The position numbers and the translations under genes were made by a program. Shown piece by piece: positions 1-64,000 of a DNA stretch of 64,000 nucleotides; the stretch's first letter is position 1, and every line of letters starts with the position of its first letter. The DNA is from Spinactinospora alkalitolerans. Its GTDB lineage: Bacteria > Actinomycetota > Actinomycetes > Streptosporangiales > Streptosporangiaceae. A model generated the notes under the pieces. That model searched no databases. It saw only the letters and a program-made list of their open reading frames with translations, and was not told the origin of the DNA. Location: assembly GCF_013408795.1 (NCBI RefSeq), contig NZ_JACCCC010000001.1, positions 4,216,001-4,280,000 of the forward strand, given 5' to 3'.

Positions 1-45
1 ACTGCGACAGCCGCCCCCTGCGCGAACCCGATCGCCGGACACCGG
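1..45 (-). repeat. Dispersed ~115-bp repeat, copy 1 (cut by window edge)
   Basis: Read on the minus strand, the 45 bases after the stop of the PH-domain gene (GCGATCGGGTTCGCGCAGGG and on) match the first part of the repeats at 51701-51815 and 55085-55200. The copy runs off the window start. It lacks one base relative to the other two in the G-run region, which breaks any shared reading frame and argues against a coding role. Function unknown. Confidence 0.65.
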
Positions 46-552
46 TCAGAATCCGCGCCGCCCCGGCTCCTCGGCCTCGCCCCGTTCGTGCAGCAGCACC
101 TGGAACCGGGCCAGATTGCGCTCAGCCAGGGCGCCGTCGTTGCTCTGGATGCCCATGGCCGCCAGCGTGGAGCCGTCGGCCAGGTCGATGGTGGGCCACG
201 GCTCCCCCACCGGCATGCGCACGTCGATGATCTCGGGCCACACCAGGACATGGGTCCTGATGCAGTTGACCACCGTGACCCCCTCCTCCGTGGCGGCCAC
301 GCGCGGCCGGGCGAGCAGGTGCAGCACCCCCACGCACAGCACGCCGAACAGGAACAGCAGCACGCGGTCCTGCAGCCCCCACTCGGGCGGCATGATGACC
401 GCCAGCACGGCCATGGTCACCAGCGACAGGGCGGCCAGGCCGTAGGCGACGACGCGCATGTTGCGCGGCCGCCACGTCACGGGCAGTTCCGGCACCGGCC
501 GGTCCGCGGCCTCGTCCACGGCGTCCTCTTTCCCCACGTCTCCCGGCCGCAC
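46..552 (-). CDS. PH domain-containing membrane protein
   Basis: The 168-aa product has two hydrophobic segments (about residues 33-53 and 62-80) followed by a compact beta-rich tail (RVAATEEGVTVVNCIRTHVL…) typical of the short bacterial PH-like domain found in actinobacterial membrane proteins. The family has no assigned biochemical role. The reading frame is open further upstream, but GTG at 552 is preferred because AGGAGG and GGGAG lie just before it and the upstream extension is Arg/Pro-rich and overlaps ribH. The gene follows ribH by 40 bp in the same direction, so it is probably the last gene of the riboflavin operon. A GTG at 537 is the alternative start. Confidence 0.75.
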   Translation of the reverse strand: MRPGDVGKEDAVDEAADRPVPELPVTWRPRNMRVVAYGLAALSLVTMAVLAVIMPPEWGLQDRVLLFLFGVLCVGVLHLLARPRVAATEEGVTVVNCIRTHVLVWPEIIDVRMPVGEPWPTIDLADGSTLAAMGIQSNDGALAERNLARFQVLLHERGEAEEPGRRGF

Positions 553-592
553 GGCTCTCCCTAACTCCTCCTGCCCACGGTGCCACCGCGGA

Positions 593-1156
<564 letters not shown>

Positions 1157-2680
1157 TCAGTTGACCGCGGCTTCGCCGGAGGACGGAGGCCGTCCGCCGG
1201 CCGCTCCCGGCCACACCGGGTCGGCCTGCGCCGCGGCCCGCCGGGGTTCGGCGAACAGGCCGGGCAGGTCGTGCCCCATCCGGTCCCGCTTGGTCTGCAG
1301 GTAGCGCAGGTTGTCGGCGGTGACGACGGTGGGCATCGAGATCCGCCGGGTGACGCTGACGCCGTACCGGGAGATCCCCTCGACCTTGCCCGGGTTGTTG
1401 CTCAGCAACCGGACCGAGCGCACCCCGAGGTCGGCCAGGATCCGGGCTCCCGCGCCGAACTCCCTGGCGTCGGCCGGCAGGCCGAGTTCCAGGTTGGCGT
1501 CGACGGTGTCGATCCCGGAGTCCTGCAGCCGGTAGGCCTTCAGCTTGTGCAGCAACCCGATGCCGCGCCCCTCGTGGCCGCGCAGGTAGACGAGCACGCC
1601 GCGGCCCTCCTCGGCGATGCCGGCCATGGCGGCGTCGAGCTGGGTGCCGCAGTCGCAGCGGTGCGAGCCGAAGGCGTCACCGGTGAGGCATTCGGAGTGC
1701 AGCCGGGTCAGCACATCGGTGCCGTCGCCGAGGTCGCCGTAGACCAGCGCGACGTGCTCGGCGCCGTCGCTCGGACTCCGGTAGCCCACCGCCCGCCACT
1801 CCCCGTAGCGGTTGGGGATGCGGGTCTCCACGACCCGGTCGACAAGGGTGTCGGCCCGCGACGAGTCCGCCTCCTCGCTCCGCTCCACCGCCGCAGCGAC
1901 ACGCGCTCCGCGAACAGGCACCGACGCCTCCGCTCGCTCGTCGGCTCGCAGCTCGGCACCCCCACTCGCGCTCACCTCCTCGCTCCGCTCCACCGCCGCA
2001 GCGACACTCGCTCCGCGAACAGGCACCGACGCCTCCGCTCGCTCGTCGGCTCGCAGCTCGGCGAGCTGCTCCACCGAGATCAGCCTGAGCCCGTGCTCAT
2101 CGGCGAACTCGCGCAGCCGCGGCAACCGCGCCATGGTCCCGTCGTCGTTGACGACCTCGGCCAGCACGCCGGCCGGCCGCAGCCCGGCCAGCCGGGCCAG
2201 ATCCACGGCGGCCTCGGTGTGACCGCGGCGGACGAGCACGCCGCCGGGACGGTAGCGCAGCGGCAGGATGTGGCCCGGCCGGACGAAGTCGCCGGGGACG
2301 GTGCGCGCGTCGGCGAGCAGCCGGATGGTGTGGGCGCGGTCCGCGGCCGAGATGCCGGTGGACACGCCGGAACGGGCGTCCACCGTGACGGTGTAGGCGG
2401 TGCGCATGCTCTCCTCGTTGACCGAGGTCATCAGCGGGAGGTCGAGCCGGTCCAGGTCCTCGCCGAGCATGGGCACGCACACCACGCCGGAGGTGTAGCG
2501 GATTATGAAGGCCAGCAGCTCCGGCGTTGCCGCATCCGCCGCGAAGATGATGTCGCCCTCGTTCTCGCGGTCGGTGTCGTCCACGACCACGACCGGGCGG
2601 CCGGCGGCGATGTCGGCGACCGCTTCGGTGACGTCGTCCAGCGGGATGAGTGCCTCGGACTGCTCCTCGGCGATCGACAT
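1157..2680 (-). CDS. ribBA: Bifunctional 3,4-dihydroxy-2-butanone 4-phosphate synthase / GTP cyclohydrolase II
   Basis: This 507-aa protein carries out the two entry reactions of riboflavin synthesis. The N-terminal RibB domain (about 1-200) has the acidic loop [16 protein letters not shown]. The C-terminal RibA domain has the zinc ligands in [15 protein letters not shown] and the [16 protein letters not shown] segment. ATG at 2680 is preceded by AAGGAGC. The inter-domain linker (about residues 205-275), normally short, holds a perfect-period 35-residue duplication ([15 protein letters not shown]… twice). This is encoded by the dispersed repeat at 1870-2049, so the linker was expanded in frame by repeat insertion. 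Both catalytic halves look intact. Confidence 0.95.
1870..2049 (-). repeat. Two tandem copies of ~75-bp SD-bearing dispersed element inside ribBA
   Basis: Two near-identical copies (1870-1944 and 1975-2049, period 105 bp = 35 codons) lie in the linker of ribBA. In the gene's direction each begins CCGACGAGCGAGCGGAGGCG with TCGG closing a small stem, and ends GGAGCGGAGCGAGGAG. The upstream copy is followed directly by GTGAGCG. The same element, in the same orientation to the gene, lies before carA (35440-35515 and 35610-35685). The copies differ from each other at one visible base. Confidence 0.85.
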
Positions 2681-2787
2681 GGCTGCTCCTTGGGCTGTGC
2701 TGCTGGTCGGGACTTGCCGGTCGGGGGTGTGCTCGCTGGCCTGCGCCCCGGCGCGCGTGCGCCGGAGGGCTCCGGTGGGCGCGCCGC

Positions 2788-3405
2788 TCATCGGGCGCCG
2801 CCTTCGTCCGCGGTGACCAGCCGCTCCACGTACTTGGCCACGACGTCGACCTCCAGGTTGACCGGTTCGCCCGCGGCCTTGCGGCCCAGGGTGGTGAGGT
2901 CGAGGGTGGTGGGGATCAGGCTGATCGTGAAGGATCCCGGGTCGACGGAGGCGACGGTGAGACTCACGCCGTCCACGGCGATGGATCCCTTCTCCACGAC
3001 GTAGCGGGCGAGGCCGTCGGGCAGCGAGATCCGGACGGTCTCCCACCGCGTTCCGGGGACGCGTTCCAGGATCCGGCCGGTGCCGTCGACGTGGCCCTGC
3101 ACGATGTGGCCGCCGAGGCGGGCGGAGATCCTGGCCGCGCGCTCCAGGTTGACCGGGGAGCCGGCGGCGAGGTCGCCCAGGCTGGAACGGTCCAGCGTCT
3201 CCTTCATGACGTCGGCGCTGAAGCGCCCGTCGGCGGATTCGGTGACCGTGAGGCATACGCCGTTGACCGAAACGGAGTCGCCGTGGGCGGCGTCGGAGGT
3301 GACGGTGGGGCCCTGGATCGTCAGCCTGGCGGCCTCGCCGGCGGTGTCGCCGACGGGCTCGATCGCGACGACCTCGCCCAGCTCTTCTACGATTCCGGTG
3401 AACAC
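2788..3405 (-). CDS. ribE: Riboflavin synthase, alpha chain
   Basis: It dismutates two molecules of 6,7-dimethyl-8-ribityllumazine to riboflavin and the ribitylaminouracil. The 205-aa protein starts [10 protein letters not shown], the family signature, and shows the two tandem lumazine-binding repeats (about 1-97 and 98-195) with the matching motifs [10 protein letters not shown] and [10 protein letters not shown]. It is the first gene behind the FMN riboswitch and sits 107 bp upstream of ribBA. No ribD is visible in this operon. Confidence 0.97.
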
Positions 3406-3504
3406 GTGGAGCCATCCCCTTTACCTGGTCAGGCTCCGGGGATGCTGCAGGACGGCGAATGCCGTCGAGAGACCGGTGACCCGTGATCGCAGGGTCGAGC
3501 GGTC

Positions 3505-3636
3505 CCGCGCGCGCTGCCTCCCATCCGGACTTTCACCGTCGGTACCGGAATTTCACCGGTTCAACCGGCCGATGGCTTCGGCCGGGTCGCGGACTGTCAC
3601 CGCCGGTTCGGATTTTCACCGACCCCGGAGCACGCG
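3505..3636 (-). promoter_or_regulatory. FMN riboswitch (RFN element)
   Basis: On the minus strand the sequence holds the conserved RFN blocks in order: GGGGTCGGTGAAAATCCG, CCGGCGGTGACAGTCCGCGA, GGTGAAATTCCGGTACCGAC, GGTGAAAGTCCGGATGGGAG and the closing GCAGCGCGC. It lies about 100 nt upstream of ribE. FMN binding is known to switch off such operons, so ribE-ribBA-ribH are expected to be repressed when flavin is plentiful. Confidence 0.96.
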
Positions 3637-3722
3637 TCTTTCGAACGTCTCTGTGAACAAGTGTGCCATGCGGGGGTATTCCCGGCATCCACCGGGGTCG
3701 GCCGGAACGGCGCCCCGCGGCC

Positions 3723-4724
3723 TCAGTGCGGGACCGGCTCCCCGGCCTCCGCACGGAGCGGGCGGTCGGCCAGGCGGGTCCGGACGAACAGCTCCGGGGC
3801 CCCGAAGGCGATCCACAGCGACAGCAGCGCGTGGAGGACGTAGGAGACGAGCAGGCCTGCGGCGCCTCCCGGGACGGGGACCAGCACGTGCAGCACCAGG
3901 ATCAGCAGGATCCCGGTGCTGCCCGTCACATAGCGCGAGGCGCGGGACACCAGCGATCCCTCCGCGCTGTACCAGCCCCGCGCCGCGAGCAGCGAGAAAC
4001 CTGCGAGCAGGCCGAACAGCGCCCCGCCGAGCACGAAGACGTGCTGCAGCGTGGCGGTCGCGGCGTCGGGCGGGACCGTCCCGGTCCACCCGCGCGGCGC
4101 CGTCCAGCCGCCCCAGACCACCGCCTGCCAGACCGCGGCGGTCACCGGGACCGCCAGGGAGAGGGCGAGCGCGCAGGCGATCTGGGTGCGCAGCGGGCGC
4201 GCCCGCCACCACCGCAGCAGTGCGGCCTCGTAGCGCAGCACCAGCCACAGCAGCACGGCGCCGACGACCAGGCCGAGCAGGGTGCCGCTGAAGAAGGCGG
4301 CGCCGAGGTGGACGCCTGCCAGGGCGACCAGCACGATGAGCGCGGCGGCCGCGGGGCGGGCCCACCGGCGGTCGGTCTTGAGCCCGACGTAGCCGAGCAG
4401 CGTCACCGCGCCCTGCGCCGCACCGGCGGGCGCGCCGAAAGTCGTTCCCGGCACCAGCGGGCTCACCCTGAGGGTGTACCACGAGGGCCGAGGGGCGTGC
4501 AGGGCGGTCTTCAGCAGGCCGTTGACCAGTGACCCGCCGGTGAGCAGCAGTGAGAGCCGGGTTCCCCAGCCCGTGCTGACGCACCAGAGCAGCAGCGGCA
4601 CGGCGACCAGGTAGAGCAGGTCGAACCCGTTCGCGAACAGCGCGGAGAACGGCGGTGCGGACCAGCCGCCGATCTCCTGCAGCCGGCTTACGGCCCCGCT
4701 CTCGGCCTCCCAGATCGCTTCCAT
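3723..4724 (-). CDS. PAP2-superfamily membrane protein, catalytic residues largely lost
   Basis: A 333-aa integral membrane protein with about seven to eight hydrophobic segments. It resembles the PAP2 phosphatase/haloperoxidase family: KTALHAPRP matches the first active-site motif (K-x6-RP). The second motif, normally PSGH, reads APAGA, and the third, normally SR-x5-H-x3-D, reads LAGVHLGAA. The general-acid His, the Arg and the Asp are therefore missing, although one His remains. Phosphatase activity is unlikely unless the residues are supplied differently. Start ATG at 4724 follows GAGGTGAGGAATGG. It is monocistronic, between the FMN riboswitch and rpe. Confidence 0.75.
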   Translation of the reverse strand: MEAIWEAESGAVSRLQEIGGWSAPPFSALFANGFDLLYLVAVPLLLWCVSTGWGTRLSLLLTGGSLVNGLLKTALHAPRPSWYTLRVSPLVPGTTFGAPAGAAQGAVTLLGYVGLKTDRRWARPAAAALIVLVALAGVHLGAAFFSGTLLGLVVGAVLLWLVLRYEAALLRWWRARPLRTQIACALALSLAVPVTAAVWQAVVWGGWTAPRGWTGTVPPDAATATLQHVFVLGGALFGLLAGFSLLAARGWYSAEGSLVSRASRYVTGSTGILLILVLHVLVPVPGGAAGLLVSYVLHALLSLWIAFGAPELFVRTRLADRPLRAEAGEPVPH

Positions 4725-4856
4725 TCCTCACCTCGCGCATCGTCGGGGCCCGGGACGCGCCTCGGTGGCCTGCCGCCACCCCTCACGGGCAAACCAAGCA
4801 GGAGACGAGGATAGTGGATCGACGGTGGCGCCGGTCACGCGCGCCTGGCCGGCGTG

Positions 4857-5525
4857 CTACCGGCCGACGGCCTGTTCGGCCTGGGCGCGCAGGGCGTCGA
4901 TCGCGGCGGAGGGGTCCTGCGCCCCGTAGACCGCGGAGCCGGCCACGAACACGTCGGCGCCCGCCTCGGCGCAGCGCTCGATCGTCTCGGCGCTGACGCC
5001 GCCGTCGACCTGCAGCCACACGGCGGCGTCGCGGGTGCCGACCAGTTCGCGCGCACGGCGGATCTTCGGCAGCACGACGTCGAGGAACCTCTGCCCGCCG
5101 AAGCCCGGCTCGACCGTCATGAGCAGCAGCATGTCGAGCTCGGGCAGGAGGTCGGCGTAGGGGTCGACCGGCGTGGCCGGGTTGAGCGCGAGGCCGGCCC
5201 TGGCCCCCTCGGAGCGGATGGTGCGCAGCGTGCGCACCGGCGCCTTGGCCGCCTCGGCGTGGATGGTGACGCTGCCGGCGCCCGCCTCGGCGTAGGCCGG
5301 GGCCCAGCGGTCGGGATCCTCGATCATCAGGTGGCAGTCCAGCGGCAGCGCGGCGGCCTTGCGCAGGGATTTCACGATCGGCAGCCCCAACGTCAGGTTC
5401 GGCACGAAATGGTTGTCCATGACGTCGACGTGCAGCCAGTCGGCGGAGTCCGCGACCGCCGCGGCCTCATCGGCGAGATGGGCGAAGTCGGCGGAGAGGA
5501 TGCTGGGTGAGATCTGGATTGCCAC
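4857..5525 (-). CDS. rpe: Ribulose-phosphate 3-epimerase
   Basis: This pentose-phosphate enzyme interconverts ribulose 5-phosphate and xylulose 5-phosphate. The 222-aa protein carries the family's blocks: [26 protein letters not shown] (metal ligands), [19 protein letters not shown] and QVDGGV. GTG at 5525 is chosen because homologues begin right before [12 protein letters not shown]. No clear Shine-Dalgarno is visible. The upstream frame is open but low-complexity and lies in a repeat-containing spacer. Confidence 0.95.
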
Positions 5526-5767
5526 GATTCCGAGTCTAGCCAGGCCACCGTGGCCGCCTTCAGCGGCCGAGCCTGAGGCACCCGGCAGGACCTCCAGCGG
5601 TCTTCCACCGAGGTTCGCGGAAGCGGGGTCGGGTGGTGGCCGGTGGTCAGGCGGCCAAGGTCCGCTGTGCGGCCTTGCCGGTCGGTCGGGCGACGGGTGG
5701 CCTTGAGGGAAAAGCGGCGCCGAGGCCGGTGGCGGGTCCGGGACGGCACGCACGATGTCCGTTTTGC

Positions 5768-6240
5768 AGTGGTCGTCTCGTCGATCTTGACCTTGAGTTT
5801 CAACCTCGACCACCGGGGGTCTTGAAGCCTCAGCCGAAGGAGGGGTCCGCGGTGACCGGGCGATCCTCTCGCGCGGCCGAAGGCCCCCCACAGGGATCAC
5901 CCCGGCGCCGCGCCACCCACGCCGCCTGCTTGGGCTCCAGGCCACAATCGGGGTTTCGGTGCGCGCCCAAGGCGGCGGGCCGCCGCGCCCGCCGACCTCG
6001 GCCACAGGAGTTTGAACCCCGGCCCAAGGACACAACCGCACGCCGCAGCTTTGGGCGCGGGCCGAAACCATGGTGCCGTCCCGCGTCCACGGCGTCGGCG
6101 TGCGCTTCGCGCGCGGGAGGACGATTTCCGTCTAGGGGCCTTCGGCCACGCGAGAGAATCGCCCTTCAAACCCACGTCGGCCTTATGGGCCCTGAAAACG
6201 TTGCGATAACCCCACAAGGTCAAGATCGGCGAGAAGGGGC
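5768..6240. repeat. MITE-like intergenic element A with nested inverted repeats
   Basis: The 749-bp gap between rsmB and rpe has no credible gene. It holds an outer inverted repeat: TCTCGTCGATCTTGACCTT at 5776-5794 against the complement of 6216-6234, 18 of 19 matching. An inner pair at 5859-5889 and 6135-6163 shares GGCCTTCGGCC, CGCGAGAG and ATCGCC. The inner pair and the flank ACCTCGACCAC-GGGGGTC recur in element B at 39882-40165. No transposase is present, so the structure resembles a non-autonomous element. The rest of the gap (5526-5767, 6241-6274) shows nothing recognisable. Confidence 0.6.
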
Positions 6241-6274
6241 GCCGATCCGGGGCGCGCGACTTCCGCGGACCTCG

Positions 6275-7708
6275 CTAGAGCTTGCGCAGCAGGGCGAGGA
6301 ACATGGCGTCGGTGCCGTGCCGGTGCGGCCAGAACTGCGCGTGGTCGCCCACCGCGACATCGGGGACCTCGGCGAGGTGGTCGGCCGCGCGGACCGGCTC
6401 GGTGTCGGAGCGCTCGGCCCGCACCGCGGCCACGATGTCGCGGGTTTCGGCCAGGTGCGGCGAGCAGGTCACGTAGGCGACGACGCCGCCGGACCGCGCG
6501 GCGTCGAGCGCCCGGTGCAGCAGGTCGCGCTGGAGCGGGGCCAGTTCCGCGGCGGTGCCGGGGGTGCGCCGCCAGCGGGCTTCGGGGCGGCGGCGCAGCG
6601 CGCCCATGCCGGTGCAGGGCGCGTCGACCAGCACCCGGTCGAAGGCGCCGGCGCGCCAGGCCGGGCGGGTGGAGTCGGCGACCACGGTGCGCGCCGCGTC
6701 GCGGACCGACCGTTCCACGGCGCCGGCGACGAGCCGGGCGCGGGCGGGCTGGACCTCCGCGGCCAGCAGCCGGGCGTCGCGCTGACCGGCGAGACCGCCC
6801 AGCAGGGCCGCCTTGCCCCCGGGGCCGGCGCACATGTCCAGCCAGCGGGCGTCGGAGCCCTCGACGGCGACCCTGGTCAGCGCGAGCGCGACCATCTGGC
6901 TCGCCTCGTCCTGCACCGCGGCGCGCCCCTGGCGCACCGCGCGCAGGGCACCGGGGTCGCCCTCGGGCAGGTAGGCGGCGTGCGGCGAATAGCGGGCCTC
7001 GGTCGCGCCGTCGCCGATCAGGTCGGCGACGGCGGCGCGGCCCGGCTTGGCCAGCAGGGTCACGCGGGGGCGTTCGTTGTGCGCGGCGAGCAGGCGCTCG
7101 GTCTCGGCGAGATCGCCGTCGGGGGCGTCGCCCAGCGCGGCCGCCAGCGCCTCCGCCATCCAGCGGGGATGGCTGTGCACCACGGCGAGGTGCCCGAGCG
7201 GGTCGGCGGCGCGGTCGGGGGCCACGATGGGCAGCCACTCCTCCAGGCCGCGCGCGCTCACCCTGCGCAGCACGGCGTTGGCGAAGCGGGCCCGGTGGTG
7301 GCCGACGACCTTGCGGGCGACGTCGACCGTCGCGCTGACGGCCGCGTGCGGCGGGATCTTCGTGGCCAGCAACTGGTGCGCTCCCAGCCGCAGGACCGGC
7401 AGGACCTCGGCGTCGACCGAGCGCAGCGACCGATCGACGCAGGCGTCCAGGATCGCGTCATAGGTGCCCTGGCGGCGCAGGGTCCCGTAGGTCAGCTCGG
7501 TGGCCAGGGCCGCGTCCCGCCCGGTGACGCCGCGCTCGCGCAGCAGGGACGGCAGCAGCAGGTTGGCGTAGGCGTCCCGGGCGTCCACCGCGCGCAGCAC
7601 CTCGTAGGCGATCCGGCGCGCCGGGTCCTTGGGGGCCGGCGGCGGCGTGCCGCGGCGCTTGGGTCCGCGGCGTGCGGGGCGGTAGGGGGAACGGGAACGG
7701 TCATTCAC
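6275..7708 (-). CDS. rsmB: 16S rRNA (cytosine-967-C5)-methyltransferase
   Basis: A 477-aa protein with an N-terminal NusB-like RNA-binding domain (about 30-150, starting DPARRIAYEVLRAVD) and a C-terminal Rossmann methyltransferase. The SAM site is LDMCAGPGGKAALL. The two catalytic Cys lie in DAPCTGMGALRRRPE (releasing Cys) and VTCSPHLAET (nucleophile). The Arg/Pro-rich first 30 residues are an actinobacterial extension. rsmB precedes rpe on the minus strand, and fmt lies upstream, as in other actinobacteria. Confidence 0.95.
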   Translation of the reverse strand: MNDRSRSPYRPARRGPKRRGTPPPAPKDPARRIAYEVLRAVDARDAYANLLLPSLLRERGVTGRDAALATELTYGTLRRQGTYDAILDACVDRSLRSVDAEVLPVLRLGAHQLLATKIPPHAAVSATVDVARKVVGHHRARFANAVLRRVSARGLEEWLPIVAPDRAADPLGHLAVVHSHPRWMAEALAAALGDAPDGDLAETERLLAAHNERPRVTLLAKPGRAAVADLIGDGATEARYSPHAAYLPEGDPGALRAVRQGRAAVQDEASQMVALALTRVAVEGSDARWLDMCAGPGGKAALLGGLAGQRDARLLAAEVQPARARLVAGAVERSVRDAARTVVADSTRPAWRAGAFDRVLVDAPCTGMGALRRRPEARWRRTPGTAAELAPLQRDLLHRALDAARSGGVVAYVTCSPHLAETRDIVAAVRAERSDTEPVRAADHLAEVPDVAVGDHAQFWPHRHGTDAMFLALLRKL

Positions 7709-7916
7709 TCTTGATCTGCCTCACGCCGGGAAACTCGGGCGGCCCGCCTTCCGGCGGCCCCGCATCGAGGGTACAGAGGTCTACAGGTCAGCGGGCCGGT
7801 GGCGGGGAGCGGCCCTTCTCCTGCGGCCCCGGCGCCGCGAGCCCGAACCGGCGGTTCCGGCGCCCGCGAGACGCCCGGCCCGGCGGGCTCCCGCACCAAC
7901 GGGGTCCTGCCGGGGA

Positions 7917-8849
7917 TCAGTCCCGCCCGAGCTCCTCCTCCGCGCCGGGGCGCACGCCGCGGGCCCACTCCACGGCCGACATCGAACGCTTGCCCTGCGG
8001 CTGGACGTCGCCGAGTTCCACCGGGTGGGTCGCGGTGCCGACCAGGACCCGCTTCTTGTCGGCCGACAGGCGGCCGGGCGGCAGCGCGGGGGCGTCCGGG
8101 GCCGGAAGGACCGGACCGAGCTTGATCCGCGCACCGCGGAAGGTGCTCCACGCCCCGGGAGCGGGGGTGCAGGCGCGCACCAGGCGGTCCACCCGCATCG
8201 CCGGGGCTCCGAAGTCGACGCGGGCGTCCTCGGAGGTGAGCTTCGGGGCGATGGAGACCCCGTCGGCACTTTGCGGGCGGGCGGCCAGCTCACCGGACTC
8301 GATGCCGTCCAGGGTGCGCACCAGCAGGTCGGCCCCTGAGCGGGCGAGCCGGCCGAGCAGTTCGCCGCTGGTGTCGCGGGGACCGATCGGTTCGGTGAGC
8401 ACGCCGTAGACCGGGCCGGAGTCCAGGGCCGGCTCGATCCGGAACGTGGCCGCACCGGTCACGTCGTCGCCGTGCAGCACGGCGTGCTGCACCGGGGCCG
8501 CCCCGCGCCAGGCCGGCAGCAGCGAGAAGTGCAGGTTGATCCAGCCGTGCCGGGGAACGTCCAGCGCGTCCTGGCGCAGCAGCGCGCCGTAGGCCACGAC
8601 CGGGCAGCAGTCGGGGGCGAGCTCGCGCAGCCGGTCCAGAAACTCCGGTTCGCCGGCCTTCGCGGGTTTGAGGACCTCCAGCCCCGCTTCGGCCGCCCGC
8701 TGCGCGACGGGGCTCACCGAGACCCTGCGGCCGCGCCCCGACGCGGCGTCGGGGCGCGTGACGACCGCGACGACCTCGTGCCGGGAGTCCAGCAGCGCCT
8801 CCAGCGCCGGCACCGCGACCTCGGGCGTTCCCGCGAAGACCAATCTCAT
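7917..8849 (-). CDS. fmt: Methionyl-tRNA formyltransferase
   Basis: Fmt formylates the initiator Met-tRNA using 10-formyl-tetrahydrofolate. The 310-aa protein starts [17 protein letters not shown]. It contains the catalytic segment [25 protein letters not shown], with Asn and His, and the following Asp of LDSGPV. The C-terminal tRNA-binding domain (about 205-300) has the expected WSTFRG. ATG 8849 is the family start; the frame stays open upstream only by chance. The 208 bp between it and rsmB hold no gene. Confidence 0.96.
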
Positions 8850-9124
8850 CTGTGCCCCAACCCCCAACGTTGTGCTTCTCGACCCCCCGCATTCCTCCGC
8901 CATGGCGTGCCGGGCCCGGCTCGCGGAGCGGCCGGATCGCGACGGGAGGCGCGGGGTCCGCGGACCGCTGCGGCCCGGGCCCGCCGCGTGCGGGCGCGAC
9001 GGCGGCGCGGTGCGCGCCGCGCAGCCGGACGGCGGCGAAGCGGTCGTGCGCGGTGCGGCCTGCGGCGGACCCCGCCCAAGTCTAAGGCGTCCTCCCGGAG
9101 CGCAGGCGGCGGCGGGACGCGCCC

Positions 9125-9147
9125 GCCGCCCGGTTTTTTCGGGCGGC
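9125..9147 (+). terminator. Perfect hairpin with T-loop upstream of sigma gene
   Basis: GCCGCCCG (9125-9132), loop GTTTTTT, then CGGGCGGC (9140-9147) form a perfect 8-bp stem. There is no T-run after the stem on either strand, so it may be a transcription-blocking hairpin isolating the sigma-factor cassette rather than a classical terminator. Confidence 0.4.
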
Positions 9148-9153
9148 CGTCTC

Positions 9154-9175
9154 ACGTTCCGCCCGGCGGGAACGT
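9154..9175 (+). promoter_or_regulatory. Inverted repeat upstream of the sigma/ogt cassette
   Basis: ACGTTCC (9154-9160), an 8-base spacer and GGAACGT (9169-9175) form a perfect 7-bp-arm palindrome ending 9 bases before the GTG start at 9185. The position suggests an operator or, via GGAAC, part of an autoregulated promoter. This is inference from position and symmetry. Confidence 0.45.
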
Positions 9176-9184
9176 CTACCTGGT

Positions 9185-9667
9185 GTGAGCCTGAAACCGT
9201 TCGAGGAGGTCGTGGCCGAGCACGGGCCGACCGTGCTGCGCGTGTGCCGGGCCGTGCTGGGCCCCCACGACGCCGAGGACGCCTGGTCCGAGACCTTCCT
9301 GGCCGCCCTGCGCGCCTACCCCGACCTCGACCCCCGGGCCAACACCGAGGCCTGGCTGGTCACCATCGCCCACCGCAAGGCCCTCGACCAGCACCGCGCC
9401 CGCGCCCGCGGCCCCGTCCCCACCGACCACATCACCGACACCCCAGCCCCCGACTCCGACCCCCACATCCACCACGACGACCTGTGGGACGCCCTCAAGG
9501 CCCTGCCCCCCAAACAACGCCGGGTCCTGGCCTACCACCACGTCGCCGGCCTGCCCTACGCCCAGATCGCCCGCATCCTCGGCGGCACCGAGCAGGCCGC
9601 CCGACGCGCCGCCGCCGACGGCATCAAGACCCTGCGCACCACCCACGGCAAAGGAACACCCCGATGA
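9185..9667 (+). CDS. ECF-type RNA polymerase sigma factor
   Basis: A 160-aa protein with sigma region 2 (about 5-75: [24 protein letters not shown], then [20 protein letters not shown]) and region 4 (about 100-155: [27 protein letters not shown]), joined by an acidic/Pro-rich linker. The GTG start has no Shine-Dalgarno and lies 9 bases after the palindrome, so the message may be leaderless. The stop overlaps the ogt start (ATGA), so the two are coupled. No anti-sigma gene is adjacent. Its genetic partners are all alkylation-repair genes, suggesting it runs an adaptive response. It could instead be a SigJ-like variant. Confidence 0.85.
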
Positions 9668-10275
9668 ACCACGACCCCGTACTCGCCACCCTCACCGCGC
9701 CACCGCCCGCCGAGGAGGCGACGCACCGGCGGCTGCACGACCGGCTGACCACCGCAGCCCACGCCCAGGGGCTGCTCGACGTCGCCTACCGCACCGTCGA
9801 CTCCCCCCTCGGGACGCTGCTGCTGGCCGCCACCCCGCAGGGGCTGGTGCGGGTGGCCTATGCGGCCGAGGACCACGACGCGGTGCTGCGGCAACTGGCC
9901 GTCCGGATCAGCCCGCGCGTCCTGAGAGCGCCCGACCGCCTGGATACCGCCGCCCGCCAGATCGACGAGTACTTCCGGAAGCGCCGCACCGCCTTCGACC
10001 TGGAACTGGACCTGCGGCTCTCCCATGGCTTCCGCCGCCGGGTCCTGGCCGGTCTGCCCTCGATCGGCTACGGCGCGACCGCCAGCTACACCGCCGTCGC
10101 CACCGCCGCCGGCAGCCCCAAGGCGGTGCGCGCGGCCGGCACCGCGTGCGCGACCAACCCGCTGCCGATCGTGCTGCCCTGCCACCGCGTGGTCCGCAGC
10201 AGCGGCGCCATCGGCCACTACATCGGCGGCGCCCGGGCGAAGCAGCGCCTCTTGGACCTGGAGAGCACCGCCTGA
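9664..10275 (+). CDS. ogt: Methylated-DNA–[protein]-cysteine S-methyltransferase
   Basis: This suicide repair protein removes methyl groups from O6-methylguanine. The 203-aa product has an N-terminal ribonuclease-like domain (SPLGTLLLAATPQGLVRV) and the C-terminal active-site helix-turn region with LPCHRVVRSSGAIGHYIGG. The acceptor Cys is in PCHR, and the Asn/Arg-finger segment IGYGATASYTAVA precedes it. About 35 residues precede the domain. It is translationally coupled to the sigma factor upstream and followed after 13 bp by the Ada-like metal-binding gene. Confidence 0.95.
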   Translation: MNHDPVLATLTAPPPAEEATHRRLHDRLTTAAHAQGLLDVAYRTVDSPLGTLLLAATPQGLVRVAYAAEDHDAVLRQLAVRISPRVLRAPDRLDTAARQIDEYFRKRRTAFDLELDLRLSHGFRRRVLAGLPSIGYGATASYTAVATAAGSPKAVRAAGTACATNPLPIVLPCHRVVRSSGAIGHYIGGARAKQRLLDLESTA

Positions 10276-10288
10276 ACGAGGAGCACGG

Positions 10289-10552
10289 GTGCGGACCCAC
10301 ACGCTGATCGGCGCCGACGGCCGCCCCCATCGGAGCGCCGTGCCGGGAACGCTGGGCGGCAACCGGCGGGGGCGGTTGTACGGCCGGCTGGACTGCCCGT
10401 CGGCGCTGCGCGCCATCGCCAGGGGCGGCTACACCGCCGACCGGGTGTTCTTCGCCGACGAGCCCACCGCCGTCGCCGCCGGCTACCGGCCCTGCGCGGT
10501 CTGCCTGCCGGAGGAGTACGCCCGATGGAAGAGAGCGGGCGGGGACCGGTGA
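10289..10552 (+). CDS. Ada-type metal-binding domain protein lacking the acceptor Cys
   Basis: An 87-aa protein that aligns with the N-terminal zinc domain of Ada. It keeps three of the four zinc-site cysteines (DCPSALRAI and RPCAVCLPEEY). Compared with FCRPSCPAR in Ada, the local sequence is YGRLDCPSA, so the residue matching methyl-accepting Cys38 is Gly. It cannot repair methylphosphotriesters the Ada way, and may bind DNA or serve as a structural partner. GTG 10289 follows GAGGAGCACGG. Its place between ogt and tag supports a role in alkylation damage. Confidence 0.8.
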   Translation: MRTHTLIGADGRPHRSAVPGTLGGNRRGRLYGRLDCPSALRAIARGGYTADRVFFADEPTAVAAGYRPCAVCLPEEYARWKRAGGDR

Positions 10553-10738
10553 GGCCGCGAACGCCGCGGGGCCGAAGGCGCTCACCACCGGCGGCGGCTC
10601 CCGGTGCGTCCTGGCCTACCATGGCGTGCCCGAGGTGCCGTCCGGAACCGGCCGGTCCGGCCGCCGGATCGGTCCGACGCCCGCCCGCGCCCTTGTCCGG
10701 CCACCCCGGCCACCCGCCCCTCCCGTGAAGAGAGCCCC

Positions 10739-11431
10739 ATGGACCACAGCCCCTCCGAGAGCCGGGACGACCGTTCCGCCGCGCAGCCCTCCGAGTCCTC
10801 CTCCGCCACCGGGGCGGTGGTCGGCGAGGACGGACTGGCCCGACCGCCCTGGGCCGCCACCGATCCGCTGCTGCGCGACTACTACGACACCGAATGGGGC
10901 ATGCCCGTCCGCGACGAGCAGGGCCTGTTCGAGCGCATCAGCCTCGAGGCCTTCCAGGCGGGTCTGTCCTGGGCGACCATCCTGCGCAAGCGCCCGGCGT
11001 TCCGCGAGGCCTTCCACGGCTTCCGCCCCGACACCGTCGCCGCCTACACCGCCGACGACGTCGAACGCCTCATGGCCGACCGGCGGATCGTCCGCAACGA
11101 ACGCAAGATCCGCGCCGCCGTCGCCAACGCCCGGGCGACCCTCGCCCTGCGCGAGGAGGGCGGCCTGGTCGGCTTCGTCTGGTCGTTCCGGCCCGCGTCC
11201 ACCCCGGCGCCGCGCACCGTCGAGGAGATCCCCACCCGCTCGCCCGAGTCCACCGCCCTTTCCAAGGCGCTGCGCCGCAAGGGCTTCGCCTTCGTCGGCC
11301 CCACGACGATGTTCGCGCTCATGGAGGCCGTCGGCATCATCGACACCCACCTGGTCGGCAGCCACCGCCGCGGCACCTCCGGCGTGTGGCCCGCCCCGGC
11401 CAGCGGGGGCTCAGAGCGCGACCGAGGCTAG
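10739..11431 (+). CDS. tag: DNA-3-methyladenine glycosylase I
   Basis: Tag excises 3-methyladenine from DNA. The 230-aa protein has the family segments RDYYDTEWGMPV, LFERISLEAFQAGLSWATILRKR and GFAFVGPTTMFALMEAVGIIDTH. The N-terminal zinc Cys of E. coli Tag is absent and its C-terminal Cys pair is replaced by GSHRR, so the zinc snap is lost. The first ~40 residues are Ser/Glu-rich. ATG 10739 is preceded by GAAGAGAG. The TAG stop overlaps the priA stop on the other strand (11428-11431). The 186 bp before it contain no gene. Confidence 0.93.
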   Translation: MDHSPSESRDDRSAAQPSESSSATGAVVGEDGLARPPWAATDPLLRDYYDTEWGMPVRDEQGLFERISLEAFQAGLSWATILRKRPAFREAFHGFRPDTVAAYTADDVERLMADRRIVRNERKIRAAVANARATLALREEGGLVGFVWSFRPASTPAPRTVEEIPTRSPESTALSKALRRKGFAFVGPTTMFALMEAVGIIDTHLVGSHRRGTSGVWPAPASGGSERDRG

Positions 11432-13479
11432 AGCACCTGCAGCGGGTCCATCCGGATCTGGGCCTGGTGGTCGTCCTTGCGTGCGCTGCGCGCCGCGGCG
11501 GCGGCCTGCAGCGCACTGGTGAGGTGCCGGGTGGCGTTCCTCGGCACGCGCAGCAGGGCGCGCTCGACCTGGCCGGTTCCCTTCGGATCCGCGACCGGGA
11601 CGGGTCCCAGCAGTTCGGCGCCCTCGGGCAGGGCGAGGCCGTCCACGAGCTCGCGGACGCGGGCCGGTTCGCCGGTGACCGAGGCCATCGTGACGGCGGG
11701 GGGGAAGCCCAGCTCGCGGCGCTCGGCCAGCTCCCGCTCCGCGAAACCGGCCGGGTCCCAGCGGATGAGCGCCTGGACCACCGGCAGCGAGGCGTCGGCC
11801 AGCACCACGACCTGGCCGCCTTCGGTGGCCGGACGGACCAGGGCCGAGGCGTTGCACCAGCGCCGCAGCGCCTCCTCGGCGGCGCGCAGGTCGGCGCGGC
11901 CCAGCAGCGCCCAGCCGTCGAGCAGCACCGCCGCGGCGTAGCCGCCGGCGGCCGCGGGCTCCGCACCCGGCGTGGCCACCACCAGCGCGGGCCGGTCCCC
12001 GACCTCGGTCAGGATCTCCTCGCGGCCGGAGGTGCGCACCGGGACCGAGGGGAACGCCCGCCCCAGCTCCTCAGCGGTGCGGCGGGCCCCCACCACCGTC
12101 GCGCGCATCCGCCCGTGCTCGCAGTCGGCGCACCGCCACTCCCCGGCGATCCGGCCGCACCACCGGCAGTACGGCATCGCGTGCGCGCTGCGCAGCGCGA
12201 GCGGCCCCTGGCAGCCGGGGCAGCGCGCCGGTGCGCGGCACCGGGCGCAGGCCAGCGCGTTGAGGTAGCCGCGCCGCGGCACCTGGATCAGTACCGGCCC
12301 CTCCTGGGCGGCCTCGCGGGCCACGCGCAGCGCCAGGCTCGGCAGCCGGGCGGAGCGGGCGGCCTCGTCGCGGGCCAGCTCGGCGTCGTCGCCGGCGGCG
12401 CGCACCCGCGGGGCCCGGCGGCGCACGAGTTCGCGGTCGGCGGTCAGCGGGTGGGCCCAGCCCGACTCCACGAGCTGGGCGGAATCGGTCGTGCGGGTGA
12501 ATCCGCCGATCAGCGCGGCCGCGCCGGCGCGGTGCGCGCGCAGCGACAGCACCGTTCGGGCGTGCGGGTAGGGGGCGTGCGGATCGCAGTGGACGTCGTC
12601 GCCGTCGTCCCAGAGCACCACCAGACCGAGGTCGCGCACCGGCGCGAACATCGCGGCGCGGGTGCCCACCACCGCGCGGACCCCGCCGCGCAGCACCGAC
12701 AGCCAGCGGCGGTAGCGCTCGGCCGGACCGAGCTCGGCGGTGAGCGCGACGTGCCGACCGGGGCCCAGCCGCTCGGCCAGCGCAGCGTCCACGGCGGTGA
12801 CGTCCCTGCCGTCGGGGACCACGACCACGGCCCCGCGCCCGGCGGCGACGGCGGCCGTGACCGCGACGGCGACGGCGTCGCACCAGTCCGCACCCGGCAG
12901 TGCGCTCCACACCGCTCGGGGGGCGCCGCCCCCGCCCAGGGCGGTGAGGAAGGCCGGGCCGGCCGGGTAGTCCGACCACGGTCCGGGGTCCGGCGCGTGC
13001 GGCCCCGGCTCGTCAGGACCGGGTTCCGCCCCGGTCTCCTTCTCGACCCGGGCGTGGCGCGGCGGGACGGCCAGGCGCAGCACGTCGTTGAGGGTGCCGG
13101 CGTAGCGGTCGGCGACGGCCCGGGCGAGCCCGTGGATCTCGGGCGTGAGCACGGGCTCGGAGGAGACGACCTGGTGCAGGTAGGCGAGCTGGCCCTGGAA
13201 GTCCGACTCCTCGGCGCGCTCCAGCAGGAAACCGTCCAGGAGCTGGCCGTTGAAGCGCACCCTGACCCGGCACCCGGGCACCGCGGCCGCGTCGAGGGTG
13301 TCGGGCACCCGGTAGTCGAACGGCCGGTCGAGGTGCGGCAGCGGGGTGTCGACGACGATCCGCGCGACGGGCAGCTCCGCGGCCGGCCTCCGTTTGGGCG
13401 GGGTCTTCCTCCCGGCCGCCGCCTTCGCGCGGGGCACGTCGAAGAGGGCCCCCTCGTCGGGGCGGGGCTGCGCAGTCAT
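11428..13479 (-). CDS. priA: Primosomal protein N' (PriA), ATPase-degenerate actinobacterial form
   Basis: A 683-aa replication-restart protein. The N-terminal DNA-binding domain (about 35-140) starts ARIVVDTPLPHLDRPFDYRVP. The helicase core follows, then zinc cysteines in CARCRAPARCPGC, CRWCG and CADC, and a C-terminal domain. The Walker A position reads VVVVPDGRDV and the DEAH position reads LWDDGDDVH, so ATP hydrolysis is unlikely. Loss of these motifs is known for actinobacterial PriA. No Shine-Dalgarno precedes ATG 13479; a TAAGAC box 7 bases upstream suggests a leaderless message. Confidence 0.93.
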   Translation of the reverse strand: MTAQPRPDEGALFDVPRAKAAAGRKTPPKRRPAAELPVARIVVDTPLPHLDRPFDYRVPDTLDAAAVPGCRVRVRFNGQLLDGFLLERAEESDFQGQLAYLHQVVSSEPVLTPEIHGLARAVADRYAGTLNDVLRLAVPPRHARVEKETGAEPGPDEPGPHAPDPGPWSDYPAGPAFLTALGGGGAPRAVWSALPGADWCDAVAVAVTAAVAAGRGAVVVVPDGRDVTAVDAALAERLGPGRHVALTAELGPAERYRRWLSVLRGGVRAVVGTRAAMFAPVRDLGLVVLWDDGDDVHCDPHAPYPHARTVLSLRAHRAGAAALIGGFTRTTDSAQLVESGWAHPLTADRELVRRRAPRVRAAGDDAELARDEAARSARLPSLALRVAREAAQEGPVLIQVPRRGYLNALACARCRAPARCPGCQGPLALRSAHAMPYCRWCGRIAGEWRCADCEHGRMRATVVGARRTAEELGRAFPSVPVRTSGREEILTEVGDRPALVVATPGAEPAAAGGYAAAVLLDGWALLGRADLRAAEEALRRWCNASALVRPATEGGQVVVLADASLPVVQALIRWDPAGFAERELAERRELGFPPAVTMASVTGEPARVRELVDGLALPEGAELLGPVPVADPKGTGQVERALLRVPRNATRHLTSALQAAAAARSARKDDHQAQIRMDPLQVL

Positions 13480-13577
13480 CGTGCCAGTCTTATCAGAGCC
13501 CGGTGACGAACGGAGCGGGCCCGGCCCTTGCCGCTCTCCCCGCTCTCACCGGCCGCGCAAGCCGCTGAGCTGCGCGA

Positions 13578-14132
13578 TCACCCGATGGCGGCCGGGGAGC
13601 CGCCCTTGGCCCGGTAGAGGTCGCGCAGGAGGGCGACCTCGGCGCTGTGGTGGATGAACTCGCGGTTGATGTGCAGGGCCAGCATCGCGAAGGGGAACTC
13701 CGCCCACTCCGGCGGTTCGGCGGCGCCCACGGGCGCGGCCAGCGCTTCGGCGTCCAGAGCCGCCACGCCGGTCCGCCACTGCTCGTAGGCGTCGTGCAGC
13801 CGGATCAGCGCCTCCTGCGCGCTGCTCGGCCAGACCGCGGAGCGCACGGTCATGCTCCGGTCGCCGAAGTGGTGGTTCACCCGCGTCTCCAGCACGTCGA
13901 CGATGATGTGGCCGAGCCGCCAGGCGATCGTCGTGACCGGGGGCGGAGCGGGTTCGGGCCACTCCCCGTCGACCGTGAAGGAGCCGTCGGGCCGGCGGCG
14001 CACCGACCAGCAGTGCTCGACAGGTTCCCAGAAGAACTCCTCGTCGTCCAGCCCGCGCAGCCGGGGCCACATCGAGGTCTCCCAGTAGAACTCCAGTTGG
14101 CCCAGGATCTCGGCGGTCCAGTTCAGCGACAT
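13578..14132 (-). CDS. DinB-family protein
   Basis: A 184-aa protein with the four-helix DinB/YfiT fold pattern. It starts MSLNWTAEILGQLEFYWE. It carries three spaced His-containing helices: RLGHIIVDVLETRVNHHFG, then HDAYEQW, then HINREFIHHSAEVALLRDLY, which would form the metal site. DinB-like proteins act as metal-dependent thiol transferases or are uncharacterised. Substrate unknown. It stands alone between priA and a methyltransferase-like gene. Confidence 0.85.
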   Translation of the reverse strand: MSLNWTAEILGQLEFYWETSMWPRLRGLDDEEFFWEPVEHCWSVRRRPDGSFTVDGEWPEPAPPPVTTIAWRLGHIIVDVLETRVNHHFGDRSMTVRSAVWPSSAQEALIRLHDAYEQWRTGVAALDAEALAAPVGAAEPPEWAEFPFAMLALHINREFIHHSAEVALLRDLYRAKGGSPAAIG

Positions 14133-14191
14133 GTCTCTTCCATCTCCCCCGTTGGCTCGGCGCCCGTGCGACCGCGGCGCCGCCCGCTGCT

Positions 14192-15025
14192 TCAGGTCCG
14201 GCGCGCGACCCCGGCCACGACTCCGACCCCGGTGCCGGTGACCTCCTCGTCGGGGTAGGGCCACCAGGACATGTCGGCCAGGCCGGGCTCGATGAGCGCG
14301 AAGGGGTCGAACAGGGTGGCCGCCAGCTCCCGGGCGCAGGGGTCGCCGGGATCGGGCGGTGTGCGGGCGATGGCGATGTGGCCGCCCGGGCACATCGCCT
14401 CGTGCAGCGCGCACACGAGGTCGCGGGCCGCGTCGCCCTCGAGCCGCGGCGGGGGCGGCTCCGCCATCAGGACCGCGACGGGCTCGGTGAAGTCGATCCG
14501 GCCCCGGAGCCGGAGGTCCCCGATGAGGACGGCGGGGTCGGCGCCGTCGGCCTTGAGGACGGTCACGGCCCTCTCGCGCGACGACGCCCGGCCGTGCAGC
14601 GACACCACGGGGTCGGTGTCGACGTAGACGACGCGGGCGTCGGGAGCGTGCCGGCGGGCGGCGTGCTGGATGCCGTCGGCGGCCGGGAGCCGGGAGTCCA
14701 GGTCCACGAACTGCCGGATGCGCAGGTCGGAGGCGAGGTAGTCGACCACCCGCCACAGGAAGCCGCGTTTGGCCCGCTCGGTCCGCGGCCGCGCCGCCGC
14801 GGCGGGCGGCTGCTCCCGCCGGGGCCGCACCAGGTGGTCGTCGATCCGGATGACGCGCGGGCGCGCGTCGCCGGTCTCGGAGGCCTCGCGGCCGCTCCCC
14901 CGCGCGGGGGCTCCGTCGCCGCCTCCTGGAGGGCGCCCCGCCGCACCGGCGCCAAGGGCCGACGCGGCCAGGGGCGTCCTCCGGGACGGCCACGCGCCGG
15001 GGCCGCCCCCCGGTTCACAAGTCAC
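14192..15025 (-). CDS. Diverged SAM-dependent methyltransferase-like protein (PF04672 type)
   Basis: A 277-aa product whose middle (about 80-260) follows the actinobacterial 'S-adenosyl methyltransferase' family: LRIRQFVDLDSRLP, ARVVYVDTDPVV and EAMCPGGHIAIA. The usual N-terminal motif resembling YDYLLGGKDNF is absent. It is replaced by a Gly/Ala/Pro-rich stretch and IRIDDHLVRPRREQP, and the glycine-rich SAM loop reads DLDSRLP. Substrate binding may be altered. The exact start is uncertain; residues 1-55 are low-complexity and translation could begin later. Confidence 0.6.
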   Translation of the reverse strand: MTCEPGGGPGAWPSRRTPLAASALGAGAAGRPPGGGDGAPARGSGREASETGDARPRVIRIDDHLVRPRREQPPAAAARPRTERAKRGFLWRVVDYLASDLRIRQFVDLDSRLPAADGIQHAARRHAPDARVVYVDTDPVVSLHGRASSRERAVTVLKADGADPAVLIGDLRLRGRIDFTEPVAVLMAEPPPPRLEGDAARDLVCALHEAMCPGGHIAIARTPPDPGDPCARELAATLFDPFALIEPGLADMSWWPYPDEEVTGTGVGVVAGVARRT

Positions 15026-15145
15026 GATCGCGCTCCCCGAGCCGTTGGCTGGTCGAGGCTCGGCAACGGGAGGGAGGCGTGCGGCTCCGCCCTCCTATTC
15101 CCGTGACCCCTTCATTAGCGCTCGATGGTACCGCTTCCAGGAGAA

Positions 15146-15151
15146 ATTATC
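15146..15151 (-). promoter_or_regulatory. -10 box in an AT-rich spacer
   Basis: The 212-bp gap 15026-15237 contains an unusually AT-rich stretch (about 15100-15220). On the minus strand it includes GATAAT (15146-15151), a near-consensus -10, about 115 bp upstream of the methyltransferase-like gene. No good -35 is seen at 17 bp. Confidence 0.4.
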
Positions 15152-15237
15152 CGCTGCGAACAAAGGTGGATTATTGACGCCGGTTTCGGGCAGATAATTA
15201 CTTTTCGTCCTTTTTGAATTCGCGATCGGCGCCGCGG

Positions 15238-16572
15238 TCAGGACCGCGGGTCCGGGACCGGGGCGATCCGGCCGTCGACGTGGCCGTAGGTCCAGCGCGG
15301 GCCGCGCGCGGCGAGTTCGGCCACCGCGCCCACGAGCCGGTCGACGTGCTCCTCGGTGGTGCCCAGCCCCAGGCTCGCCCGCACCGCCTGGGAGTGGGAG
15401 GGCGGCAGCAGCCGCCGGGTCAGCAGGTGCGCGCAGAACAGCCCGTCGCGCACGCCGATGCCGTGCTCCGCCGACAGCGCCGCGGCCACCAGGTCGGCCG
15501 CCAGCCCGTCCACCACGAACGAGACGATGCCGACGCGGGGGTGGCCGGCGCCCCACAGGCTCAGGTCGTGCACGCCGGGGATCGCGGCCAGGCCGGCGCG
15601 CAGCCGGTCCAGCAGGCGCTGCTCCTGCTCGTGCAGGCGGTCCCGGCCGGCCGCCGACAGCGTGTCGCAGGCGGCGGCCAGCGCGACCGCGCCCAGGACG
15701 TTGGGGCTGCCGGCCTCGTGCCGCGCCGGCAGGTCGTTCCAGCGCACGTCGTCCTCTGTGACGTTCGCCGTGGCCCCGCCGCCGGCCAGGTAGGGCGCCG
15801 CGGCGCGCAGCCAGTCGGTCCGGCCGGCCAGTACGCCCGAGCCGAACGGGGCGTAGAGCTTGTGCCCGGAGAGTGCCACGTAGTCGGCGCCGCTGCTCGA
15901 CAGGCCGAACGCCCGGTGCGGGACCAGTTGGGCCGCGTCGACGGCGATGCGGGCTCCGGCCGCGTGGGCCACCTCGGTGAGCTCCTCGACCGGCCACAGC
16001 TCGCCGGTGACGTTGGAGGCCGCGGTCACGCACAGCAGCCGCGGCCCCTCGGGTGCGGTGCGCAGCGCGTCCCTGGCCGCATCGACCGCGGCGGCCGGGC
16101 TCGCGGGCAGCGGCAGCCGGACGACCCTTCCGGCCCTGCCGGCCCGGTGCTGCCAGGGCAGCAGGGCCGCGTGGTGCTCGCCGGAGAAGACGACGACGGT
16201 GCAGCCGTCGGGGACCGACCGGGCCAGCAGGTTGAGCGCGTCGGTGGTGCCGCGGACGAAGACCACGGCGTCGTCGCCGCGGGCCCCGACGAATCGGGCC
16301 ACCGAACGGCGCGCCCGCTCGTAGGCCTCGGTGCTGACCTGGGAGTGGAACCCGGCGCCGCGGTGCACGCTGGCGTAGTAGGGCAGCGCCTCCTCCAGCG
16401 CCCGGCGCACCGGGACCAGGCACGGGGCGCTGGCCGCGTAGTCGAAGTTGGCGTAGTCCACGTGCTCCCCCGTGACCAGGGGGATCCGCACGTCGGCCCC
16501 CACGACGCCGGTCTCGGGACGCTCGGCGCGGGTGGCGGGGGCAGTGGCGGGGAAATCGGCGACGGCCGTCAT
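15238..16572 (-). CDS. Class V PLP-dependent aminotransferase / cysteine desulfurase-like enzyme
   Basis: A 444-aa fold-type I PLP enzyme. Visible motifs are NFDYAASAP at the N terminus, FVRGTTDALNLLA and SGEHHAALLPW. The PLP lysine lies in ALSGHKLYAPFGSGVL, with DAAQLVPH just before it. Relatives include selenocysteine lyases and cysteine desulfurases. A SAM-IV riboswitch in its leader places it in sulfur amino-acid metabolism. No catalytic mobile-loop Cys can be assigned with confidence, so desulfurase activity is inference. ATG 16572 is preceded by GGAGGTGCCCTG. Confidence 0.85.
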   Translation of the reverse strand: MTAVADFPATAPATRAERPETGVVGADVRIPLVTGEHVDYANFDYAASAPCLVPVRRALEEALPYYASVHRGAGFHSQVSTEAYERARRSVARFVGARGDDAVVFVRGTTDALNLLARSVPDGCTVVVFSGEHHAALLPWQHRAGRAGRVVRLPLPASPAAAVDAARDALRTAPEGPRLLCVTAASNVTGELWPVEELTEVAHAAGARIAVDAAQLVPHRAFGLSSSGADYVALSGHKLYAPFGSGVLAGRTDWLRAAAPYLAGGGATANVTEDDVRWNDLPARHEAGSPNVLGAVALAAACDTLSAAGRDRLHEQEQRLLDRLRAGLAAIPGVHDLSLWGAGHPRVGIVSFVVDGLAADLVAAALSAEHGIGVRDGLFCAHLLTRRLLPPSHSQAVRASLGLGTTEEHVDRLVGAVAELAARGPRWTYGHVDGRIAPVPDPRS

Positions 16573-16639
16573 CAGGGCACCTCCATGGGGTCGGGGGACC
16601 CCAGGGCGCACGGTCGTGCTGCCACGGGACGGGGTCCGC

Positions 16640-16758
16640 GCTTGTCCGACACGGTTACGGTCGTGTCTTGACCTGGTCCTCACCCGGGGCACCCCACCGC
16701 GGAAGGAGGGTTGCCGGCCAGCAAGCCGGGGCTTGACGCTGGCACTCATGACCTGCGC
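16640..16758 (-). promoter_or_regulatory. SAM-IV riboswitch
   Basis: On the minus strand the leader reads GGTCATGAGTGCCAGCGTCA, then AGCCCCGGCTTGCTGG, CCGGCAACCCTCC, CGCGGTGGGGTGCCCCGGGT and GAGGACCAGGTC. This is the core and pseudoknot-side pattern of the actinobacterial SAM-IV class. It lies between a -10 box and the class V PLP enzyme, so that gene is expected to be shut off by S-adenosylmethionine. The precise 3' boundary is approximate. Confidence 0.85.
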
Positions 16759-16762
16759 GCCA

Positions 16763-16768
16763 CTATAG
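16763..16768 (-). promoter_or_regulatory. -10 box of the SAM-IV-controlled gene
   Basis: TATAGT on the minus strand lies 5-6 bases before the riboswitch, so transcription would begin just at the aptamer's 5' end. No clear -35 was identified. Confidence 0.6.
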
Positions 16769-16999
16769 CGCACGGCGGAGCGGGCGCTCACGGGGGCGGT
16801 TTCCGTCCGGCCGTCCTGCCGCGTCCGCCGGCCGCCCCCGCGCCGCGTGCCGGGGAGATTGACAGCGGCATCCGGGCATCGGCGATACTGGGAGGGCCTG
16901 CCCTCCGCTGAGGGCGGCCGGTTCCCCCGGCCGTCCCGCCAGGCGCGAGACTCCAGTGCGACGGAGTATTCGCATGCCCATCGGAGGGACTCGACCATC

Positions 17000-17365
17000 G
17001 TGCACGGACACGACCAGATCCGGCATCTCTTCACCAACCCCGACGTCGTCCTCGTCTCCGGCTACGCCCGGTTGCCCGACACCGTGGCCGGCCACTCGCA
17101 GTACGAGCGGCTGGGGGTCGTGCTCGCCGTCGACCTCTCCGACGGCCGGATCGTCGCCGCGGACACCACCCTGCTGACCGACCTCGCCAAGGAGTTCTTC
17201 CGCGCCCTCGTCGAAGGGTTGTCGGTCACCGAGGACATCGCCGAGATCGTGCACCGGGTGCAGACCCGCTACGCCGGCCAGTCCGGGGCCGCCCTGGCGA
17301 CCGCACTGCGCCGCTGCCTCGAGACCTGCTACCAGCTCCGCGACTCCCACGGCCCGAAGGAGTAG
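17000..17365 (+). CDS. DUF3870 domain-containing protein
   Basis: A 121-aa protein matching the DUF3870 pattern: VLVSGYARLPDTVAGHSQYERLG, GRIVAADTTLLTDLAKEFF and a C-terminal YAGQSGAALATALRRCLETCY. The biochemical role is unknown. GTG 17000 is chosen because GGAGGG lies 11 bases before it and homology begins there. It ends one base into the possible GTG start of the CoA-transferase gene, so it heads the same operon as the glutarate genes. Confidence 0.8.
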   Translation: MHGHDQIRHLFTNPDVVLVSGYARLPDTVAGHSQYERLGVVLAVDLSDGRIVAADTTLLTDLAKEFFRALVEGLSVTEDIAEIVHRVQTRYAGQSGAALATALRRCLETCYQLRDSHGPKE

Positions 17366-17376
17366 TGCACCAGACG

Positions 17377-18600
17377 ATGAGCAGCACCGACGCAAAGCCG
17401 CTGACCGGAATCAGGGTCGCCGACCTCTCCAGGGTCCTCGCCGGGCCCTACGCCACGATGCTGCTGGCCGATCTGGGCGCCGAGGTCGTCAAGGTCGAGC
17501 ACCCCGGGCGCGGCGACGACACCCGTTCCTGGGGCCCGCCGTGGGCCGATGAGGAGGCCGCCTACTTCCTGTCGGTCAACCGGGGCAAGCGCAGTCTGGC
17601 CGTCGACGTCAAGGACCCCGAGGCCCTGGACGCCGTGGCGGAGCTGTGCGCGCGCTCCGACGTGGTCGTGCAGAACTTCCGTCCCGGCGTCGTCGAGCGC
17701 CTCGGCCTGGGCTACGCCGACGTCAGGCGGCGCAACCCCGGCGTGGTCTACTGCTCGATCAGCGGCTTCGGCCCCGAACACGAACCGGCGGGCCGTCCGG
17801 GCTTCGACCTGATCGTGCAGGCCGAGAGCGGCCTGATGGCGGCCACCGGTGAGCCCGGGGGCGCGGCGGCCAAGGTGGGGGTCGCGATCACCGACGTGCT
17901 CACCGGCCTGAACGCCGCGGTGTCGATCCTGGGCGCGCTGGTGCGGGCCAGGGCCACGGGCATCGGCGAGCACGTGACGGTGTCGCTGATCAACTCGGCG
18001 CTGTCGGGTCTGGCCAGCCTCAGCCAGGGCGCCCTGGTCACCGGCGAGGAACCGCAGCGCTACGGCAACGCCCACGCCACCATCGTGCCCTACCAGGTGT
18101 TCCCCACCGGCGACGCCGACATCGTCGTGGCCGCGGGCAACGACTCGCTGTACCGGCGGCTGTGCGCCGTCCTGAACCGGCCCGACCTCGCCGACGACCC
18201 GCGCTACGCCACCAACCCGCAGCGGGTCGCCCACCGCGACGGGCTCGTCGCACAGATCTCGGCCGCGCTGCGCGGCCGCACCGCCGAGGAGTGGGTGAAG
18301 CTGCTCATGGAGGCGGGCGTCCCGGTCGGCCGGGTGCGCGGGGTGCTGGACGCGGTCCGCGCCGCCGATGCCGCGGGCGACGGCGCCACCGTGGCCGTCG
18401 ATCATCCGACCGCCGGACCGCTGGAGCTGCTCCGGGCCGGCTTCCGGTCGGCCTCCGCCGGCGGTGCCGAGGAGCCGCCGCTGCCGCCGCCGCTGCTCGG
18501 CCAGCACTCCGCGGACGTCCTGGCCGAACTGGGCCTGGCCGAGGCCGACATCGCCCGGCTGGTCGAGCGCGGCGCGGTGCGGCGCGGCGGCGTCCGGTGA
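17377..18600 (+). CDS. Family III (CaiB/BaiF) CoA-transferase, SUGCT-like
   Basis: About 407 aa. It opens GIRVADLSRVLAGPYATMLLADLGAEVVKVE and keeps the family's GDDTRSWGPP and VNRGKRSLAVDVKD. The catalytic Asp lies in PGFDLIVQAESGLM, and the C terminus reads PLLGQHSADVLAELGL. Throughout it resembles succinyl-CoA:glutarate CoA-transferase, which makes glutaryl-CoA; the next gene is glutaryl-CoA dehydrogenase. Two starts are possible. GTG 17365 overlaps the DUF3870 stop but is 2 bases from AAGGAG. ATG 17377 is 14 bases away and is preferred on protein homology. Confidence 0.88.
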   Translation: MSSTDAKPLTGIRVADLSRVLAGPYATMLLADLGAEVVKVEHPGRGDDTRSWGPPWADEEAAYFLSVNRGKRSLAVDVKDPEALDAVAELCARSDVVVQNFRPGVVERLGLGYADVRRRNPGVVYCSISGFGPEHEPAGRPGFDLIVQAESGLMAATGEPGGAAAKVGVAITDVLTGLNAAVSILGALVRARATGIGEHVTVSLINSALSGLASLSQGALVTGEEPQRYGNAHATIVPYQVFPTGDADIVVAAGNDSLYRRLCAVLNRPDLADDPRYATNPQRVAHRDGLVAQISAALRGRTAEEWVKLLMEAGVPVGRVRGVLDAVRAADAAGDGATVAVDHPTAGPLELLRAGFRSASAGGAEEPPLPPPLLGQHSADVLAELGLAEADIARLVERGAVRRGGVR

Positions 18601-18669
18601 CGGCCCGGCGCGGCTCCGGCGGCGCCCCCACAGACCCATCGGCATCGAGTGAGACAGGGAAGGAACCCC

Positions 18670-19860
18670 ATGAGTGACCGGCACAAGGCCGCGGCCCCCG
18701 ACGCGCACGACTTCCTCGCCGTGGACGCCTCGCTGAGCGAGGAGGAGGCGGCCATCCGCGACACCGTCCGCGACTTCGCGGCCAGGGAGCTGCTGCCCAA
18801 CGTGGCGGACTGGTTCGACGCCGGGACCATCCCCGAGGCCAGGGCGCTGGCCGAGTCCTTCGGCGAGCTCGGTGTGTTCGGCATGCACCTCGAAGGCTAC
18901 GGCTGCGCCGGGACCAGCGCCGTCGCCTACGGCCTGGCCTGCCGCGAACTGGAGGCGGTGGACTCGGGGCTGCGCAGCTTCGTGTCGGTGCAGGGCTCCC
19001 TGGCGATGGCCGCGATCCACAAGTACGGCTCCGAGGAGCAGAAGACCGAGTGGCTGCCCCGGATGGCGGCGGGCAGGGCCGTCGGCTGCTTCGGCCTGAC
19101 CGAGCCCGACGCCGGCAGCGACCCCGGATCGATGCGCACCAGGGCCCGCCGCGACGGTTCGGACTGGGTGCTGGACGGCGTGAAGATGTGGATCACCAAC
19201 GGCTCCATCGCCGACGTCGCCGTGGTCTGGGCCGACACGGAGGAGGGCGTCCGCGGTTTCCTGGTGCCCACCGACGCGCCCGGCTTCACCGCCAACACCA
19301 TCCACAGGAAGCTGTCGCTGCGCGCCTCGATCACCTCCGAGCTCGTGCTGGAGGGCGTGCGGCTGCCGGCCGAGGCGCGCCTGCCGGGCGCCACCGGGCT
19401 CGGCGCCCCGCTGTCCTGCCTGAACGAGGCCCGCTACGGGATCGTGTGGGGCGCGGCCGGAGCCGGCCGCGCCTGCTACGAGGCGGCGCTGGACTACGCC
19501 TCGACGCGGGTGCAGTTCGGCCGGCCCATCGCCGGTTTCCAGCTCACCCAGCGCAAACTCGCCGACATGGTCGTCGACGTCAACCACGCCAACCTCACGG
19601 CGCTGCAGATCGGCCGGCTCAAGGATCGGGGGGCCTGCCACCACAACCACGTGAGCTTCGGTAAGTTCGCCAATGTCGCGGCGGCCCAGCGGGTCGCGCG
19701 CACGGCGCGTTCGATCCACGGCGCCAACGGCATCACGCTGGAGTACCCGGTGCTGCGCCACATGGTGAACCTGGAGACCGTCGCGACGTATGAGGGCACC
19801 GAGGAGATCCACGCGCTGAGCCTGGGGCAGGCGGTCACCGGCGTCGCCGCGTTCCGATGA
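18670..19860 (+). CDS. gcdH: Glutaryl-CoA dehydrogenase (acyl-CoA dehydrogenase family)
   Basis: The 396-aa FAD enzyme oxidises and decarboxylates glutaryl-CoA to crotonyl-CoA in lysine/tryptophan/glutarate breakdown. The C-terminal block (GANGITLEYPVLRHMVNLET, then VATYEGTEEIHALSLGQAVTG) is closer to GcdH than to general acyl-CoA dehydrogenases. It holds the catalytic Glu in YEGT. Other motifs are CFGLTEPDAGSDPGSM and MWITNG. ATG 18670 follows GGAAGGAACCCC. It lies 69 bp after the CoA-transferase, as a two-step pathway. Confidence 0.92.
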   Translation: MSDRHKAAAPDAHDFLAVDASLSEEEAAIRDTVRDFAARELLPNVADWFDAGTIPEARALAESFGELGVFGMHLEGYGCAGTSAVAYGLACRELEAVDSGLRSFVSVQGSLAMAAIHKYGSEEQKTEWLPRMAAGRAVGCFGLTEPDAGSDPGSMRTRARRDGSDWVLDGVKMWITNGSIADVAVVWADTEEGVRGFLVPTDAPGFTANTIHRKLSLRASITSELVLEGVRLPAEARLPGATGLGAPLSCLNEARYGIVWGAAGAGRACYEAALDYASTRVQFGRPIAGFQLTQRKLADMVVDVNHANLTALQIGRLKDRGACHHNHVSFGKFANVAAAQRVARTARSIHGANGITLEYPVLRHMVNLETVATYEGTEEIHALSLGQAVTGVAAFR

Positions 19861-19976
19861 GGTCCGGCCGGGGCGGCCCGCGCCGCGGATAACCCCGGCC
19901 GAGCCGGGTACCGCAACGCGCGAGGAACTCGGCGCACGCCCCAGAATGGACGGGAGCGCGGACAAGGGAGATGACG

Positions 19977-20441
19977 ATGGCGAACGGGACGAGGCGATTG
20001 CAGATGACCAGGCTCAGGCGCACCGCGAACGCCGTCATCGGGGGCTTCCTCAAATACGGGTACGGCCCGCCGGAGATGCACCTGCTGACCACGCGCGGGG
20101 CCAAGTCGGGGTTCCTGCGCACCACGCCGGTCAGCCTGGTGGAGAACAGCAGGGGCCGCTTCCTCGTCGCCCCCTACGGCCCGGTCGGCTGGGTGCACAA
20201 CATCCGCAAGGACGGGTTCGCGACCCTGCGCCGGGGCGGCTGGATCGAGCTGATCAGCGTGCAGGAGGTCTCCTCGGAGCGGGCCGGGCCGGTGCTGCGC
20301 GAGTACCTGGACCACCCCAGGGCCGTCGTCGTCGGCCCCCACTTCGACCTCGGCCCCGACTCCTCCGAGGCCGACTACGTCGAGGCGGCGGGAGGCCACC
20401 CCGTGTTCGAGATCGTGCGCAGCACCATGATCCGGATTTGA
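19977..20441 (+). CDS. Nitroreductase family deazaflavin-dependent oxidoreductase
   Basis: A 154-aa protein of the split-beta-barrel F420-binding (Ddn/FDOR-A) group: LTTRGAKSGFLRTTPVSLVE, FLVAPYGPVGWVHNIRKDG and DYVEAAGGHPVFEIV. Family members use F420H2 to reduce varied substrates; the substrate here is unknown. ATG 19977 is preferred to ATG 19971 because AAGGGAG abuts the first and is correctly spaced from the second. It is followed by a strong terminator. Confidence 0.85.
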   Translation: MANGTRRLQMTRLRRTANAVIGGFLKYGYGPPEMHLLTTRGAKSGFLRTTPVSLVENSRGRFLVAPYGPVGWVHNIRKDGFATLRRGGWIELISVQEVSSERAGPVLREYLDHPRAVVVGPHFDLGPDSSEADYVEAAGGHPVFEIVRSTMIRI

Positions 20442-20466
20442 CCTTTCCCCGCGGTTTCCGGCGATT

Positions 20467-20496
20467 GGGCATCCCCGGAGCAGGGGATGCCCTTTT
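20467..20496 (+). terminator. Rho-independent terminator
   Basis: GGGCATCCCC (20467-20476), loop GGAGCA, GGGGATGCCC (20483-20492), then TTTT. This perfect 10-bp stem with a T-run lies 26 bp after the deazaflavin oxidoreductase stop. Confidence 0.9.
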
Positions 20497-20573
20497 CGCC
20501 GGGCTTTTTGGGCTCGGCCCAATAGCATTCGAACCCATCGGCAGCCACGCGAAGCGCGGAAGGAGGTGACACT

Positions 20574-20864
20574 GTGGACGACATGGCACCCATCGAAATC
20601 CGGGGACTGTCCCCGTATGCTCGCGAAAACATCCGCCGCAAAGCGGCGGCCGCGCACATGTCACCAGAGGACTACGTGCGTGCACTCGTCGAGGCGGACG
20701 CCCGCATCGAATCTGAGACCGTGTACTTCAGCATGGCCGACGACGAGTATCAGCGCGTCAGTGATGCCGTGCTCGACGAGATCGCCGAGCACCGGAAACA
20801 GATCAAGAGTGAGATCACGAACGAGGACATTCTGGCCGCTCTGCACGAAGGGCGGCGCGGGTGA
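20574..20864 (+). CDS. Antitoxin of a VapBC-type module
   Basis: A 96-aa protein whose N-terminal half (PIEIRGLSPYARENIRRKAA, then EDYVRALVEADARI) looks like a ribbon-helix-helix DNA-binding domain of the FitA/VapB kind. The acidic C-terminal half would bind the toxin. GTG 20574 has AGGAGGT at ideal spacing. The stop overlaps the toxin start (GTGA). Base composition is visibly less G+C-rich than the neighbours, suggesting transfer. Confidence 0.82.
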   Translation: MDDMAPIEIRGLSPYARENIRRKAAAAHMSPEDYVRALVEADARIESETVYFSMADDEYQRVSDAVLDEIAEHRKQIKSEITNEDILAALHEGRRG

Positions 20865-21250
20865 TCGTCGTCGATACCTCCGCGATCATCGCGCTGACCA
20901 TTCATGAGCCGAGAGGCATGGCCGTCGAGGCCCGACTGCGCGGCCGTCGCATGTACGCGCCGCATTTCGTCGACCTAGAGGTGGCCAACGTACTGCGCGG
21001 TTTGCTGATGGGCGGCAAGCTCACTCTGCCCCCGGCCGAACAGGCACTGCACGATTTCCTGGCCATGCCGGTCGAACGCCGCGATCTCGGGCCCCTTATC
21101 AGCAGGGTCTGGGAGCTCCGACACAACTACTCGGCATACGACGCCGCTTACGTCGCCCTGGCCGAGAACCTTGGAGCCACTCTCCTGACCACCGACGCCA
21201 AGCTCGCCCGAGGGACGGGGGCGCGCTGCCCCATCGAGCTGGTCTCCTGA
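20861..21250 (+). CDS. PIN-domain toxin ribonuclease (VapC family)
   Basis: A 129-aa PIN protein. It has the N-terminal Asp in VIVVDTSAIIAL, the central Glu in FVDLEVANVLRG, and C-terminal Asp residues in YSAYDAAYVALAENLGATLLTTDAKLAR, making up the Mg-binding acidic cluster. VapC toxins cleave tRNA or rRNA. Translation is coupled to the antitoxin by GTGA overlap. The active site looks complete. Confidence 0.9.
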   Translation: MIVVDTSAIIALTIHEPRGMAVEARLRGRRMYAPHFVDLEVANVLRGLLMGGKLTLPPAEQALHDFLAMPVERRDLGPLISRVWELRHNYSAYDAAYVALAENLGATLLTTDAKLARGTGARCPIELVS

Positions 21251-21394
21251 ACCGTCCCGCCCTTTTGGCCCGGCCGGATACACCGATCTGCGCCGGGCAT
21301 CCGACCCCGAACGCCTACATCCAAAGCAGCATCTCCATTTCCGCTGCGTGCAGGAGGCGGCCGCGCCCCTTGGGCCGCGACCATCGGAACGGAG

Positions 21395-21413
21395 CGGGCA
21401 CGACGCGTGCCCG
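21395..21413 (+). promoter_or_regulatory. Inverted repeat before DUF418 gene
   Basis: CGGGCACG, spacer ACG, CGTGCCCG: perfect 8-bp arms, 30 bp upstream of the DUF418 start. It could be an operator or a small hairpin. The rest of the 193-bp gap shows nothing else. Confidence 0.3.
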
Positions 21414-21443
21414 ACCGGCCGATGATCATGGGGGAGCTCGACG

Positions 21444-22679
21444 ATGGACACCACCGCGCAACGGGTCGCGGACCGGGCGCACGCCGCGCCCGCGGGGCGC
21501 CTGCCGCTGCTGGACGTGCTGCGCGGCGCGGCGATCCTGGGGACGCTGGCCACCAACGTGTGGATCTTCGCCGGCCCCGGCGGCGACGCCGGCCCGCTCA
21601 TCGACACCGGGGCCGCGGCCCCGGCGGCAGCGGAGCTGCTGGAGGCGCCCACGGCGGCGGGCGTCGCCGAGTTCCTCTTCCGGTTCGCCGCCAACGGCAA
21701 GTTTCTGGCGCTGCTGACGCTGCTCTTCGGCGTCGGCCTGGCCATCCAGTTCCGCTCCGCGGCCAAGCGGGGTTCGCGCTGGCCCGGCCGGTACAAATGG
21801 CGCGCGCTGTTCCTGCTGCTCGAAGGCGCGCTCCACTTCACCCTGGTCTTCGCCTGGGACGTCCTCATGGGCTACGCCGCCACCGCGCTGCTGGTGGCGT
21901 GGCTGCTCACCCGCTCCGAACGCGCGCAGCGGATCGTCATGTGGGCGCAGGCCGCGCTGCACGTCGCGTTCATGGCGGCGCTGACGGCGCTGCTGTACGC
22001 CCCCGCCGCATCGCCGCCGCAGGACACCGCTCCGCCGCCGGGCACTGCGGACGTGGTGCGGCTCTACGTCGAGGGCGGCTACCTCGACCAGGTGCTGTTC
22101 CGGCTGGAGAACTTCGCGGTCCTGCGCATCGAGCCCGTCATCACCTTCCCCCTGCTGGTGTTCCTGTTCCTGCTGGGCGTACGGCTGCTCCGGGCCGGGG
22201 CCTTCGACCCGGACGACACCGGACGCCGGCTGCGGGTCCGCATGCTCGCCTGGGGGCTGGGGATCGGCCTCCCGCTGAACCTGGCCACGGCGCTCCTGGG
22301 GCCGAACCTCTTCCTGATCGACCGCTACGTCTGCGCCCCCGTCCTGGCGCTGGGCTACATCGGCCTGATCGGCGTGCTGATGGACCGGGTGCGCCGCCCG
22401 GGGACCGTCACCGCGGGCCTGTCGGCGCTCGGCCGCACGGCGATGTCGGGCTACGTCCTGCAGAACGCGCTCTGCATGCTCCTGTGCTACGGCATCGGCC
22501 TGGGCCTGGCTTCGAGGTTGGCCGGAACCGGCCCCTGGTGGGTGCTCGGCCTGTGGGCCGCGGTGAGCCTGACCCTGCTGGTCGCCGCGCCGCTGTGGCT
22601 GCGCCGCTTCCCCCAGGGCCCGCTGGAGGGCCTGCAGAAGTGGGTCCTGACCCGGATCCCGGACCGGTCGCGGCGCTGA
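21444..22679 (+). CDS. DUF418 family membrane protein
   Basis: A 411-aa polytopic membrane protein. It starts in the DUF418/HGSNAT-like pattern (RLPLLDVLRGAAILGTLATNVW), has FLALLTLLFGVGLAIQF, and has a C-terminal DUF418 block with LGRTAMSGYVLQNALCMLL. About ten hydrophobic segments are visible. Function unknown; related proteins are suspected transporters or acyl-transfer membrane enzymes. ATG 21444 follows GGGGGAGCTCGACG. A paralogue lies at 44475-45716. Confidence 0.85.
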   Translation: MDTTAQRVADRAHAAPAGRLPLLDVLRGAAILGTLATNVWIFAGPGGDAGPLIDTGAAAPAAAELLEAPTAAGVAEFLFRFAANGKFLALLTLLFGVGLAIQFRSAAKRGSRWPGRYKWRALFLLLEGALHFTLVFAWDVLMGYAATALLVAWLLTRSERAQRIVMWAQAALHVAFMAALTALLYAPAASPPQDTAPPPGTADVVRLYVEGGYLDQVLFRLENFAVLRIEPVITFPLLVFLFLLGVRLLRAGAFDPDDTGRRLRVRMLAWGLGIGLPLNLATALLGPNLFLIDRYVCAPVLALGYIGLIGVLMDRVRRPGTVTAGLSALGRTAMSGYVLQNALCMLLCYGIGLGLASRLAGTGPWWVLGLWAAVSLTLLVAAPLWLRRFPQGPLEGLQKWVLTRIPDRSRR

Positions 22680-22715
22680 CCGGCGGCCCGTGTGCGGCCG
22701 CGACCGGCCCGGGCC

Positions 22716-22773
22716 GCACGGGCGAAGGCCCCTGCTCCTCCTCGGCGGGAGGGGCGGGGGCCTTCGCCCGTGT
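22716..22773. terminator. Bidirectional terminator between DUF418 gene and metK
   Basis: GCACGGGCGAAGGCCCC (22716-22732) pairs with GGGGCCTTCGCCCGTGT (22757-22773) around a 24-base loop, 16 paired bases. It lies between two converging genes. Confidence 0.75.
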
Positions 22774-22803
22774 CGTCGTTCGTCGTCGTCCGCTGTCGGT
22801 CCC

Positions 22804-23997
<1,194 letters not shown>

Positions 23998-24285
23998 GTT
24001 GAGTGACTCCTTGCAGCGGCTGCTGGCTGACAGTTGTCGGTGCGGAACGGTGCTCGGCGGGAGGCGGGGTCGCTCCCGTCGAAAACCGACCGGCGCGGTT
24101 GGTTTCCGGGTCCACTGTAGTGGGACACCCCCTGCCGCTGTGAAGACGCGGTACTCCGGAGGGCCCGCTGCAGCGCCGTTCCGTTGGGCTGCTCGGGACC
24201 GTGCGAACGGCTCTCTTCGCTGGACAGGACCCTTGTAGGGTACTGCGGCGCCCCAGCGAGACAATCGCAACCCTACCCATGGGTA
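23998..24285 (-). other. metK leader and promoter region
   Basis: The 288-bp gap upstream of metK holds a plausible promoter on the minus strand: TTGTCT (-35), a 16-bp spacer and TACCCT (-10), near 24235-24262. The resulting leader would be about 230 nt. It contains a short hairpin (AACCAACCG…CGGTCGGTTT) but no SAM-riboswitch pattern that I can recognise. Confidence 0.4.
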
Positions 24286-25497
24286 TCAAGAGGCCAACCG
24301 CTCCCCCACCAGATCCCACACGCGGTCGGCGAGGTCCTCCTTCGGGCCGTGCGCGATCTCGGTGGCCGTCCCGTCCGCTCCGAGCACGACGGCCTGGTTG
24401 TCGGCGGTGCCGAACGCGCGGCCGCCGCCCACCTGGTTGACGACCAGCAGGTCGCACCCCTTGCGCGCGAGTTTGGCGCGGCCGTGCTCCAGCACGTTGT
24501 CGGTCTCGGCCGCGAAGCCCACGATCACCTGGCCGGCGTGCGCGCGCTCCCTGCCGAGCTCCAGCAGGATGTCGGGGTTCTCCGTCAGGGAGATCGGGCC
24601 GGGGGCCGCACCGGACTTCTTGATCTTGCTCGCTGCGGCCGCGTCCGGCCGGAAGTCGGCGACCGCAGCGGCCATCACGACGACGTCGGCCCCGGCCCGC
24701 CCGGCGAGCACGGCCTCGCGCAGCTCCCGCGCCGAGCCGACCCGCACCACCTTCGCGCCCGCGGGGTCGGGCAGCGCCACGTTGGCCGAGACCAGGGTGA
24801 CGCTCGCGCCCCGGGCGACGGCGGTCGCGGCCAGCGCGTAGCCCTGCAGGCCCGAGGAGCGGTTGCCGATGAAGCGCACCGGGTCGATGGCCTCGCGGGT
24901 GCCGCCGGCTGAGACCACCACGTGCCGGCCGGCCAGGTCGGAGTCGAGCGCCCCCCGCCGCAGGACCCGCCGGCCGACCGCGAACAGCTCCTCCGGCTCC
25001 GGCAGCCGCCCGCGCCCGGTGTCGACGCCGGTGAGGCGCCCGACGGCGGGGTCGATCACGATCGCGCCGCGCGAGCGCAGGGTCGCGACGTTGGCCTGCG
25101 TGGCCGGGTGCTCCCACATCTCGGTGTGCATCGCCGGGGCGAACACGATCGGGCAGCGCGCGGTGAGCAGCGTGTTGGTGAGCAGGTCGTCGGCCAGCCC
25201 GTGGGCGGCCCTGGCCAGCAGGTCGGCGGTCGCGGGGGCGACGAACACCAGGTCGGCGCGCTGGCCGATCCGCACGTGCGGCACCTCGTGCACGCCGTCC
25301 CACACCCCGGTGGCCACGGGCCGTCCGGAGAGCGCGGCCCAGGTGGGTTCGCCCACGAACCGCAGCGCGTCGGCGGTGGGCACCACCTTGACGCCGTGCC
25401 CCGATTCGGTGAAGCGCCGCAGCAGCTCGCAGACCTTGTAGGCGGCGATTCCCGCGCCGACTCCCAGGACGACCTCAGGCGTGTGTTCAGTGCTCAC
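24286..25497 (-). CDS. coaBC: Bifunctional phosphopantothenoylcysteine decarboxylase / phosphopantothenate–cysteine ligase
   Basis: The 403-aa protein performs two steps of coenzyme A synthesis. The CoaC domain (1-190) starts VVLGVGAGIAAYKVCELLRR. It has the catalytic His in HEVPHVRIG and the substrate clamp around ARCPIVFAPAMHTEMW. The CoaB domain begins VVVSAGGTREAIDPVRFIGNRSSG and contains AAVADFRP and ASKIKKSG. GTG 25497 has no strong Shine-Dalgarno. Confidence 0.97.
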   Translation of the reverse strand: MSTEHTPEVVLGVGAGIAAYKVCELLRRFTESGHGVKVVPTADALRFVGEPTWAALSGRPVATGVWDGVHEVPHVRIGQRADLVFVAPATADLLARAAHGLADDLLTNTLLTARCPIVFAPAMHTEMWEHPATQANVATLRSRGAIVIDPAVGRLTGVDTGRGRLPEPEELFAVGRRVLRRGALDSDLAGRHVVVSAGGTREAIDPVRFIGNRSSGLQGYALAATAVARGASVTLVSANVALPDPAGAKVVRVGSARELREAVLAGRAGADVVVMAAAVADFRPDAAAASKIKKSGAAPGPISLTENPDILLELGRERAHAGQVIVGFAAETDNVLEHGRAKLARKGCDLLVVNQVGGGRAFGTADNQAVVLGADGTATEIAHGPKEDLADRVWDLVGERLAS

Positions 25498-25555
25498 GGT
25501 GGGACTTTAACGAAGCCGCCCCGCCCGGACGCGGGCGGGGCCGGGGCGGGAGCGC

Positions 25556-25822
25556 CTAGGCGCCCTCGTAGGGCTCCGCGTTCAGCAGGCGCTCCTTGGT
25601 CTCGCGCAGGGCGATGGACAGCGCCTTCTCCTGGACCTGGGTCTCCACCAGCGGCCCGACGTACTCCAGCAGGCCCTCGCCCAGCTGGGCGTAGTAGGCG
25701 TTGATCTGCCGGGCACGCTTGGCCGCCATGGTGACCAGGCTGTACTTGCTGTCGACGACCTCGAGGAGCTCGTCGATCGGCGGGTTGGTGATGCCTTCGG
25801 CGACGGGCTGCGTGCCTGCCAC
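25556..25822 (-). CDS. rpoZ: RNA polymerase omega subunit
   Basis: The 88-aa protein begins [20 protein letters not shown] and contains the conserved [20 protein letters not shown], which packs on the beta' subunit. The C-terminal [16 protein letters not shown] is normal for actinobacteria. GTG 25822 is chosen because homology starts there; the frame runs further upstream only by chance. It lies between gmk and coaBC in the usual order. Confidence 0.95.
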
Positions 25823-25968
25823 GTTGCGTACCCCTAGACGGTTGGCCGGCCCCGTTGCGGGACCGTGGGATGGTTTTTCGAGGTCTCGACGCCGACCGGC
25901 GGGACCGGGGCGTCCGCCGTGCCCGACGGCCGCCGCGCGCCGCGGTGTCCGGCGCCGGCGCACCGGTA

Positions 25969-26565
25969 TCACACCGATGGCGCGAGTATCAACGCTAGCA
26001 GCTCGTCGCAGACATCGCGCAACGACGTGTTGACGAGCGTGGTGTCGAACTCCTTCTCGGCGGCGAGTTCGATGCGGGCGGTGTCGAGGCGGCGCTGGAC
26101 CACATCGGACGATTCGGTGCCGCGCCCGGTGAGCCTGCGCACCAGCTCCTCCCACGAGGGCGGGGCCAGGAACACCAGGTAGGCCTCCGGCATGTTCGAG
26201 CGCACCTGCCGGGCGCCCTGCAGCTCGATCTCCAGCAGCACCGGCTCGCCGGCCGCCAGCCGCCGCACGACCGGGCCGCGCGGCGTGCCGTAGCGGTTGC
26301 CCGCGAACTCCGCCCATTCCAGGAGCTCGTGCCCGGCCACCAGGCGGTCGAACTCGTCGTCGGAGACGAAGTAGTACTCGACGCCGTCGGTCTCGCCCGG
26401 GCGGGGCTTGCGGGTGGTCACCGAGATCGAGAGCCACACCTCGGGGTGCCGACGGCGGATCTCCTTGACGACCGTGCTCTTGCCCACTCCCGAGGGCCCT
26501 GACAGCACCGTGAGCCGCTTCGACGGGCTGTTCGGGCTGACGTCGGTTCCGGGCTCAACAGGCAC
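25969..26565 (-). CDS. gmk: Guanylate kinase
   Basis: It phosphorylates GMP to GDP. The 198-aa protein has the P-loop [10 protein letters not shown], the GMP-binding [36 protein letters not shown], and [13 protein letters not shown] 26565 is preferred. A GTG at 26619 would add 18 Arg/Pro-rich residues with no ribosome-binding site. It sits between mihF and rpoZ, the standard actinobacterial arrangement. Confidence 0.95.
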
Positions 26566-26906
26566 TGATCTCAGACTCTCAACTACCCCGGGCGGGCGGT
26601 TCGGCGGCGGTCGTCGCACCGGCGCGGCGCACGCGGTGCGCGGCGCACGTTCTCGGGCCGTGCCGCACGCCCGGGCGCCGGGCCGCGCCGCGGCCGATCG
26701 CGCTCGCGAGCGGGTCGGTGCGTGGGTCTTTTATACCACCGTGCCGCGGTGCGACCGGGCGGACCGCGATCGTGAGAACGCTCCCACCCGGGGCCGCACC
26801 GCGGCATCGGACACTCGACCGGCGGCCGGGACCTCGGGGATCCCGGCCGCCGGTCACCGGGCGGGGCGTCGGTGCTCACCGGCGACCCGCCCCGGCGTCG
26901 ACCTGA
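26566..26906. other. Spacer between gmk and mihF
   Basis: This 341-bp gap contains the mihF terminator hairpin (26818-26854). Open frames across it are Arg/Pro-rich artefacts of high G+C. Around 26730 the plus strand has TTTTATACCACC; its complement GGTATAAAAG is AT-rich and may include the gmk -10 (TATAAA). Confidence 0.45.
26818..26854 (-). terminator. Hairpin after mihF
   Basis: ACCGGCGGCCGGGA (26818-26831) and TCCCGGCCGCCGGT (26841-26854) form a perfect 14-bp stem with a 9-base loop, 53 bp downstream of mihF. It lacks a T-run, as is common for terminators in very G+C-rich actinobacteria. Confidence 0.6.
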
Positions 26907-27227
26907 CTACTCGGCGCCGCCGAACTCGCGCTCCAGCGCGGCGCGCTGGTTGGCGCCCAGGCCCCGGACGCGCCGGGACTCGGCGATGTTGAGGCGCTCC
27001 ATGATCTGCTTGGCGCGGACCTTGCCGACGCCGGGGAGCGACTCGAGCAGAGCGGAGACCTTCATCTTGCCGATGACGTCATCGTTCTGGCCGTCCGCGA
27101 GGACCTCGGCCAGCGAGACGCCGCCGTGCTTGAGTCGGTTCTTCACTTCCGCGCGCTCTTTTCTGGCCTTGGCGGCTTTTTCCAGAGCGGCGGCGCGCTG
27201 TTCAGGTGTGAGGGGAGGAAGGGCCAC
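26907..27227 (-). CDS. mihF: Actinobacterial integration host factor (nucleoid protein mIHF)
   Basis: The 106-aa protein begins MALPPLTPEQRAAALEKAAK and has a basic N-terminal helix followed by the helix-two-turn-helix part SALLESLPGVGKVRAKQIME. This gives non-sequence-specific duplex DNA binding. GTG 27227 follows GAGGTGACCCGGC. mIHF organises the chromosome and affects development and phage integration in actinobacteria. It is in its standard place between gmk and pyrF. Confidence 0.96.
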   Translation of the reverse strand: MALPPLTPEQRAAALEKAAKARKERAEVKNRLKHGGVSLAEVLADGQNDDVIGKMKVSALLESLPGVGKVRAKQIMERLNIAESRRVRGLGANQRAALEREFGGAE

Positions 27228-27583
27228 GCCGGGTCACCTCGGTTTTCTCTCGTTTGCGGAGGGCGGACGCCTGCGCAAGTTAGTAGGTTCCGACCCTGTT
27301 CGGCAACGCAAAGTGGCTTTTCAAGCGCTATTTCATCCAACTAATTACGCTTAGTCATCATGTGATTGCAGACGGCTTCCAAAATCGGGACTTTGGTCCC
27401 TGCCACGGACGCGAGCTGGAAGAAAGCCCCAGGACCCGCCGGATCGTGACCTTCACCACGTCGCCGCCCTTCGTCCGCTTTTCGGATGAACCATTTCAAT
27501 CGCCGCTAAGGTCCTAAATCAGCGTCAGCCCGCGTCGATCAGCGTTCATGGATTTCCCAAACCGCCTCGCGACGGTCCCGGTC
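27228..27583 (-). other. AT-rich promoter region of mihF
   Basis: This 356-bp gap between pyrF's end and mihF's start is markedly AT-richer than its surroundings (about 27280-27380). A candidate mihF -10, TACTAA, lies on the minus strand near 27282, with TTGCCG about 15 bp before it. No gene or RNA is recognised. Confidence 0.4.
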
Positions 27584-28285
27584 TCAGGCCGAGGTCGCCT
27601 CCGCCCGCCGCAGCGCGCCGGCGATCGAGGCCGCGGCCGCGCCGGGGTCGGCCGCGCGGGTGATGGGGCGGCCGATCACGAGCAGGTCGGCGCCCGCGGC
27701 GAGGGCCTCCTCCGGGGTGGCCACCCGCGCCTGGTCGCCCTTTTCCGCGCCCTGCGGGCGGACACCGGGGGTGATCAGGGTGATGTCGGGGCCGACCTCC
27801 GCCCGCAGCGACGCGGCCTCGTGCGGCGAGCACACCAGCGCCCTGGCGCCGGACTCGACGGCGAGCACGGCGAGCCGCCGAGCGGCGTCGGAGGCCGGAC
27901 CGCGCAGGCCCACCTCCTCCAGCGCGGCGTCCTCCAGGGAGGTCAGCACGGTGACCGCCGCGATCCTGGTGTCGGGGGCCGCCTCGACGGCCGCCCGGAT
28001 CATGTCCCGCCCGCCGGCGGCGTGCACGGTCAGGATCGAGGGCTTGAGCCGGGCGACGGCGCGCGCGGCGCCCGCCACGGTGGCGGGGATGTCGTGCAGC
28101 TTGAGGTCGAGGAAGAGCGCGACCCGGTTGGCGCCGCGCATGGTCGTGATGACCTCGGGGCCGTAGCGCAGGTACAGCTCCAGCCCCACTTTCACCGTGC
28201 TGACGTGGGGGGCGACCGACGAGGCCCAGCGGGCTGCGGTCTCGATGTCGGGTGCGTCTATGGCGACGGCGATGGGCGCGGCCAC
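27584..28285 (-). CDS. pyrF: Orotidine 5'-phosphate decarboxylase
   Basis: The last step of UMP synthesis. The 233-aa protein has the catalytic array FLDLKLHDIPATVAGA, with its Asp-Lys-Asp pattern. It also has the phosphate-binding segments TPGVRPQGAEKGDQ and DLLVIGRPIT. GTG 28285 is preceded by AAGGAG at 8 bases. It is the final gene of the pyr operon, 338 bp beyond pyrD. Confidence 0.96.
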   Translation of the reverse strand: MAAPIAVAIDAPDIETAARWASSVAPHVSTVKVGLELYLRYGPEVITTMRGANRVALFLDLKLHDIPATVAGAARAVARLKPSILTVHAAGGRDMIRAAVEAAPDTRIAAVTVLTSLEDAALEEVGLRGPASDAARRLAVLAVESGARALVCSPHEAASLRAEVGPDITLITPGVRPQGAEKGDQARVATPEEALAAGADLLVIGRPITRAADPGAAAASIAGALRRAEATSA

Positions 28286-28623
28286 GGTGGTTCTCCTTCG
28301 GGTCACGGGTGAGCGAAATGGCACGGGCCGCCGGGGCGGCGCCGTCTTGGGACACGCGGTTCACCGCCGCTGACGCGGCGACCCCGTGCGGTCGTGAGCG
28401 CGGGCACAACGGCACACCACTGCCTGCGGTTCCCCGGTTTCGCCGGATCATGCCTGCGACGGGCGGGACGACGCCCGTATTCGGGTGGCCGGGCACGCGG
28501 CCACCGATTGACGGATTCCAAGGGGCCCTGAGAAGGCCGTGGAGGCCACAGAAACCCCGGAGGGTCCCCCAAGGTTACCCCCACGGGCGCGGTGCGCCAG
28601 GAGCTGTTTGAACGCCGTCCTCC
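28286..28623. other. Spacer between pyrF and pyrD
   Basis: 338 bp without a credible gene. A small hairpin, GGTGGCC (28484-28490) with GGCCACC (28499-28505), is present. Whether pyrF has its own promoter here cannot be told from the sequence. Confidence 0.4.
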
Positions 28624-29571
28624 TCATCGTCCCAGCGCAGCGCCCATGGGGCGGTGGGCGGCGCCCACGAGATCGGACACCCGGGCGACGCCGTGCTCCC
28701 CCAGCGCCTCCTCGAACTCGCGCAGGATGCGGACGCAGGCCGAGGGATCGTGGAAGATGACCGTGCCCACGGCCACGGCCGAGGCCCCGGCGAGCACGAA
28801 CTCCAGCGCGTCGGAACCGGTGCGCACGCCGCCCATGCCGATGATGGGGACATCGGGCAGCGCGGCGTGCACCTCGTAGACGCAGGCCACGGCGATGGGG
28901 CGGATCGCGGGTCCGGAGACCCCGCCCATGCCGCCGGCCACGGCCGGGCGCATCGTCGCGGTGTCGATGGACATCCCGCGCACCGTGTTGATCATGGACA
29001 GGCCGTCGGCGCCGGCCTCCACGCAGGCCCCGGCCAGCCCGACCAGGTCGGGGACGTCCGGCGAGAGCTTGGCGAAGACCGGGATGTCGGAGCGGGCCCC
29101 GGAGCGCACCGCGCGCACGGCCTCGGCCGCGGCAGCGGGGTCGTCGGTGAAGTGCCGGCCGCGGTCGGCCAGGTTGGGGCTGGACAGGTTGACCTCGATC
29201 ACGCTGACGCCGGGGGCTTCGGACAGCCGCCCGGCCAGCTCGGCGTACTCGGCGCTCCCGCCCCCGGCCACCGAGACCACGGCCCGGCCGCCGCGCGAGA
29301 GCAGCCACGGCAGGTCGCGCTGCAGGAACACGTCGATGCCGGGGCCCTGCAGGCCGATCGCGCTGAGCATGCCGCTGGGGGTCTCGGCCATCCGCGGCGC
29401 AGGCCACCCGGCGCGCGGCTCCAGCATCACCGACTTGGTGACCACGGCGCCGATCCGGGCGACGTCGAAGAACTGCGCCAGCTCCCGGCCCGCGCCGGCG
29501 CAGCCCGCCGCCGTCATGATCGGATTGGCCAGCTCCACGTCGCCCAACCGGACCCGCAGGTCGGGACTCAT
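28624..29571 (-). CDS. pyrD: Dihydroorotate dehydrogenase, PyrK-associated (class 1) with Ser active-site base
   Basis: A 315-aa FMN enzyme oxidising dihydroorotate to orotate. It shows LANPIMTAAGCAGAG, SVMLEPRAGWPAPRMAETPSG, FAKLSPDV and the FMN-binding IIGMGGVRTGSDALEFVLAG. Because pyrK lies directly upstream, it should be the catalytic subunit of an NAD-linked class 1B pair. The active-site loop reads NLSSPN, with Ser where class 1 enzymes have Cys (NxSCPN). ATG 29571 is the homology start; the frame stays open upstream to 29694, so a longer N terminus is possible. Confidence 0.92.
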   Translation of the reverse strand: MSPDLRVRLGDVELANPIMTAAGCAGAGRELAQFFDVARIGAVVTKSVMLEPRAGWPAPRMAETPSGMLSAIGLQGPGIDVFLQRDLPWLLSRGGRAVVSVAGGGSAEYAELAGRLSEAPGVSVIEVNLSSPNLADRGRHFTDDPAAAAEAVRAVRSGARSDIPVFAKLSPDVPDLVGLAGACVEAGADGLSMINTVRGMSIDTATMRPAVAGGMGGVSGPAIRPIAVACVYEVHAALPDVPIIGMGGVRTGSDALEFVLAGASAVAVGTVIFHDPSACVRILREFEEALGEHGVARVSDLVGAAHRPMGAALGR

Positions 29572-29737
29572 CCCCGACGCCCCTTCCGTCCTCGCCTCGT
29601 CACCGCCGGCCTCCCCGGCCCGCTGATCGCCCTCCTGCGCTCCCCCGGGCTCCGCCGGCGCGGCCGGGAGGAGGGGGAGGGCCGTCTCCGGCATGCCCCG
29701 CCACCAGGTGACGCCGGGTGTCGCGCCGGCCACGGCC

Positions 29738-30634
29738 TCAGCCGGCCTCACGAGCGGAGACGGGGTCGTCGCCGCCCCGCGCCTTCCACCCCGGCGCGCC
29801 CAGCGCGTCGAAGGGGATCGTGCCGACGTCGTCGAAGCGCACCCGTTCGCCGCGGAACACCGGGCCGTCGACGCAGGAGCGGACCATCCGGGTGATGCCG
29901 TCCTCCCCCACCACGGGGACCACGCAGGTCATGCACACCCCTGTGCCGCAGGCCATGGTCTCCTCGACCGAGACCTGCACCGGGATGTCGTGCCGCATCG
30001 CCATGGCGCTGACCTCCCGCAGCATCGGCATCGGCCCGCACGCGTAGACGACGTCGGAGCGCGCGTCCTCGATCACCTGCGGCAGGGCGTCGGTGACCCG
30101 GCCGCGCACGCCGAAGGAGCCGTCGTCGGTGGTGAACGTGGCCGTCTCGGCGACGCGGCGCGCCGTGATGGCGCTGAACACCCGGTCGGCCGAGGCCGCG
30201 CCGAGCACGAAGTCCACCCGGCAGCCCCGCCCGCGCAGCGTGTGCGCCAGCGGGAACAGCGGGGCGCTGCCGTAGCCGCCCCCGACCAGGACGCAGTTGA
30301 CGGGGTCCCTCGGCAGCGGGAACGGCCGCCCCAGCGGCCCCACGATGTCGAGCAGGTCCCTGGACCGGCGCTCGGCCAGCCACGCGGTGCCCCCGCCGCG
30401 CACCGCGAAGAGGAACTCCACGGTGCCCCCGTAGTCGGGCTTGACGTCGTGGATGGCGAACGCGCGGCGCAACAGCATGCCGGACTGGTCCCCGCCGACC
30501 GCCACCGCGATGAACTGCCCGGAGCGGAACCGCTCGGCGACTCCGGGGGCCACCACGGTTATGGCATGGTAGGCGTCGACCCGCCGCACGGTCAGTACCG
30601 GGCTGCGCATCTGCACCGGTCGGAAGTCGCTCAC
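29738..30634 (-). CDS. pyrK: Dihydroorotate dehydrogenase electron transfer subunit
   Basis: The 298-aa iron-sulfur flavoprotein passes electrons from PyrD to NAD. It has the FAD-binding LLRRAFAIHDV, the NAD-binding CVLVGGGYGSAPLFPLA and YACGPMPML. The [2Fe-2S] cysteines are in MACGTGVCMTCVVPV with a further Cys in VRSCVDGPVF. GTG 30634 follows GAGGAGCCTCACGG. It lies between carB and pyrD. This is unlike Streptomyces, where pyrD is the quinone-linked type without PyrK. Confidence 0.94.
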   Translation of the reverse strand: MSDFRPVQMRSPVLTVRRVDAYHAITVVAPGVAERFRSGQFIAVAVGGDQSGMLLRRAFAIHDVKPDYGGTVEFLFAVRGGGTAWLAERRSRDLLDIVGPLGRPFPLPRDPVNCVLVGGGYGSAPLFPLAHTLRGRGCRVDFVLGAASADRVFSAITARRVAETATFTTDDGSFGVRGRVTDALPQVIEDARSDVVYACGPMPMLREVSAMAMRHDIPVQVSVEETMACGTGVCMTCVVPVVGEDGITRMVRSCVDGPVFRGERVRFDDVGTIPFDALGAPGWKARGGDDPVSAREAG

Positions 30635-30771
30635 CCGTGAGGCTCCTCTTCTCGATGTTGCCGCGGCCCGGTGGGGGCCATCATGCGCGGGTGCGGGCGC
30701 CGGCGCAATCGCCGACACCCGCGCCTCCCTCGGTCGCGCCGCCACCGGTCGGGGCCCGCGCCCCGCCCCGG

Positions 30772-34074
<3,303 letters not shown>

Positions 34075-34095
34075 TGTTTCCTCGAAAGATGACGG

Positions 34096-34251
34096 TTAGG
34101 CGGAGCTCGCGACGATGAGCGCGATCGCACCACAGAAGACGGTGAGGCCCAGGACGGCCAGGAGAATCAGGACGAGCGGCTTGGCCGACTCCGGTCCGGA
34201 GTCGTCCTCGGGGCGGCCGGAGGCGGGACCGCGGGGGTCCGCGCCCGTCAT
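34096..34251 (-). CDS. Small single-pass membrane protein between carA and carB
   Basis: A 51-aa reading frame: a Gly/Pro/Asp/Glu-rich cytosolic head ([20 protein letters not shown]), a Lys, and one hydrophobic helix ([20 protein letters not shown], about residues 25-48). Its ATG overlaps the carA stop as ATGA, so it is translationally coupled to carA. It ends 21 bp before carB. No homologue is known to me. The precise fit in the operon and the clean membrane helix support a real gene, perhaps tethering or modulating the carbamoyl-phosphate synthase. That role is inference. Confidence 0.75.
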
Positions 34252-35438
34252 CCGGCCGCTCCCGCGGGCACCGCGCCCTTCGCCCCGGCCATCAGGTCGC
34301 AGAACGCGTCGAACAGCTCGGCGGCATCGTGCGGGCCGGCCGCGGCCTCGGGGTGGTACTGGACGCTGAACGCGGGCCGGTCCAGCAGCCGCAGCCCCTC
34401 CACCACGTTGTCGTTGAGGTCGACGTGGCTGACCTCGGCCCGGCCGTAGGGCGTGTCGAACGGGCCGTCGGTGGGCGCGTCGACGGCGAAGCCGTGGTTG
34501 TGGCTGGTGACGTGCACCCGTCGGGTGTGCACGTCCCGGACCGGCTGGTTGACGCCCCGGTGGCCGAAGCGCAGCTTGTAGGTGCCCAGGTCCAGCGCAC
34601 GGCCGAGGATCTGGTTGCCGAAGCAGATCCCGAACAGCGGCCTGCCCGCGGCCAGGACCCCGCGCATCGCCGCGACGGCGTCGTCGGCGGTCGCGGGGTC
34701 GCCGGGGCCGTTGCTGAAGAACACGCCGTCGGTGTCGAGGGCGAGGATCTCCTCGGCCGTGGCGGTGGCGGGCAGCACCCGAACCTCGCAGCCGCGCTCG
34801 GCGAGCCGCTGCGGGGTCATGGCCTTGATCCCGAGGTCCACCGCCGCGACGGTGAACCGGGTCGGCACGCCCTCGGGCGGATGCACCGTGTAGGGCTCGG
34901 CCGTGGTGACCTCGGCGGCGAGGTCGGCGCCTGCCATCTGCGGGCTGGCGCGCACGCGCTCCAGCAGCCGCTCGGGGTCGCGCTCGGTGGTGCTGATGGC
35001 CGCGCGCATGGCGCCGCGGTCGCGCAGGTGCCGGGTGAGGGCCCGGGTGCCGGGCATCGCGATGCCCACGACGTCCTGGCGGCGCAGCTCCTCGTCCAGG
35101 GTGCGCTGGGCGCGCCAGTTCGAGGGGATGCGGGCCGGCTCGCGCACGACGTAGCCGGCGACCCAGATCCGGCCGGATTCGGGGTCGTCGTCGTTGACGC
35201 CGGTGTTGCCGATGTGCGGCGCGGTCATCGCCACGATCTGGCGGTGGTAGGAGGGGTCGGTGAGCGTCTCCTGATAACCGGTCATGCCGGTGTTGAACAC
35301 CATCTCACCGAACGTCTCGCCCCGGGCTCCGAAGGACCGGCCGTGGAACACGCGGCCGTCCTCCAGCACAAGGATCGCCGGAACCTGCACGTCGTCTTTC
35401 TCCTCTGTCGGACGGCCGCCTGCCATCTGTTCGCTCAC
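34248..35438 (-). CDS. carA: Carbamoyl-phosphate synthase small subunit
   Basis: The 396-aa glutaminase subunit. The N-terminal domain starts [19 protein letters not shown]. The class I amidotransferase domain holds the nucleophile Cys in [15 protein letters not shown] and the His/Glu in [16 protein letters not shown] 35438 begins [14 protein letters not shown] and is preceded by GAGGAGCG, which belongs to the dispersed element at 35440-35515. The first 28 codons are repeated upstream by a 170-bp tandem duplication. The extra about 18 N-terminal residues before homology may have been added by this rearrangement. Confidence 0.96.
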
Positions 35439-35728
35439 CGCTCCTCACTCACTCCGCCGCCGAACGACATGGCGCTACGCGCAGACACGACCGACGGCTC
35501 CGCTCGCACCGTCGGGATCACTCCACCGTCCTCCAGCACAAGGATCGCCGGAACCTGCACGTCGTCTTTCTCCTCTGTCGGACGGCCGCCTGCCATCTGT
35601 TCGCTCACCGCTCCTCACTCACTCCGCCGCCGAACGACATGGCGCTACGCGCAGACACGACCGACGACTCCGCTCGCACCGTCGGGATCACTCCACCGTC
35701 CTCCAGCACAAGGATCGCCGGAACCTGG
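35358..35728 (-). repeat. 170-bp tandem duplication of carA 5' end plus SD-bearing element (2.2 copies)
   Basis: Units at 35358-35527 and 35528-35697, and a 31-bp partial unit at 35698-35728, are identical except for one base (GACGGCTCC versus GACGACTCC). Each unit contains carA codons 1-28 plus an about 76-bp copy of the element also found in ribBA (35440-35515 and 35610-35685). That element carries the stem CCGACGG…CCGTCGG and ends GGAGTGAGTGAGGAGCG-GTGAGCG. The near-perfect identity indicates a recent event. Confidence 0.93.
35435..35608 (-). pseudogene. Duplicated carA 5' fragment forming a 57-codon upstream ORF
   Basis: The upstream unit has its own GAGGAGCG and GTG (35608). It encodes [16 protein letters not shown]… identical to CarA for 28 codons, then runs through the element (GVIPTVRAEPSVVSARSAMS…). 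Because the unit is 170 bp, not a multiple of three, it stops at TGA overlapping the true carA GTG (GTGA). It is therefore a decoy or coupling ORF produced by the duplication. No independent function is expected. Confidence 0.7.
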
Positions 35729-35747
35729 GAGTCTGCTGTTTCTATCG

Positions 35748-37046
35748 TCACTGGATCTTCCCATCGAGGACCGTCGGGACGCCGCGCAGGAACGTGGCGA
35801 CCACTCGGCCGGGCAGGGTCATACCCCGGTACGGGGTGTTGCCGCTCTTGGAGGTCATGTTCACCGGGTCGACCTCGCGCCGCACGTCAGCGTCGTAGAG
35901 CGTGACGTTGGCGGGCTCGCCCACCCGCAGTGGCCGGCCGTGCCCGGCGAGGCGTCCGATGCGCGCCGGGGTCGCCGACATCCGCTCGGCCACCCCGGCC
36001 CAGTCCAGCAGGCCTGTATCGATCATGGTCCGCTGGACCACCGGGAGCGCCGTCTCCAATCCCACCATGCCCATGGCGGCGTTGGACCACTCGGTCTCCT
36101 TGGACTCGATCGGGTGCGGCGCGTGGTCGGTGGCCACGCAGTCGATCGTGCCGTCGGCCAGGGCCCCGCGCAGCGCCTCGACGTCCTCGGCCGTGCGCAG
36201 CGGCGGGTTGACCTTGTAGATCGGGTCGTAGCTCTCGACGAGCTCGTCGGTGAGCAGCAGGTGGTGCGGGGTGACCTCGGCCGTCACGTCGCAGCCCCGG
36301 CTCTTGGCCCAGCGGATGATCTGCACCGACCCCTTGGTGGAGACGTGGCAGATGTGCAGCCGGGAGCCGACGTGCTCCGCGAGCATGCAGTCGCGGGCGA
36401 TGACGGCCTCCTCGGCCACGGCCGGCCAGCCGGCCAGGCCCAGCCGGTCGGAGACCGCGCCCTCGTTCATCTGGGCGTTCTCGGTCAGCCGGGGCTCTTG
36501 GGCGTGCTGGGCGATGACGCCGCCGAAGGCCTTGACGTACTCCAGGGCCCGGCGCATCAGCAGCGCGTCGGAGACGCACTTGCCGTCGTCGGAGAAGACC
36601 CGGACCCCGGCGATGGAGTCGGCCATGGCGCCCAGCTCGGCCAGGTGCGCGCCGTCGAGGTTCCGGGTGACGGCGCCCACCGGCTGGATGTCGCAGTGGC
36701 CGGCGTCGCGGCCCAGCCGCCAGACCTGCTCGACGACGCCGGCGGTGTCGGCGACCGGGTCGGTGTTGGCCATGGCGTGCACGGCGGTGTAACCGCCGAC
36801 GGCGGCGGCGCGGGAGCCGCTGGCCACGGTCTCGGCGTCCTCGCGGCCCGGTTCGCGCAGGTGCGTGTGCAGATCCACCAGGCCGGGCAGTGCGATGAGG
36901 CCCGCGGCGTCGACGACCTCGGCGCCGTCGGCGGAGACGCCGGGGCCGATGCCGGCGATGACGCCGTCGCGGATCAGGACGTCGGCCGGATCCGCGCCCA
37001 GGACGCGGACCCCGCGCAGCAGGTAGGTCGTGTCGGTGTCGCTCAT
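35748..37046 (-). CDS. pyrC: Dihydroorotase
   Basis: The 432-aa class I dihydroorotase cyclises carbamoyl aspartate. Metal ligands are in LVDLHTHLREPGRE. Further His residues are in GVIAQHAQEP and LHICHVSTKGSV, and the catalytic Asp is in CVATDHAPHP. The N-terminal ring strand YLLRGVRVLGADPADVLIRDG is intact. It ends about 20 bp from the duplicated carA region and lies 7 bp after pyrB. Confidence 0.97.
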   Translation of the reverse strand: MSDTDTTYLLRGVRVLGADPADVLIRDGVIAGIGPGVSADGAEVVDAAGLIALPGLVDLHTHLREPGREDAETVASGSRAAAVGGYTAVHAMANTDPVADTAGVVEQVWRLGRDAGHCDIQPVGAVTRNLDGAHLAELGAMADSIAGVRVFSDDGKCVSDALLMRRALEYVKAFGGVIAQHAQEPRLTENAQMNEGAVSDRLGLAGWPAVAEEAVIARDCMLAEHVGSRLHICHVSTKGSVQIIRWAKSRGCDVTAEVTPHHLLLTDELVESYDPIYKVNPPLRTAEDVEALRGALADGTIDCVATDHAPHPIESKETEWSNAAMGMVGLETALPVVQRTMIDTGLLDWAGVAERMSATPARIGRLAGHGRPLRVGEPANVTLYDADVRREVDPVNMTSKSGNTPYRGMTLPGRVVATFLRGVPTVLDGKIQ

Positions 37047-37053
37047 GCCTGGA

Positions 37054-37989
37054 TCAACCCTCCTGGTTCCCGATCGCTGACTCGGACCCGCCGAGCAGCA
37101 GGTAGAGCACTGCCATGCGGACGCTCACGCCGTTGGCCACCTGCTCGGTGATGGTGGAGCGCGGTGAGTCCGCGACCTCCGCGGAGATCTCCATGCCCCG
37201 GATCATCGGGCCGGGGTGCATGACGATGGCGTCGTCGGGCATGCGCGCGAACCTGTCGCGGTCCAGCCCGTAGCGGCGGCTGTACTCGCGCGCGGTCGGG
37301 AAGAAGGCGTCGTTCATGCGCTCGGCCTGGACGCGCAGCATCATCACGACGTCGCTCTTGGGGAGGACCTCGTCGAGGTCGTAGGAGACGGCGCACGGCC
37401 ACGTCCCGACCGAGACCGGAAGGAGGGTGGGCGGGGCCACCAGGGTGACCTCGGCGCCGAGGGTGTGCAGCAGCAGGACGTTGGAACGGGCCACCCTGCT
37501 GTGCAGGACGTCGCCGACGACGGCGACGCGCAGGCCCTCCAGGCGGCCCATGCGCTCGCGCATCGTGTAGGCGTCCAGCAGGGCCTGGGTGGGGTGTTCG
37601 TGGGTGCCGTCGCCGGCGTTGAGGACCGCGCCCTCCACCCAGTTGGCCAGCCGGCGGGCCGCCCCGGACGAGCCGTGCCGGATGACGACGCCGTCGGCGC
37701 CCATGGCCTGCAGGGTCAGGGCGGTGTCCTTGAGGCTCTCGCCCTTGGAGACGCTGGAGCCCTTGGCGGAGAAGTTGAGGACGTCGGCCGACATCCGCTT
37801 GGCCGCGGCCTCGAAGGAGATCCGGGTGCGGGTGGAGTCCTCGTAGAAGAGGTTGACCACGGTGCGGCCGCGCAGGGTCGGGAGCTTCTTGACCGAGCGG
37901 TCGCCGACCTGGGCGAGCTCCTTGGCGGTGTCGAGCACCAGGACGGCCTCGTCGCGGGAGAGGTCCCCGGCGGAGAGCAGGTGCCGCAT
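37054..37989 (-). CDS. pyrB: Aspartate carbamoyltransferase catalytic subunit
   Basis: A 311-aa transferase joining carbamoyl phosphate and aspartate. It has the carbamoyl-phosphate loop [18 protein letters not shown], the [13 protein letters not shown] lid and [14 protein letters not shown], plus [12 protein letters not shown] near the C terminus. Its ATG overlaps the pyrR stop by one base (TGATG). No regulatory pyrI is present. Confidence 0.98.
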
Positions 37990-38642
37990 CAGCGATCGAC
38001 CTCCGCTCCGTCGGCCGCGGGCGCCGCATGCCCGATGCGCGGCCCGGCCGGGCCCAGCAGCACGGCGTCGCGGCCGTCGGTCTCCTCCAGCAGGACCGTG
38101 ACCTTCTCGCGCAGCGAGGTGGGGAGGTTCTTGCCGACGTAGTCGGCGCGGATGGGCAGCTCGCGGTGGCCGCGGTCGACCAGGGTCGCCAGTTGGACGG
38201 CCCTGGGACGGCCCAAGTCGTTGAGGGCGTCGAGTGCGGCGCGCACGGTGCGGCCGGAGAAGAGCACGTCGTCGACGAGGACCACGACGCGGCCGTCGAT
38301 GCCTTCGGCGGGGATGTCGGTGCGGCCGAGCGCGCGCGCCGGAGCCAGACGCAGGTCGTCGCGGTACATGGTGATGTCGAGCGAGCCCCGCGGGACGGCG
38401 CGGTCCTCGACCTGCTCGATGCGCCGGGCCAGCCGGTGTGCGAGCGGGACGCCGCGGCTCGGGATGCCCAGTAGCGTGATGTCGGCGCCGCCCTTGGTGC
38501 GCTCGAGCACCTCGTGCGCGATCCGGGTCAGCGCCCGGTTGATCTCGGGGCCCTCGAGAACGGCCCGGGCGTCTTCGGCGCTCCTCCGCGCGGGAGGGCC
38601 GCCGACTTTCTCGCCACCGCCTGTGCGCTTTTGGGCACACAT
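37989..38642 (-). CDS. pyrR: Bifunctional PyrR: pyr operon regulator / uracil phosphoribosyltransferase
   Basis: The 217-aa protein has the PRPP-binding loop [19 protein letters not shown] and the RNA-facing basic segments typical of PyrR, plus [17 protein letters not shown]. With UMP bound it represses pyr expression; in actinobacteria it acts on translation at the leader. ATG 38642 follows AAGGAGGT. It is the first gene of the operon pyrR-pyrB-pyrC-carA-(small ORF)-carB-pyrK-pyrD-pyrF. The N-terminal 25 residues are a basic extension. Confidence 0.96.
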
Positions 38643-38646
38643 AGTG

Positions 38647-38690
38647 ATGACCTCCTTCCCTGCCTCACTGAACAGGTCGTTAAAGGATGT
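38647..38690 (-). promoter_or_regulatory. Candidate PyrR-binding leader hairpin over the pyrR ribosome-binding site
   Basis: On the minus strand, CCTTTAACGACCTGTTCAG followed by TGAGGCAGGGAAGGAGGTC can fold in two exclusive ways. ACCTG can pair with CAGG(G) around a TTCAGTGAGG loop, or GACCT can pair with AGGTC, which masks the Shine-Dalgarno. This resembles actinobacterial pyr leaders controlled by PyrR. Binding itself is inference. Confidence 0.55.
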
Positions 38691-38982
38691 CGGACGAGCA
38701 TCACGCTACCAGCGCGACCTCGGTGAACCGACGCGGCGGGGGCCCGTATCGAACAGGAGTATGACCCTCGTCACAGCGCTCGACCGCGATTTCCCCACGA
38801 CGCGGGCGTTCCCGATGCGGGCCCCGTCGGCCACCGGGCAGTGGGAGGTCACGGGATCCCTTACCCCGCAGGCCTTCTCATCTCTCATTGACGGGGCAAA
38901 GTGTCCTATTTAATCGCCCTATGAGAGACCCCTCACTTACGCACAGTTTGGCCACTGATTAGTCGCGTTTTCACCTAACGGC

Positions 38983-39011
38983 TTGACCTGGCGCCCTTAC
39001 CGCTTTACCGT
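38983..39011 (+). promoter_or_regulatory. bldD promoter
   Basis: TTGACC (38983-38988), exactly 17 bp, then TACCGT (39006-39011): a good housekeeping-sigma promoter. Predicted start is about 39018, giving a leader of about 150 nt. The surrounding 38880-39020 is AT-richer than average and must also hold the divergent pyrR promoter, for which a weaker candidate (TCGGTT, 17 bp, TAGCGT on the minus strand near 38700-38730) is visible. Confidence 0.65.
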
Positions 39012-39023
39012 CACTGTCCGTAA
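39011..39023 (+). promoter_or_regulatory. BldD box overlapping the bldD transcription start
   Basis: TCAC-TGTCC-GTAA matches the BldD half-site pattern TNAC-N5-GTNA. It overlaps the last base of the -10 and the expected start of transcription, the position for autorepression. BldD autoregulation is established in Streptomyces. Confidence 0.6.
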
Positions 39024-39166
39024 CCAATCTGGGTGGAGCAGCTCCGCGCCGCCCCCGCGAAGCAGCGCAGAACGCGAATTTACGGGGACCGTCGTGACAG
39101 CCGAGTGAACTCGGGGGTCAGCCGCCCCACGCCAGCCACCATCACGACCGGGGAGCGACGAAGAAG

Positions 39167-39661
39167 ATGCCATCGGAATACGCGAAGTCCCTGGGCGCGC
39201 GGCTGCGCGCCATCCGCACCCAGCAGGGCCTCTCCCTGCACGGGGTGGAGGAGAAGTCCCACGGGCGCTGGAAGGCCGTCGTGGTCGGCTCCTACGAGCG
39301 GGGTGACCGCGCCGTCACCGTGCAGAAGCTCGCCGAGCTCGCCGACTTCTACGGCGTCCCGATGTCGGAGCTGCTGCCGGGCGGCGCGGCGCCGACCCCG
39401 CTGGGCCCGACGCCGAAGCTGGTCATCGACCTGGAGCGCATGCAGCAGCTGCCGCAGGAGAAGGCCGGCCCGCTCGCGCGCTACGTCGCCACCATCCAGA
39501 GCCAGCGCGGCGACTACAACGGCCGGGTGCTGTCCATCCGCCAGGAGGACCTGCGCTCGCTCGCGGTCATCTACGACCGCTCGCCGGCCGACCTCACCGA
39601 GGAGCTCATCAACTGGGGCGTCCTCGACCCCGAGGCGCGCCGCGCCGTGGACGCGTTCTAG
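39167..39661 (+). CDS. bldD: Developmental master regulator BldD (c-di-GMP-binding)
   Basis: The 164-aa repressor has an N-terminal Xre-type helix-turn-helix (about 5-72: KSLGARLRAIRTQQGLSLHG) and a C-terminal domain. The c-di-GMP signature RGD…RQED is present (SQRGDYNGRVLSIRQEDL). When bound to tetrameric c-di-GMP, BldD dimerises and represses sporulation genes. The start ATG 39167 has GAAGAAG before it. It is divergent from pyrR, as in Streptomyces. Confidence 0.97.
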   Translation: MPSEYAKSLGARLRAIRTQQGLSLHGVEEKSHGRWKAVVVGSYERGDRAVTVQKLAELADFYGVPMSELLPGGAAPTPLGPTPKLVIDLERMQQLPQEKAGPLARYVATIQSQRGDYNGRVLSIRQEDLRSLAVIYDRSPADLTEELINWGVLDPEARRAVDAF

Positions 39662-39881
39662 GAGCCGTCCCACCCGGCATCCGATCTCTTCTTCGCCGGC
39701 GGCCGCGCCCCGATGCGGGCGCGTCCACCGCCAAACGCAGGGCGCCGCGTCCGTCAACGGCGTCCGCGCTCCCCCGTGCCCCAGGGGAACCGGCAGCGCA
39801 GCACACCGGAGAATCCGCGGCGGCCGCGTCGACCGATCGACGCGGCCGCCGTTGTGCATGGGGCCTTCCGGACCACTGGGT
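39662..39881. other. bldD downstream spacer
   Basis: This stretch after bldD has no gene. It holds the strong hairpin at 39818-39851 and leads into repeat element B. Confidence 0.5.
39818..39851 (+). terminator. Strong hairpin after bldD
   Basis: CGGCGGCCGCGTCGA (39818-39832), loop CCGA, TCGACGCGGCCGCCG (39837-39851): a perfect 15-bp stem followed by TTGTG. Likely the bldD transcription terminator. Confidence 0.65.
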
Positions 39882-40165
39882 TCGCCACCTCGACCACAGG
39901 GGGTCGGTAAGGCCTGCCCCAGGGGGCGCGGTGAACGGGCGGCCCTCGTGTGGCCGAAGGCCCGTTTTCGCGGGGTGTCCGGCTCCGCGCGGAACACATC
40001 GGTTACCGCGTGGTCCAGGCCGAAACCCCGGTGTCGGCCCCAGCCCAAAGCGCGGGTCTGCTTCGCGCACGGGTGCACGGTTCACCTCAACGGGCCTTCG
40101 GCCACACGAGAGGACCGCACCCGCACGAGCCCCTTCCGGGGCCGGGGTTACAAACCCCTGAAGCC
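39882..40165. repeat. MITE-like intergenic element B
   Basis: It is related to element A at 5768-6240. The shared flank is ACCTCGACCACAGGGGGTC (39886-39904). The left inverted repeat (39937-39967) contains GGCCGAAGGCCCG, and the right one (40089-40118) contains CGGGCCTTCGGCCACACGAG. Arms are about 120 bp apart, against about 245 bp in A. A small hairpin GGGGTT-ACA-AACCCC lies near the end. The 50 bp up to the HEPN gene show nothing else. Confidence 0.6.
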
Positions 40166-40215
40166 AGGCCTTCTCCAAACCATTCCGAGGCCCCGGATTC
40201 CCTCGCGTCGCGGTC

Positions 40216-40689
40216 CTAGCTCGCGCGCGGGAGCACCGTGGGGTGGCGGGGGACGCCGACGGTCGTCTCGGCCAGGGAGAGGAAGACCTGGGCGTCCTTC
40301 AGCAGGTCGTCGGCTTCGGCGGCGGTGACCGCGCTGGGCAGATTGGCCTCGGCCGCGGCCCGCTTGGCCGCGCCGGCCGCGAAGAACGCGGCCCACTCCC
40401 TCAGCTCCGGCGCGGCCTCGGGCAGCATCTCCCACACGCTGCGCGGCCGCCTGCGGCGGGACGGGCGCTGGGTCGGCTCCCCGCGCTGGGCCAGCACGGC
40501 CGCCGCCGCGCGCAGCCCCGCCATGTGGGCGCTGACGTAGCGGAGTTCGGGGACGGTCGTGGCCGCGGCGTCACGCAGGTGCTGCCGTGCTGATTCCAGC
40601 ATGTTCAGGGCCGCGGGAGTCGGCCGCCGGGGCGGGTGCGCGGCGGCGGTGTCGGCATCGGAGAAGATCGGCGGCTGCGACATGGCCAT
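40216..40689 (-). CDS. SAV_6107-family HEPN domain protein
   Basis: A 157-aa helical protein of a conserved actinobacterial family. Helices PAALNMLESARQHLRDAA, VPELRYVSAHMAGLRAAAAV and RSVWEMLPEAAPELREWAAFF form the HEPN bundle. The RxxxxH signature of HEPN ribonucleases is present in RYVSAH. The true substrate is unknown. ATG 40689 follows GGAGGAACC; a second ATG lies two codons on. About 135 bp upstream lies a solitary CRISPR-like repeat. Confidence 0.8.
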   Translation of the reverse strand: MAMSQPPIFSDADTAAAHPPRRPTPAALNMLESARQHLRDAAATTVPELRYVSAHMAGLRAAAAVLAQRGEPTQRPSRRRRPRSVWEMLPEAAPELREWAAFFAAGAAKRAAAEANLPSAVTAAEADDLLKDAQVFLSLAETTVGVPRHPTVLPRAS

Positions 40690-41004
40690 GGTTCCTCCAA
40701 ACCGGCGCCGTGGTGGACGCGGTCGAGCGAGAGGCTTCCCCTCCCCCCGCCCGACCGCTCTCGCCCCGGCCGCCACGGGGGCAGCGACCGGAGACGAGCC
40801 CTGGAGGGGGCTCCACGGTCACCCGGAATCGCCCCGCCTGCGCGGGGAGCACTGCGAGTGGTTCTCTAATCCATGCATTCAACCGGGCCTGATTCCAGTG
40901 AACCTCATCGAACACCTGTTCGTCAAGCCCTTTCACCTGCGGTTTTCTCGCCGAATTCCGTTGACGGGCGCTCCGACCCCGGGCTCGGGCATACAATCCC
41001 GGCC
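40690..41004. other. Divergent spacer between HEPN and YbaK genes
   Basis: 315 bp with the CRISPR-like repeat at 40824-40852 and a comparatively AT-rich stretch after it (40855-40960), presumably holding the divergent promoters. TTGACG at 40961-40966, then CGGGCGCTCCGACCCCGG and GCATACAAT, may be the ybaK promoter. Confidence 0.45.
40824..40852 (-). repeat. Solitary 29-nt type I-E CRISPR-like repeat
   Basis: On the minus strand it begins GTGCTCCCCGCGCAGG and ends CGGGGCGATTCCG. It is 29 nt long, with the internal stem CCCCGC…GCGGGG. By eye it matches the E. coli type I-E repeat at about 22 of 29 positions, including both ends. No second copy lies at a 61-bp period on either side, and no cas gene is in the window. 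It could be a relic, a one-repeat array or a chance hairpin. Confidence 0.45.
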
Positions 41005-41493
41005 ATGCATCCCAACGCCCGGAAGGTCGCGGACCGCCTCGCCGAACTCGGTGCCGCCGGCGAGATCCGCGAACTGCCCGACTCCGCCTCCACAGCGGCC
41101 ACGGCGGCCGCCCAACTGGGGTGCGACGTCGGTGCGATCGCGAACAGTCTCATCTTCGCGGTGACCAGTGACAATTCCGCAGAACCCCGCCCCGTGCTGG
41201 TCCTCACCAGCGGCGCGCACAAGGTGGACACGGCCAAGGTCGCCGCGCTGCTCGGCGCGGCGAAGGTCGGGAGGGCGGCCCCGGAGTTCGTGCGCGAGCA
41301 CACCGGCCAGCCCATCGGCGGCGTGGCCCCCGTGGGCCATCCCGCGCCGATCCGCACGCTGGTCGACGAATGGCTGCGCAAGCACGACCCCCTGTGGGCC
41401 GCCGCGGGGCACCCGCACACCGTGTTCCCGACCTCCTTCGACGAGCTGGTCGGGATCACCTCGGGTTCGGTCGCCGACGTCGGCCGCGATTAG
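41005..41493 (+). CDS. YbaK/EbsC-family aminoacyl-tRNA deacylase
   Basis: A 162-aa protein of the Cys/Pro-tRNA editing fold. It has CDVGAIANSLIFA, the catalytic-type Lys in TSGAHKVDTAKVAALLG, and GQPIGGVAPVGHPAPIRTLVDE. Family members hydrolyse mischarged tRNAs in trans; the exact amino acid is not predictable. ATG 41005 is supported by homology, with ATACAAT some 14 bases upstream as a possible -10. Confidence 0.9.
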   Translation: MHPNARKVADRLAELGAAGEIRELPDSASTAATAAAQLGCDVGAIANSLIFAVTSDNSAEPRPVLVLTSGAHKVDTAKVAALLGAAKVGRAAPEFVREHTGQPIGGVAPVGHPAPIRTLVDEWLRKHDPLWAAAGHPHTVFPTSFDELVGITSGSVADVGRD

Positions 41494-41619
41494 CCGCGGG
41501 CGAGCGGAGGCCGCGGGCACGGCCGCGCGGGGACCCGGCGCCGGGTCCCCGCGGCACGCGAACGGCCCGGGACGGGCGATCCCGCCCCGGGCGCTCCGCG
41601 CAGTGCCTAAGGTGGCGTT

Positions 41620-42231
41620 GTGGAGACCGAAATCGAGCTCTGGGAGCTCGCAGCCCCGGCATTCCTCCGTGCGGTCCCCGCGCTGATGGAGATCTACGCG
41701 GCGGCGATGTCGCCGCCGCGGGACCAGCTACCCGGTCGGCGCACCGTCATGGAGCACCACACCGGGCTGCCCCTGTTCCACTCGGTCACCGCGGTCTCCC
41801 CCGACGGGGAGAGCGCGGTGGGGTTCGCCTACGGGTTCCACGGCCAGGGCGGGCAGTGGTGGCACGATGTGGTCACCCACGAACTGCGCCTGCGCGACGA
41901 GGCCGCCGTGCCCCGCTGGTTCGGCGACTCCTTCGAGATCGCGGAGGTGCACGTCCATCCGGACTGGCAGGGCCGCGGCGTCGGCCGCGGCATGCTGCTG
42001 CGGCTCACGCAGGCGCGCGCGGAGCGCACCGCCGTGCTGTCGACGCACACCGGCTCGACCCCGGCCCACGGCCTGTACCGATCGTGCGGGTTCGCCGACG
42101 TGCTGCCGGAGTTCTACTTCCCCGGCAGCCCCGAGCAGCCGTTCACGATCATGGCCGCGCCCCTGCCCCTGCGGGCACCCGGGAACCGGCGACCTGCTGG
42201 TAGATCTCGCGGGTGGCGGTGGACTGGTTGA
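41620..42231 (+). CDS. GNAT-family N-acetyltransferase
   Basis: A 203-aa protein with the acetyl-CoA motif A in [24 protein letters not shown] and motif B in [15 protein letters not shown]-like sequence ([17 protein letters not shown]). Substrate unknown. GTG 41620 is preceded by AAGGTGG. The last about 27 codons (residues [17 protein letters not shown] at the end) overlap the 3' end of metF on the other strand by 83 bp. The C-terminal tail may therefore be an addition by loss of an earlier stop. Confidence 0.85.
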
Positions 42232-43102
42232 ACGTGATGAAGTGGATTCCGGGCGCGCCCTCGTCCAGCAGCCGCTCGCACAGCCGGGTGGCCTGCTCGA
42301 TGCCCAGCCGCCGCACGGCGTCGGGATCGTCGGCCGCCTTCTGGAACTCCTCGGCCAGGTGGCGCGGGAACGGCGCGCCCGAGAGCTGCTCGGACCGCTC
42401 GATCGTGGCGAGCTTGGTGACCGGCATGATCTCGGGGATGATCGGCACGTCGCAGCCCTTGGCCGCGACCCGGTCGCGCAGCCGCAGGTACTCGTCGGCC
42501 TCGAAGAACATCTGGGTGATCGCGTAGTCGGCGCCCGCGCGGCACTTGCGGACGAAGAACTCGACGTCGTCGTCGATGCCGACCGAGCGCGGATGCTTGT
42601 AGGGGAACGCCGCCACGCCCACGCAGAAGTCGCCGCTCTCCTTGATCAGGCGGACCAGTTCCTCCGCGTACTCCAGGCCTTCGGGATGCCTGACCCACTC
42701 GCCCAGCGGGTCGCCCGGCGGGTCGCCGCGCAGTGCGAGGACGTTGGACACGCCCACTCCGGCGAACCGGCCGATGAGGTGGCGCAGCTCGCGGACGGAG
42801 TGGTCGACCGCCGTCATGTGCGCGACCGGCAGCAGCGTGGTGTCGGTGGCCATGCGTTCGGTGATGTCGACCGTGCGGTCGCGGGTGCCGCCGCCCGCGC
42901 CGTAGGTCACGGAGACGAAGGACGGCTGCAGGGCTTCGAGCTGGCGGATGACGTGCCAGAGCTTGCGTTCGCCCTCAGGGGTCTTCGGGGGGAAGAACTC
43001 GAAGGAGAAGGTCGGTCGGCCGGCGGCGAGGAGGTCGCGGATGTGCCGCGGTCGCGGAGCGAGCCCCTGCGGCGCGGCGGAACGTGTCGGTGACCCAAGC
43101 AT
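42149..43102 (-). CDS. metF: 5,10-methylenetetrahydrofolate reductase
   Basis: A 317-aa flavoprotein that makes 5-methyl-THF for methionine synthesis. Motifs are [51 protein letters not shown] and [14 protein letters not shown] 43102 follows AAGGAGC at short spacing. It is divergent from the polyprenyl diphosphate synthase gene, an arrangement also known from mycobacteria and Streptomyces. Confidence 0.95.
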
Positions 43103-43231
43103 GCTCCTTACCTTAGGCCACCCGTTCCGCGGGGGCGGGGGAGAGCCCGGCCACAATGGTCCGCCGCCGGCCCCGCACGCGCCGCGGCCGGGCGGGACGG
43201 CCCTCTGCCGAGCAGCGGATAATGTGCCTCC

Positions 43232-44302
43232 ATGAGCTCCTCGCACTCCTCCCCCGTCTCCTTCGTGCGGCCGACGGTCGACGCCGAGATCGACGCGTTC
43301 GTCGAGCGGCGCCGCGCACAGCTGCTGGAGGTCGGCCCGGAACTGGCTCCGGTGCTGGAGGCGCTGGACGCCATGCTGACGGGCGGCAAGCGGCTGCGGC
43401 CGGCGTTCTGCTACTGGGGGTGGCGCGGCGCCGGGGGCGAGGACGTCCCCGCGATCTACACGGCCGCGGCGGCGCTGGAGTTCCTGCAGGCCTGTGCGCT
43501 GATCCACGACGACGTCATCGACAACAGCGACACCCGGCGCGGCCTGCCGGCCACGCACCGCCGACTGGCCGCGCTGCACGCCGGGTCGGGCTGGGGCGGC
43601 GACTCCGCCGGGTTCGGCGAGGGCGCGGCGATCCTGCTCGGCGACCTGTGCCTGGCGTGGTGCGAGGAGATGTACCAGGCCAGCGGGCTGGACGCCGGGG
43701 CGCTGGCCACCGGTCGGGTCCCCTTCGACCTGATGCGCACCGAGGTGATGGCCGGCCAGTACCTCGACCTGGTCGAGCAGGCGCGCGGCGCCGACACCGT
43801 GCAGGCGGCCCTGCGCGTCATGCACTACAAGACCGCCAAGTACACGATCGAGCGGCCGCTGCACCTCGGCGCGGCGCTGGCCGGGCGCCACGAGGAGCTC
43901 GGCCCGGTCTACACCGCCTACGGCCTGCCCCTGGGCACGGCCTTCCAGTTGCGCGACGACGTTCTGGGGGTCTTCGGCGACCCGGCCCAGACGGGCAAGC
44001 CGGCGGGCGACGACCTCCGCGAGGGCAAGCGCACCGTGCTGGTGGCCGAGACGCTGCGCCTGGCCGGCGCGGCCGACGCGGCGGAGTTCCGCCGGCGCCT
44101 GGGCGATCCCGGGCTCACGCCCGAGACCGTGGAGTGGATGCGCGGCGTCATCACCGACAGCGGCGCGCTGACCTCCTGCGAGCGGCGCATCGACCGCTAC
44201 GTCGAGGAGGCGACGGCCGCGTTGGAGACCGACGCGATCGCCGACAGCGCCCGTTCGGCGCTGTCCGACCTCATCGTGGCCACCACCGCCCGCAAGTACT
44301 GA
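43232..44302 (+). CDS. Polyprenyl (geranylgeranyl-type) diphosphate synthase
   Basis: The 356-aa trans-prenyltransferase builds isoprenoid chains. The first Asp-rich motif is [15 protein letters not shown], preceded by [14 protein letters not shown]. The second is [14 protein letters not shown], followed by [14 protein letters not shown]. Chain length cannot be fixed by eye. GATAAT (43218-43223) lies 8 bases before ATG 43232 and no Shine-Dalgarno is present, so the transcript is probably leaderless. Confidence 0.93.
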
Positions 44303-44474
44303 CCAGGCGGGGCGGCACTGGGCCGGACGGAGGAAGCCGCCCCTGACCGCGGGAGGACGCCGGTTCCGTCCGTTTCGTCCGCGCGGCGGATGACGCCGGC
44401 CGGGCGGCCGTTCCAGGCTGGAGGGGCGCGCCGCGGCAGCGGCGGGCGGCCACCGGACGGAAGTAGTCGCACCC

Positions 44475-45716
44475 ATGAGCAGCCCCGAGTCCACGGTCCG
44501 CGGCCCGGTCCGCAGCGAGGAGCGGACCCTGGCGCCCGACCTCGCCCGCGGCTTCATGCTGTTGCTGATCGCCCTGGCCAACACGGTCTGGTACATCTGG
44601 GGCCGCGAGGTCGGCGCCGCCACCGTCCACCCGGCCGGGGGGTCGGTGCTCGACCGGATCGCCCAGTTCGTGATCATCGTCGCCGTGGACATGCGGACCT
44701 ACCCGATGTTCGCTCTCCTCTTCGGCTACGGCATGGTGCAGTTGCTGACGCGCCAGCAGGCGGCGGGACGCTCGCAGGCCGCGGCGCTGGCCCTGCTGCG
44801 ACGGCGCAACCTGTGGCTGCTGGCGTTCGGGTTCGCGCACGCCGCGCTGCTGTGGATGGGCGACATCCTCGGCGCCTACGGCCTGGCCGGGCTGCTCCTT
44901 GGGTGGCTGTTCCTGCGGCGCCGCGACCGCACGCTGCTCGTCTGGAGCGCGGTCGGCACCGGCCTGCTCGCCCTCATCGCGGTCTCCGGCATCGTGGGCG
45001 CCATCGCCGTGGCCTCCTCCCTCGGTGCCCCCGCCGAGCCGGCGGTGAACACGACGGCCGCGATGGCGGCCAACATCAGCGAGGAGGACCCGCTCGCCGC
45101 CGCCGTGCAGCGCGTCATGGTCTGGCCGGTCATCGTGCTCGGGCAGGGGCTCCTTGGACTGGCCGTTCCCGTGGCCCTCCTGCTCGGCTTCTGGGCGGCC
45201 CGGAACCGGATTCTGGAGGAGCCCGAACGCCACATGGGACTGTTGCGCCGGGTCGCGGTCGGCGGCATCGCGATCGGCTGGCTCGGCGGCCTGCCGAACG
45301 CGCTGGCCCACCTGGGCCTGCTCGATGTCCCCGAGGCCGCGGGCTGGGTCTTCTCCTCGACCCAGCCGGTCACCGGCCTGGCCGCCGGCGTGGGCTACGT
45401 GGCGCTGTTCGGCCTGATCGGCGCCCGGCTGACCCGCAGCGGGCGGCGGGGCCCGTCCACGACCGCCGTCGCCGCCGTGGGCAAGCGCTCCCTGTCGTGC
45501 TACCTGGCCCAGTCGGTGATCTGCGCGCCGCTGCTGACCGCATGGGGCCTCGGTTGGGGCGGGGTCTTCGGCAGCGCGGCCATGGCGGCGTTCGCCGTCG
45601 CCACCTGGCTGGTGACGGTGGCCGGGGCCTACGCGCTGGAGCGCGCGCACAGGCGCGGACCGGCCGAGGTGCTGCTGCGGCGGCTGGCCTACCGCGACGC
45701 CGCGCCCGTCCGATAG
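44475..45716 (+). CDS. DUF418 family membrane protein (paralogue)
   Basis: A 413-aa polytopic protein, paralogous in pattern to 21444-22679. It has [25 protein letters not shown], the conserved [13 protein letters not shown], and the C-terminal [20 protein letters not shown] of DUF418. About ten membrane segments. Function unknown. No Shine-Dalgarno is obvious before ATG 44475. The 172-bp gap upstream contains no gene. Confidence 0.85.
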
Positions 45717-45805
45717 CGGTCGGGGCGCCGCCCGGCGGCCGTCCCTTTGCTCACGTGCGCGCCGATGGGTGCGCACAACGGGTCATTCACCGAAGATAGG
45801 GAGAC

Positions 45806-46690
45806 ATGGGTGATGATCAGGAAGCAAAGCGCAGCATCGGCATAACCGGCGTCACCGGCTCCATCGGCGGCCGGGTGGCGGCGCGGCTGGCCCGCCGGGG
45901 CCTGGCGCAGCGGCTCGTCGTCAGGGACATCAACCGGGCGCCGGAGCTCCCCGGCTCCAGCGCGGTCATGGCCGCCTACGAGGACGCCGCGGCCTTCGAG
46001 CGCGCCGTGAGAGGAGTCGACACCCTGTTCCTGGTGTCGGCCCCGGAGGCCGCCGACCGGGTCGACCTGCACATCAGCGCGGTGGACGCCGCGGTCTCGG
46101 CCGGGGTGGACCGGATCGTCTACCTCTCCTTCCTCGCCGCCGCCCCCGCCGCGACGTTCACGTTCGCGCGCGACCACTTCTACACCGAGGCCCACATCCG
46201 CTCCACCGGGGTGGCGCACACGTTCCTGCGCCCCTCCCTCTACCTCGACCTGGTGCCGTACTGGGCCGACGCCTTCGGCGTGGTCCGCGGTCCGGCCGGC
46301 CGGGGCCGGATCGCCTGGGTCGCCCGCGACGACATCGCCGACGTGGCCGCGGCCGTGCTCACCGGCGGATCGGTGCACGACGGCCGGACCTACGACGTCA
46401 CCGGACCGGAGTCGGTGACGCTGTCCGAAACCCTCGACCGGTTCTCGGCCCTGACCGGAAAGCACCTGAGCTACGTCCCCGAGACCTGGGAGGAGGCGCT
46501 GGAGTCCCGGCGCGGCTCGGGCGCACCGGAATGGGCCGTCGAGGGCTGGGCCAGCTCCTATGCCGCGATCGCCTCGGGCGAGCTGGACGTGGTCAGCGAC
46601 ACGGTCCAGGACCTGACCGGCCACCCGGCCTGTTCCATAGAGGGCTACCTGCGCAAACACCCCAGCGCACTGTCCCACGTGCACACCTGA
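45806..46690 (+). CDS. NmrA/SDR-like NAD(P)-binding protein
   Basis: A 294-aa atypical short-chain dehydrogenase. The Rossmann loop GITGVTGSIGGRVAARLARRG is at the N terminus, and RPSLYLDLVPYWADAF and WVARDDIADVAAAVL follow. Such proteins bind NADP and act as redox sensors or quinone reductases. The Tyr-Lys catalytic pair of classical SDRs is not evident. ATG 45806 follows GATAGGGAGAC. Confidence 0.85.
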   Translation: MGDDQEAKRSIGITGVTGSIGGRVAARLARRGLAQRLVVRDINRAPELPGSSAVMAAYEDAAAFERAVRGVDTLFLVSAPEAADRVDLHISAVDAAVSAGVDRIVYLSFLAAAPAATFTFARDHFYTEAHIRSTGVAHTFLRPSLYLDLVPYWADAFGVVRGPAGRGRIAWVARDDIADVAAAVLTGGSVHDGRTYDVTGPESVTLSETLDRFSALTGKHLSYVPETWEEALESRRGSGAPEWAVEGWASSYAAIASGELDVVSDTVQDLTGHPACSIEGYLRKHPSALSHVHT

Positions 46691-46771
46691 TCCACAGCCC
46701 GCGCGAAACGATGGCGGCACGCGTGAGCGTGCCGCTACCTTGATGAGCAGGAACTCGAAAGGAGTCCGTTC

Positions 46772-47020
46772 ATGGAGCCCGCATACCAGTACGACCTGGA
46801 CGAGACCGATGTCCAACTGGCCGACCTCCTGCAGGACGTCGAGTCGGGACACGACGTCGTTCTCAACCGCCACGGGGAGCCGGTCGCCAAGGTCATCCCG
46901 CTTCGTCCAACGCCCAGGCGTCCCGGCCCCGGGCTGTGGAAAGGCAAGGTGCGCATCGCGGACGACTTCGACGAACTGGACGATGAGACCCTCGCCGCCT
47001 TCAACGGAGAGCGCCCGTGA
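46772..47020 (+). CDS. Antitoxin, Phd/YefM type
   Basis: An 82-aa protein. The N-terminal LADLLQDVESGHDVVLNRHG, then EPVAKVIPL, is the Phd/YefM dimerisation/DNA-binding pattern. The C-terminal acidic tail would wrap the toxin. ATG 46772 follows GAAAGGAG. Its stop overlaps the PIN toxin start (GTGA). Composition is less G+C-rich than the neighbouring genes. Confidence 0.85.
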   Translation: MEPAYQYDLDETDVQLADLLQDVESGHDVVLNRHGEPVAKVIPLRPTPRRPGPGLWKGKVRIADDFDELDDETLAAFNGERP

Positions 47021-47391
47021 GGCTGCTGCTGGACACCCATATCTTGCTGTGGTGGCTTGAGGAGAGCCCGAAGCTCTCCGCTTCCCTACGAGCTCTCCTC
47101 ATCAGCGAAGACGAGATCTTCGTAAGCTCTGCGACCGCCTGGGAGATGTCGATCAAGTCGGCACAGGGCAAGCTCTCCGTCCCCGACGACCTGACGGCGG
47201 CCCTGCGTTACTACGGCTTCCAGGAGCTCCCCATCAGCGTCGCCCACGGGCTGAGAGCCGGGGCACTGCCCCGCCACCACGGCGACCCGTTCGACCGGAT
47301 CCTGGTCGCCCAGGCCCAAGAGGAGGGGTTGACCCTGGTGACTCAGGACGGTGCCGTCCAGAAGTACGACGTCGCCACATTGAGCGGCTGA
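47017..47391 (+). CDS. PIN-domain toxin
   Basis: A 124-aa PIN ribonuclease: LLLDTHILLWWLEESPKLS with the first Asp, SSATAWEMSIKSAQGKL with the central Glu, HHGDPFDRILVAQAQEE with the third acidic site, and LVTQDGAVQKY with the last. All four acidic positions are kept. It is coupled to the Phd-like antitoxin. This is a family distinct from the PIN toxin at 20861. Confidence 0.9.
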   Translation: MRLLLDTHILLWWLEESPKLSASLRALLISEDEIFVSSATAWEMSIKSAQGKLSVPDDLTAALRYYGFQELPISVAHGLRAGALPRHHGDPFDRILVAQAQEEGLTLVTQDGAVQKYDVATLSG

Positions 47392-47417
47392 CCCCGCCCG
47401 TCTCGTGGCGGGCGGGG
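47392..47417. terminator. Bidirectional hairpin between toxin and acyl-CoA ligase
   Basis: CCCCGCCCG (47392-47400), 8-base loop, CGGGCGGGG (47409-47417). It lies between converging gene ends, with no T-run. Confidence 0.6.
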
Positions 47418-47432
47418 CCGACCGGACGCCGG

Positions 47433-49058
47433 TCAGTCCCGGACGTCGACGACCTCGAGGGAGCCGTCGGCGTGCCGGTGGCGCAGGGTCTTCTTGTCGA
47501 ACTTGCCGACGCTGGTCTTGGGCACCTCGTCGACGAACGCCCAGTGTTCGGGGAGCTGCCAGCGTGCGACCCTGTCGGCGAGGAAGGTCCGCAGCCCGGC
47601 GGCGTCGACGCTGTGTCCCTCCTTGACCACCACGGCGACCAGGGGGCGCTCGTCCCATTTGGGGTCGGGGACGGCGACCACGGCGGCCTCCGCGACGGCC
47701 GGGTGCGCCATGACCTGGTTCTCCAGCTCCACCGAGGAGATCCACTCCCCGCCGGACTTGATGACGTCCTTGGCCCGGTCGGTGAGCCGGAGGAAGCCGT
47801 CGGGGGTGAGCGTGCCGACATCACCGGTGCGCAGCCAGCCGTCGTCGAACTTGGCGGGGTCGTCGTCGCGGTGATAGGAGCCGGTGATCCAGGGACCGCG
47901 CACCTCCAGTTCGCCGACGCTCTCCCCGTCGTGCGGCATCGGCCTGCCCTCCGCCCCGATCAGCCGCCCCTGGACGGAGGCGGGCAGCCGGCCCTGGCTG
48001 AGCCGGTAGGCCCACCGCTGCTCGCCCTCGGCGCCGGCGGGCGCGTGGGCGACGCTGCCCAGCGGCGAGGTCTCGGTCATGCCCCAGGCGTGCAGCACCG
48101 GAACGCCGTAGCGCTCCTCGAACGCCTTCATCAGCGAGGGCGGGCAGGCGGAGCCGCCGACGACGACGCGTTTGAGCGAGGAGACGTCGCGCGGAGCGGC
48201 GTCCAGTTCCTGGAGCAGCCCCTGCCAGATGGTCGGCACCGCCGCGGCCATGGTCGGCCGCTCGGCGGCGATCATGTCGGCGAGGGCCGCGGGCTGCAGA
48301 AAGCGGTCGGTGAGCAGCAGCGAGGACCCCGACATGAGCGCGGCGTAGGGCATCCCCCACGACATCGCGTGGAACATCGGGACGACCGCGAGCGAGTAGT
48401 CGGCCTGGCCGACGGCCATGCCGTCGCTCATGCAGACCTGCATGGAGTGCAGCCAGATCGACCGGTGGCTGTAGACCACGCCCTTCGGGTCGCCGGTGGT
48501 GCCGGAGGTGTAGCACATGGCCGCGGCGTCGCGCTCGTCGACGACCGGCCAGTCGAACTCCTCCGGCCGGCCGGCGATGAGGTCGTCGTAGCGGTGCACC
48601 CGGACGCCTTCGGCGGCGAGGTCGCCCGGGTCGCCGCCGGCCACGACGACGTGGCGCACCGTCTTCATGCGGGGCAGCAGCGGGGCGAGCAGTGGCAGCA
48701 GCGAGGCGTCGGCGATGACGACGTGGTCCTCGGCGTGGTTGGCGATGTAGGCGATCTGGTCGGCGTGCAGCCGGATGTTGAGCGTGTGCAGCACCGCGCC
48801 CATGGCCGGGACGGCGAGGTAGGCCTCCAGGTGCTCCTGGTTGTTCCACTGGAACGTGGCCACGCGCTGGTCGCCGGTGACCCCCAGTTCGCGCAGGGCG
48901 TGGGCCAGTTGGGCCGCACGGCGCCCGACCTCGGCGTAGGCGGTGCGGCGCGGCTCCGCCCCGGTCCAGGTGACGACCGTAGACCCGCCGTGCACCGTCG
49001 TGCCGTAGCGGACCAGGTCGGCGATTGACAGCGGTACGTCCTGCATGGTGCTGCGCAT
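47433..49058 (-). CDS. Long-chain fatty-acid–CoA ligase (AMP-binding enzyme)
   Basis: A 541-aa ANL-superfamily ligase. The P-loop-like A3 motif is CYTSGTTGDPKGVVYSHRS. A5 is HAWGMTETSPLG, A7 is DGWLRTGDVG, A8 is RLTDRAKDVIKSGGEWISS, and the catalytic Lys is in KTSVGKFDKKTLR. It resembles FadD of medium/long-chain specificity. A perfect palindrome (49149-49164) lies 91 bp upstream of ATG 49058, a likely operator. ATG 49046 is an alternative start. Confidence 0.93.
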   Translation of the reverse strand: MRSTMQDVPLSIADLVRYGTTVHGGSTVVTWTGAEPRRTAYAEVGRRAAQLAHALRELGVTGDQRVATFQWNNQEHLEAYLAVPAMGAVLHTLNIRLHADQIAYIANHAEDHVVIADASLLPLLAPLLPRMKTVRHVVVAGGDPGDLAAEGVRVHRYDDLIAGRPEEFDWPVVDERDAAAMCYTSGTTGDPKGVVYSHRSIWLHSMQVCMSDGMAVGQADYSLAVVPMFHAMSWGMPYAALMSGSSLLLTDRFLQPAALADMIAAERPTMAAAVPTIWQGLLQELDAAPRDVSSLKRVVVGGSACPPSLMKAFEERYGVPVLHAWGMTETSPLGSVAHAPAGAEGEQRWAYRLSQGRLPASVQGRLIGAEGRPMPHDGESVGELEVRGPWITGSYHRDDDPAKFDDGWLRTGDVGTLTPDGFLRLTDRAKDVIKSGGEWISSVELENQVMAHPAVAEAAVVAVPDPKWDERPLVAVVVKEGHSVDAAGLRTFLADRVARWQLPEHWAFVDEVPKTSVGKFDKKTLRHRHADGSLEVVDVRD

Positions 49059-49148
49059 AGGTCATCGCCCCCATCGCTGGTAATGCCGGGTGTGATCGGT
49101 GCCACGAGGGTAAGGGGCGAGAGACGTCGGGGGTAGGGCGGAAAGACG

Positions 49149-49164
49149 ACCGTTACCTAACGGT
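49149..49164 (-). promoter_or_regulatory. Palindromic operator candidate upstream of acyl-CoA ligase
   Basis: ACCGTTACCTAACGGT: 7-bp perfect arms and a CC centre, AT-rich for this region. It sits between the end of thiE and the start of the ligase gene. The symmetry suits a TetR-type repressor of fatty-acid genes. No regulator gene is adjacent. Confidence 0.5.
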
Positions 49165-49178
49165 GTTAGGGCACTGTC

Positions 49179-49886
49179 TCACGACACCGGGCCGACGCCG
49201 CCGGACGCGGTTCCGGCACCGCGCTCCCCCGCGGCCACCAGCCTGCGCTTGAACTCGGCCGCAGCCGCCCGAGGGTCCTCGGCCAGGGTGATGGCGCGGA
49301 CCACGACGACGCGGCGGGCGCCCGCGTCCAGTACTTGGCCGAGATTGGACAGGTCGATGCCGCCGATGGCGAACCAGGGGCGGTCGGTGCCGAGTCCGGC
49401 CGCGTGCTCCACGACGGACAGGCCGGCGGCCGGGCGCCCCGGCTTGGTGGGGGTGGCCCAGGCCGGGCCGACGCAGAAGTAGTCGACGCCCTCTTCGACG
49501 GCCGAGGCCGCGGCCATCTCCGGGGCGTTGTTGGACCGCCCGATCAGCGGCCCGGGACCGATGATCTCGCGAGCGTGCGGCACCGGCAGGTCGTTCTGGC
49601 CCAGGTGCAGCACATCGGCGCGCACAGCGCGGGCGATGTCGGCGCGGTCGTTGACCGACAGCAGTGCGCCGTGGCGGTCGCACGCCTCCCGAACGGTCTC
49701 CAGGCACTCCAGCTCCTGGCGGGTCTCCAGGGTCTTGTCGCGCAACTGGACGATGTCCACGCCGCCCGACAGCGCCGCGTCCAGGAAGTCGGCCAGGTCC
49801 CCCTGGCCCTGGCGGGCGTCGGTGCACAGGTACAGCAGGGCGGAGTCAAGGCGCTCCCGCAAGCTCGCATTCACGCCGCCCAGCAT
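49179..49886 (-). CDS. thiE: Thiamine-phosphate synthase
   Basis: The 235-aa TIM-barrel enzyme joins the pyrimidine and thiazole halves of thiamine. It has [70 protein letters not shown] and [19 protein letters not shown]. The usual STH of the phosphate loop is SNN here. ATG 49886 and GTG 49874 are both possible starts. It is divergent from the thiO-thiS-thiG operon, with the Rv2175c-like gene between. Confidence 0.95.
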
Positions 49887-49919
49887 AGGACCGACGCCGC
49901 CGGGCGGCGGAGGGCGGCC

Positions 49920-50279
49920 CTACAGCGCCAGTGCCTGGGCGCGGCGGCGCACCTCGGTGCCACGGTTGGCGATGAGGGCGTCGATCGGGGCGCCGGGCAG
50001 CGTGTCGTCGGCCGTGAACAGCCAGCGCAGCGCCTCGTCCTCGGTGAAACCGCAGTCGGCGAGGACGGTGAGCGTACCGGAGAGGCCCTTGACGATCTCG
50101 CCGTCGGCGATGAAGACGGCGGGGATCGACCAGACCCCCGAGCGCCGCACCCCGAGGAGCTTGTGGTCGTTGATCAGTTGTTTGATCCGATTCGGACTGA
50201 CACCGAGCGCCTGGGCGGTCTCGTTGATGGTGAGCCAGTCGCCCACGAGGGCGTCGGTGTCGCGGTCAATCTGTGTCAC
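49920..50279 (-). CDS. Rv2175c-family DNA-binding protein
   Basis: A 119-aa protein with a winged/helix-turn-helix N-terminal part (WLTINETAQALGVSPNRIKQLINDHKLLGVRR) and a C-terminal domain with PGAPIDALIANRGTEVRRRAQAL. It matches the family of M. tuberculosis Rv2175c, a substrate of the kinase PknL. Here a PASTA kinase lies 2.8 kb away beyond thiO-thiS-thiG. GTG 50279 is preferred over GTG 50303, with GGGAG 11 bases before it. Confidence 0.88.
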   Translation of the reverse strand: MTQIDRDTDALVGDWLTINETAQALGVSPNRIKQLINDHKLLGVRRSGVWSIPAVFIADGEIVKGLSGTLTVLADCGFTEDEALRWLFTADDTLPGAPIDALIANRGTEVRRRAQALAL

Positions 50280-50420
50280 GTCAGCCAATCTCCCACATAC
50301 CACTGGAATCCAAACGCGGACACGGGGCGTTATCGCTGTAGGCGTAGTGGTGAGCGGTGACGAGCGGGCGCGTTGCCCCCACCGCGCCGCGACGTTCTAG
50401 CATTGCCGTAGAACATGAAA

Positions 50421-50512
50421 CCCCGCGGGAGCCGGGTGGGACCCGGCTGAGAGGGAGGCTGTGAGCCTCCGACCGCACGAACCTGATCCGGATCATGCCG
50501 GCGAAGGGAGTG
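50421..50512 (+). promoter_or_regulatory. TPP riboswitch
   Basis: The THI-box blocks appear in order: CGCGGGAGCCGGGTGGGACC, CGGCTGAGAGGGAGGC, GACCGCACGAACCTGATCCG and GATCATGCCGGCGAAGGGAG. It ends about 10 bp before thiO and overlaps its ribosome-binding region, so thiamine pyrophosphate should block translation of thiO-thiS-thiG. Confidence 0.97.
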
Positions 50513-50522
50513 GAGGCGAGAC

Positions 50523-51698
50523 GTGCGCACACCACCATCCGACCACGGTTCCTCCCGGCCCGCCCCCGATGTCGTCGTCGTCGGAGCCGGGCTGATCGGC
50601 CTGGTCACCGCATGGCGGGCGGCCCAGCGGGGACTGCGGGTGAGCGTCGTCGCGCCGGAGCCGCACGCGGCGGCCTCCGGCGTCGCCGCGGGGATGCTCA
50701 CCCCGGCCACCGAGGCCGCCTTCGGCGAAGAGGCCCTCATGCGGTTCGGGATCCACTCCCGCGACCGCTACCCCGGTTTCATCGCCGAACTGGAGTCCGA
50801 GAGCGGCCGCGACGCCGGGTACCGCGCCGAAGGGACCCTGCAGGTCGCCTTCGACACCGACGACCTGGCCCGGCTCACCGAGCTGATGGAGCTGCAGGGC
50901 CGGCTCGGCGTCAAGGCCCAGCGGCTGACCGGCCGCGAGTGCCGGAGGCTGGAACCGATGCTGGCGCCGTCGGTGCGCGGCGGCGTCCTCGCGCCCGAGG
51001 ACCACTCCGTCGACCCCCGCCGGCTGATGGCGGCGCTGCGGGCCGCGGCGCTGCACCGCGGCGCCGAGCTGGTCACCGACCGCGTCACCGAGGTCGTCGT
51101 ATCCGGCGGCGCCGCGCTGGGCGTGCGCCTGAGCGGCGGCGACCGCCTGGACGCCGGGCAGGTGGTGCTGGCGGCCGGCACCTGGACCCCCGGCATCGGC
51201 GGGGTGCCGGCCGACGTGCTCCCGCCGCTGCGTCCGGTCAAGGGGCAACTGCTGCGGCTGCGCACCCCCGAGGGCGAGGAGCCGATCGTCACCCGCACGG
51301 TGCGCGGCCTGGTCAGGGGTACGCCCGTGTACCTGGTGCCGCGGGCCGACGGCGAGATCGTGCTCGGCGCCACGCAGGAGGAGACCGGGTACGACACCCG
51401 GCTCACCGTCGGCGGCGTGTGGGAGGTCCTGCGCGACGCCCGCGAACTGGTCCCCGGCGTCAGCGAACTGGAGATCGCCGAGACCTGCGTGGGCCTGCGC
51501 CCCGGCTCCCCCGACAACGAGCCGCTGCTCGGTCCGACCCGGATCCCCGGGCTGCACCTGGCCGTCGGCCACTTCCGGCACGGCGTGCTGCTGACCCCGG
51601 CGACCGGCGACGCCATGGCCGAGGCGCTGACCGGCGCACCACTGCCCGACCACGCCCGCAGGTTCGCCGCGACCCGTGACCTCGGTGTCCCGGCCTGA
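50523..51698 (+). CDS. thiO: Glycine oxidase ThiO
   Basis: A 391-aa FAD enzyme giving dehydroglycine for the thiazole ring. It has the dinucleotide-binding VVVVGAGLIGLVTAWRAAQRG, the substrate-side SGVAAGMLTPATEAAFGEE, and C-terminal LRPGSPDNEPLLGPT and HFRHGVLLTPATGDAMAE. GTG 50523 follows the riboswitch's final GGAGTGGAGGCGAGAC. A dispersed repeat begins 3 bp after its stop. Confidence 0.95.
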   Translation: MRTPPSDHGSSRPAPDVVVVGAGLIGLVTAWRAAQRGLRVSVVAPEPHAAASGVAAGMLTPATEAAFGEEALMRFGIHSRDRYPGFIAELESESGRDAGYRAEGTLQVAFDTDDLARLTELMELQGRLGVKAQRLTGRECRRLEPMLAPSVRGGVLAPEDHSVDPRRLMAALRAAALHRGAELVTDRVTEVVVSGGAALGVRLSGGDRLDAGQVVLAAGTWTPGIGGVPADVLPPLRPVKGQLLRLRTPEGEEPIVTRTVRGLVRGTPVYLVPRADGEIVLGATQEETGYDTRLTVGGVWEVLRDARELVPGVSELEIAETCVGLRPGSPDNEPLLGPTRIPGLHLAVGHFRHGVLLTPATGDAMAEALTGAPLPDHARRFAATRDLGVPA

Positions 51699-51700
51699 CT

Positions 51701-51815
51701 GATGTTTGACGACCGCGCTCGCACAGGGGGTTGGCTGTCGCAGTGCGCGCAGCGCCGGCGGCACAGCAGGTCCGAGCCCTGGAAATCCCATCCCGCCCCA
51801 CGAACGCAGCAGTCA
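51701..51815 (+). repeat. Dispersed ~115-bp repeat, copy 2
   Basis: It lies 3 bp after thiO. It begins GATGTTTGACGACCGCGCTC, continues GCACAGGGGG and CAGTGCGCGC, and ends CGAACGCAGCAGTCA. It aligns over its full length with copy 3 (55085-55200, opposite strand), at roughly four-fifths identity by eye. It separates thiO from thiS inside the operon. Confidence 0.8.
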
Positions 51816-51893
51816 GAGTTCGATGAGCACCCCTTTGACCGGCCATGCCCAATCGACGCCGGCCGCGCGCCCGACGTCCCCGCGAAGGAAGAA

Positions 51894-52903
<1,010 letters not shown>

Positions 52904-53071
52904 CCCGCCACCGCGGACGCGACCCCGGGCGCACACTCGTTCACCCTGCGTGGCGGCACCCCGGATCTCCGAGAAGAAACGGGGGCCGTCCGCAGGAGTC
53001 TGAGGTGGAGCGTTACCCCGTCCGCGACTCGCAGAAACCGCCTTCCTCTCACTTCTCACCGCAATCGCCCG

Positions 53072-53077
53072 TAAACT
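53072..53077 (+). promoter_or_regulatory. -10 box of the PASTA kinase gene
   Basis: TAAACT ends 7 bases before the GTG at 53085. Transcription would start at or next to the start codon, a leaderless message. There is no Shine-Dalgarno. The -35 region is weak. Confidence 0.5.
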
Positions 53078-53084
53078 CACCTTC

Positions 53085-55052
53085 GTGGACATGACGACTG
53101 CGGACCCGCTTGTTGGCACGACGCTCGACCATCGCTACTACGTCGAGTCCCGTGTCGACGGCGGTGGCATGGCCACGGTCTACGTCGCGCACGATCTGCG
53201 GCTGGACCGGCGCGTCGCGCTGAAGGTCATGCATTCCTCCCTCGCCCAGGACCCCCACTTCGTGCGCCGCTTCATCAACGAGGCGCACTCGGTGGCCAAG
53301 CTCTCCCACCCCAACGTCGTGCAGGTCTACGACCAGGGCACCGACCAGGGACACGTGTACCTGGCCATGGAGTACGTGCCCGGGCGCACGCTGCGCGACC
53401 TGCTCACCGCCCGGGGCCGGCTCGACCCGCGCGACGCGCTGCAGGTCATGGTCCCGGTGCTGGCCGCGCTCGGCGCGGCCCACCAGGCCGGCATGGTGCA
53501 CCGCGACGTCAAGCCCGAGAACGTCCTGCTCACCGAGGACGGCCAGGTCAAGGTGGTGGACTTCGGGCTGGCCCGCGTCGTCGAGGCCACGCAGCAGAAC
53601 CTCACCAAGACCGGCACGCTCATGGGCACGGCCGCCTACCTCGCGCCGGAGCAGATCTCGCGCAGCGTCTCCGACGCGCGCACCGACGTCTACGCCGCCG
53701 GCATCATGCTGTACGAACTGCTCACCGGTCGGCAGCCGCACACCGGCGAGAGCCCGATCGCGATCGCCTACCAGCACGTCAACGAGGACGTGCCGCGGCC
53801 CTCGCGGACCGTCCCCGGCGTGCCCCAGGAGATCGACTCGCTGGTCACCCGGGCCACCGAGCGCGATCCGCGCTACCGCCCCGGTGACGCCGGGCAGTTC
53901 CTCACCTCGGTGTTCGCCGTCTACCAGGCGATGCCCGAGACCGGCCCCGACATGCCGCTCACCCGCACCCCCGCCGCCGCCGGGACGGAGCCGGCCACCG
54001 GCGAGGGCTCCAACAGCACCCTGGTCGTCGACCTCAACGAGGTCGACCTCCCGCCGGCCGAGTACGGCGACGACGGCGCCCCCGCCCGTCGGCGTCCCAA
54101 CCTGAACTACCCGCTGCTGCTCGTGGGCGGCGTGCTCCTGGTGGCACTGCTGGGCCTGGGCTGGTGGATGCTGCTCGGCCGCTACGAGAGCGTCCCCGAC
54201 CTGGTCGGCATGGGCCAGGAGCAGGCGCAGGAGGAACTGTCCGGGGCCGGGCTGAAGATCGAGGTGTCGGACGAGCGGGTCTACAGCGACGAGGCCGAGG
54301 AGGGCATGATCGCCGAGAGCACCCCGGCCCCCGACGAGCGCATCCTCCCCGGCGAGACCGTGACCGTGGCGCTGTCCCAGGGGCCGCAGACCGTCGAGAT
54401 GCCCGATGTCGTCGGCAGGCCCGTGGGCGAGGCGCGCGAGCTCCTGGAGGAGCAGGGCATCACCGAGATCGATGAGGAGGAGACGGTCTCCTACGAGGAG
54501 GCGCCGGGGACCGTGCTGTCCTCCGACCCCTCCGCCGGCGACGGCGCCGACCGGGAGGAGAGCGTGACGCTCCAGGTCAGCGCCGGCTTCGACCTGCCCG
54601 ACGTCGTCGGCCTCAGCCAGGACGACGCCACGCGCCAGCTCGAGGAGAACGACCTCGCGGTCGACGTCGCCGAGAAGCCCAGCGACGACGTGCCCAAGGG
54701 CGAGGTCATGGAGCAGGCCCCGGCCGCGGGCGAGAGCGTCGGCAGCGGCGACACCGTGACCATCACCGTCTCCTCCGGTCCCGAGGAGATCGAGATCCCC
54801 GACGTGCGGGGGATGAAGGCCAAGGACGCCAGGAAGCAACTGGAGGAGCTCGGCTTCACCGTCAAGGTGACCCGGATCCTCGGCGGCGACCGGGTGGGCT
54901 CCTACAGCCCCGAGGGCAAGGCGCAGGAGGGCGCCGAGATCGAGCTGTTCGTGTCGCCCTTCGCTCCGGGCGGCGGCGGTGACGACGACGACAACGACGA
55001 CAACGACGACAACGGCGACAACGGCCGGGGGCGGGGCCGGGGCGGGGACTGA
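53085..55052 (+). CDS. PASTA-domain Ser/Thr protein kinase (PknB/PknL type)
   Basis: A 655-aa membrane kinase. The kinase domain (about 15-280) has the Gly-loop VDGGGMATVYVAHD, VALKVM, HRDVKPENVLL, DFGLARVV and GTAAYLAPEQ. One membrane helix, LLLVGGVLLVALLGLGWWML (about 345-365), follows. Outside are four PASTA repeats starting VPDLVGMG, MPDVVGRP, LPDVVGLS and IPDVRGMK, which sense peptidoglycan fragments. The tail is an Asp/Asn- then Gly/Arg-rich low-complexity stretch. GTG 53085 or ATG 53091 is the start. An Rv2175c-like candidate substrate is nearby. Confidence 0.95.
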   Translation: MDMTTADPLVGTTLDHRYYVESRVDGGGMATVYVAHDLRLDRRVALKVMHSSLAQDPHFVRRFINEAHSVAKLSHPNVVQVYDQGTDQGHVYLAMEYVPGRTLRDLLTARGRLDPRDALQVMVPVLAALGAAHQAGMVHRDVKPENVLLTEDGQVKVVDFGLARVVEATQQNLTKTGTLMGTAAYLAPEQISRSVSDARTDVYAAGIMLYELLTGRQPHTGESPIAIAYQHVNEDVPRPSRTVPGVPQEIDSLVTRATERDPRYRPGDAGQFLTSVFAVYQAMPETGPDMPLTRTPAAAGTEPATGEGSNSTLVVDLNEVDLPPAEYGDDGAPARRRPNLNYPLLLVGGVLLVALLGLGWWMLLGRYESVPDLVGMGQEQAQEELSGAGLKIEVSDERVYSDEAEEGMIAESTPAPDERILPGETVTVALSQGPQTVEMPDVVGRPVGEARELLEEQGITEIDEEETVSYEEAPGTVLSSDPSAGDGADREESVTLQVSAGFDLPDVVGLSQDDATRQLEENDLAVDVAEKPSDDVPKGEVMEQAPAAGESVGSGDTVTITVSSGPEEIEIPDVRGMKAKDARKQLEELGFTVKVTRILGGDRVGSYSPEGKAQEGAEIELFVSPFAPGGGGDDDDNDDNDDNGDNGRGRGRGGD

Positions 55053-55084
55053 CCGGGCGCCGGGCGAAGGCCGGGCTGACGGGT

Positions 55085-55200
55085 GGTGACCGCTGCGTTC
55101 GGGGGCGAGATGGGGCTTTCGGGCTCGGACGGCCGTGCCGCTGGCGACTTGCGCGCACTGCGATGGCCGACCCCCTGTGCGGATCCGATCGCCCGACATC
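55085..55200 (-). repeat. Dispersed ~115-bp repeat, copy 3
   Basis: Read on the minus strand it begins GATGTCGGGCGATCGGATCC and continues GCACAGGGGG and CAGTGCGCGC. It ends GAACGCAGCGGTCACC, 33 bp after the kinase stop. It is opposite in orientation to the kinase, unlike copies 1 and 2, which run with their upstream gene. Confidence 0.8.
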
Positions 55201-55540
55201 AGTGAGGGTCCGCACAGCGGTGTCGCCCGGCCGCCATCGTCGTGCGATGGCCGCCGGGCGACGCGCTCCGACGCCGCTCCCCTCCGTGCCGCGGCGCTTG
55301 CGCTCCGCGGGCTGACGGCGCCGGGTCTCTCCCCCTCTTCACGAGCGACCGGCCGGCAGACCGAGGCGTGTCGACCGATACGGCGATCGGCCGGTCGCTC
55401 AGCCATCACCCTACGGCGTGTGCGGTCTGCGAACCGCTCTCTTCGGCCTTTGATCGACGGGCGGTGCCGAGAGGTCGCCATGCGGAAATCCGCCATCGAC
55501 GAACGGTCGCTCCCGGACGGCGAACGGTCCGGACGGCCCG
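55201..55540. other. Spacer between kinase repeat and symporter
   Basis: 340 bp between converging genes. Open frames here are antisense or composition artefacts. No hairpin with a T-run and no other element was recognised. Confidence 0.5.
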
Positions 55541-57238
55541 TCACGGGATGCGCGGGGTCTCCTCGGGAAGGTGCATGCGCGCGAGCACGGCCGCGACGTC
55601 ACCGGGCACCCGGCGGCGGGTGAGCCGGGAGACGACGACCATGACCGCGAACGTGAGCGGGACGAGCACGATGGTGGCATCGGCCGGCAGGCCGGTGCCC
55701 GCCTCCCCCTCGGCCGTGAGCAGCGTGCTCGCCGCCGTGCCGAGCAGCCCGGTGACCAGTCCCGCCGCGGCCCCGGCATCGGTCAGCCCGCGCCACCAGA
55801 TGCCCAGCAGCAGGAGCGGGGCCACCGTGGCCGCGCTCAGCCGGAACGCGGGGACCACCATCGCCATCAGGCCGGCCTGCGACAGTTCGGGGAGCGCGAC
55901 GCTGACCGCGAGCGGCACCCCCACCGCCATGGCCGCCCCGAGCCGGAACGCCTGGGTGCCGCCGCCGAGGACGCACTGGGAGATGGTCCCGGCCAGCGCC
56001 GTGACCAGGCCGACCGACACCGTGATGACGGCCACGGCCGCGCCCGCCGCCACCAGGGCGGTCAGCAGCACGCCGGAGAGGCCCGGGGCGATCCGTCCCG
56101 GCAGCTCCAGCACCAGGAGGTCGGTGCGCGCCGTGGTCAGCAGGTCGCCGGCGTAGACCCGGCCCAGCCCGGCGTAGACCACGGGGAAGATCGAGAAGAC
56201 CGCGATCAGCGCGAACACCACGACCACCGTCCGGCGCGCGGTGCGGGCGTTCGGCGCGCCGTAGAAGCGCGCCACGAACTGGGGCAGCCCGACGACGCCG
56301 AGCGCGAGGGCGATGTAGACGGAGTAGGCGTCGATCAGCGGGACGTCCACGCCCACCTCCGCCCAGCGCCCGCCCTCCTTGACCGGCAGGTCCGCGTGGT
56401 GCGGGACGGCGGCGCCGGCCTCGAAGGACAGCGTGCTGCCCGCCGCCACCTCGTGCGCGCCGGCTTCCAGACGCACCGTCTCCCCGTCCAGGGACCGCCG
56501 GCCCAGCTCCCCGCTCACCGTCACCGGCGTGCTCTCCGACACGCGCAGCCGCTGGTCCCGCTCGATGTGCACCGACGTCGGCTCGCGGAAGCGGGGGACC
56601 GTGTCGGCTTCGATCCGCCGGCCATCCTGAACCTGCCAGAGCACCAGGAGGGCCATGGCGGGCACGCCGATGGCGACGAGCTTGAACCAGAAGTGCACCG
56701 CCTGGAAGCCGGTGCTGGACCCGCCGGAGCAGCACAGCACGATGACCAGCACGATCGCCGCCAGCGCCGCCCAGCCCGCCCACCCCGGCAGGCCGCTGAA
56801 CCTGCGCACCAGGAGTCCCGCGGCGCTGAACTGCGCCAGCAGGTACAGCCAGCCGGCCGCCACCACGCAGATGCTGACCACCCGGCGCACCTTGCGTGAG
56901 CGCAGCCGCCACTCGGCGAAGTCCGAAGGGCTGTAGACCCCCGCTCGGCGCAGTGGGGCGACGACCAGGGCCGTCAGCACGCAGTATCCGAGGGCGATCG
57001 CGGTGAGCAGCCACATGACCTGGAAACCGTGGACCAGCATGACCCCGGCGAGGCCGAGGAACGTCACCGCCGAGAGGTACTCGCCGCAGACGGCCGCGGC
57101 GGAGGACAGGACGTGCGGAGGCCGGACGGCCGCCGTGAAGTCCGACGTCGCGCCGGAGCGGGTGTGGAAACCCGCGACCGTCAGCACGACGAGCAGGGTG
57201 ATGGCCATGAGCAGCGCACCACCGACGAGCTCGATCAC
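55541..57238 (-). CDS. Sodium:solute symporter, ActP-like monocarboxylate/acetate permease
   Basis: A 565-aa SSS-family transporter with about 13 membrane segments. It has the N-terminal SAAAVCGEYLSAVTFLGLAGVMLVHG, YSPSDFAEWRLRSRKVRR and IALALGVVGLPQFVARFYGAPNARTARR. An extracellular loop of about 95 residues (about 205-300) is longer than usual and beta-rich. Substrate is probably a short organic acid; this is inference from ActP resemblance. GTG 57238 overlaps the stop of the small membrane gene (GTGA). Confidence 0.88.
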   Translation of the reverse strand: MIELVGGALLMAITLLVVLTVAGFHTRSGATSDFTAAVRPPHVLSSAAAVCGEYLSAVTFLGLAGVMLVHGFQVMWLLTAIALGYCVLTALVVAPLRRAGVYSPSDFAEWRLRSRKVRRVVSICVVAAGWLYLLAQFSAAGLLVRRFSGLPGWAGWAALAAIVLVIVLCCSGGSSTGFQAVHFWFKLVAIGVPAMALLVLWQVQDGRRIEADTVPRFREPTSVHIERDQRLRVSESTPVTVSGELGRRSLDGETVRLEAGAHEVAAGSTLSFEAGAAVPHHADLPVKEGGRWAEVGVDVPLIDAYSVYIALALGVVGLPQFVARFYGAPNARTARRTVVVVFALIAVFSIFPVVYAGLGRVYAGDLLTTARTDLLVLELPGRIAPGLSGVLLTALVAAGAAVAVITVSVGLVTALAGTISQCVLGGGTQAFRLGAAMAVGVPLAVSVALPELSQAGLMAMVVPAFRLSAATVAPLLLLGIWWRGLTDAGAAAGLVTGLLGTAASTLLTAEGEAGTGLPADATIVLVPLTFAVMVVVSRLTRRRVPGDVAAVLARMHLPEETPRIP

Positions 57239-57654
57239 CGGCGGTCCTCCGGCTCGGCCGGATCCGGGTGCGCGGCACCGTCCGCCCTGAACGCGGCCCG
57301 ACGTTCCAGCCGCTCGACGGCGCTCACGTGGGCCATCATCGCGAGCACCGCCAGGGGCGGCAGCCCCACCGCGACGGCGATCCAGCCCGGCCGCAGCCCT
57401 CCCGAGCACGCCCCGCTGAGCGAGGGGCGGAGGGTGAAGACCATCGGCAGGACCAGCAGCACCAGCGCCACGACGGCGACGAGCGCCAGCCCCAGCGACA
57501 ATTGGCGGCGCATGAGCCGGGTGCAGTCGGGGACGCGGTCGGCGCGCGCGGGAACGGGAGCGCCGGCCCGCATCGCCCGCTGGGTGGCCGGGCCGACGAC
57601 CACGGTGCGGCGGGGAGGGGCCGCGCCGCCGGGGGGAACCGGGCGGCGGTTCAC
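57235..57654 (-). CDS. DUF485-like small membrane partner of the symporter
   Basis: A 139-aa protein with two membrane helices (about 52-75: LSLGLALVAVVALVLLVLPM, and about 90-108: WIAVAVGLPPLAVLAMMAHV) and a charged C-terminal tail. Small two-helix DUF485 proteins are the usual partners of ActP-type symporters; here the N terminus is longer. Both ends overlap neighbours by GTGA, locking it between the LytTR regulator and the symporter. Confidence 0.75.
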   Translation of the reverse strand: MNRRPVPPGGAAPPRRTVVVGPATQRAMRAGAPVPARADRVPDCTRLMRRQLSLGLALVAVVALVLLVLPMVFTLRPSLSGACSGGLRPGWIAVAVGLPPLAVLAMMAHVSAVERLERRAAFRADGAAHPDPAEPEDRR

Positions 57655-58388
57655 GACACGCCCGGATCCCCGGAGATCCGCCGGATGAACTGGTCGCGCA
57701 CTTCACGGGTCTGCCTGCGGCTCACCGGCAGCAGTTCCTCGCCCACCTTGACCCTGGCCCGGGAGCCGTCGAAGTGCAGTTCGCAGACGTGCCGGGCGGC
57801 GACGAGGACGCTGCGGTGGATCCGCACGAACCCGGCGCCGTCCCATTCGCGTTCGAGGGCGCCCAGCGTGCTGCGGATGAGGTAGCTCCCTTCGGCGGTG
57901 CGCAGCCGCACGTAGTCGCCCTGCGCCTCGGCGTAGAAGACGTCGGTGCGCGGGATGAAGCGGACCCGCCCCGCCAGTTCGACCGCCACCCTGTTCTCCT
58001 CCGGCCGGTGGCCGCGCACCCGGGCGAGCCGGCCGAGGGTGTCGGCCAACCGTTCCTCCCGCAGCGGCTTGAGCAGGTAGTCCAGCGCCTTCAACTCGAA
58101 GGCCGTGACGGCGAAGTCCTCGTGCGCCGTGACGAAGACGACCTCGGGCGGATGCGCCAGGGCGGAGGTGAACCGGGCGAGGTCGATGCCGCTGGGACCC
58201 GGCATGTGGATGTCGAGGAAGAGGGCGTCGAGGTGGTCGCCGGCGGCGACGAGGTCGCTGACCAGCCGCATGGCCGATGTGGCGTCGCCGGCCGTGGCCA
58301 CGTCCCCCACCCTCGGGTCTCGCTGGAGCAGATAGGCCATCTCCTCAAGTGCCGGGACCTCGTCGTCCACGGCAAGGACACGAAGCAT
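57651..58388 (-). CDS. LytTR-family response regulator
   Basis: A 245-aa regulator. The receiver domain (1-120) starts MLRVLAVDDEVPALEEM, with the phospho-acceptor Asp in DALFLDIHMPG and the Lys in YLLKPLRE. The LytTR DNA-binding domain (about 145-240) has VFYAEAQGDYVRLRTAEGSYLIRSTL, FVRIHRSVLVA and LPVSRRQTREVRD. ATG 58388 is the homology start. It is coupled to the small membrane gene by GTGA overlap. Confidence 0.94.
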   Translation of the reverse strand: MLRVLAVDDEVPALEEMAYLLQRDPRVGDVATAGDATSAMRLVSDLVAAGDHLDALFLDIHMPGPSGIDLARFTSALAHPPEVVFVTAHEDFAVTAFELKALDYLLKPLREERLADTLGRLARVRGHRPEENRVAVELAGRVRFIPRTDVFYAEAQGDYVRLRTAEGSYLIRSTLGALEREWDGAGFVRIHRSVLVAARHVCELHFDGSRARVKVGEELLPVSRRQTREVRDQFIRRISGDPGVS

Positions 58389-58591
58389 GGCAACGAGGAT
58401 GGCCGAGCCCGTCACCCACTGCAACCGGTTTGGCACGAAGCGACGGGAACGGAGGCGCGAACGACCGGATGCCCTGATATATGCGGGGTTCCGGCTTCAT
58501 CGCGGGGCCCGTTCCGGCCGGGAGCCGACGAATCGGTCCCGGCCGTACGTCGCCCGGACGGCGGCGGGCAGCTCACCCGGTGCGCCGCTCG

Positions 58592-59770
58592 TCACTCGGA
58601 CAGGAACTTGGGGATCCGCAGGTTGATCTTCGTCCCCGCGCCGACCTCGGTCTCGATCACCAGGCCGTAGGCGTCGCCGAACATGTTGCGCAGCCGCTCG
58701 TCGACGTTGGCCAGGCCGATCCCGCCGGAGTCGGCGGAGTCGGCGGGCCGCCGTCCGGCCAGAACCGCGCGCAGCCGCCGGGGGTCCATCCCGACGCCGT
58801 CGTCCTCGACGCTGATGTGCGCCTCGGCCCCCGCGTCCCGCGCGATGAGGCTGAGCCTGCCCGGCCCGTTGCCGCCCTCCATGCCGTGCCGGATCGCGTT
58901 CTCCACGAGCGGCTGCAGGCACAGGAACGGCACCTTCACCGGCAGCACCTCGGGCGCGACGCGCACGGTGACCCGCAGTCGGGAGCCGAAGCGCGCGCGC
59001 TCCAGCGCCAGGTAGCGGTCGATCGAGTGGAGCTCCTCCTCCAGGGTGGTCAGGTTGCGCGGCCCCCGGAAGGAGTAGCGGGCGAAGTCGGCGAAGTCCA
59101 GCAGCAGGCCGCGGGCGCGGGGCGGGTCGGTGCGCACGAACGAGGCGATGGTGGTCAGGCAGTTGTAGACGAAGTGCGGGGAGATCTGCAGCCGCAGCGC
59201 CCGGAGTTCGGCGTCGGCCAGCTCGGCCCTGGAGCGGTCCAGTTCGGCCAGTTGGAGCTGGCCGGAGATCCAGCAGGCGACCTCCGCGGTGACGTCGGCG
59301 AGCACCGGGGAGGGTGCGGTGTCGAACGCCAGCAGCGCGCCGACCGGGGCGTCGTCCACGGTGAGCGGCGCGACGGCGACCGCGCGCAGGGGGCAGCGCG
59401 GATCGTCGCAGGCGATCCGGTCGTCGACGAGCGGCCGGGCGTCGACGAGCGCCGACTCGGCCAGGAGCAGTGCCGTGTCGGCGTGCTCCGATCCGGCGCC
59501 GTGCCAGGCCAGCGTCTCGGTCGCGTCCACGATCGCGGCGGCCTGGCTGCCCAGCAGCGCCCGCACGTGCCGGATGGCCCGGCGGGCGGGCTCGCGCCGC
59601 AGGCCCTGGCGCAGCGCCGGGGCCGCCAGGGCAGCCGTGCGCAGGGTCGCCCGGGTGGCGTGGGCGTCGAGGACCCGGTGCCTGCGGGAGGCCAGCGAGC
59701 GCCGGAGCAGCTCGCCGGCGCAGGCTAAGGCGATCAGGCTGCTGGTGACCGCGACGTAGAGCATGGGCAC
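58592..59770 (-). CDS. LytS-like sensor histidine kinase
   Basis: A 392-aa kinase. It has one N-terminal membrane helix (LYVAVTSSLIALACAGELL) and a GAF-like sensor region (about 60-180) with CDDPRCPLRAVAVAPL. The phospho-acceptor His is in LRLQISPHFVYNCLTTIASF, the N-box in LCLQPLVENAIRHGMEGG, and the ATP-lid in GIGLANVDERLRNMFG. GTG 59770 or ATG 59764 starts it; no Shine-Dalgarno is present. It lies 203 bp upstream of its LytTR partner. Confidence 0.92.
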   Translation of the reverse strand: MPMLYVAVTSSLIALACAGELLRRSLASRRHRVLDAHATRATLRTAALAAPALRQGLRREPARRAIRHVRALLGSQAAAIVDATETLAWHGAGSEHADTALLLAESALVDARPLVDDRIACDDPRCPLRAVAVAPLTVDDAPVGALLAFDTAPSPVLADVTAEVACWISGQLQLAELDRSRAELADAELRALRLQISPHFVYNCLTTIASFVRTDPPRARGLLLDFADFARYSFRGPRNLTTLEEELHSIDRYLALERARFGSRLRVTVRVAPEVLPVKVPFLCLQPLVENAIRHGMEGGNGPGRLSLIARDAGAEAHISVEDDGVGMDPRRLRAVLAGRRPADSADSGGIGLANVDERLRNMFGDAYGLVIETEVGAGTKINLRIPKFLSE

Positions 59771-59874
59771 AAGCTAGAGGATCGATGCCCCAAGCGCGCC
59801 CTTTTCCGGCATTGTCGGCCGGCGCCCCGCCGCGGCGGCCGCCCTGCTCCGCGATCCGCCGGGACGGGGCCCGG

Positions 59875-60477
59875 TCAGTCCAGAGAGGGACCTTGACCGG
59901 GCTCCTCCTGGTAGGAGTAGCGCTGCTCGGCCCAGGGGTCAGCAAGGTTGTGGTAGCCGCGCTCCTCCCAGAAGCCGCGCCGGTCGGCCGTCAGGTACTC
60001 CACCGCGCGCACCCACTTCACGCTCTTCCAGCCGTACAGGTGCGGCACCACCAGGCGCACCGGGTGCCCGTGCTCGGCGGCCAGCCGGTCGCCGTCACGG
60101 TGCGTCGCCAGGAGCACGTCGGGGCGCAGGAAGTCGTCCACGCGCAGGTTGGCGCTGTAGCCGTACTCAGCCCAGACCATGACGTGGGTGACCGAAGGGT
60201 GCGGCGGCGCCAGCTCTACCAGGGACGACGTCGAGACGCCCGACCACCGGTTGTCCGGGATGGTGAACTTCGTCACGCAGTGGAAGTCGGCGACGACCTC
60301 GATCCGCGGCAGTTCCTCGAACTCCGGCCAGGTCCAGCGGTACTCGCCGAGTGTCTCGGTGACGCCGTAGACGCGGAAGTCCCACCGTTGCGGGCGGAAC
60401 CGCGGCACCGGCCCGTAGTGCAGGGCCGGCCATCCGCGCGGCACGTACTGCCCCGGCGGCAGTCGATGCTCCGACAA
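59875..60477 (-). CDS. Sulfite oxidase-like molybdopterin-dependent oxidoreductase
   Basis: A 200-aa protein of the Moco-binding sulfite-oxidase fold. It has PPGQYVPRGWPALHYGPVPR, the molybdenum Cys in ADFHCVTKFTIPDNRWSGVS, HPVRLVVPHLYGWKSVKWV, and a final GFWEERGYHN. It lacks haem and dimerisation domains. The start is TTG at 60477, chosen because GAAGGAG lies 5 bases before it and the protein begins like its relatives. Substrate unknown. Confidence 0.88.
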   Translation of the reverse strand: MSEHRLPPGQYVPRGWPALHYGPVPRFRPQRWDFRVYGVTETLGEYRWTWPEFEELPRIEVVADFHCVTKFTIPDNRWSGVSTSSLVELAPPHPSVTHVMVWAEYGYSANLRVDDFLRPDVLLATHRDGDRLAAEHGHPVRLVVPHLYGWKSVKWVRAVEYLTADRRGFWEERGYHNLADPWAEQRYSYQEEPGQGPSLD

Positions 60478-60572
60478 TCGTTCTCCTTCGTGGCCCGTCG
60501 TGACAATCCTGCCAGGCGCCGGTGACGCTCCGAATCGGACCCCGGTCGCGCCGGGCACCCGCACCCGTGCGC

Positions 60573-60578
60573 TATAGT
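60573..60578 (+). promoter_or_regulatory. -10 box of the aroF leader transcript
   Basis: TATAGT ends 7 bases before the leader peptide ATG (60586), so the leader peptide would be translated from a leaderless mRNA. No convincing -35 is seen. Confidence 0.55.
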
Positions 60579-60585
60579 TCCAGCC

Positions 60586-60660
60586 ATGCAGCGGAAGTTT
60601 TGGCGCTTTTATGGCTACCGGCCCTCGGGTAGGACGGTCGCCTGTCAAGCGCTGCGCTGA
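60586..60660 (+). CDS. Aromatic-amino-acid leader peptide of aroF
   Basis: A 24-codon reading frame starting MQRKFWRFYGYRP and ending at TGA 60658-60660. Residues 5-11 include two Phe, one Trp and two Tyr, the end products of the pathway AroF opens. Such clustering is the hallmark of an attenuation leader. The peptide itself has no function beyond sensing charged tRNA. It is followed by an intrinsic terminator 16 bp later and by aroF. Confidence 0.85.
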   Translation: MQRKFWRFYGYRPSGRTVACQALR

Positions 60661-60714
60661 CACGGACGACGTTCGAAGAGCCCCGGGCCGCACGGCCCGG
60701 GGCTCTTTCGTTTG
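60620..60714 (+). terminator. Transcription attenuator of aroF
   Basis: The terminator is AAGAGCCCCGGGCC (60676-60689), loop GCAC, GGCCCGGGGCTCTT (60694-60707), then TCGTTTG. An alternative pairing is possible between GGCCCTCGGG (60620-60629) and the terminator's left arm CCCCGGGCC. GGCCCTCGGG lies just after the Tyr codons. A ribosome stalled on Phe/Trp/Tyr codons would leave it free and prevent termination. The pairing scheme is by eye. Confidence 0.8.
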
Positions 60715-60804
60715 TCCGGCCCCGCTTCTGCGGCGCCTCCCGCGCTCCCGAAGCCCTTCCCCGCCAAGAACCGTTATCTCCGACGAGCCTAAGGAACGAC
60801 GCAC

Positions 60805-61863
60805 ATGGTCATCGTGATGGCGCCCGAAGCCACCTCCGACAACATCGACACCATCGTTGATCTGGTCGCCACCGCGGGTGGTGAGGCGTACGTGACCAGG
60901 GGTGTGACCCGGACGATCATCGGGCTCGTCGGAGACGTCCAGCAGTTCGAGACTCTTGACCTCAGCGCGATGCCGGGAGTGAGTGACGTGCTGCGCATCT
61001 CAGCGCCCTACAAACTGGTCAGCAGGGAGAACCACGTGAGCCGCACGGTGGTCAGCGTCGCCGGGGTGCCGATCGGCGGCGAGAACATGACGCTGATCGC
61101 CGGCCCCTGCGCCGTGGAGACCCCGGAGCAGACGCTCGAAGCGGCGCTGATGGCCCGTGCGGCCGGTGCGTCGCTGCTGCGCGGCGGCGCCTACAAGCCG
61201 CGCACCTCCCCCTACGCCTTCCAGGGCCTGGGCGAGGCGGGCCTGAAGATCCTGGCCGACGTGCGCGGCGAAACGGGCCTGCCGATCGTCACCGAGGTGG
61301 TCGACGCCGCCGACGTCGAGCTGGTGGCCTCCTACGCCGACATGCTGCAGATCGGCACCCGCAACATGCAGAACTTCGCGCTGCTGCAGGCCGCGGGCGA
61401 GGCCGGGCGGCCGGTCATGCTCAAGCGCGGCATGAACGCCACCATCGAGGAGTGGCTGATGGCCGCCGAGTACATCGCCCAGCGCGGCAACCTCGACATC
61501 GTGCTGTGCGAACGCGGCATCCGCACCTTCGAGAAGGCCACGCGCAACACCCTCGACATCAGCGCGGTGCCGGTGGCCCAGAAGCTGTCGCACCTGCCGG
61601 TGATCGTGGACCCGTCGCACTCAGGCGGCAAGCGCGACCTGGTGCTCCCGCTGTCGCGGGCGGCGATCGCGGTGGGCGCCGACGGCATCATCGTCGACGT
61701 GCACCCCACGCCGGAGACCGCGCTGTGCGACGGCCCGCAGGCCCTGGTGGGCGACGACCTCGCCGAGCTCGCCGACGTGGTCGCGACGCTGCCCGGCATG
61801 CTCGGCCGCACTCCGACCCCGGCTCCCGCGCCGGCCCCCGCGCCGATCGCCGCGGGCGTCTAG
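60805..61863 (+). CDS. aroF: 3-deoxy-7-phosphoheptulonate (DAHP) synthase
   Basis: The 352-aa type I-beta enzyme joins phosphoenolpyruvate and erythrose 4-phosphate, the entry to aromatic amino acids. An N-terminal ferredoxin-like regulatory domain (1-75) starts MVIVMAPEATSDNIDTIV. The barrel has LIAGPCAVETPEQTLE, LRGGAYKPRTSPYAFQGLG, MLKRGMNATIEEWL, LCERGIRTFEKATRNTLD and VDPSHSGGKRDLV. An Ala/Pro repeat ends the protein. ATG 60805 follows AAGGAACGACGCAC. It is controlled by the leader attenuator. Confidence 0.97.
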   Translation: MVIVMAPEATSDNIDTIVDLVATAGGEAYVTRGVTRTIIGLVGDVQQFETLDLSAMPGVSDVLRISAPYKLVSRENHVSRTVVSVAGVPIGGENMTLIAGPCAVETPEQTLEAALMARAAGASLLRGGAYKPRTSPYAFQGLGEAGLKILADVRGETGLPIVTEVVDAADVELVASYADMLQIGTRNMQNFALLQAAGEAGRPVMLKRGMNATIEEWLMAAEYIAQRGNLDIVLCERGIRTFEKATRNTLDISAVPVAQKLSHLPVIVDPSHSGGKRDLVLPLSRAAIAVGADGIIVDVHPTPETALCDGPQALVGDDLAELADVVATLPGMLGRTPTPAPAPAPAPIAAGV

Positions 61864-61912
61864 CCGCTCGTGCGCCCGTCCCGAACGTGCGACCGGGGCG
61901 GGCGCGGCGCGG

Positions 61913-63175
61913 TCAGGCGGCTCCGGAGTCGCCGCCCAGGTAGCTCGGCTTGTGCACCTGAGCGGTGCCGGCCAGGTGCTCGGCGAGCTCCTCGGCGTCC
62001 AGGCGCCTCTCGATCTGGCGCAGGTCCGGGATCTTGGCGGCCGTCTCCACCTGGCGGGGGGTCAGCAGGGTGCAGCAGTCCTCGTCGGGCAGCTCGGAGA
62101 TGGTGAGCGTGCCGATCCTGCGCGCCTCCGTCATGATCTCGCTCTTGTCCATGCCGACCAGCGGGCGCAGGATCGGCAGGTCGACGGCGTCGTCGAGCGC
62201 GGTGATGTTGGTCAGGGTCTGGCTGGCGACCTGGCCGAGCGCGTCGCCGGTGATCAGCGCCGCACCACCGAGCCGCTCGGCCAGGGTCTCGGCGGTCTTG
62301 AGCATGAGGCGGCGCTGGGCGACGATCTGCAGCCGCTCCACGCCGGAGTTCTTGATCTGCTGCTGGGCCTTGCCGAAGGGCACCACGAACAGCCGCGACC
62401 CGCTCTGGAACCGGTCGAGCTGGCGGACCAGGCTGTAGGCCTTGTAGATGGACTCGGGGCCGGTGAACGGCATGCCGGAGAAGTGCAGGAAGTCGACCTT
62501 GAGGCCGCGGCGCATCATGCGGTACGCGGCCACGGGCGAGTCGATGCCGCCCGACATCAGCACCAGCGCGCGGCCGCTCATGCCGACGGGCAGGCCGCCC
62601 TGGCCCGGCATGCCGTCGGTGAAGACGAACACCTCGTCCTTGTCGACCTCGACGAACACCGTGTTGTCGGGCTTCTTGAGCTTGACCGGGAGGTTGTGGG
62701 CGCCGCGGATCGCCGAGCCGATGTGGACCGCGATCTCGGAGGAGCTCATCGGAAACCGCTTGTCGCGGCGGCGGGCCCGCACCGCGAAGGTGCCGGTGCG
62801 CTCGGCCATGGAGCGCACGGCGACGTCGGTAACGGCGTCGATGTCCTTGGGCACCCGGCGCACCAGGTGCACCCAGACGACCCCCATGACGTTGCCCATG
62901 CGCTCGCCGAGCTCGGCCACCTCCAGGTCGGAGGCTCCGGGCATGCGGATGACGATGACGCCCTTGCGCTGGGAGAGCTTGATCTCGCCGAGCCCTCGGG
63001 CCGCGGCGCGGATGTTGTTGTGCAGCCGGCGCTCGAAGAGCTGGCGGTTGCTGCCCTTGAGGACGATCTCGCCGAGCTTCATGAGGACGCACAGTTCACC
63101 CAGCCCGTCGGACCGGGCCACGCCGCCGACCGCCTCTCGCGCTTCGACGGCCGCGGTGTCAAGCGACGCGGACAT
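61913..63175 (-). CDS. thiI: tRNA 4-thiouridine synthase ThiI
   Basis: A 420-aa protein with N-terminal ferredoxin-like and THUMP domains (about 30-190) and a PP-loop ATPase (ALVLMSGGIDSPVAAYRMM). The C-terminal rhodanese domain of E. coli ThiI is absent, as in many bacteria. It thiolates tRNA; a thiamine role would need the missing domain. ATG 63175 follows GGAGGTGCCGTC. The TLTISELPDEDCCTLLTP segment carries two adjacent Cys. Confidence 0.95.
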   Translation of the reverse strand: MSASLDTAAVEAREAVGGVARSDGLGELCVLMKLGEIVLKGSNRQLFERRLHNNIRAAARGLGEIKLSQRKGVIVIRMPGASDLEVAELGERMGNVMGVVWVHLVRRVPKDIDAVTDVAVRSMAERTGTFAVRARRRDKRFPMSSSEIAVHIGSAIRGAHNLPVKLKKPDNTVFVEVDKDEVFVFTDGMPGQGGLPVGMSGRALVLMSGGIDSPVAAYRMMRRGLKVDFLHFSGMPFTGPESIYKAYSLVRQLDRFQSGSRLFVVPFGKAQQQIKNSGVERLQIVAQRRLMLKTAETLAERLGGAALITGDALGQVASQTLTNITALDDAVDLPILRPLVGMDKSEIMTEARRIGTLTISELPDEDCCTLLTPRQVETAAKIPDLRQIERRLDAEELAEHLAGTAQVHKPSYLGGDSGAA

Positions 63176-63328
63176 GACGGCACCTCCAGGGGTCGGGGTG
63201 GTTTGCGGGGCGGCCTCGCACGCGGGGGCCGCTTCTTGCGGTCCTTCCAGTATCGAACACGCGGGCCACCGGTTGGGACGGCCGGAACCGGTGGAGGAGC
63301 CGCGGGGAGGAAGGGCCGGTCAACGGTG

Positions 63329-63362
63329 AAGAGGGGGACCCGCGGCGGCGGGTCCCCCTCTT
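63329..63362 (-). terminator. Strong terminator hairpin after pfkA
   Basis: AAGAGGGGGACCCGC (63329-63343), loop GGCG, GCGGGTCCCCCTCTT (63348-63362): a perfect 15-bp stem, 50 bp beyond the pfkA stop on the minus strand. It separates pfkA from thiI. Confidence 0.85.
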
Positions 63363-63411
63363 CGGCGGTCCGGACTGCGCACCGCGGCCCCGAGGGGCCG
63401 ACGGGGCGGCT

Positions 63412-64000
63412 CTAGCCGAAGAAGACCTCGGCCTCCTGGTAGCGCTCGACCGGGACGGTCTTGAGCTTGTCGGTGGCCGCGGACAGGTCCACCCGGACGA
63501 TGTCGGTGCCCTGCAGCGCGACCATCTTGCCGTAGTCGCCGCCGTGCACCGCGTCGATGGCGTTGACGCCCAGGCGGGTGGCCAGGACGCGGTCGAACGC
63601 CGACGGGGTGCCGCCGCGCTGCACGTGGCCGAGGACGACCGAGCGGGCCTCCTTGCCGGTGCGCGTCTCGATCTCCTCGGCCAGGCGCTGGCCGATGCCG
63701 CCGAGGCGGACGTGTCCGAAGGAGTCCTTCTCGCCGGTGGCGAGCTCCATCTGGCCCTCCTTGGGGTGGGCCCCCTCGGCGACCACGAGGATCGGCGCGT
63801 AGTTCGTCTTGAAGCGGCTCTCGACGTGCGCGACGACCTCGTCCATGTCGAACGGGCGCTCCGGGATCAGGATGACGTTGGCGCCGGCGGCCATGCCGGA
63901 GTGCAGCGCGATCCAGCCCGCGTGGCGGCCCATGACCTCGACGATCAGGGCGCGGTGGTGGGACTCGGCCGTGGTGTGCAGCCGGTCGATCGCCTCGGTG
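63412..64000 (-). CDS. pfkA: 6-phosphofructokinase (5' end outside window)
   Basis: The C-terminal 195 residues are present; the gene runs off the window end. It has VEVMGRHAGWIALHSGMA (substrate-binding Met-Gly-Arg), a helix-rich middle with NVILIPERPFDMDEVVAHVE, and LGHVQRGGTPSAFDRVLATRLG, with the fructose-6-phosphate Arg. It catalyses the committed step of glycolysis. Whether ATP or pyrophosphate is used is decided by the missing N terminus. Confidence 0.93.
   Translation of the reverse strand, partial: TEAIDRLHTTAESHHRALIVEVMGRHAGWIALHSGMAAGANVILIPERPFDMDEVVAHVESRFKTNYAPILVVAEGAHPKEGQMELATGEKDSFGHVRLGGIGQRLAEEIETRTGKEARSVVLGHVQRGGTPSAFDRVLATRLGVNAIDAVHGGDYGKMVALQGTDIVRVDLSAATDKLKTVPVERYQEAEVFFG

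Follow-up and report, generated by a model that had tools for sequence, protein, structure and literature searches.

In the window (the whole stretch of 64,000 nucleotides of Spinactinospora alkalitolerans DNA analysed here), a SAM-IV riboswitch directly precedes a gene for a class V PLP enzyme resembling cysteine desulfurases, and the same pairing recurs in most of the actinomycete genomes that carry the enzyme. In a reading that we place just short of probable, SAM represses this gene, and its product is a cysteine desulfurase that provides sulfur for making homocysteine. When homocysteine is formed by way of a sulfur-carrier protein, something must donate the sulfur, and a SAM-gated desulfurase is a concrete candidate for this; if the proposal is true, it assigns a function to an enzyme that reaches none of the curated NCBIfam cut-offs and brings the mobilisation of sulfur into the SAM-IV regulon.

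The SAM-IV aptamer and its leader

A covariance-model search (Rfam cmscan) matched RF00634 on the minus strand over its full length (model positions 1–116 of 116), scoring 111.8 bits (gathering score 38; E 8.3e-20). This confirms the SAM-IV riboswitch of the original prediction, which had been placed at 16640–16768 and whose aptamer now spans 16633–16753. No second SAM-IV turned up in a search of the whole 6.68 Mb genome. The aptamer lies on the same strand as the Aminotran_5 gene, 60 nt from its start codon, that is, in the position of a 5' leader. The hexamer TATAGT stands 8 bases ahead of the aptamer, and the pattern TA...T is kept in 9/9 aligned leaders (the window and eight Nocardiopsidaceae loci), but a scan of the leader with the strict sigma-70 consensus scored no promoter; the -10 box, described earlier as clear, has its letters and their conservation in its favour. 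A search of the leader for an intrinsic terminator found none. The fold energy of the aptamer is ordinary (z 0.12, with 109 of 200 shuffles folding at least as well), so that the evidence for SAM-IV consists of the covariance model and conservation. The riboswitch itself is an ordinary SAM-IV, for which SAM binding and an effect on expression are predicted. Note that the window contains two further riboswitches above their gathering scores in the cmscan search, an FMN riboswitch at 3637–3507 (-) and a TPP riboswitch at 50415–50526 (+).

Table 1. Positions in the window of the riboswitch, its leader elements and the downstream gene
Feature	Position	Strand	Basis
-10 box TATAGT	16762-16767	-	letters read; transcription would start at ~16754
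SAM-IV riboswitch aptamer (RF00634), full length	16633..16753	-	Rfam cmscan
Aptamer tail GGACCCCG, candidate anti-sequester strand, overlapping the aptamer 3' end	16630..16637	-	pairs with 16596-16603; inferred
Switching strand TGGGGTCC, able to pair with either the aptamer tail or 16586-16592	16596..16603	-	inferred
GACCCCA, 3' arm of a hairpin ending one base before the Shine-Dalgarno sequence	16586..16592	-	inferred
Shine-Dalgarno sequence GGAGG	16580..16584	-	sequence
Class V PLP enzyme P0001, cysteine-desulfurase-like, 444 aa, stop included	15238..16572	-	ORF, HMM, fold
Lys238 codon, PLP lysine by SufS alignment	15859..15861	-	invariant 98/98
Cys380 codon, candidate persulfide cysteine, loop RxGxFCA[HQ]	15433..15435	-	invariant 98/98; aligned to SufS loop cysteine

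The leader also offers a candidate expression platform (Table 1), in which the aptamer tail and the GACCCCA arm are alternative partners of the same strand: TGGGGTCC is complementary to the tail GGACCCCG and can pair instead with GACCCCA. Of the 64 leaders searched (62 distinct), 29 show this three-part arrangement, against 4 to 12 in ten rounds of a simple 2-base block shuffle; the search pattern yielded no leader for 13 of 76 loci, which were left out. Among the 29 matches, those of L200, L203 and L216 look like chance and one comes from a duplicate genome. The letters of the strands have changed in leaders that keep the arrangement (e.g. L171, L173, L017 and L217). The arrangement fits translational repression by SAM, which remains a prediction. 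When SAM is plentiful, the folded aptamer would keep the tail occupied, the GGGGUCC strand would be left to pair with the GACCCC strand adjoining the Shine-Dalgarno sequence, and less enzyme would be translated; when SAM is scarce, the tail would pair with GGGGUCC, leaving the start site free for the enzyme to be made.

A cysteine-desulfurase-like enzyme distinct from SufS

The assignment of the gene product to the class V PLP enzymes of the cysteine-desulfurase kind, made in the original prediction, holds: the protein matches Pfam Aminotran_5 with 267.7 bits, and it reaches no curated cut-off in NCBIfam. The best NCBIfam model is SufS (TIGR01979), with 270.3 bits against a cut-off of 475.1; CsdA, SclA, NifS, DndA and EgtE are likewise under theirs. 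We therefore rejected the names SufS and CsdA, given scores far below the curated cut-offs, as well as those of selenocysteine lyase SclA (NF040779, 118.7 versus 525 bits) and ergothioneine lyase EgtE (TIGR04343, 55.8 versus 400 bits). Among solved structures, the relatives retrieved by sequence mostly bear the name cysteine desulfurase. An AlphaFold2 model of the enzyme (mean pLDDT 83.4, pTM 0.84; poor at residues 1–18 and 259–289) has as its closest fold the cargo desulfurase of M. smegmatis (8kg1; Z 42.9, rmsd 2.8, 377 aligned residues), followed by SufS structures at Z of about 39–41, with the best 50 structure rows spanning Z 38–43.

An alignment of 98 members (97 distinct, L006 being identical to L221), of which 77 are actinobacterial, the window's enzyme among them, and 21 clostridial, shows no variation at eight residues: His133, His134, Asp212, Gln215, Lys238, Arg375, Cys380 and Arg398. 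The PLP lysine and the loop cysteine of group II-type cysteine desulfurases are both present throughout. The loop RxGxFCA[HQ] occurs in nearly all members and reads GLFCAH in the window; the second H of the SufS-type loop is replaced by F in 97 of the 98 members and by M in one. The enzyme thus shares its fold, PLP lysine, loop cysteine and arginines with the group II cysteine desulfurases SufS/CsdA and 8kg1, and differs from them in having GxFCA[HQ] in place of GHHCA, in forming a separate clade, in scoring below the cut-offs and in its SAM-riboswitch control. GHHCA is the loop of the SufS-like copies seen in relatives and of the one in the window's genome. With four SufS-like copies as the root, the tree groups 76 actinobacterial members in one clade (support 0.93) and the 21 clostridial members in a second (0.996); two misread rows (L293 and L296) make the deeper branching unreliable. 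One candidate member, L195 in genome G048, passed the E-value threshold but fell outside the actinobacterial clade and was rejected. The enzyme probably removes sulfur from cysteine.

The next frame on the same strand, with a Methyltransf_19 domain, starts at 15025 or lower, which leaves 212 bases or more between it and the stop of the enzyme gene. The gene therefore looks monocistronic, in agreement with its earlier description as stand-alone.

Conservation of the SAM-IV/enzyme pairing

We surveyed 246 actinomycete genomes drawn evenly at a completeness of 95 or more, with a protein threshold of E<=1e-70. SAM-IV is found in 176 of them and the enzyme in 106; some SAM-IV is present in 101 of the 106 enzyme-bearing genomes. 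Four of the 106 (G137, G190, G199 and G235) lie outside the positional count, and among the 102 settled cases SAM-IV is directly upstream of the enzyme gene on the same strand in 97 (80 + 6 + 11); the five settled loci without SAM-IV upstream are in G048, G116, G134, G167 and G222. In a set of named genomes, relatives occur at 20 loci, and SAM-IV lies just upstream in 15 of the 16 actinobacterial ones, the relative in Amycolatopsis xylanica (L015) having no SAM-IV upstream. Conservation of this SAM-gated desulfurase-like gene extends over Streptomyces, Nocardiopsis, Actinomadura and others.

Most neighbours in the 77 loci are particular to a lineage (SseB, PBP, rhomboid and Na/H exchanger are examples), and we gave up operon context as a main argument for this reason. 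Note that a 1134-aa gene downstream in L009, considered as MetH, is SseB according to Pfam. The original prediction would have been refuted by orthologues lying in non-sulfur operons, and here the outcome is mixed: most neighbours are lineage-specific and several that were identified are not sulfur genes, but five loci adjoin monooxygenases of organosulfur type and three a cysD–cysN-like pair. More specifically, luciferase-like monooxygenases (NtaA/DmoA, MsnO8 or KPN_01858 type) lie near the gene in L185, L186, L187, L190 and L206; they were called by HMM for L185, L187, L190 and one L206 gene, and by clustering for L186 and the other L206 genes. They may resemble YtnJ and YtmO of B. subtilis. 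L186 also contains an M20 hydrolase and an ABC substrate-binding protein, and L206 a TauD-like protein (161 bits, cut-off 313). In L190, two back-to-back SAM-IV riboswitches (1956–2073 (-) and 2175–2291 (+)) serve the desulfurase gene and a divergent operon of two luciferase-like monooxygenases. The orthologues in L185, L186 and L187 (f34 genomes) have no SAM-IV and lie near the organosulfur-type genes. As for the cysD–cysN-like pair, which adjoins the gene in L191–L193, CysD is confirmed in L192 and a translation-GTPase-like protein was tested in L193; its identity as CysN is suggested by position.

Other targets of SAM-IV

Weinberg et al. (2008) are said to have described the SAM-IV riboswitch RF00634 on metY/metX. 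The aptamer, its position in the leader and its occurrence in actinobacteria are the same here, but the downstream gene is class V desulfurase-like and not an enzyme of the homoserine pathway. Passages of two papers likewise give metY or metXY as SAM-IV targets (PMC3774663; PMC4239095). At 20 SAM-IV sites away from the enzyme gene, picked by hand across families, the riboswitch precedes a homocysteine-forming gene in 19, namely MetY (17, of which 14 by a first-gene test and three, L298, L304 and L311, by coordinates), MetX (1) and MetZ (1); L301 is the twentieth site. In this hand-picked sample SAM-IV marks homocysteine formation, besides the desulfurase-like enzyme. The MetZ case is L316, where a MetZ-like O-succinylhomoserine sulfhydrylase takes the place of MetY.

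A metM–metO-like pair under SAM-I in the same genome

Searches for SAM-IV, SAM-I and SAM-I-IV in the window's genome yielded two SAM-riboswitch loci, the desulfurase-like gene and a metM–metO-like pair, which lie far apart. The only SAM-I riboswitch found (G000:C1:270885-271024) precedes a threonine-synthase-like (metM-like) gene, itself followed by a 92-aa ThiS-family carrier ending in PAVAGGC, at about G000:C1 272404-272682 (L133:2905-3183); SAM-I-IV (RF01725) gave no match at E<=0.001. The genome thus combines a SAM-riboswitch threonine-synthase-like gene with a diglycine ThiS-family carrier. Searches of this genome for MetY (E<=1e-120) and MetX (E<=1e-80) gave no match; a search for ThiF gave a single protein over the cut-off, which bears a rhodanese domain (MoeZ-like). 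Going beyond the original prediction, we consider the metM–metO-like pair a likely consumer of the sulfur.

Hasebe et al. (2024) reportedly described the MetM/MetO route to homocysteine in Streptomyces, with its metM–metO arrangement. The window's genome, too, has a metM-like and a metO-like gene controlled by a SAM riboswitch; what differs is the enzyme described here, encoded at an unlinked locus and proposed as their sulfur donor. In passages of PMC12172450, MetM is a Streptomyces homocysteine synthase, metO is named in S. albulus, a SAM riboswitch lies upstream of S. albulus metM and is absent for the cyanobacterial homologue, and no sulfur donor for the carrier route is named.

The metM-like protein passes the threonine-synthase cut-off (TIGR00260, 270.5 versus 167.1 bits), which weakens its assignment as MetM and does not remove it. 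In 6/6 named actinobacterial genomes, a MetM-like copy (65–86% identical to that of the window's genome) is found apart from weaker threonine-synthase-like copies (34–39%). The predicted MetM role in the window's genome rests on this identity and on the riboswitch–carrier arrangement. Among 68 loci, in which at least three genomes occur twice, 39 MetO-like carriers have a readable C-terminus, ending in AVAGGC in 20 and in AVAGG in 19; carriers ending in GGC would need removal of the terminal Cys before thiocarboxylation.

Co-occurrence with MetM, MetX and MetY

MetM is present in 157 of the 246 genomes (G047 and G264 only by weak matches near 1e-69), namely in 88 of the 106 enzyme-bearing and 69 of the 140 enzyme-free genomes (Fisher p 3e-8, confounded by ancestry). 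Since MetM follows families, this raw association is no independent evidence. The enzyme occurs in 51 of 81 MetM-only genomes versus 37 of 76 genomes with MetM and MetX/MetY, a difference that is not significant (Fisher p 0.079). In family f1 the pattern is 18/1 versus 4/4 (Fisher p 0.017); families f20 and f21 do not show it, and f19 shows the reverse. A tight link of the enzyme to MetM, or to a lack of MetX/MetY, did not emerge as a general rule. All 106 enzyme-bearing genomes match MetM, MetX or MetY at the thresholds used; the 18 without MetM all have MetX/MetY. Conversely, 30 of the 81 MetM-only genomes (one of them, G047, with only a weak MetM match) are without the enzyme, so that it is not an obligate partner of MetO and is, at best, a SAM-tuned partner where present.

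Proposed function and alternatives

The proposal that the gene encodes a SAM-repressed cysteine desulfurase for homocysteine synthesis would operate as follows: (i) the enzyme, with PLP on Lys238, would accept the sulfur of cysteine on Cys380, in persulfide form; (ii) in the window's genome, the sulfur would most likely be passed on via the rhodanese domain of the lone ThiF–rhodanese (MoeZ-like) protein and then to the C-terminal thiocarboxylate of the MetO-like carrier; (iii) MetM would use the charged carrier and O-phosphohomoserine to form homocysteine. Relatives that have MetX/MetY would use the sulfur in that branch instead. The aptamer, its conservation before this gene, the invariant residues, the metM–metO-like genes and the E1–rhodanese are observed here; we infer the direction and mechanism of the switch, the desulfurase activity and the transfer of sulfur to MetO, its probable destination in the window's genome. 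It is possible, although we hold this more tentatively than the general proposal, that the enzyme is the missing dedicated sulfur donor of the MetO/MetM pathway and that SAM-I and SAM-IV, at unlinked loci, gate one relay from cysteine to methionine. The idea in the original prediction that SAM control marks a sulfur-freeing step for methionine synthesis draws indirect support from the upstream SAM-IV in nearly all settled cases, from the homocysteine-forming genes behind other SAM-IV sites and from the eight invariant residues. Against the proposal weigh the loose association with MetM, the threonine-synthase match of the metM-like protein, the distance between the enzyme gene and metM in the window's genome, the five settled loci and L015 without SAM-IV, and the commonness of the family in Clostridia, where the scanned loci have no SAM riboswitch upstream.

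The monooxygenase neighbours raise another possibility, that the enzyme is a C–S lyase or desulfurase of organosulfur salvage, which would free sulfur from an S-modified cysteine delivered by FMN monooxygenases when SAM, and with it sulfur for methionine, is short. The M20 hydrolase and ABC substrate-binding protein of L186, the TauD-like protein of L206 and the monooxygenase operon of L190, whose own SAM-IV adjoins the divergent one of the enzyme gene, would all suit such a role. This context is found, however, in only 5 of 77 loci (a lower bound, as not all unclustered neighbours were identified), the neighbours in the window are of other kinds, and the desulfurase cysteine, which a simple lyase should not need, is invariant; we thus regard salvage as unlikely.

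Alternatively, the enzyme could release free sulfide from cysteine for MetY-type sulfhydrylation and not provide carrier-bound sulfur, as might be expected in the 18 enzyme-bearing genomes that have MetX/MetY and no MetM match, five of which were examined (L312–L316) and have SAM-IV before metY, metX or metZ; in the window's genome, where neither MetX nor MetY was found at the thresholds used, this role is unlikely, and we consider this explanation quite unlikely overall. A fold and catalytic residues like those of SufS would also be expected of a general sulfur donor for Fe–S clusters or tRNA thiolation, with SAM control merely tuning it to radical-SAM or methylation demand. Such a function appears very unlikely to us, as a further, SufS-like gene encoding the GHHCA loop is present in the same genome, the neighbourhood of the enzyme gene showed no suf gene, and SAM-IV elsewhere precedes homocysteine-forming genes.

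Relation to earlier reports

The pairing itself has already been listed: in passages of a study of S. lividans TK24, SAM-IV stands before SLIV_26975, a 'cysteine desulfurase (thiamine metabolism)' (PMC8079986). This is probably the same pairing; at L013, a locus from a named Streptomyces, SAM-IV precedes the orthologue of the enzyme. In those passages the name is printed as an annotation assigned to thiamine, and no function or conservation is argued. The literature search, which covered titles, the beginnings of abstracts and passages, returned no proposal that the enzyme feeds MetO and no work joining a SAM riboswitch with a class V aminotransferase. As far as this literature goes, a SAM-gated desulfurase for homocysteine synthesis, possibly the donor of MetO, is new. 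Methionine control of a cysteine desulfurase has an independent precedent in the MetJ regulon of Vibrionales, which, according to passages of PMC4239095, includes the cysteine desulfurase gene csd. Both would be cysteine desulfurase genes under methionine/SAM-responsive control (predicted for the enzyme); csd, unlike the SAM-IV gene, is under a protein repressor and in Proteobacteria.

Clostridial relatives

The enzyme family also occurs in 124 of 147 genomes of the order of Clostridium liquoris (the clostridial order of G285; E<=1e-70). A SAM riboswitch upstream of the homologue was found in none of the 14 loci scanned out of 21 wide-flank loci, and the role of the clostridial proteins may be broader. 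We did not retain the clostridial context as an independent witness, as it neither supports nor excludes a desulfurase for methionine synthesis. In L016 (7605-7894, Clostridium liquoris) and in L269, the only two of the 14 that adjoin SAM-I, a tandem SAM-I lies downstream of the homologue, before an ABC transporter set that, judged by eye, reads like metNIQ.
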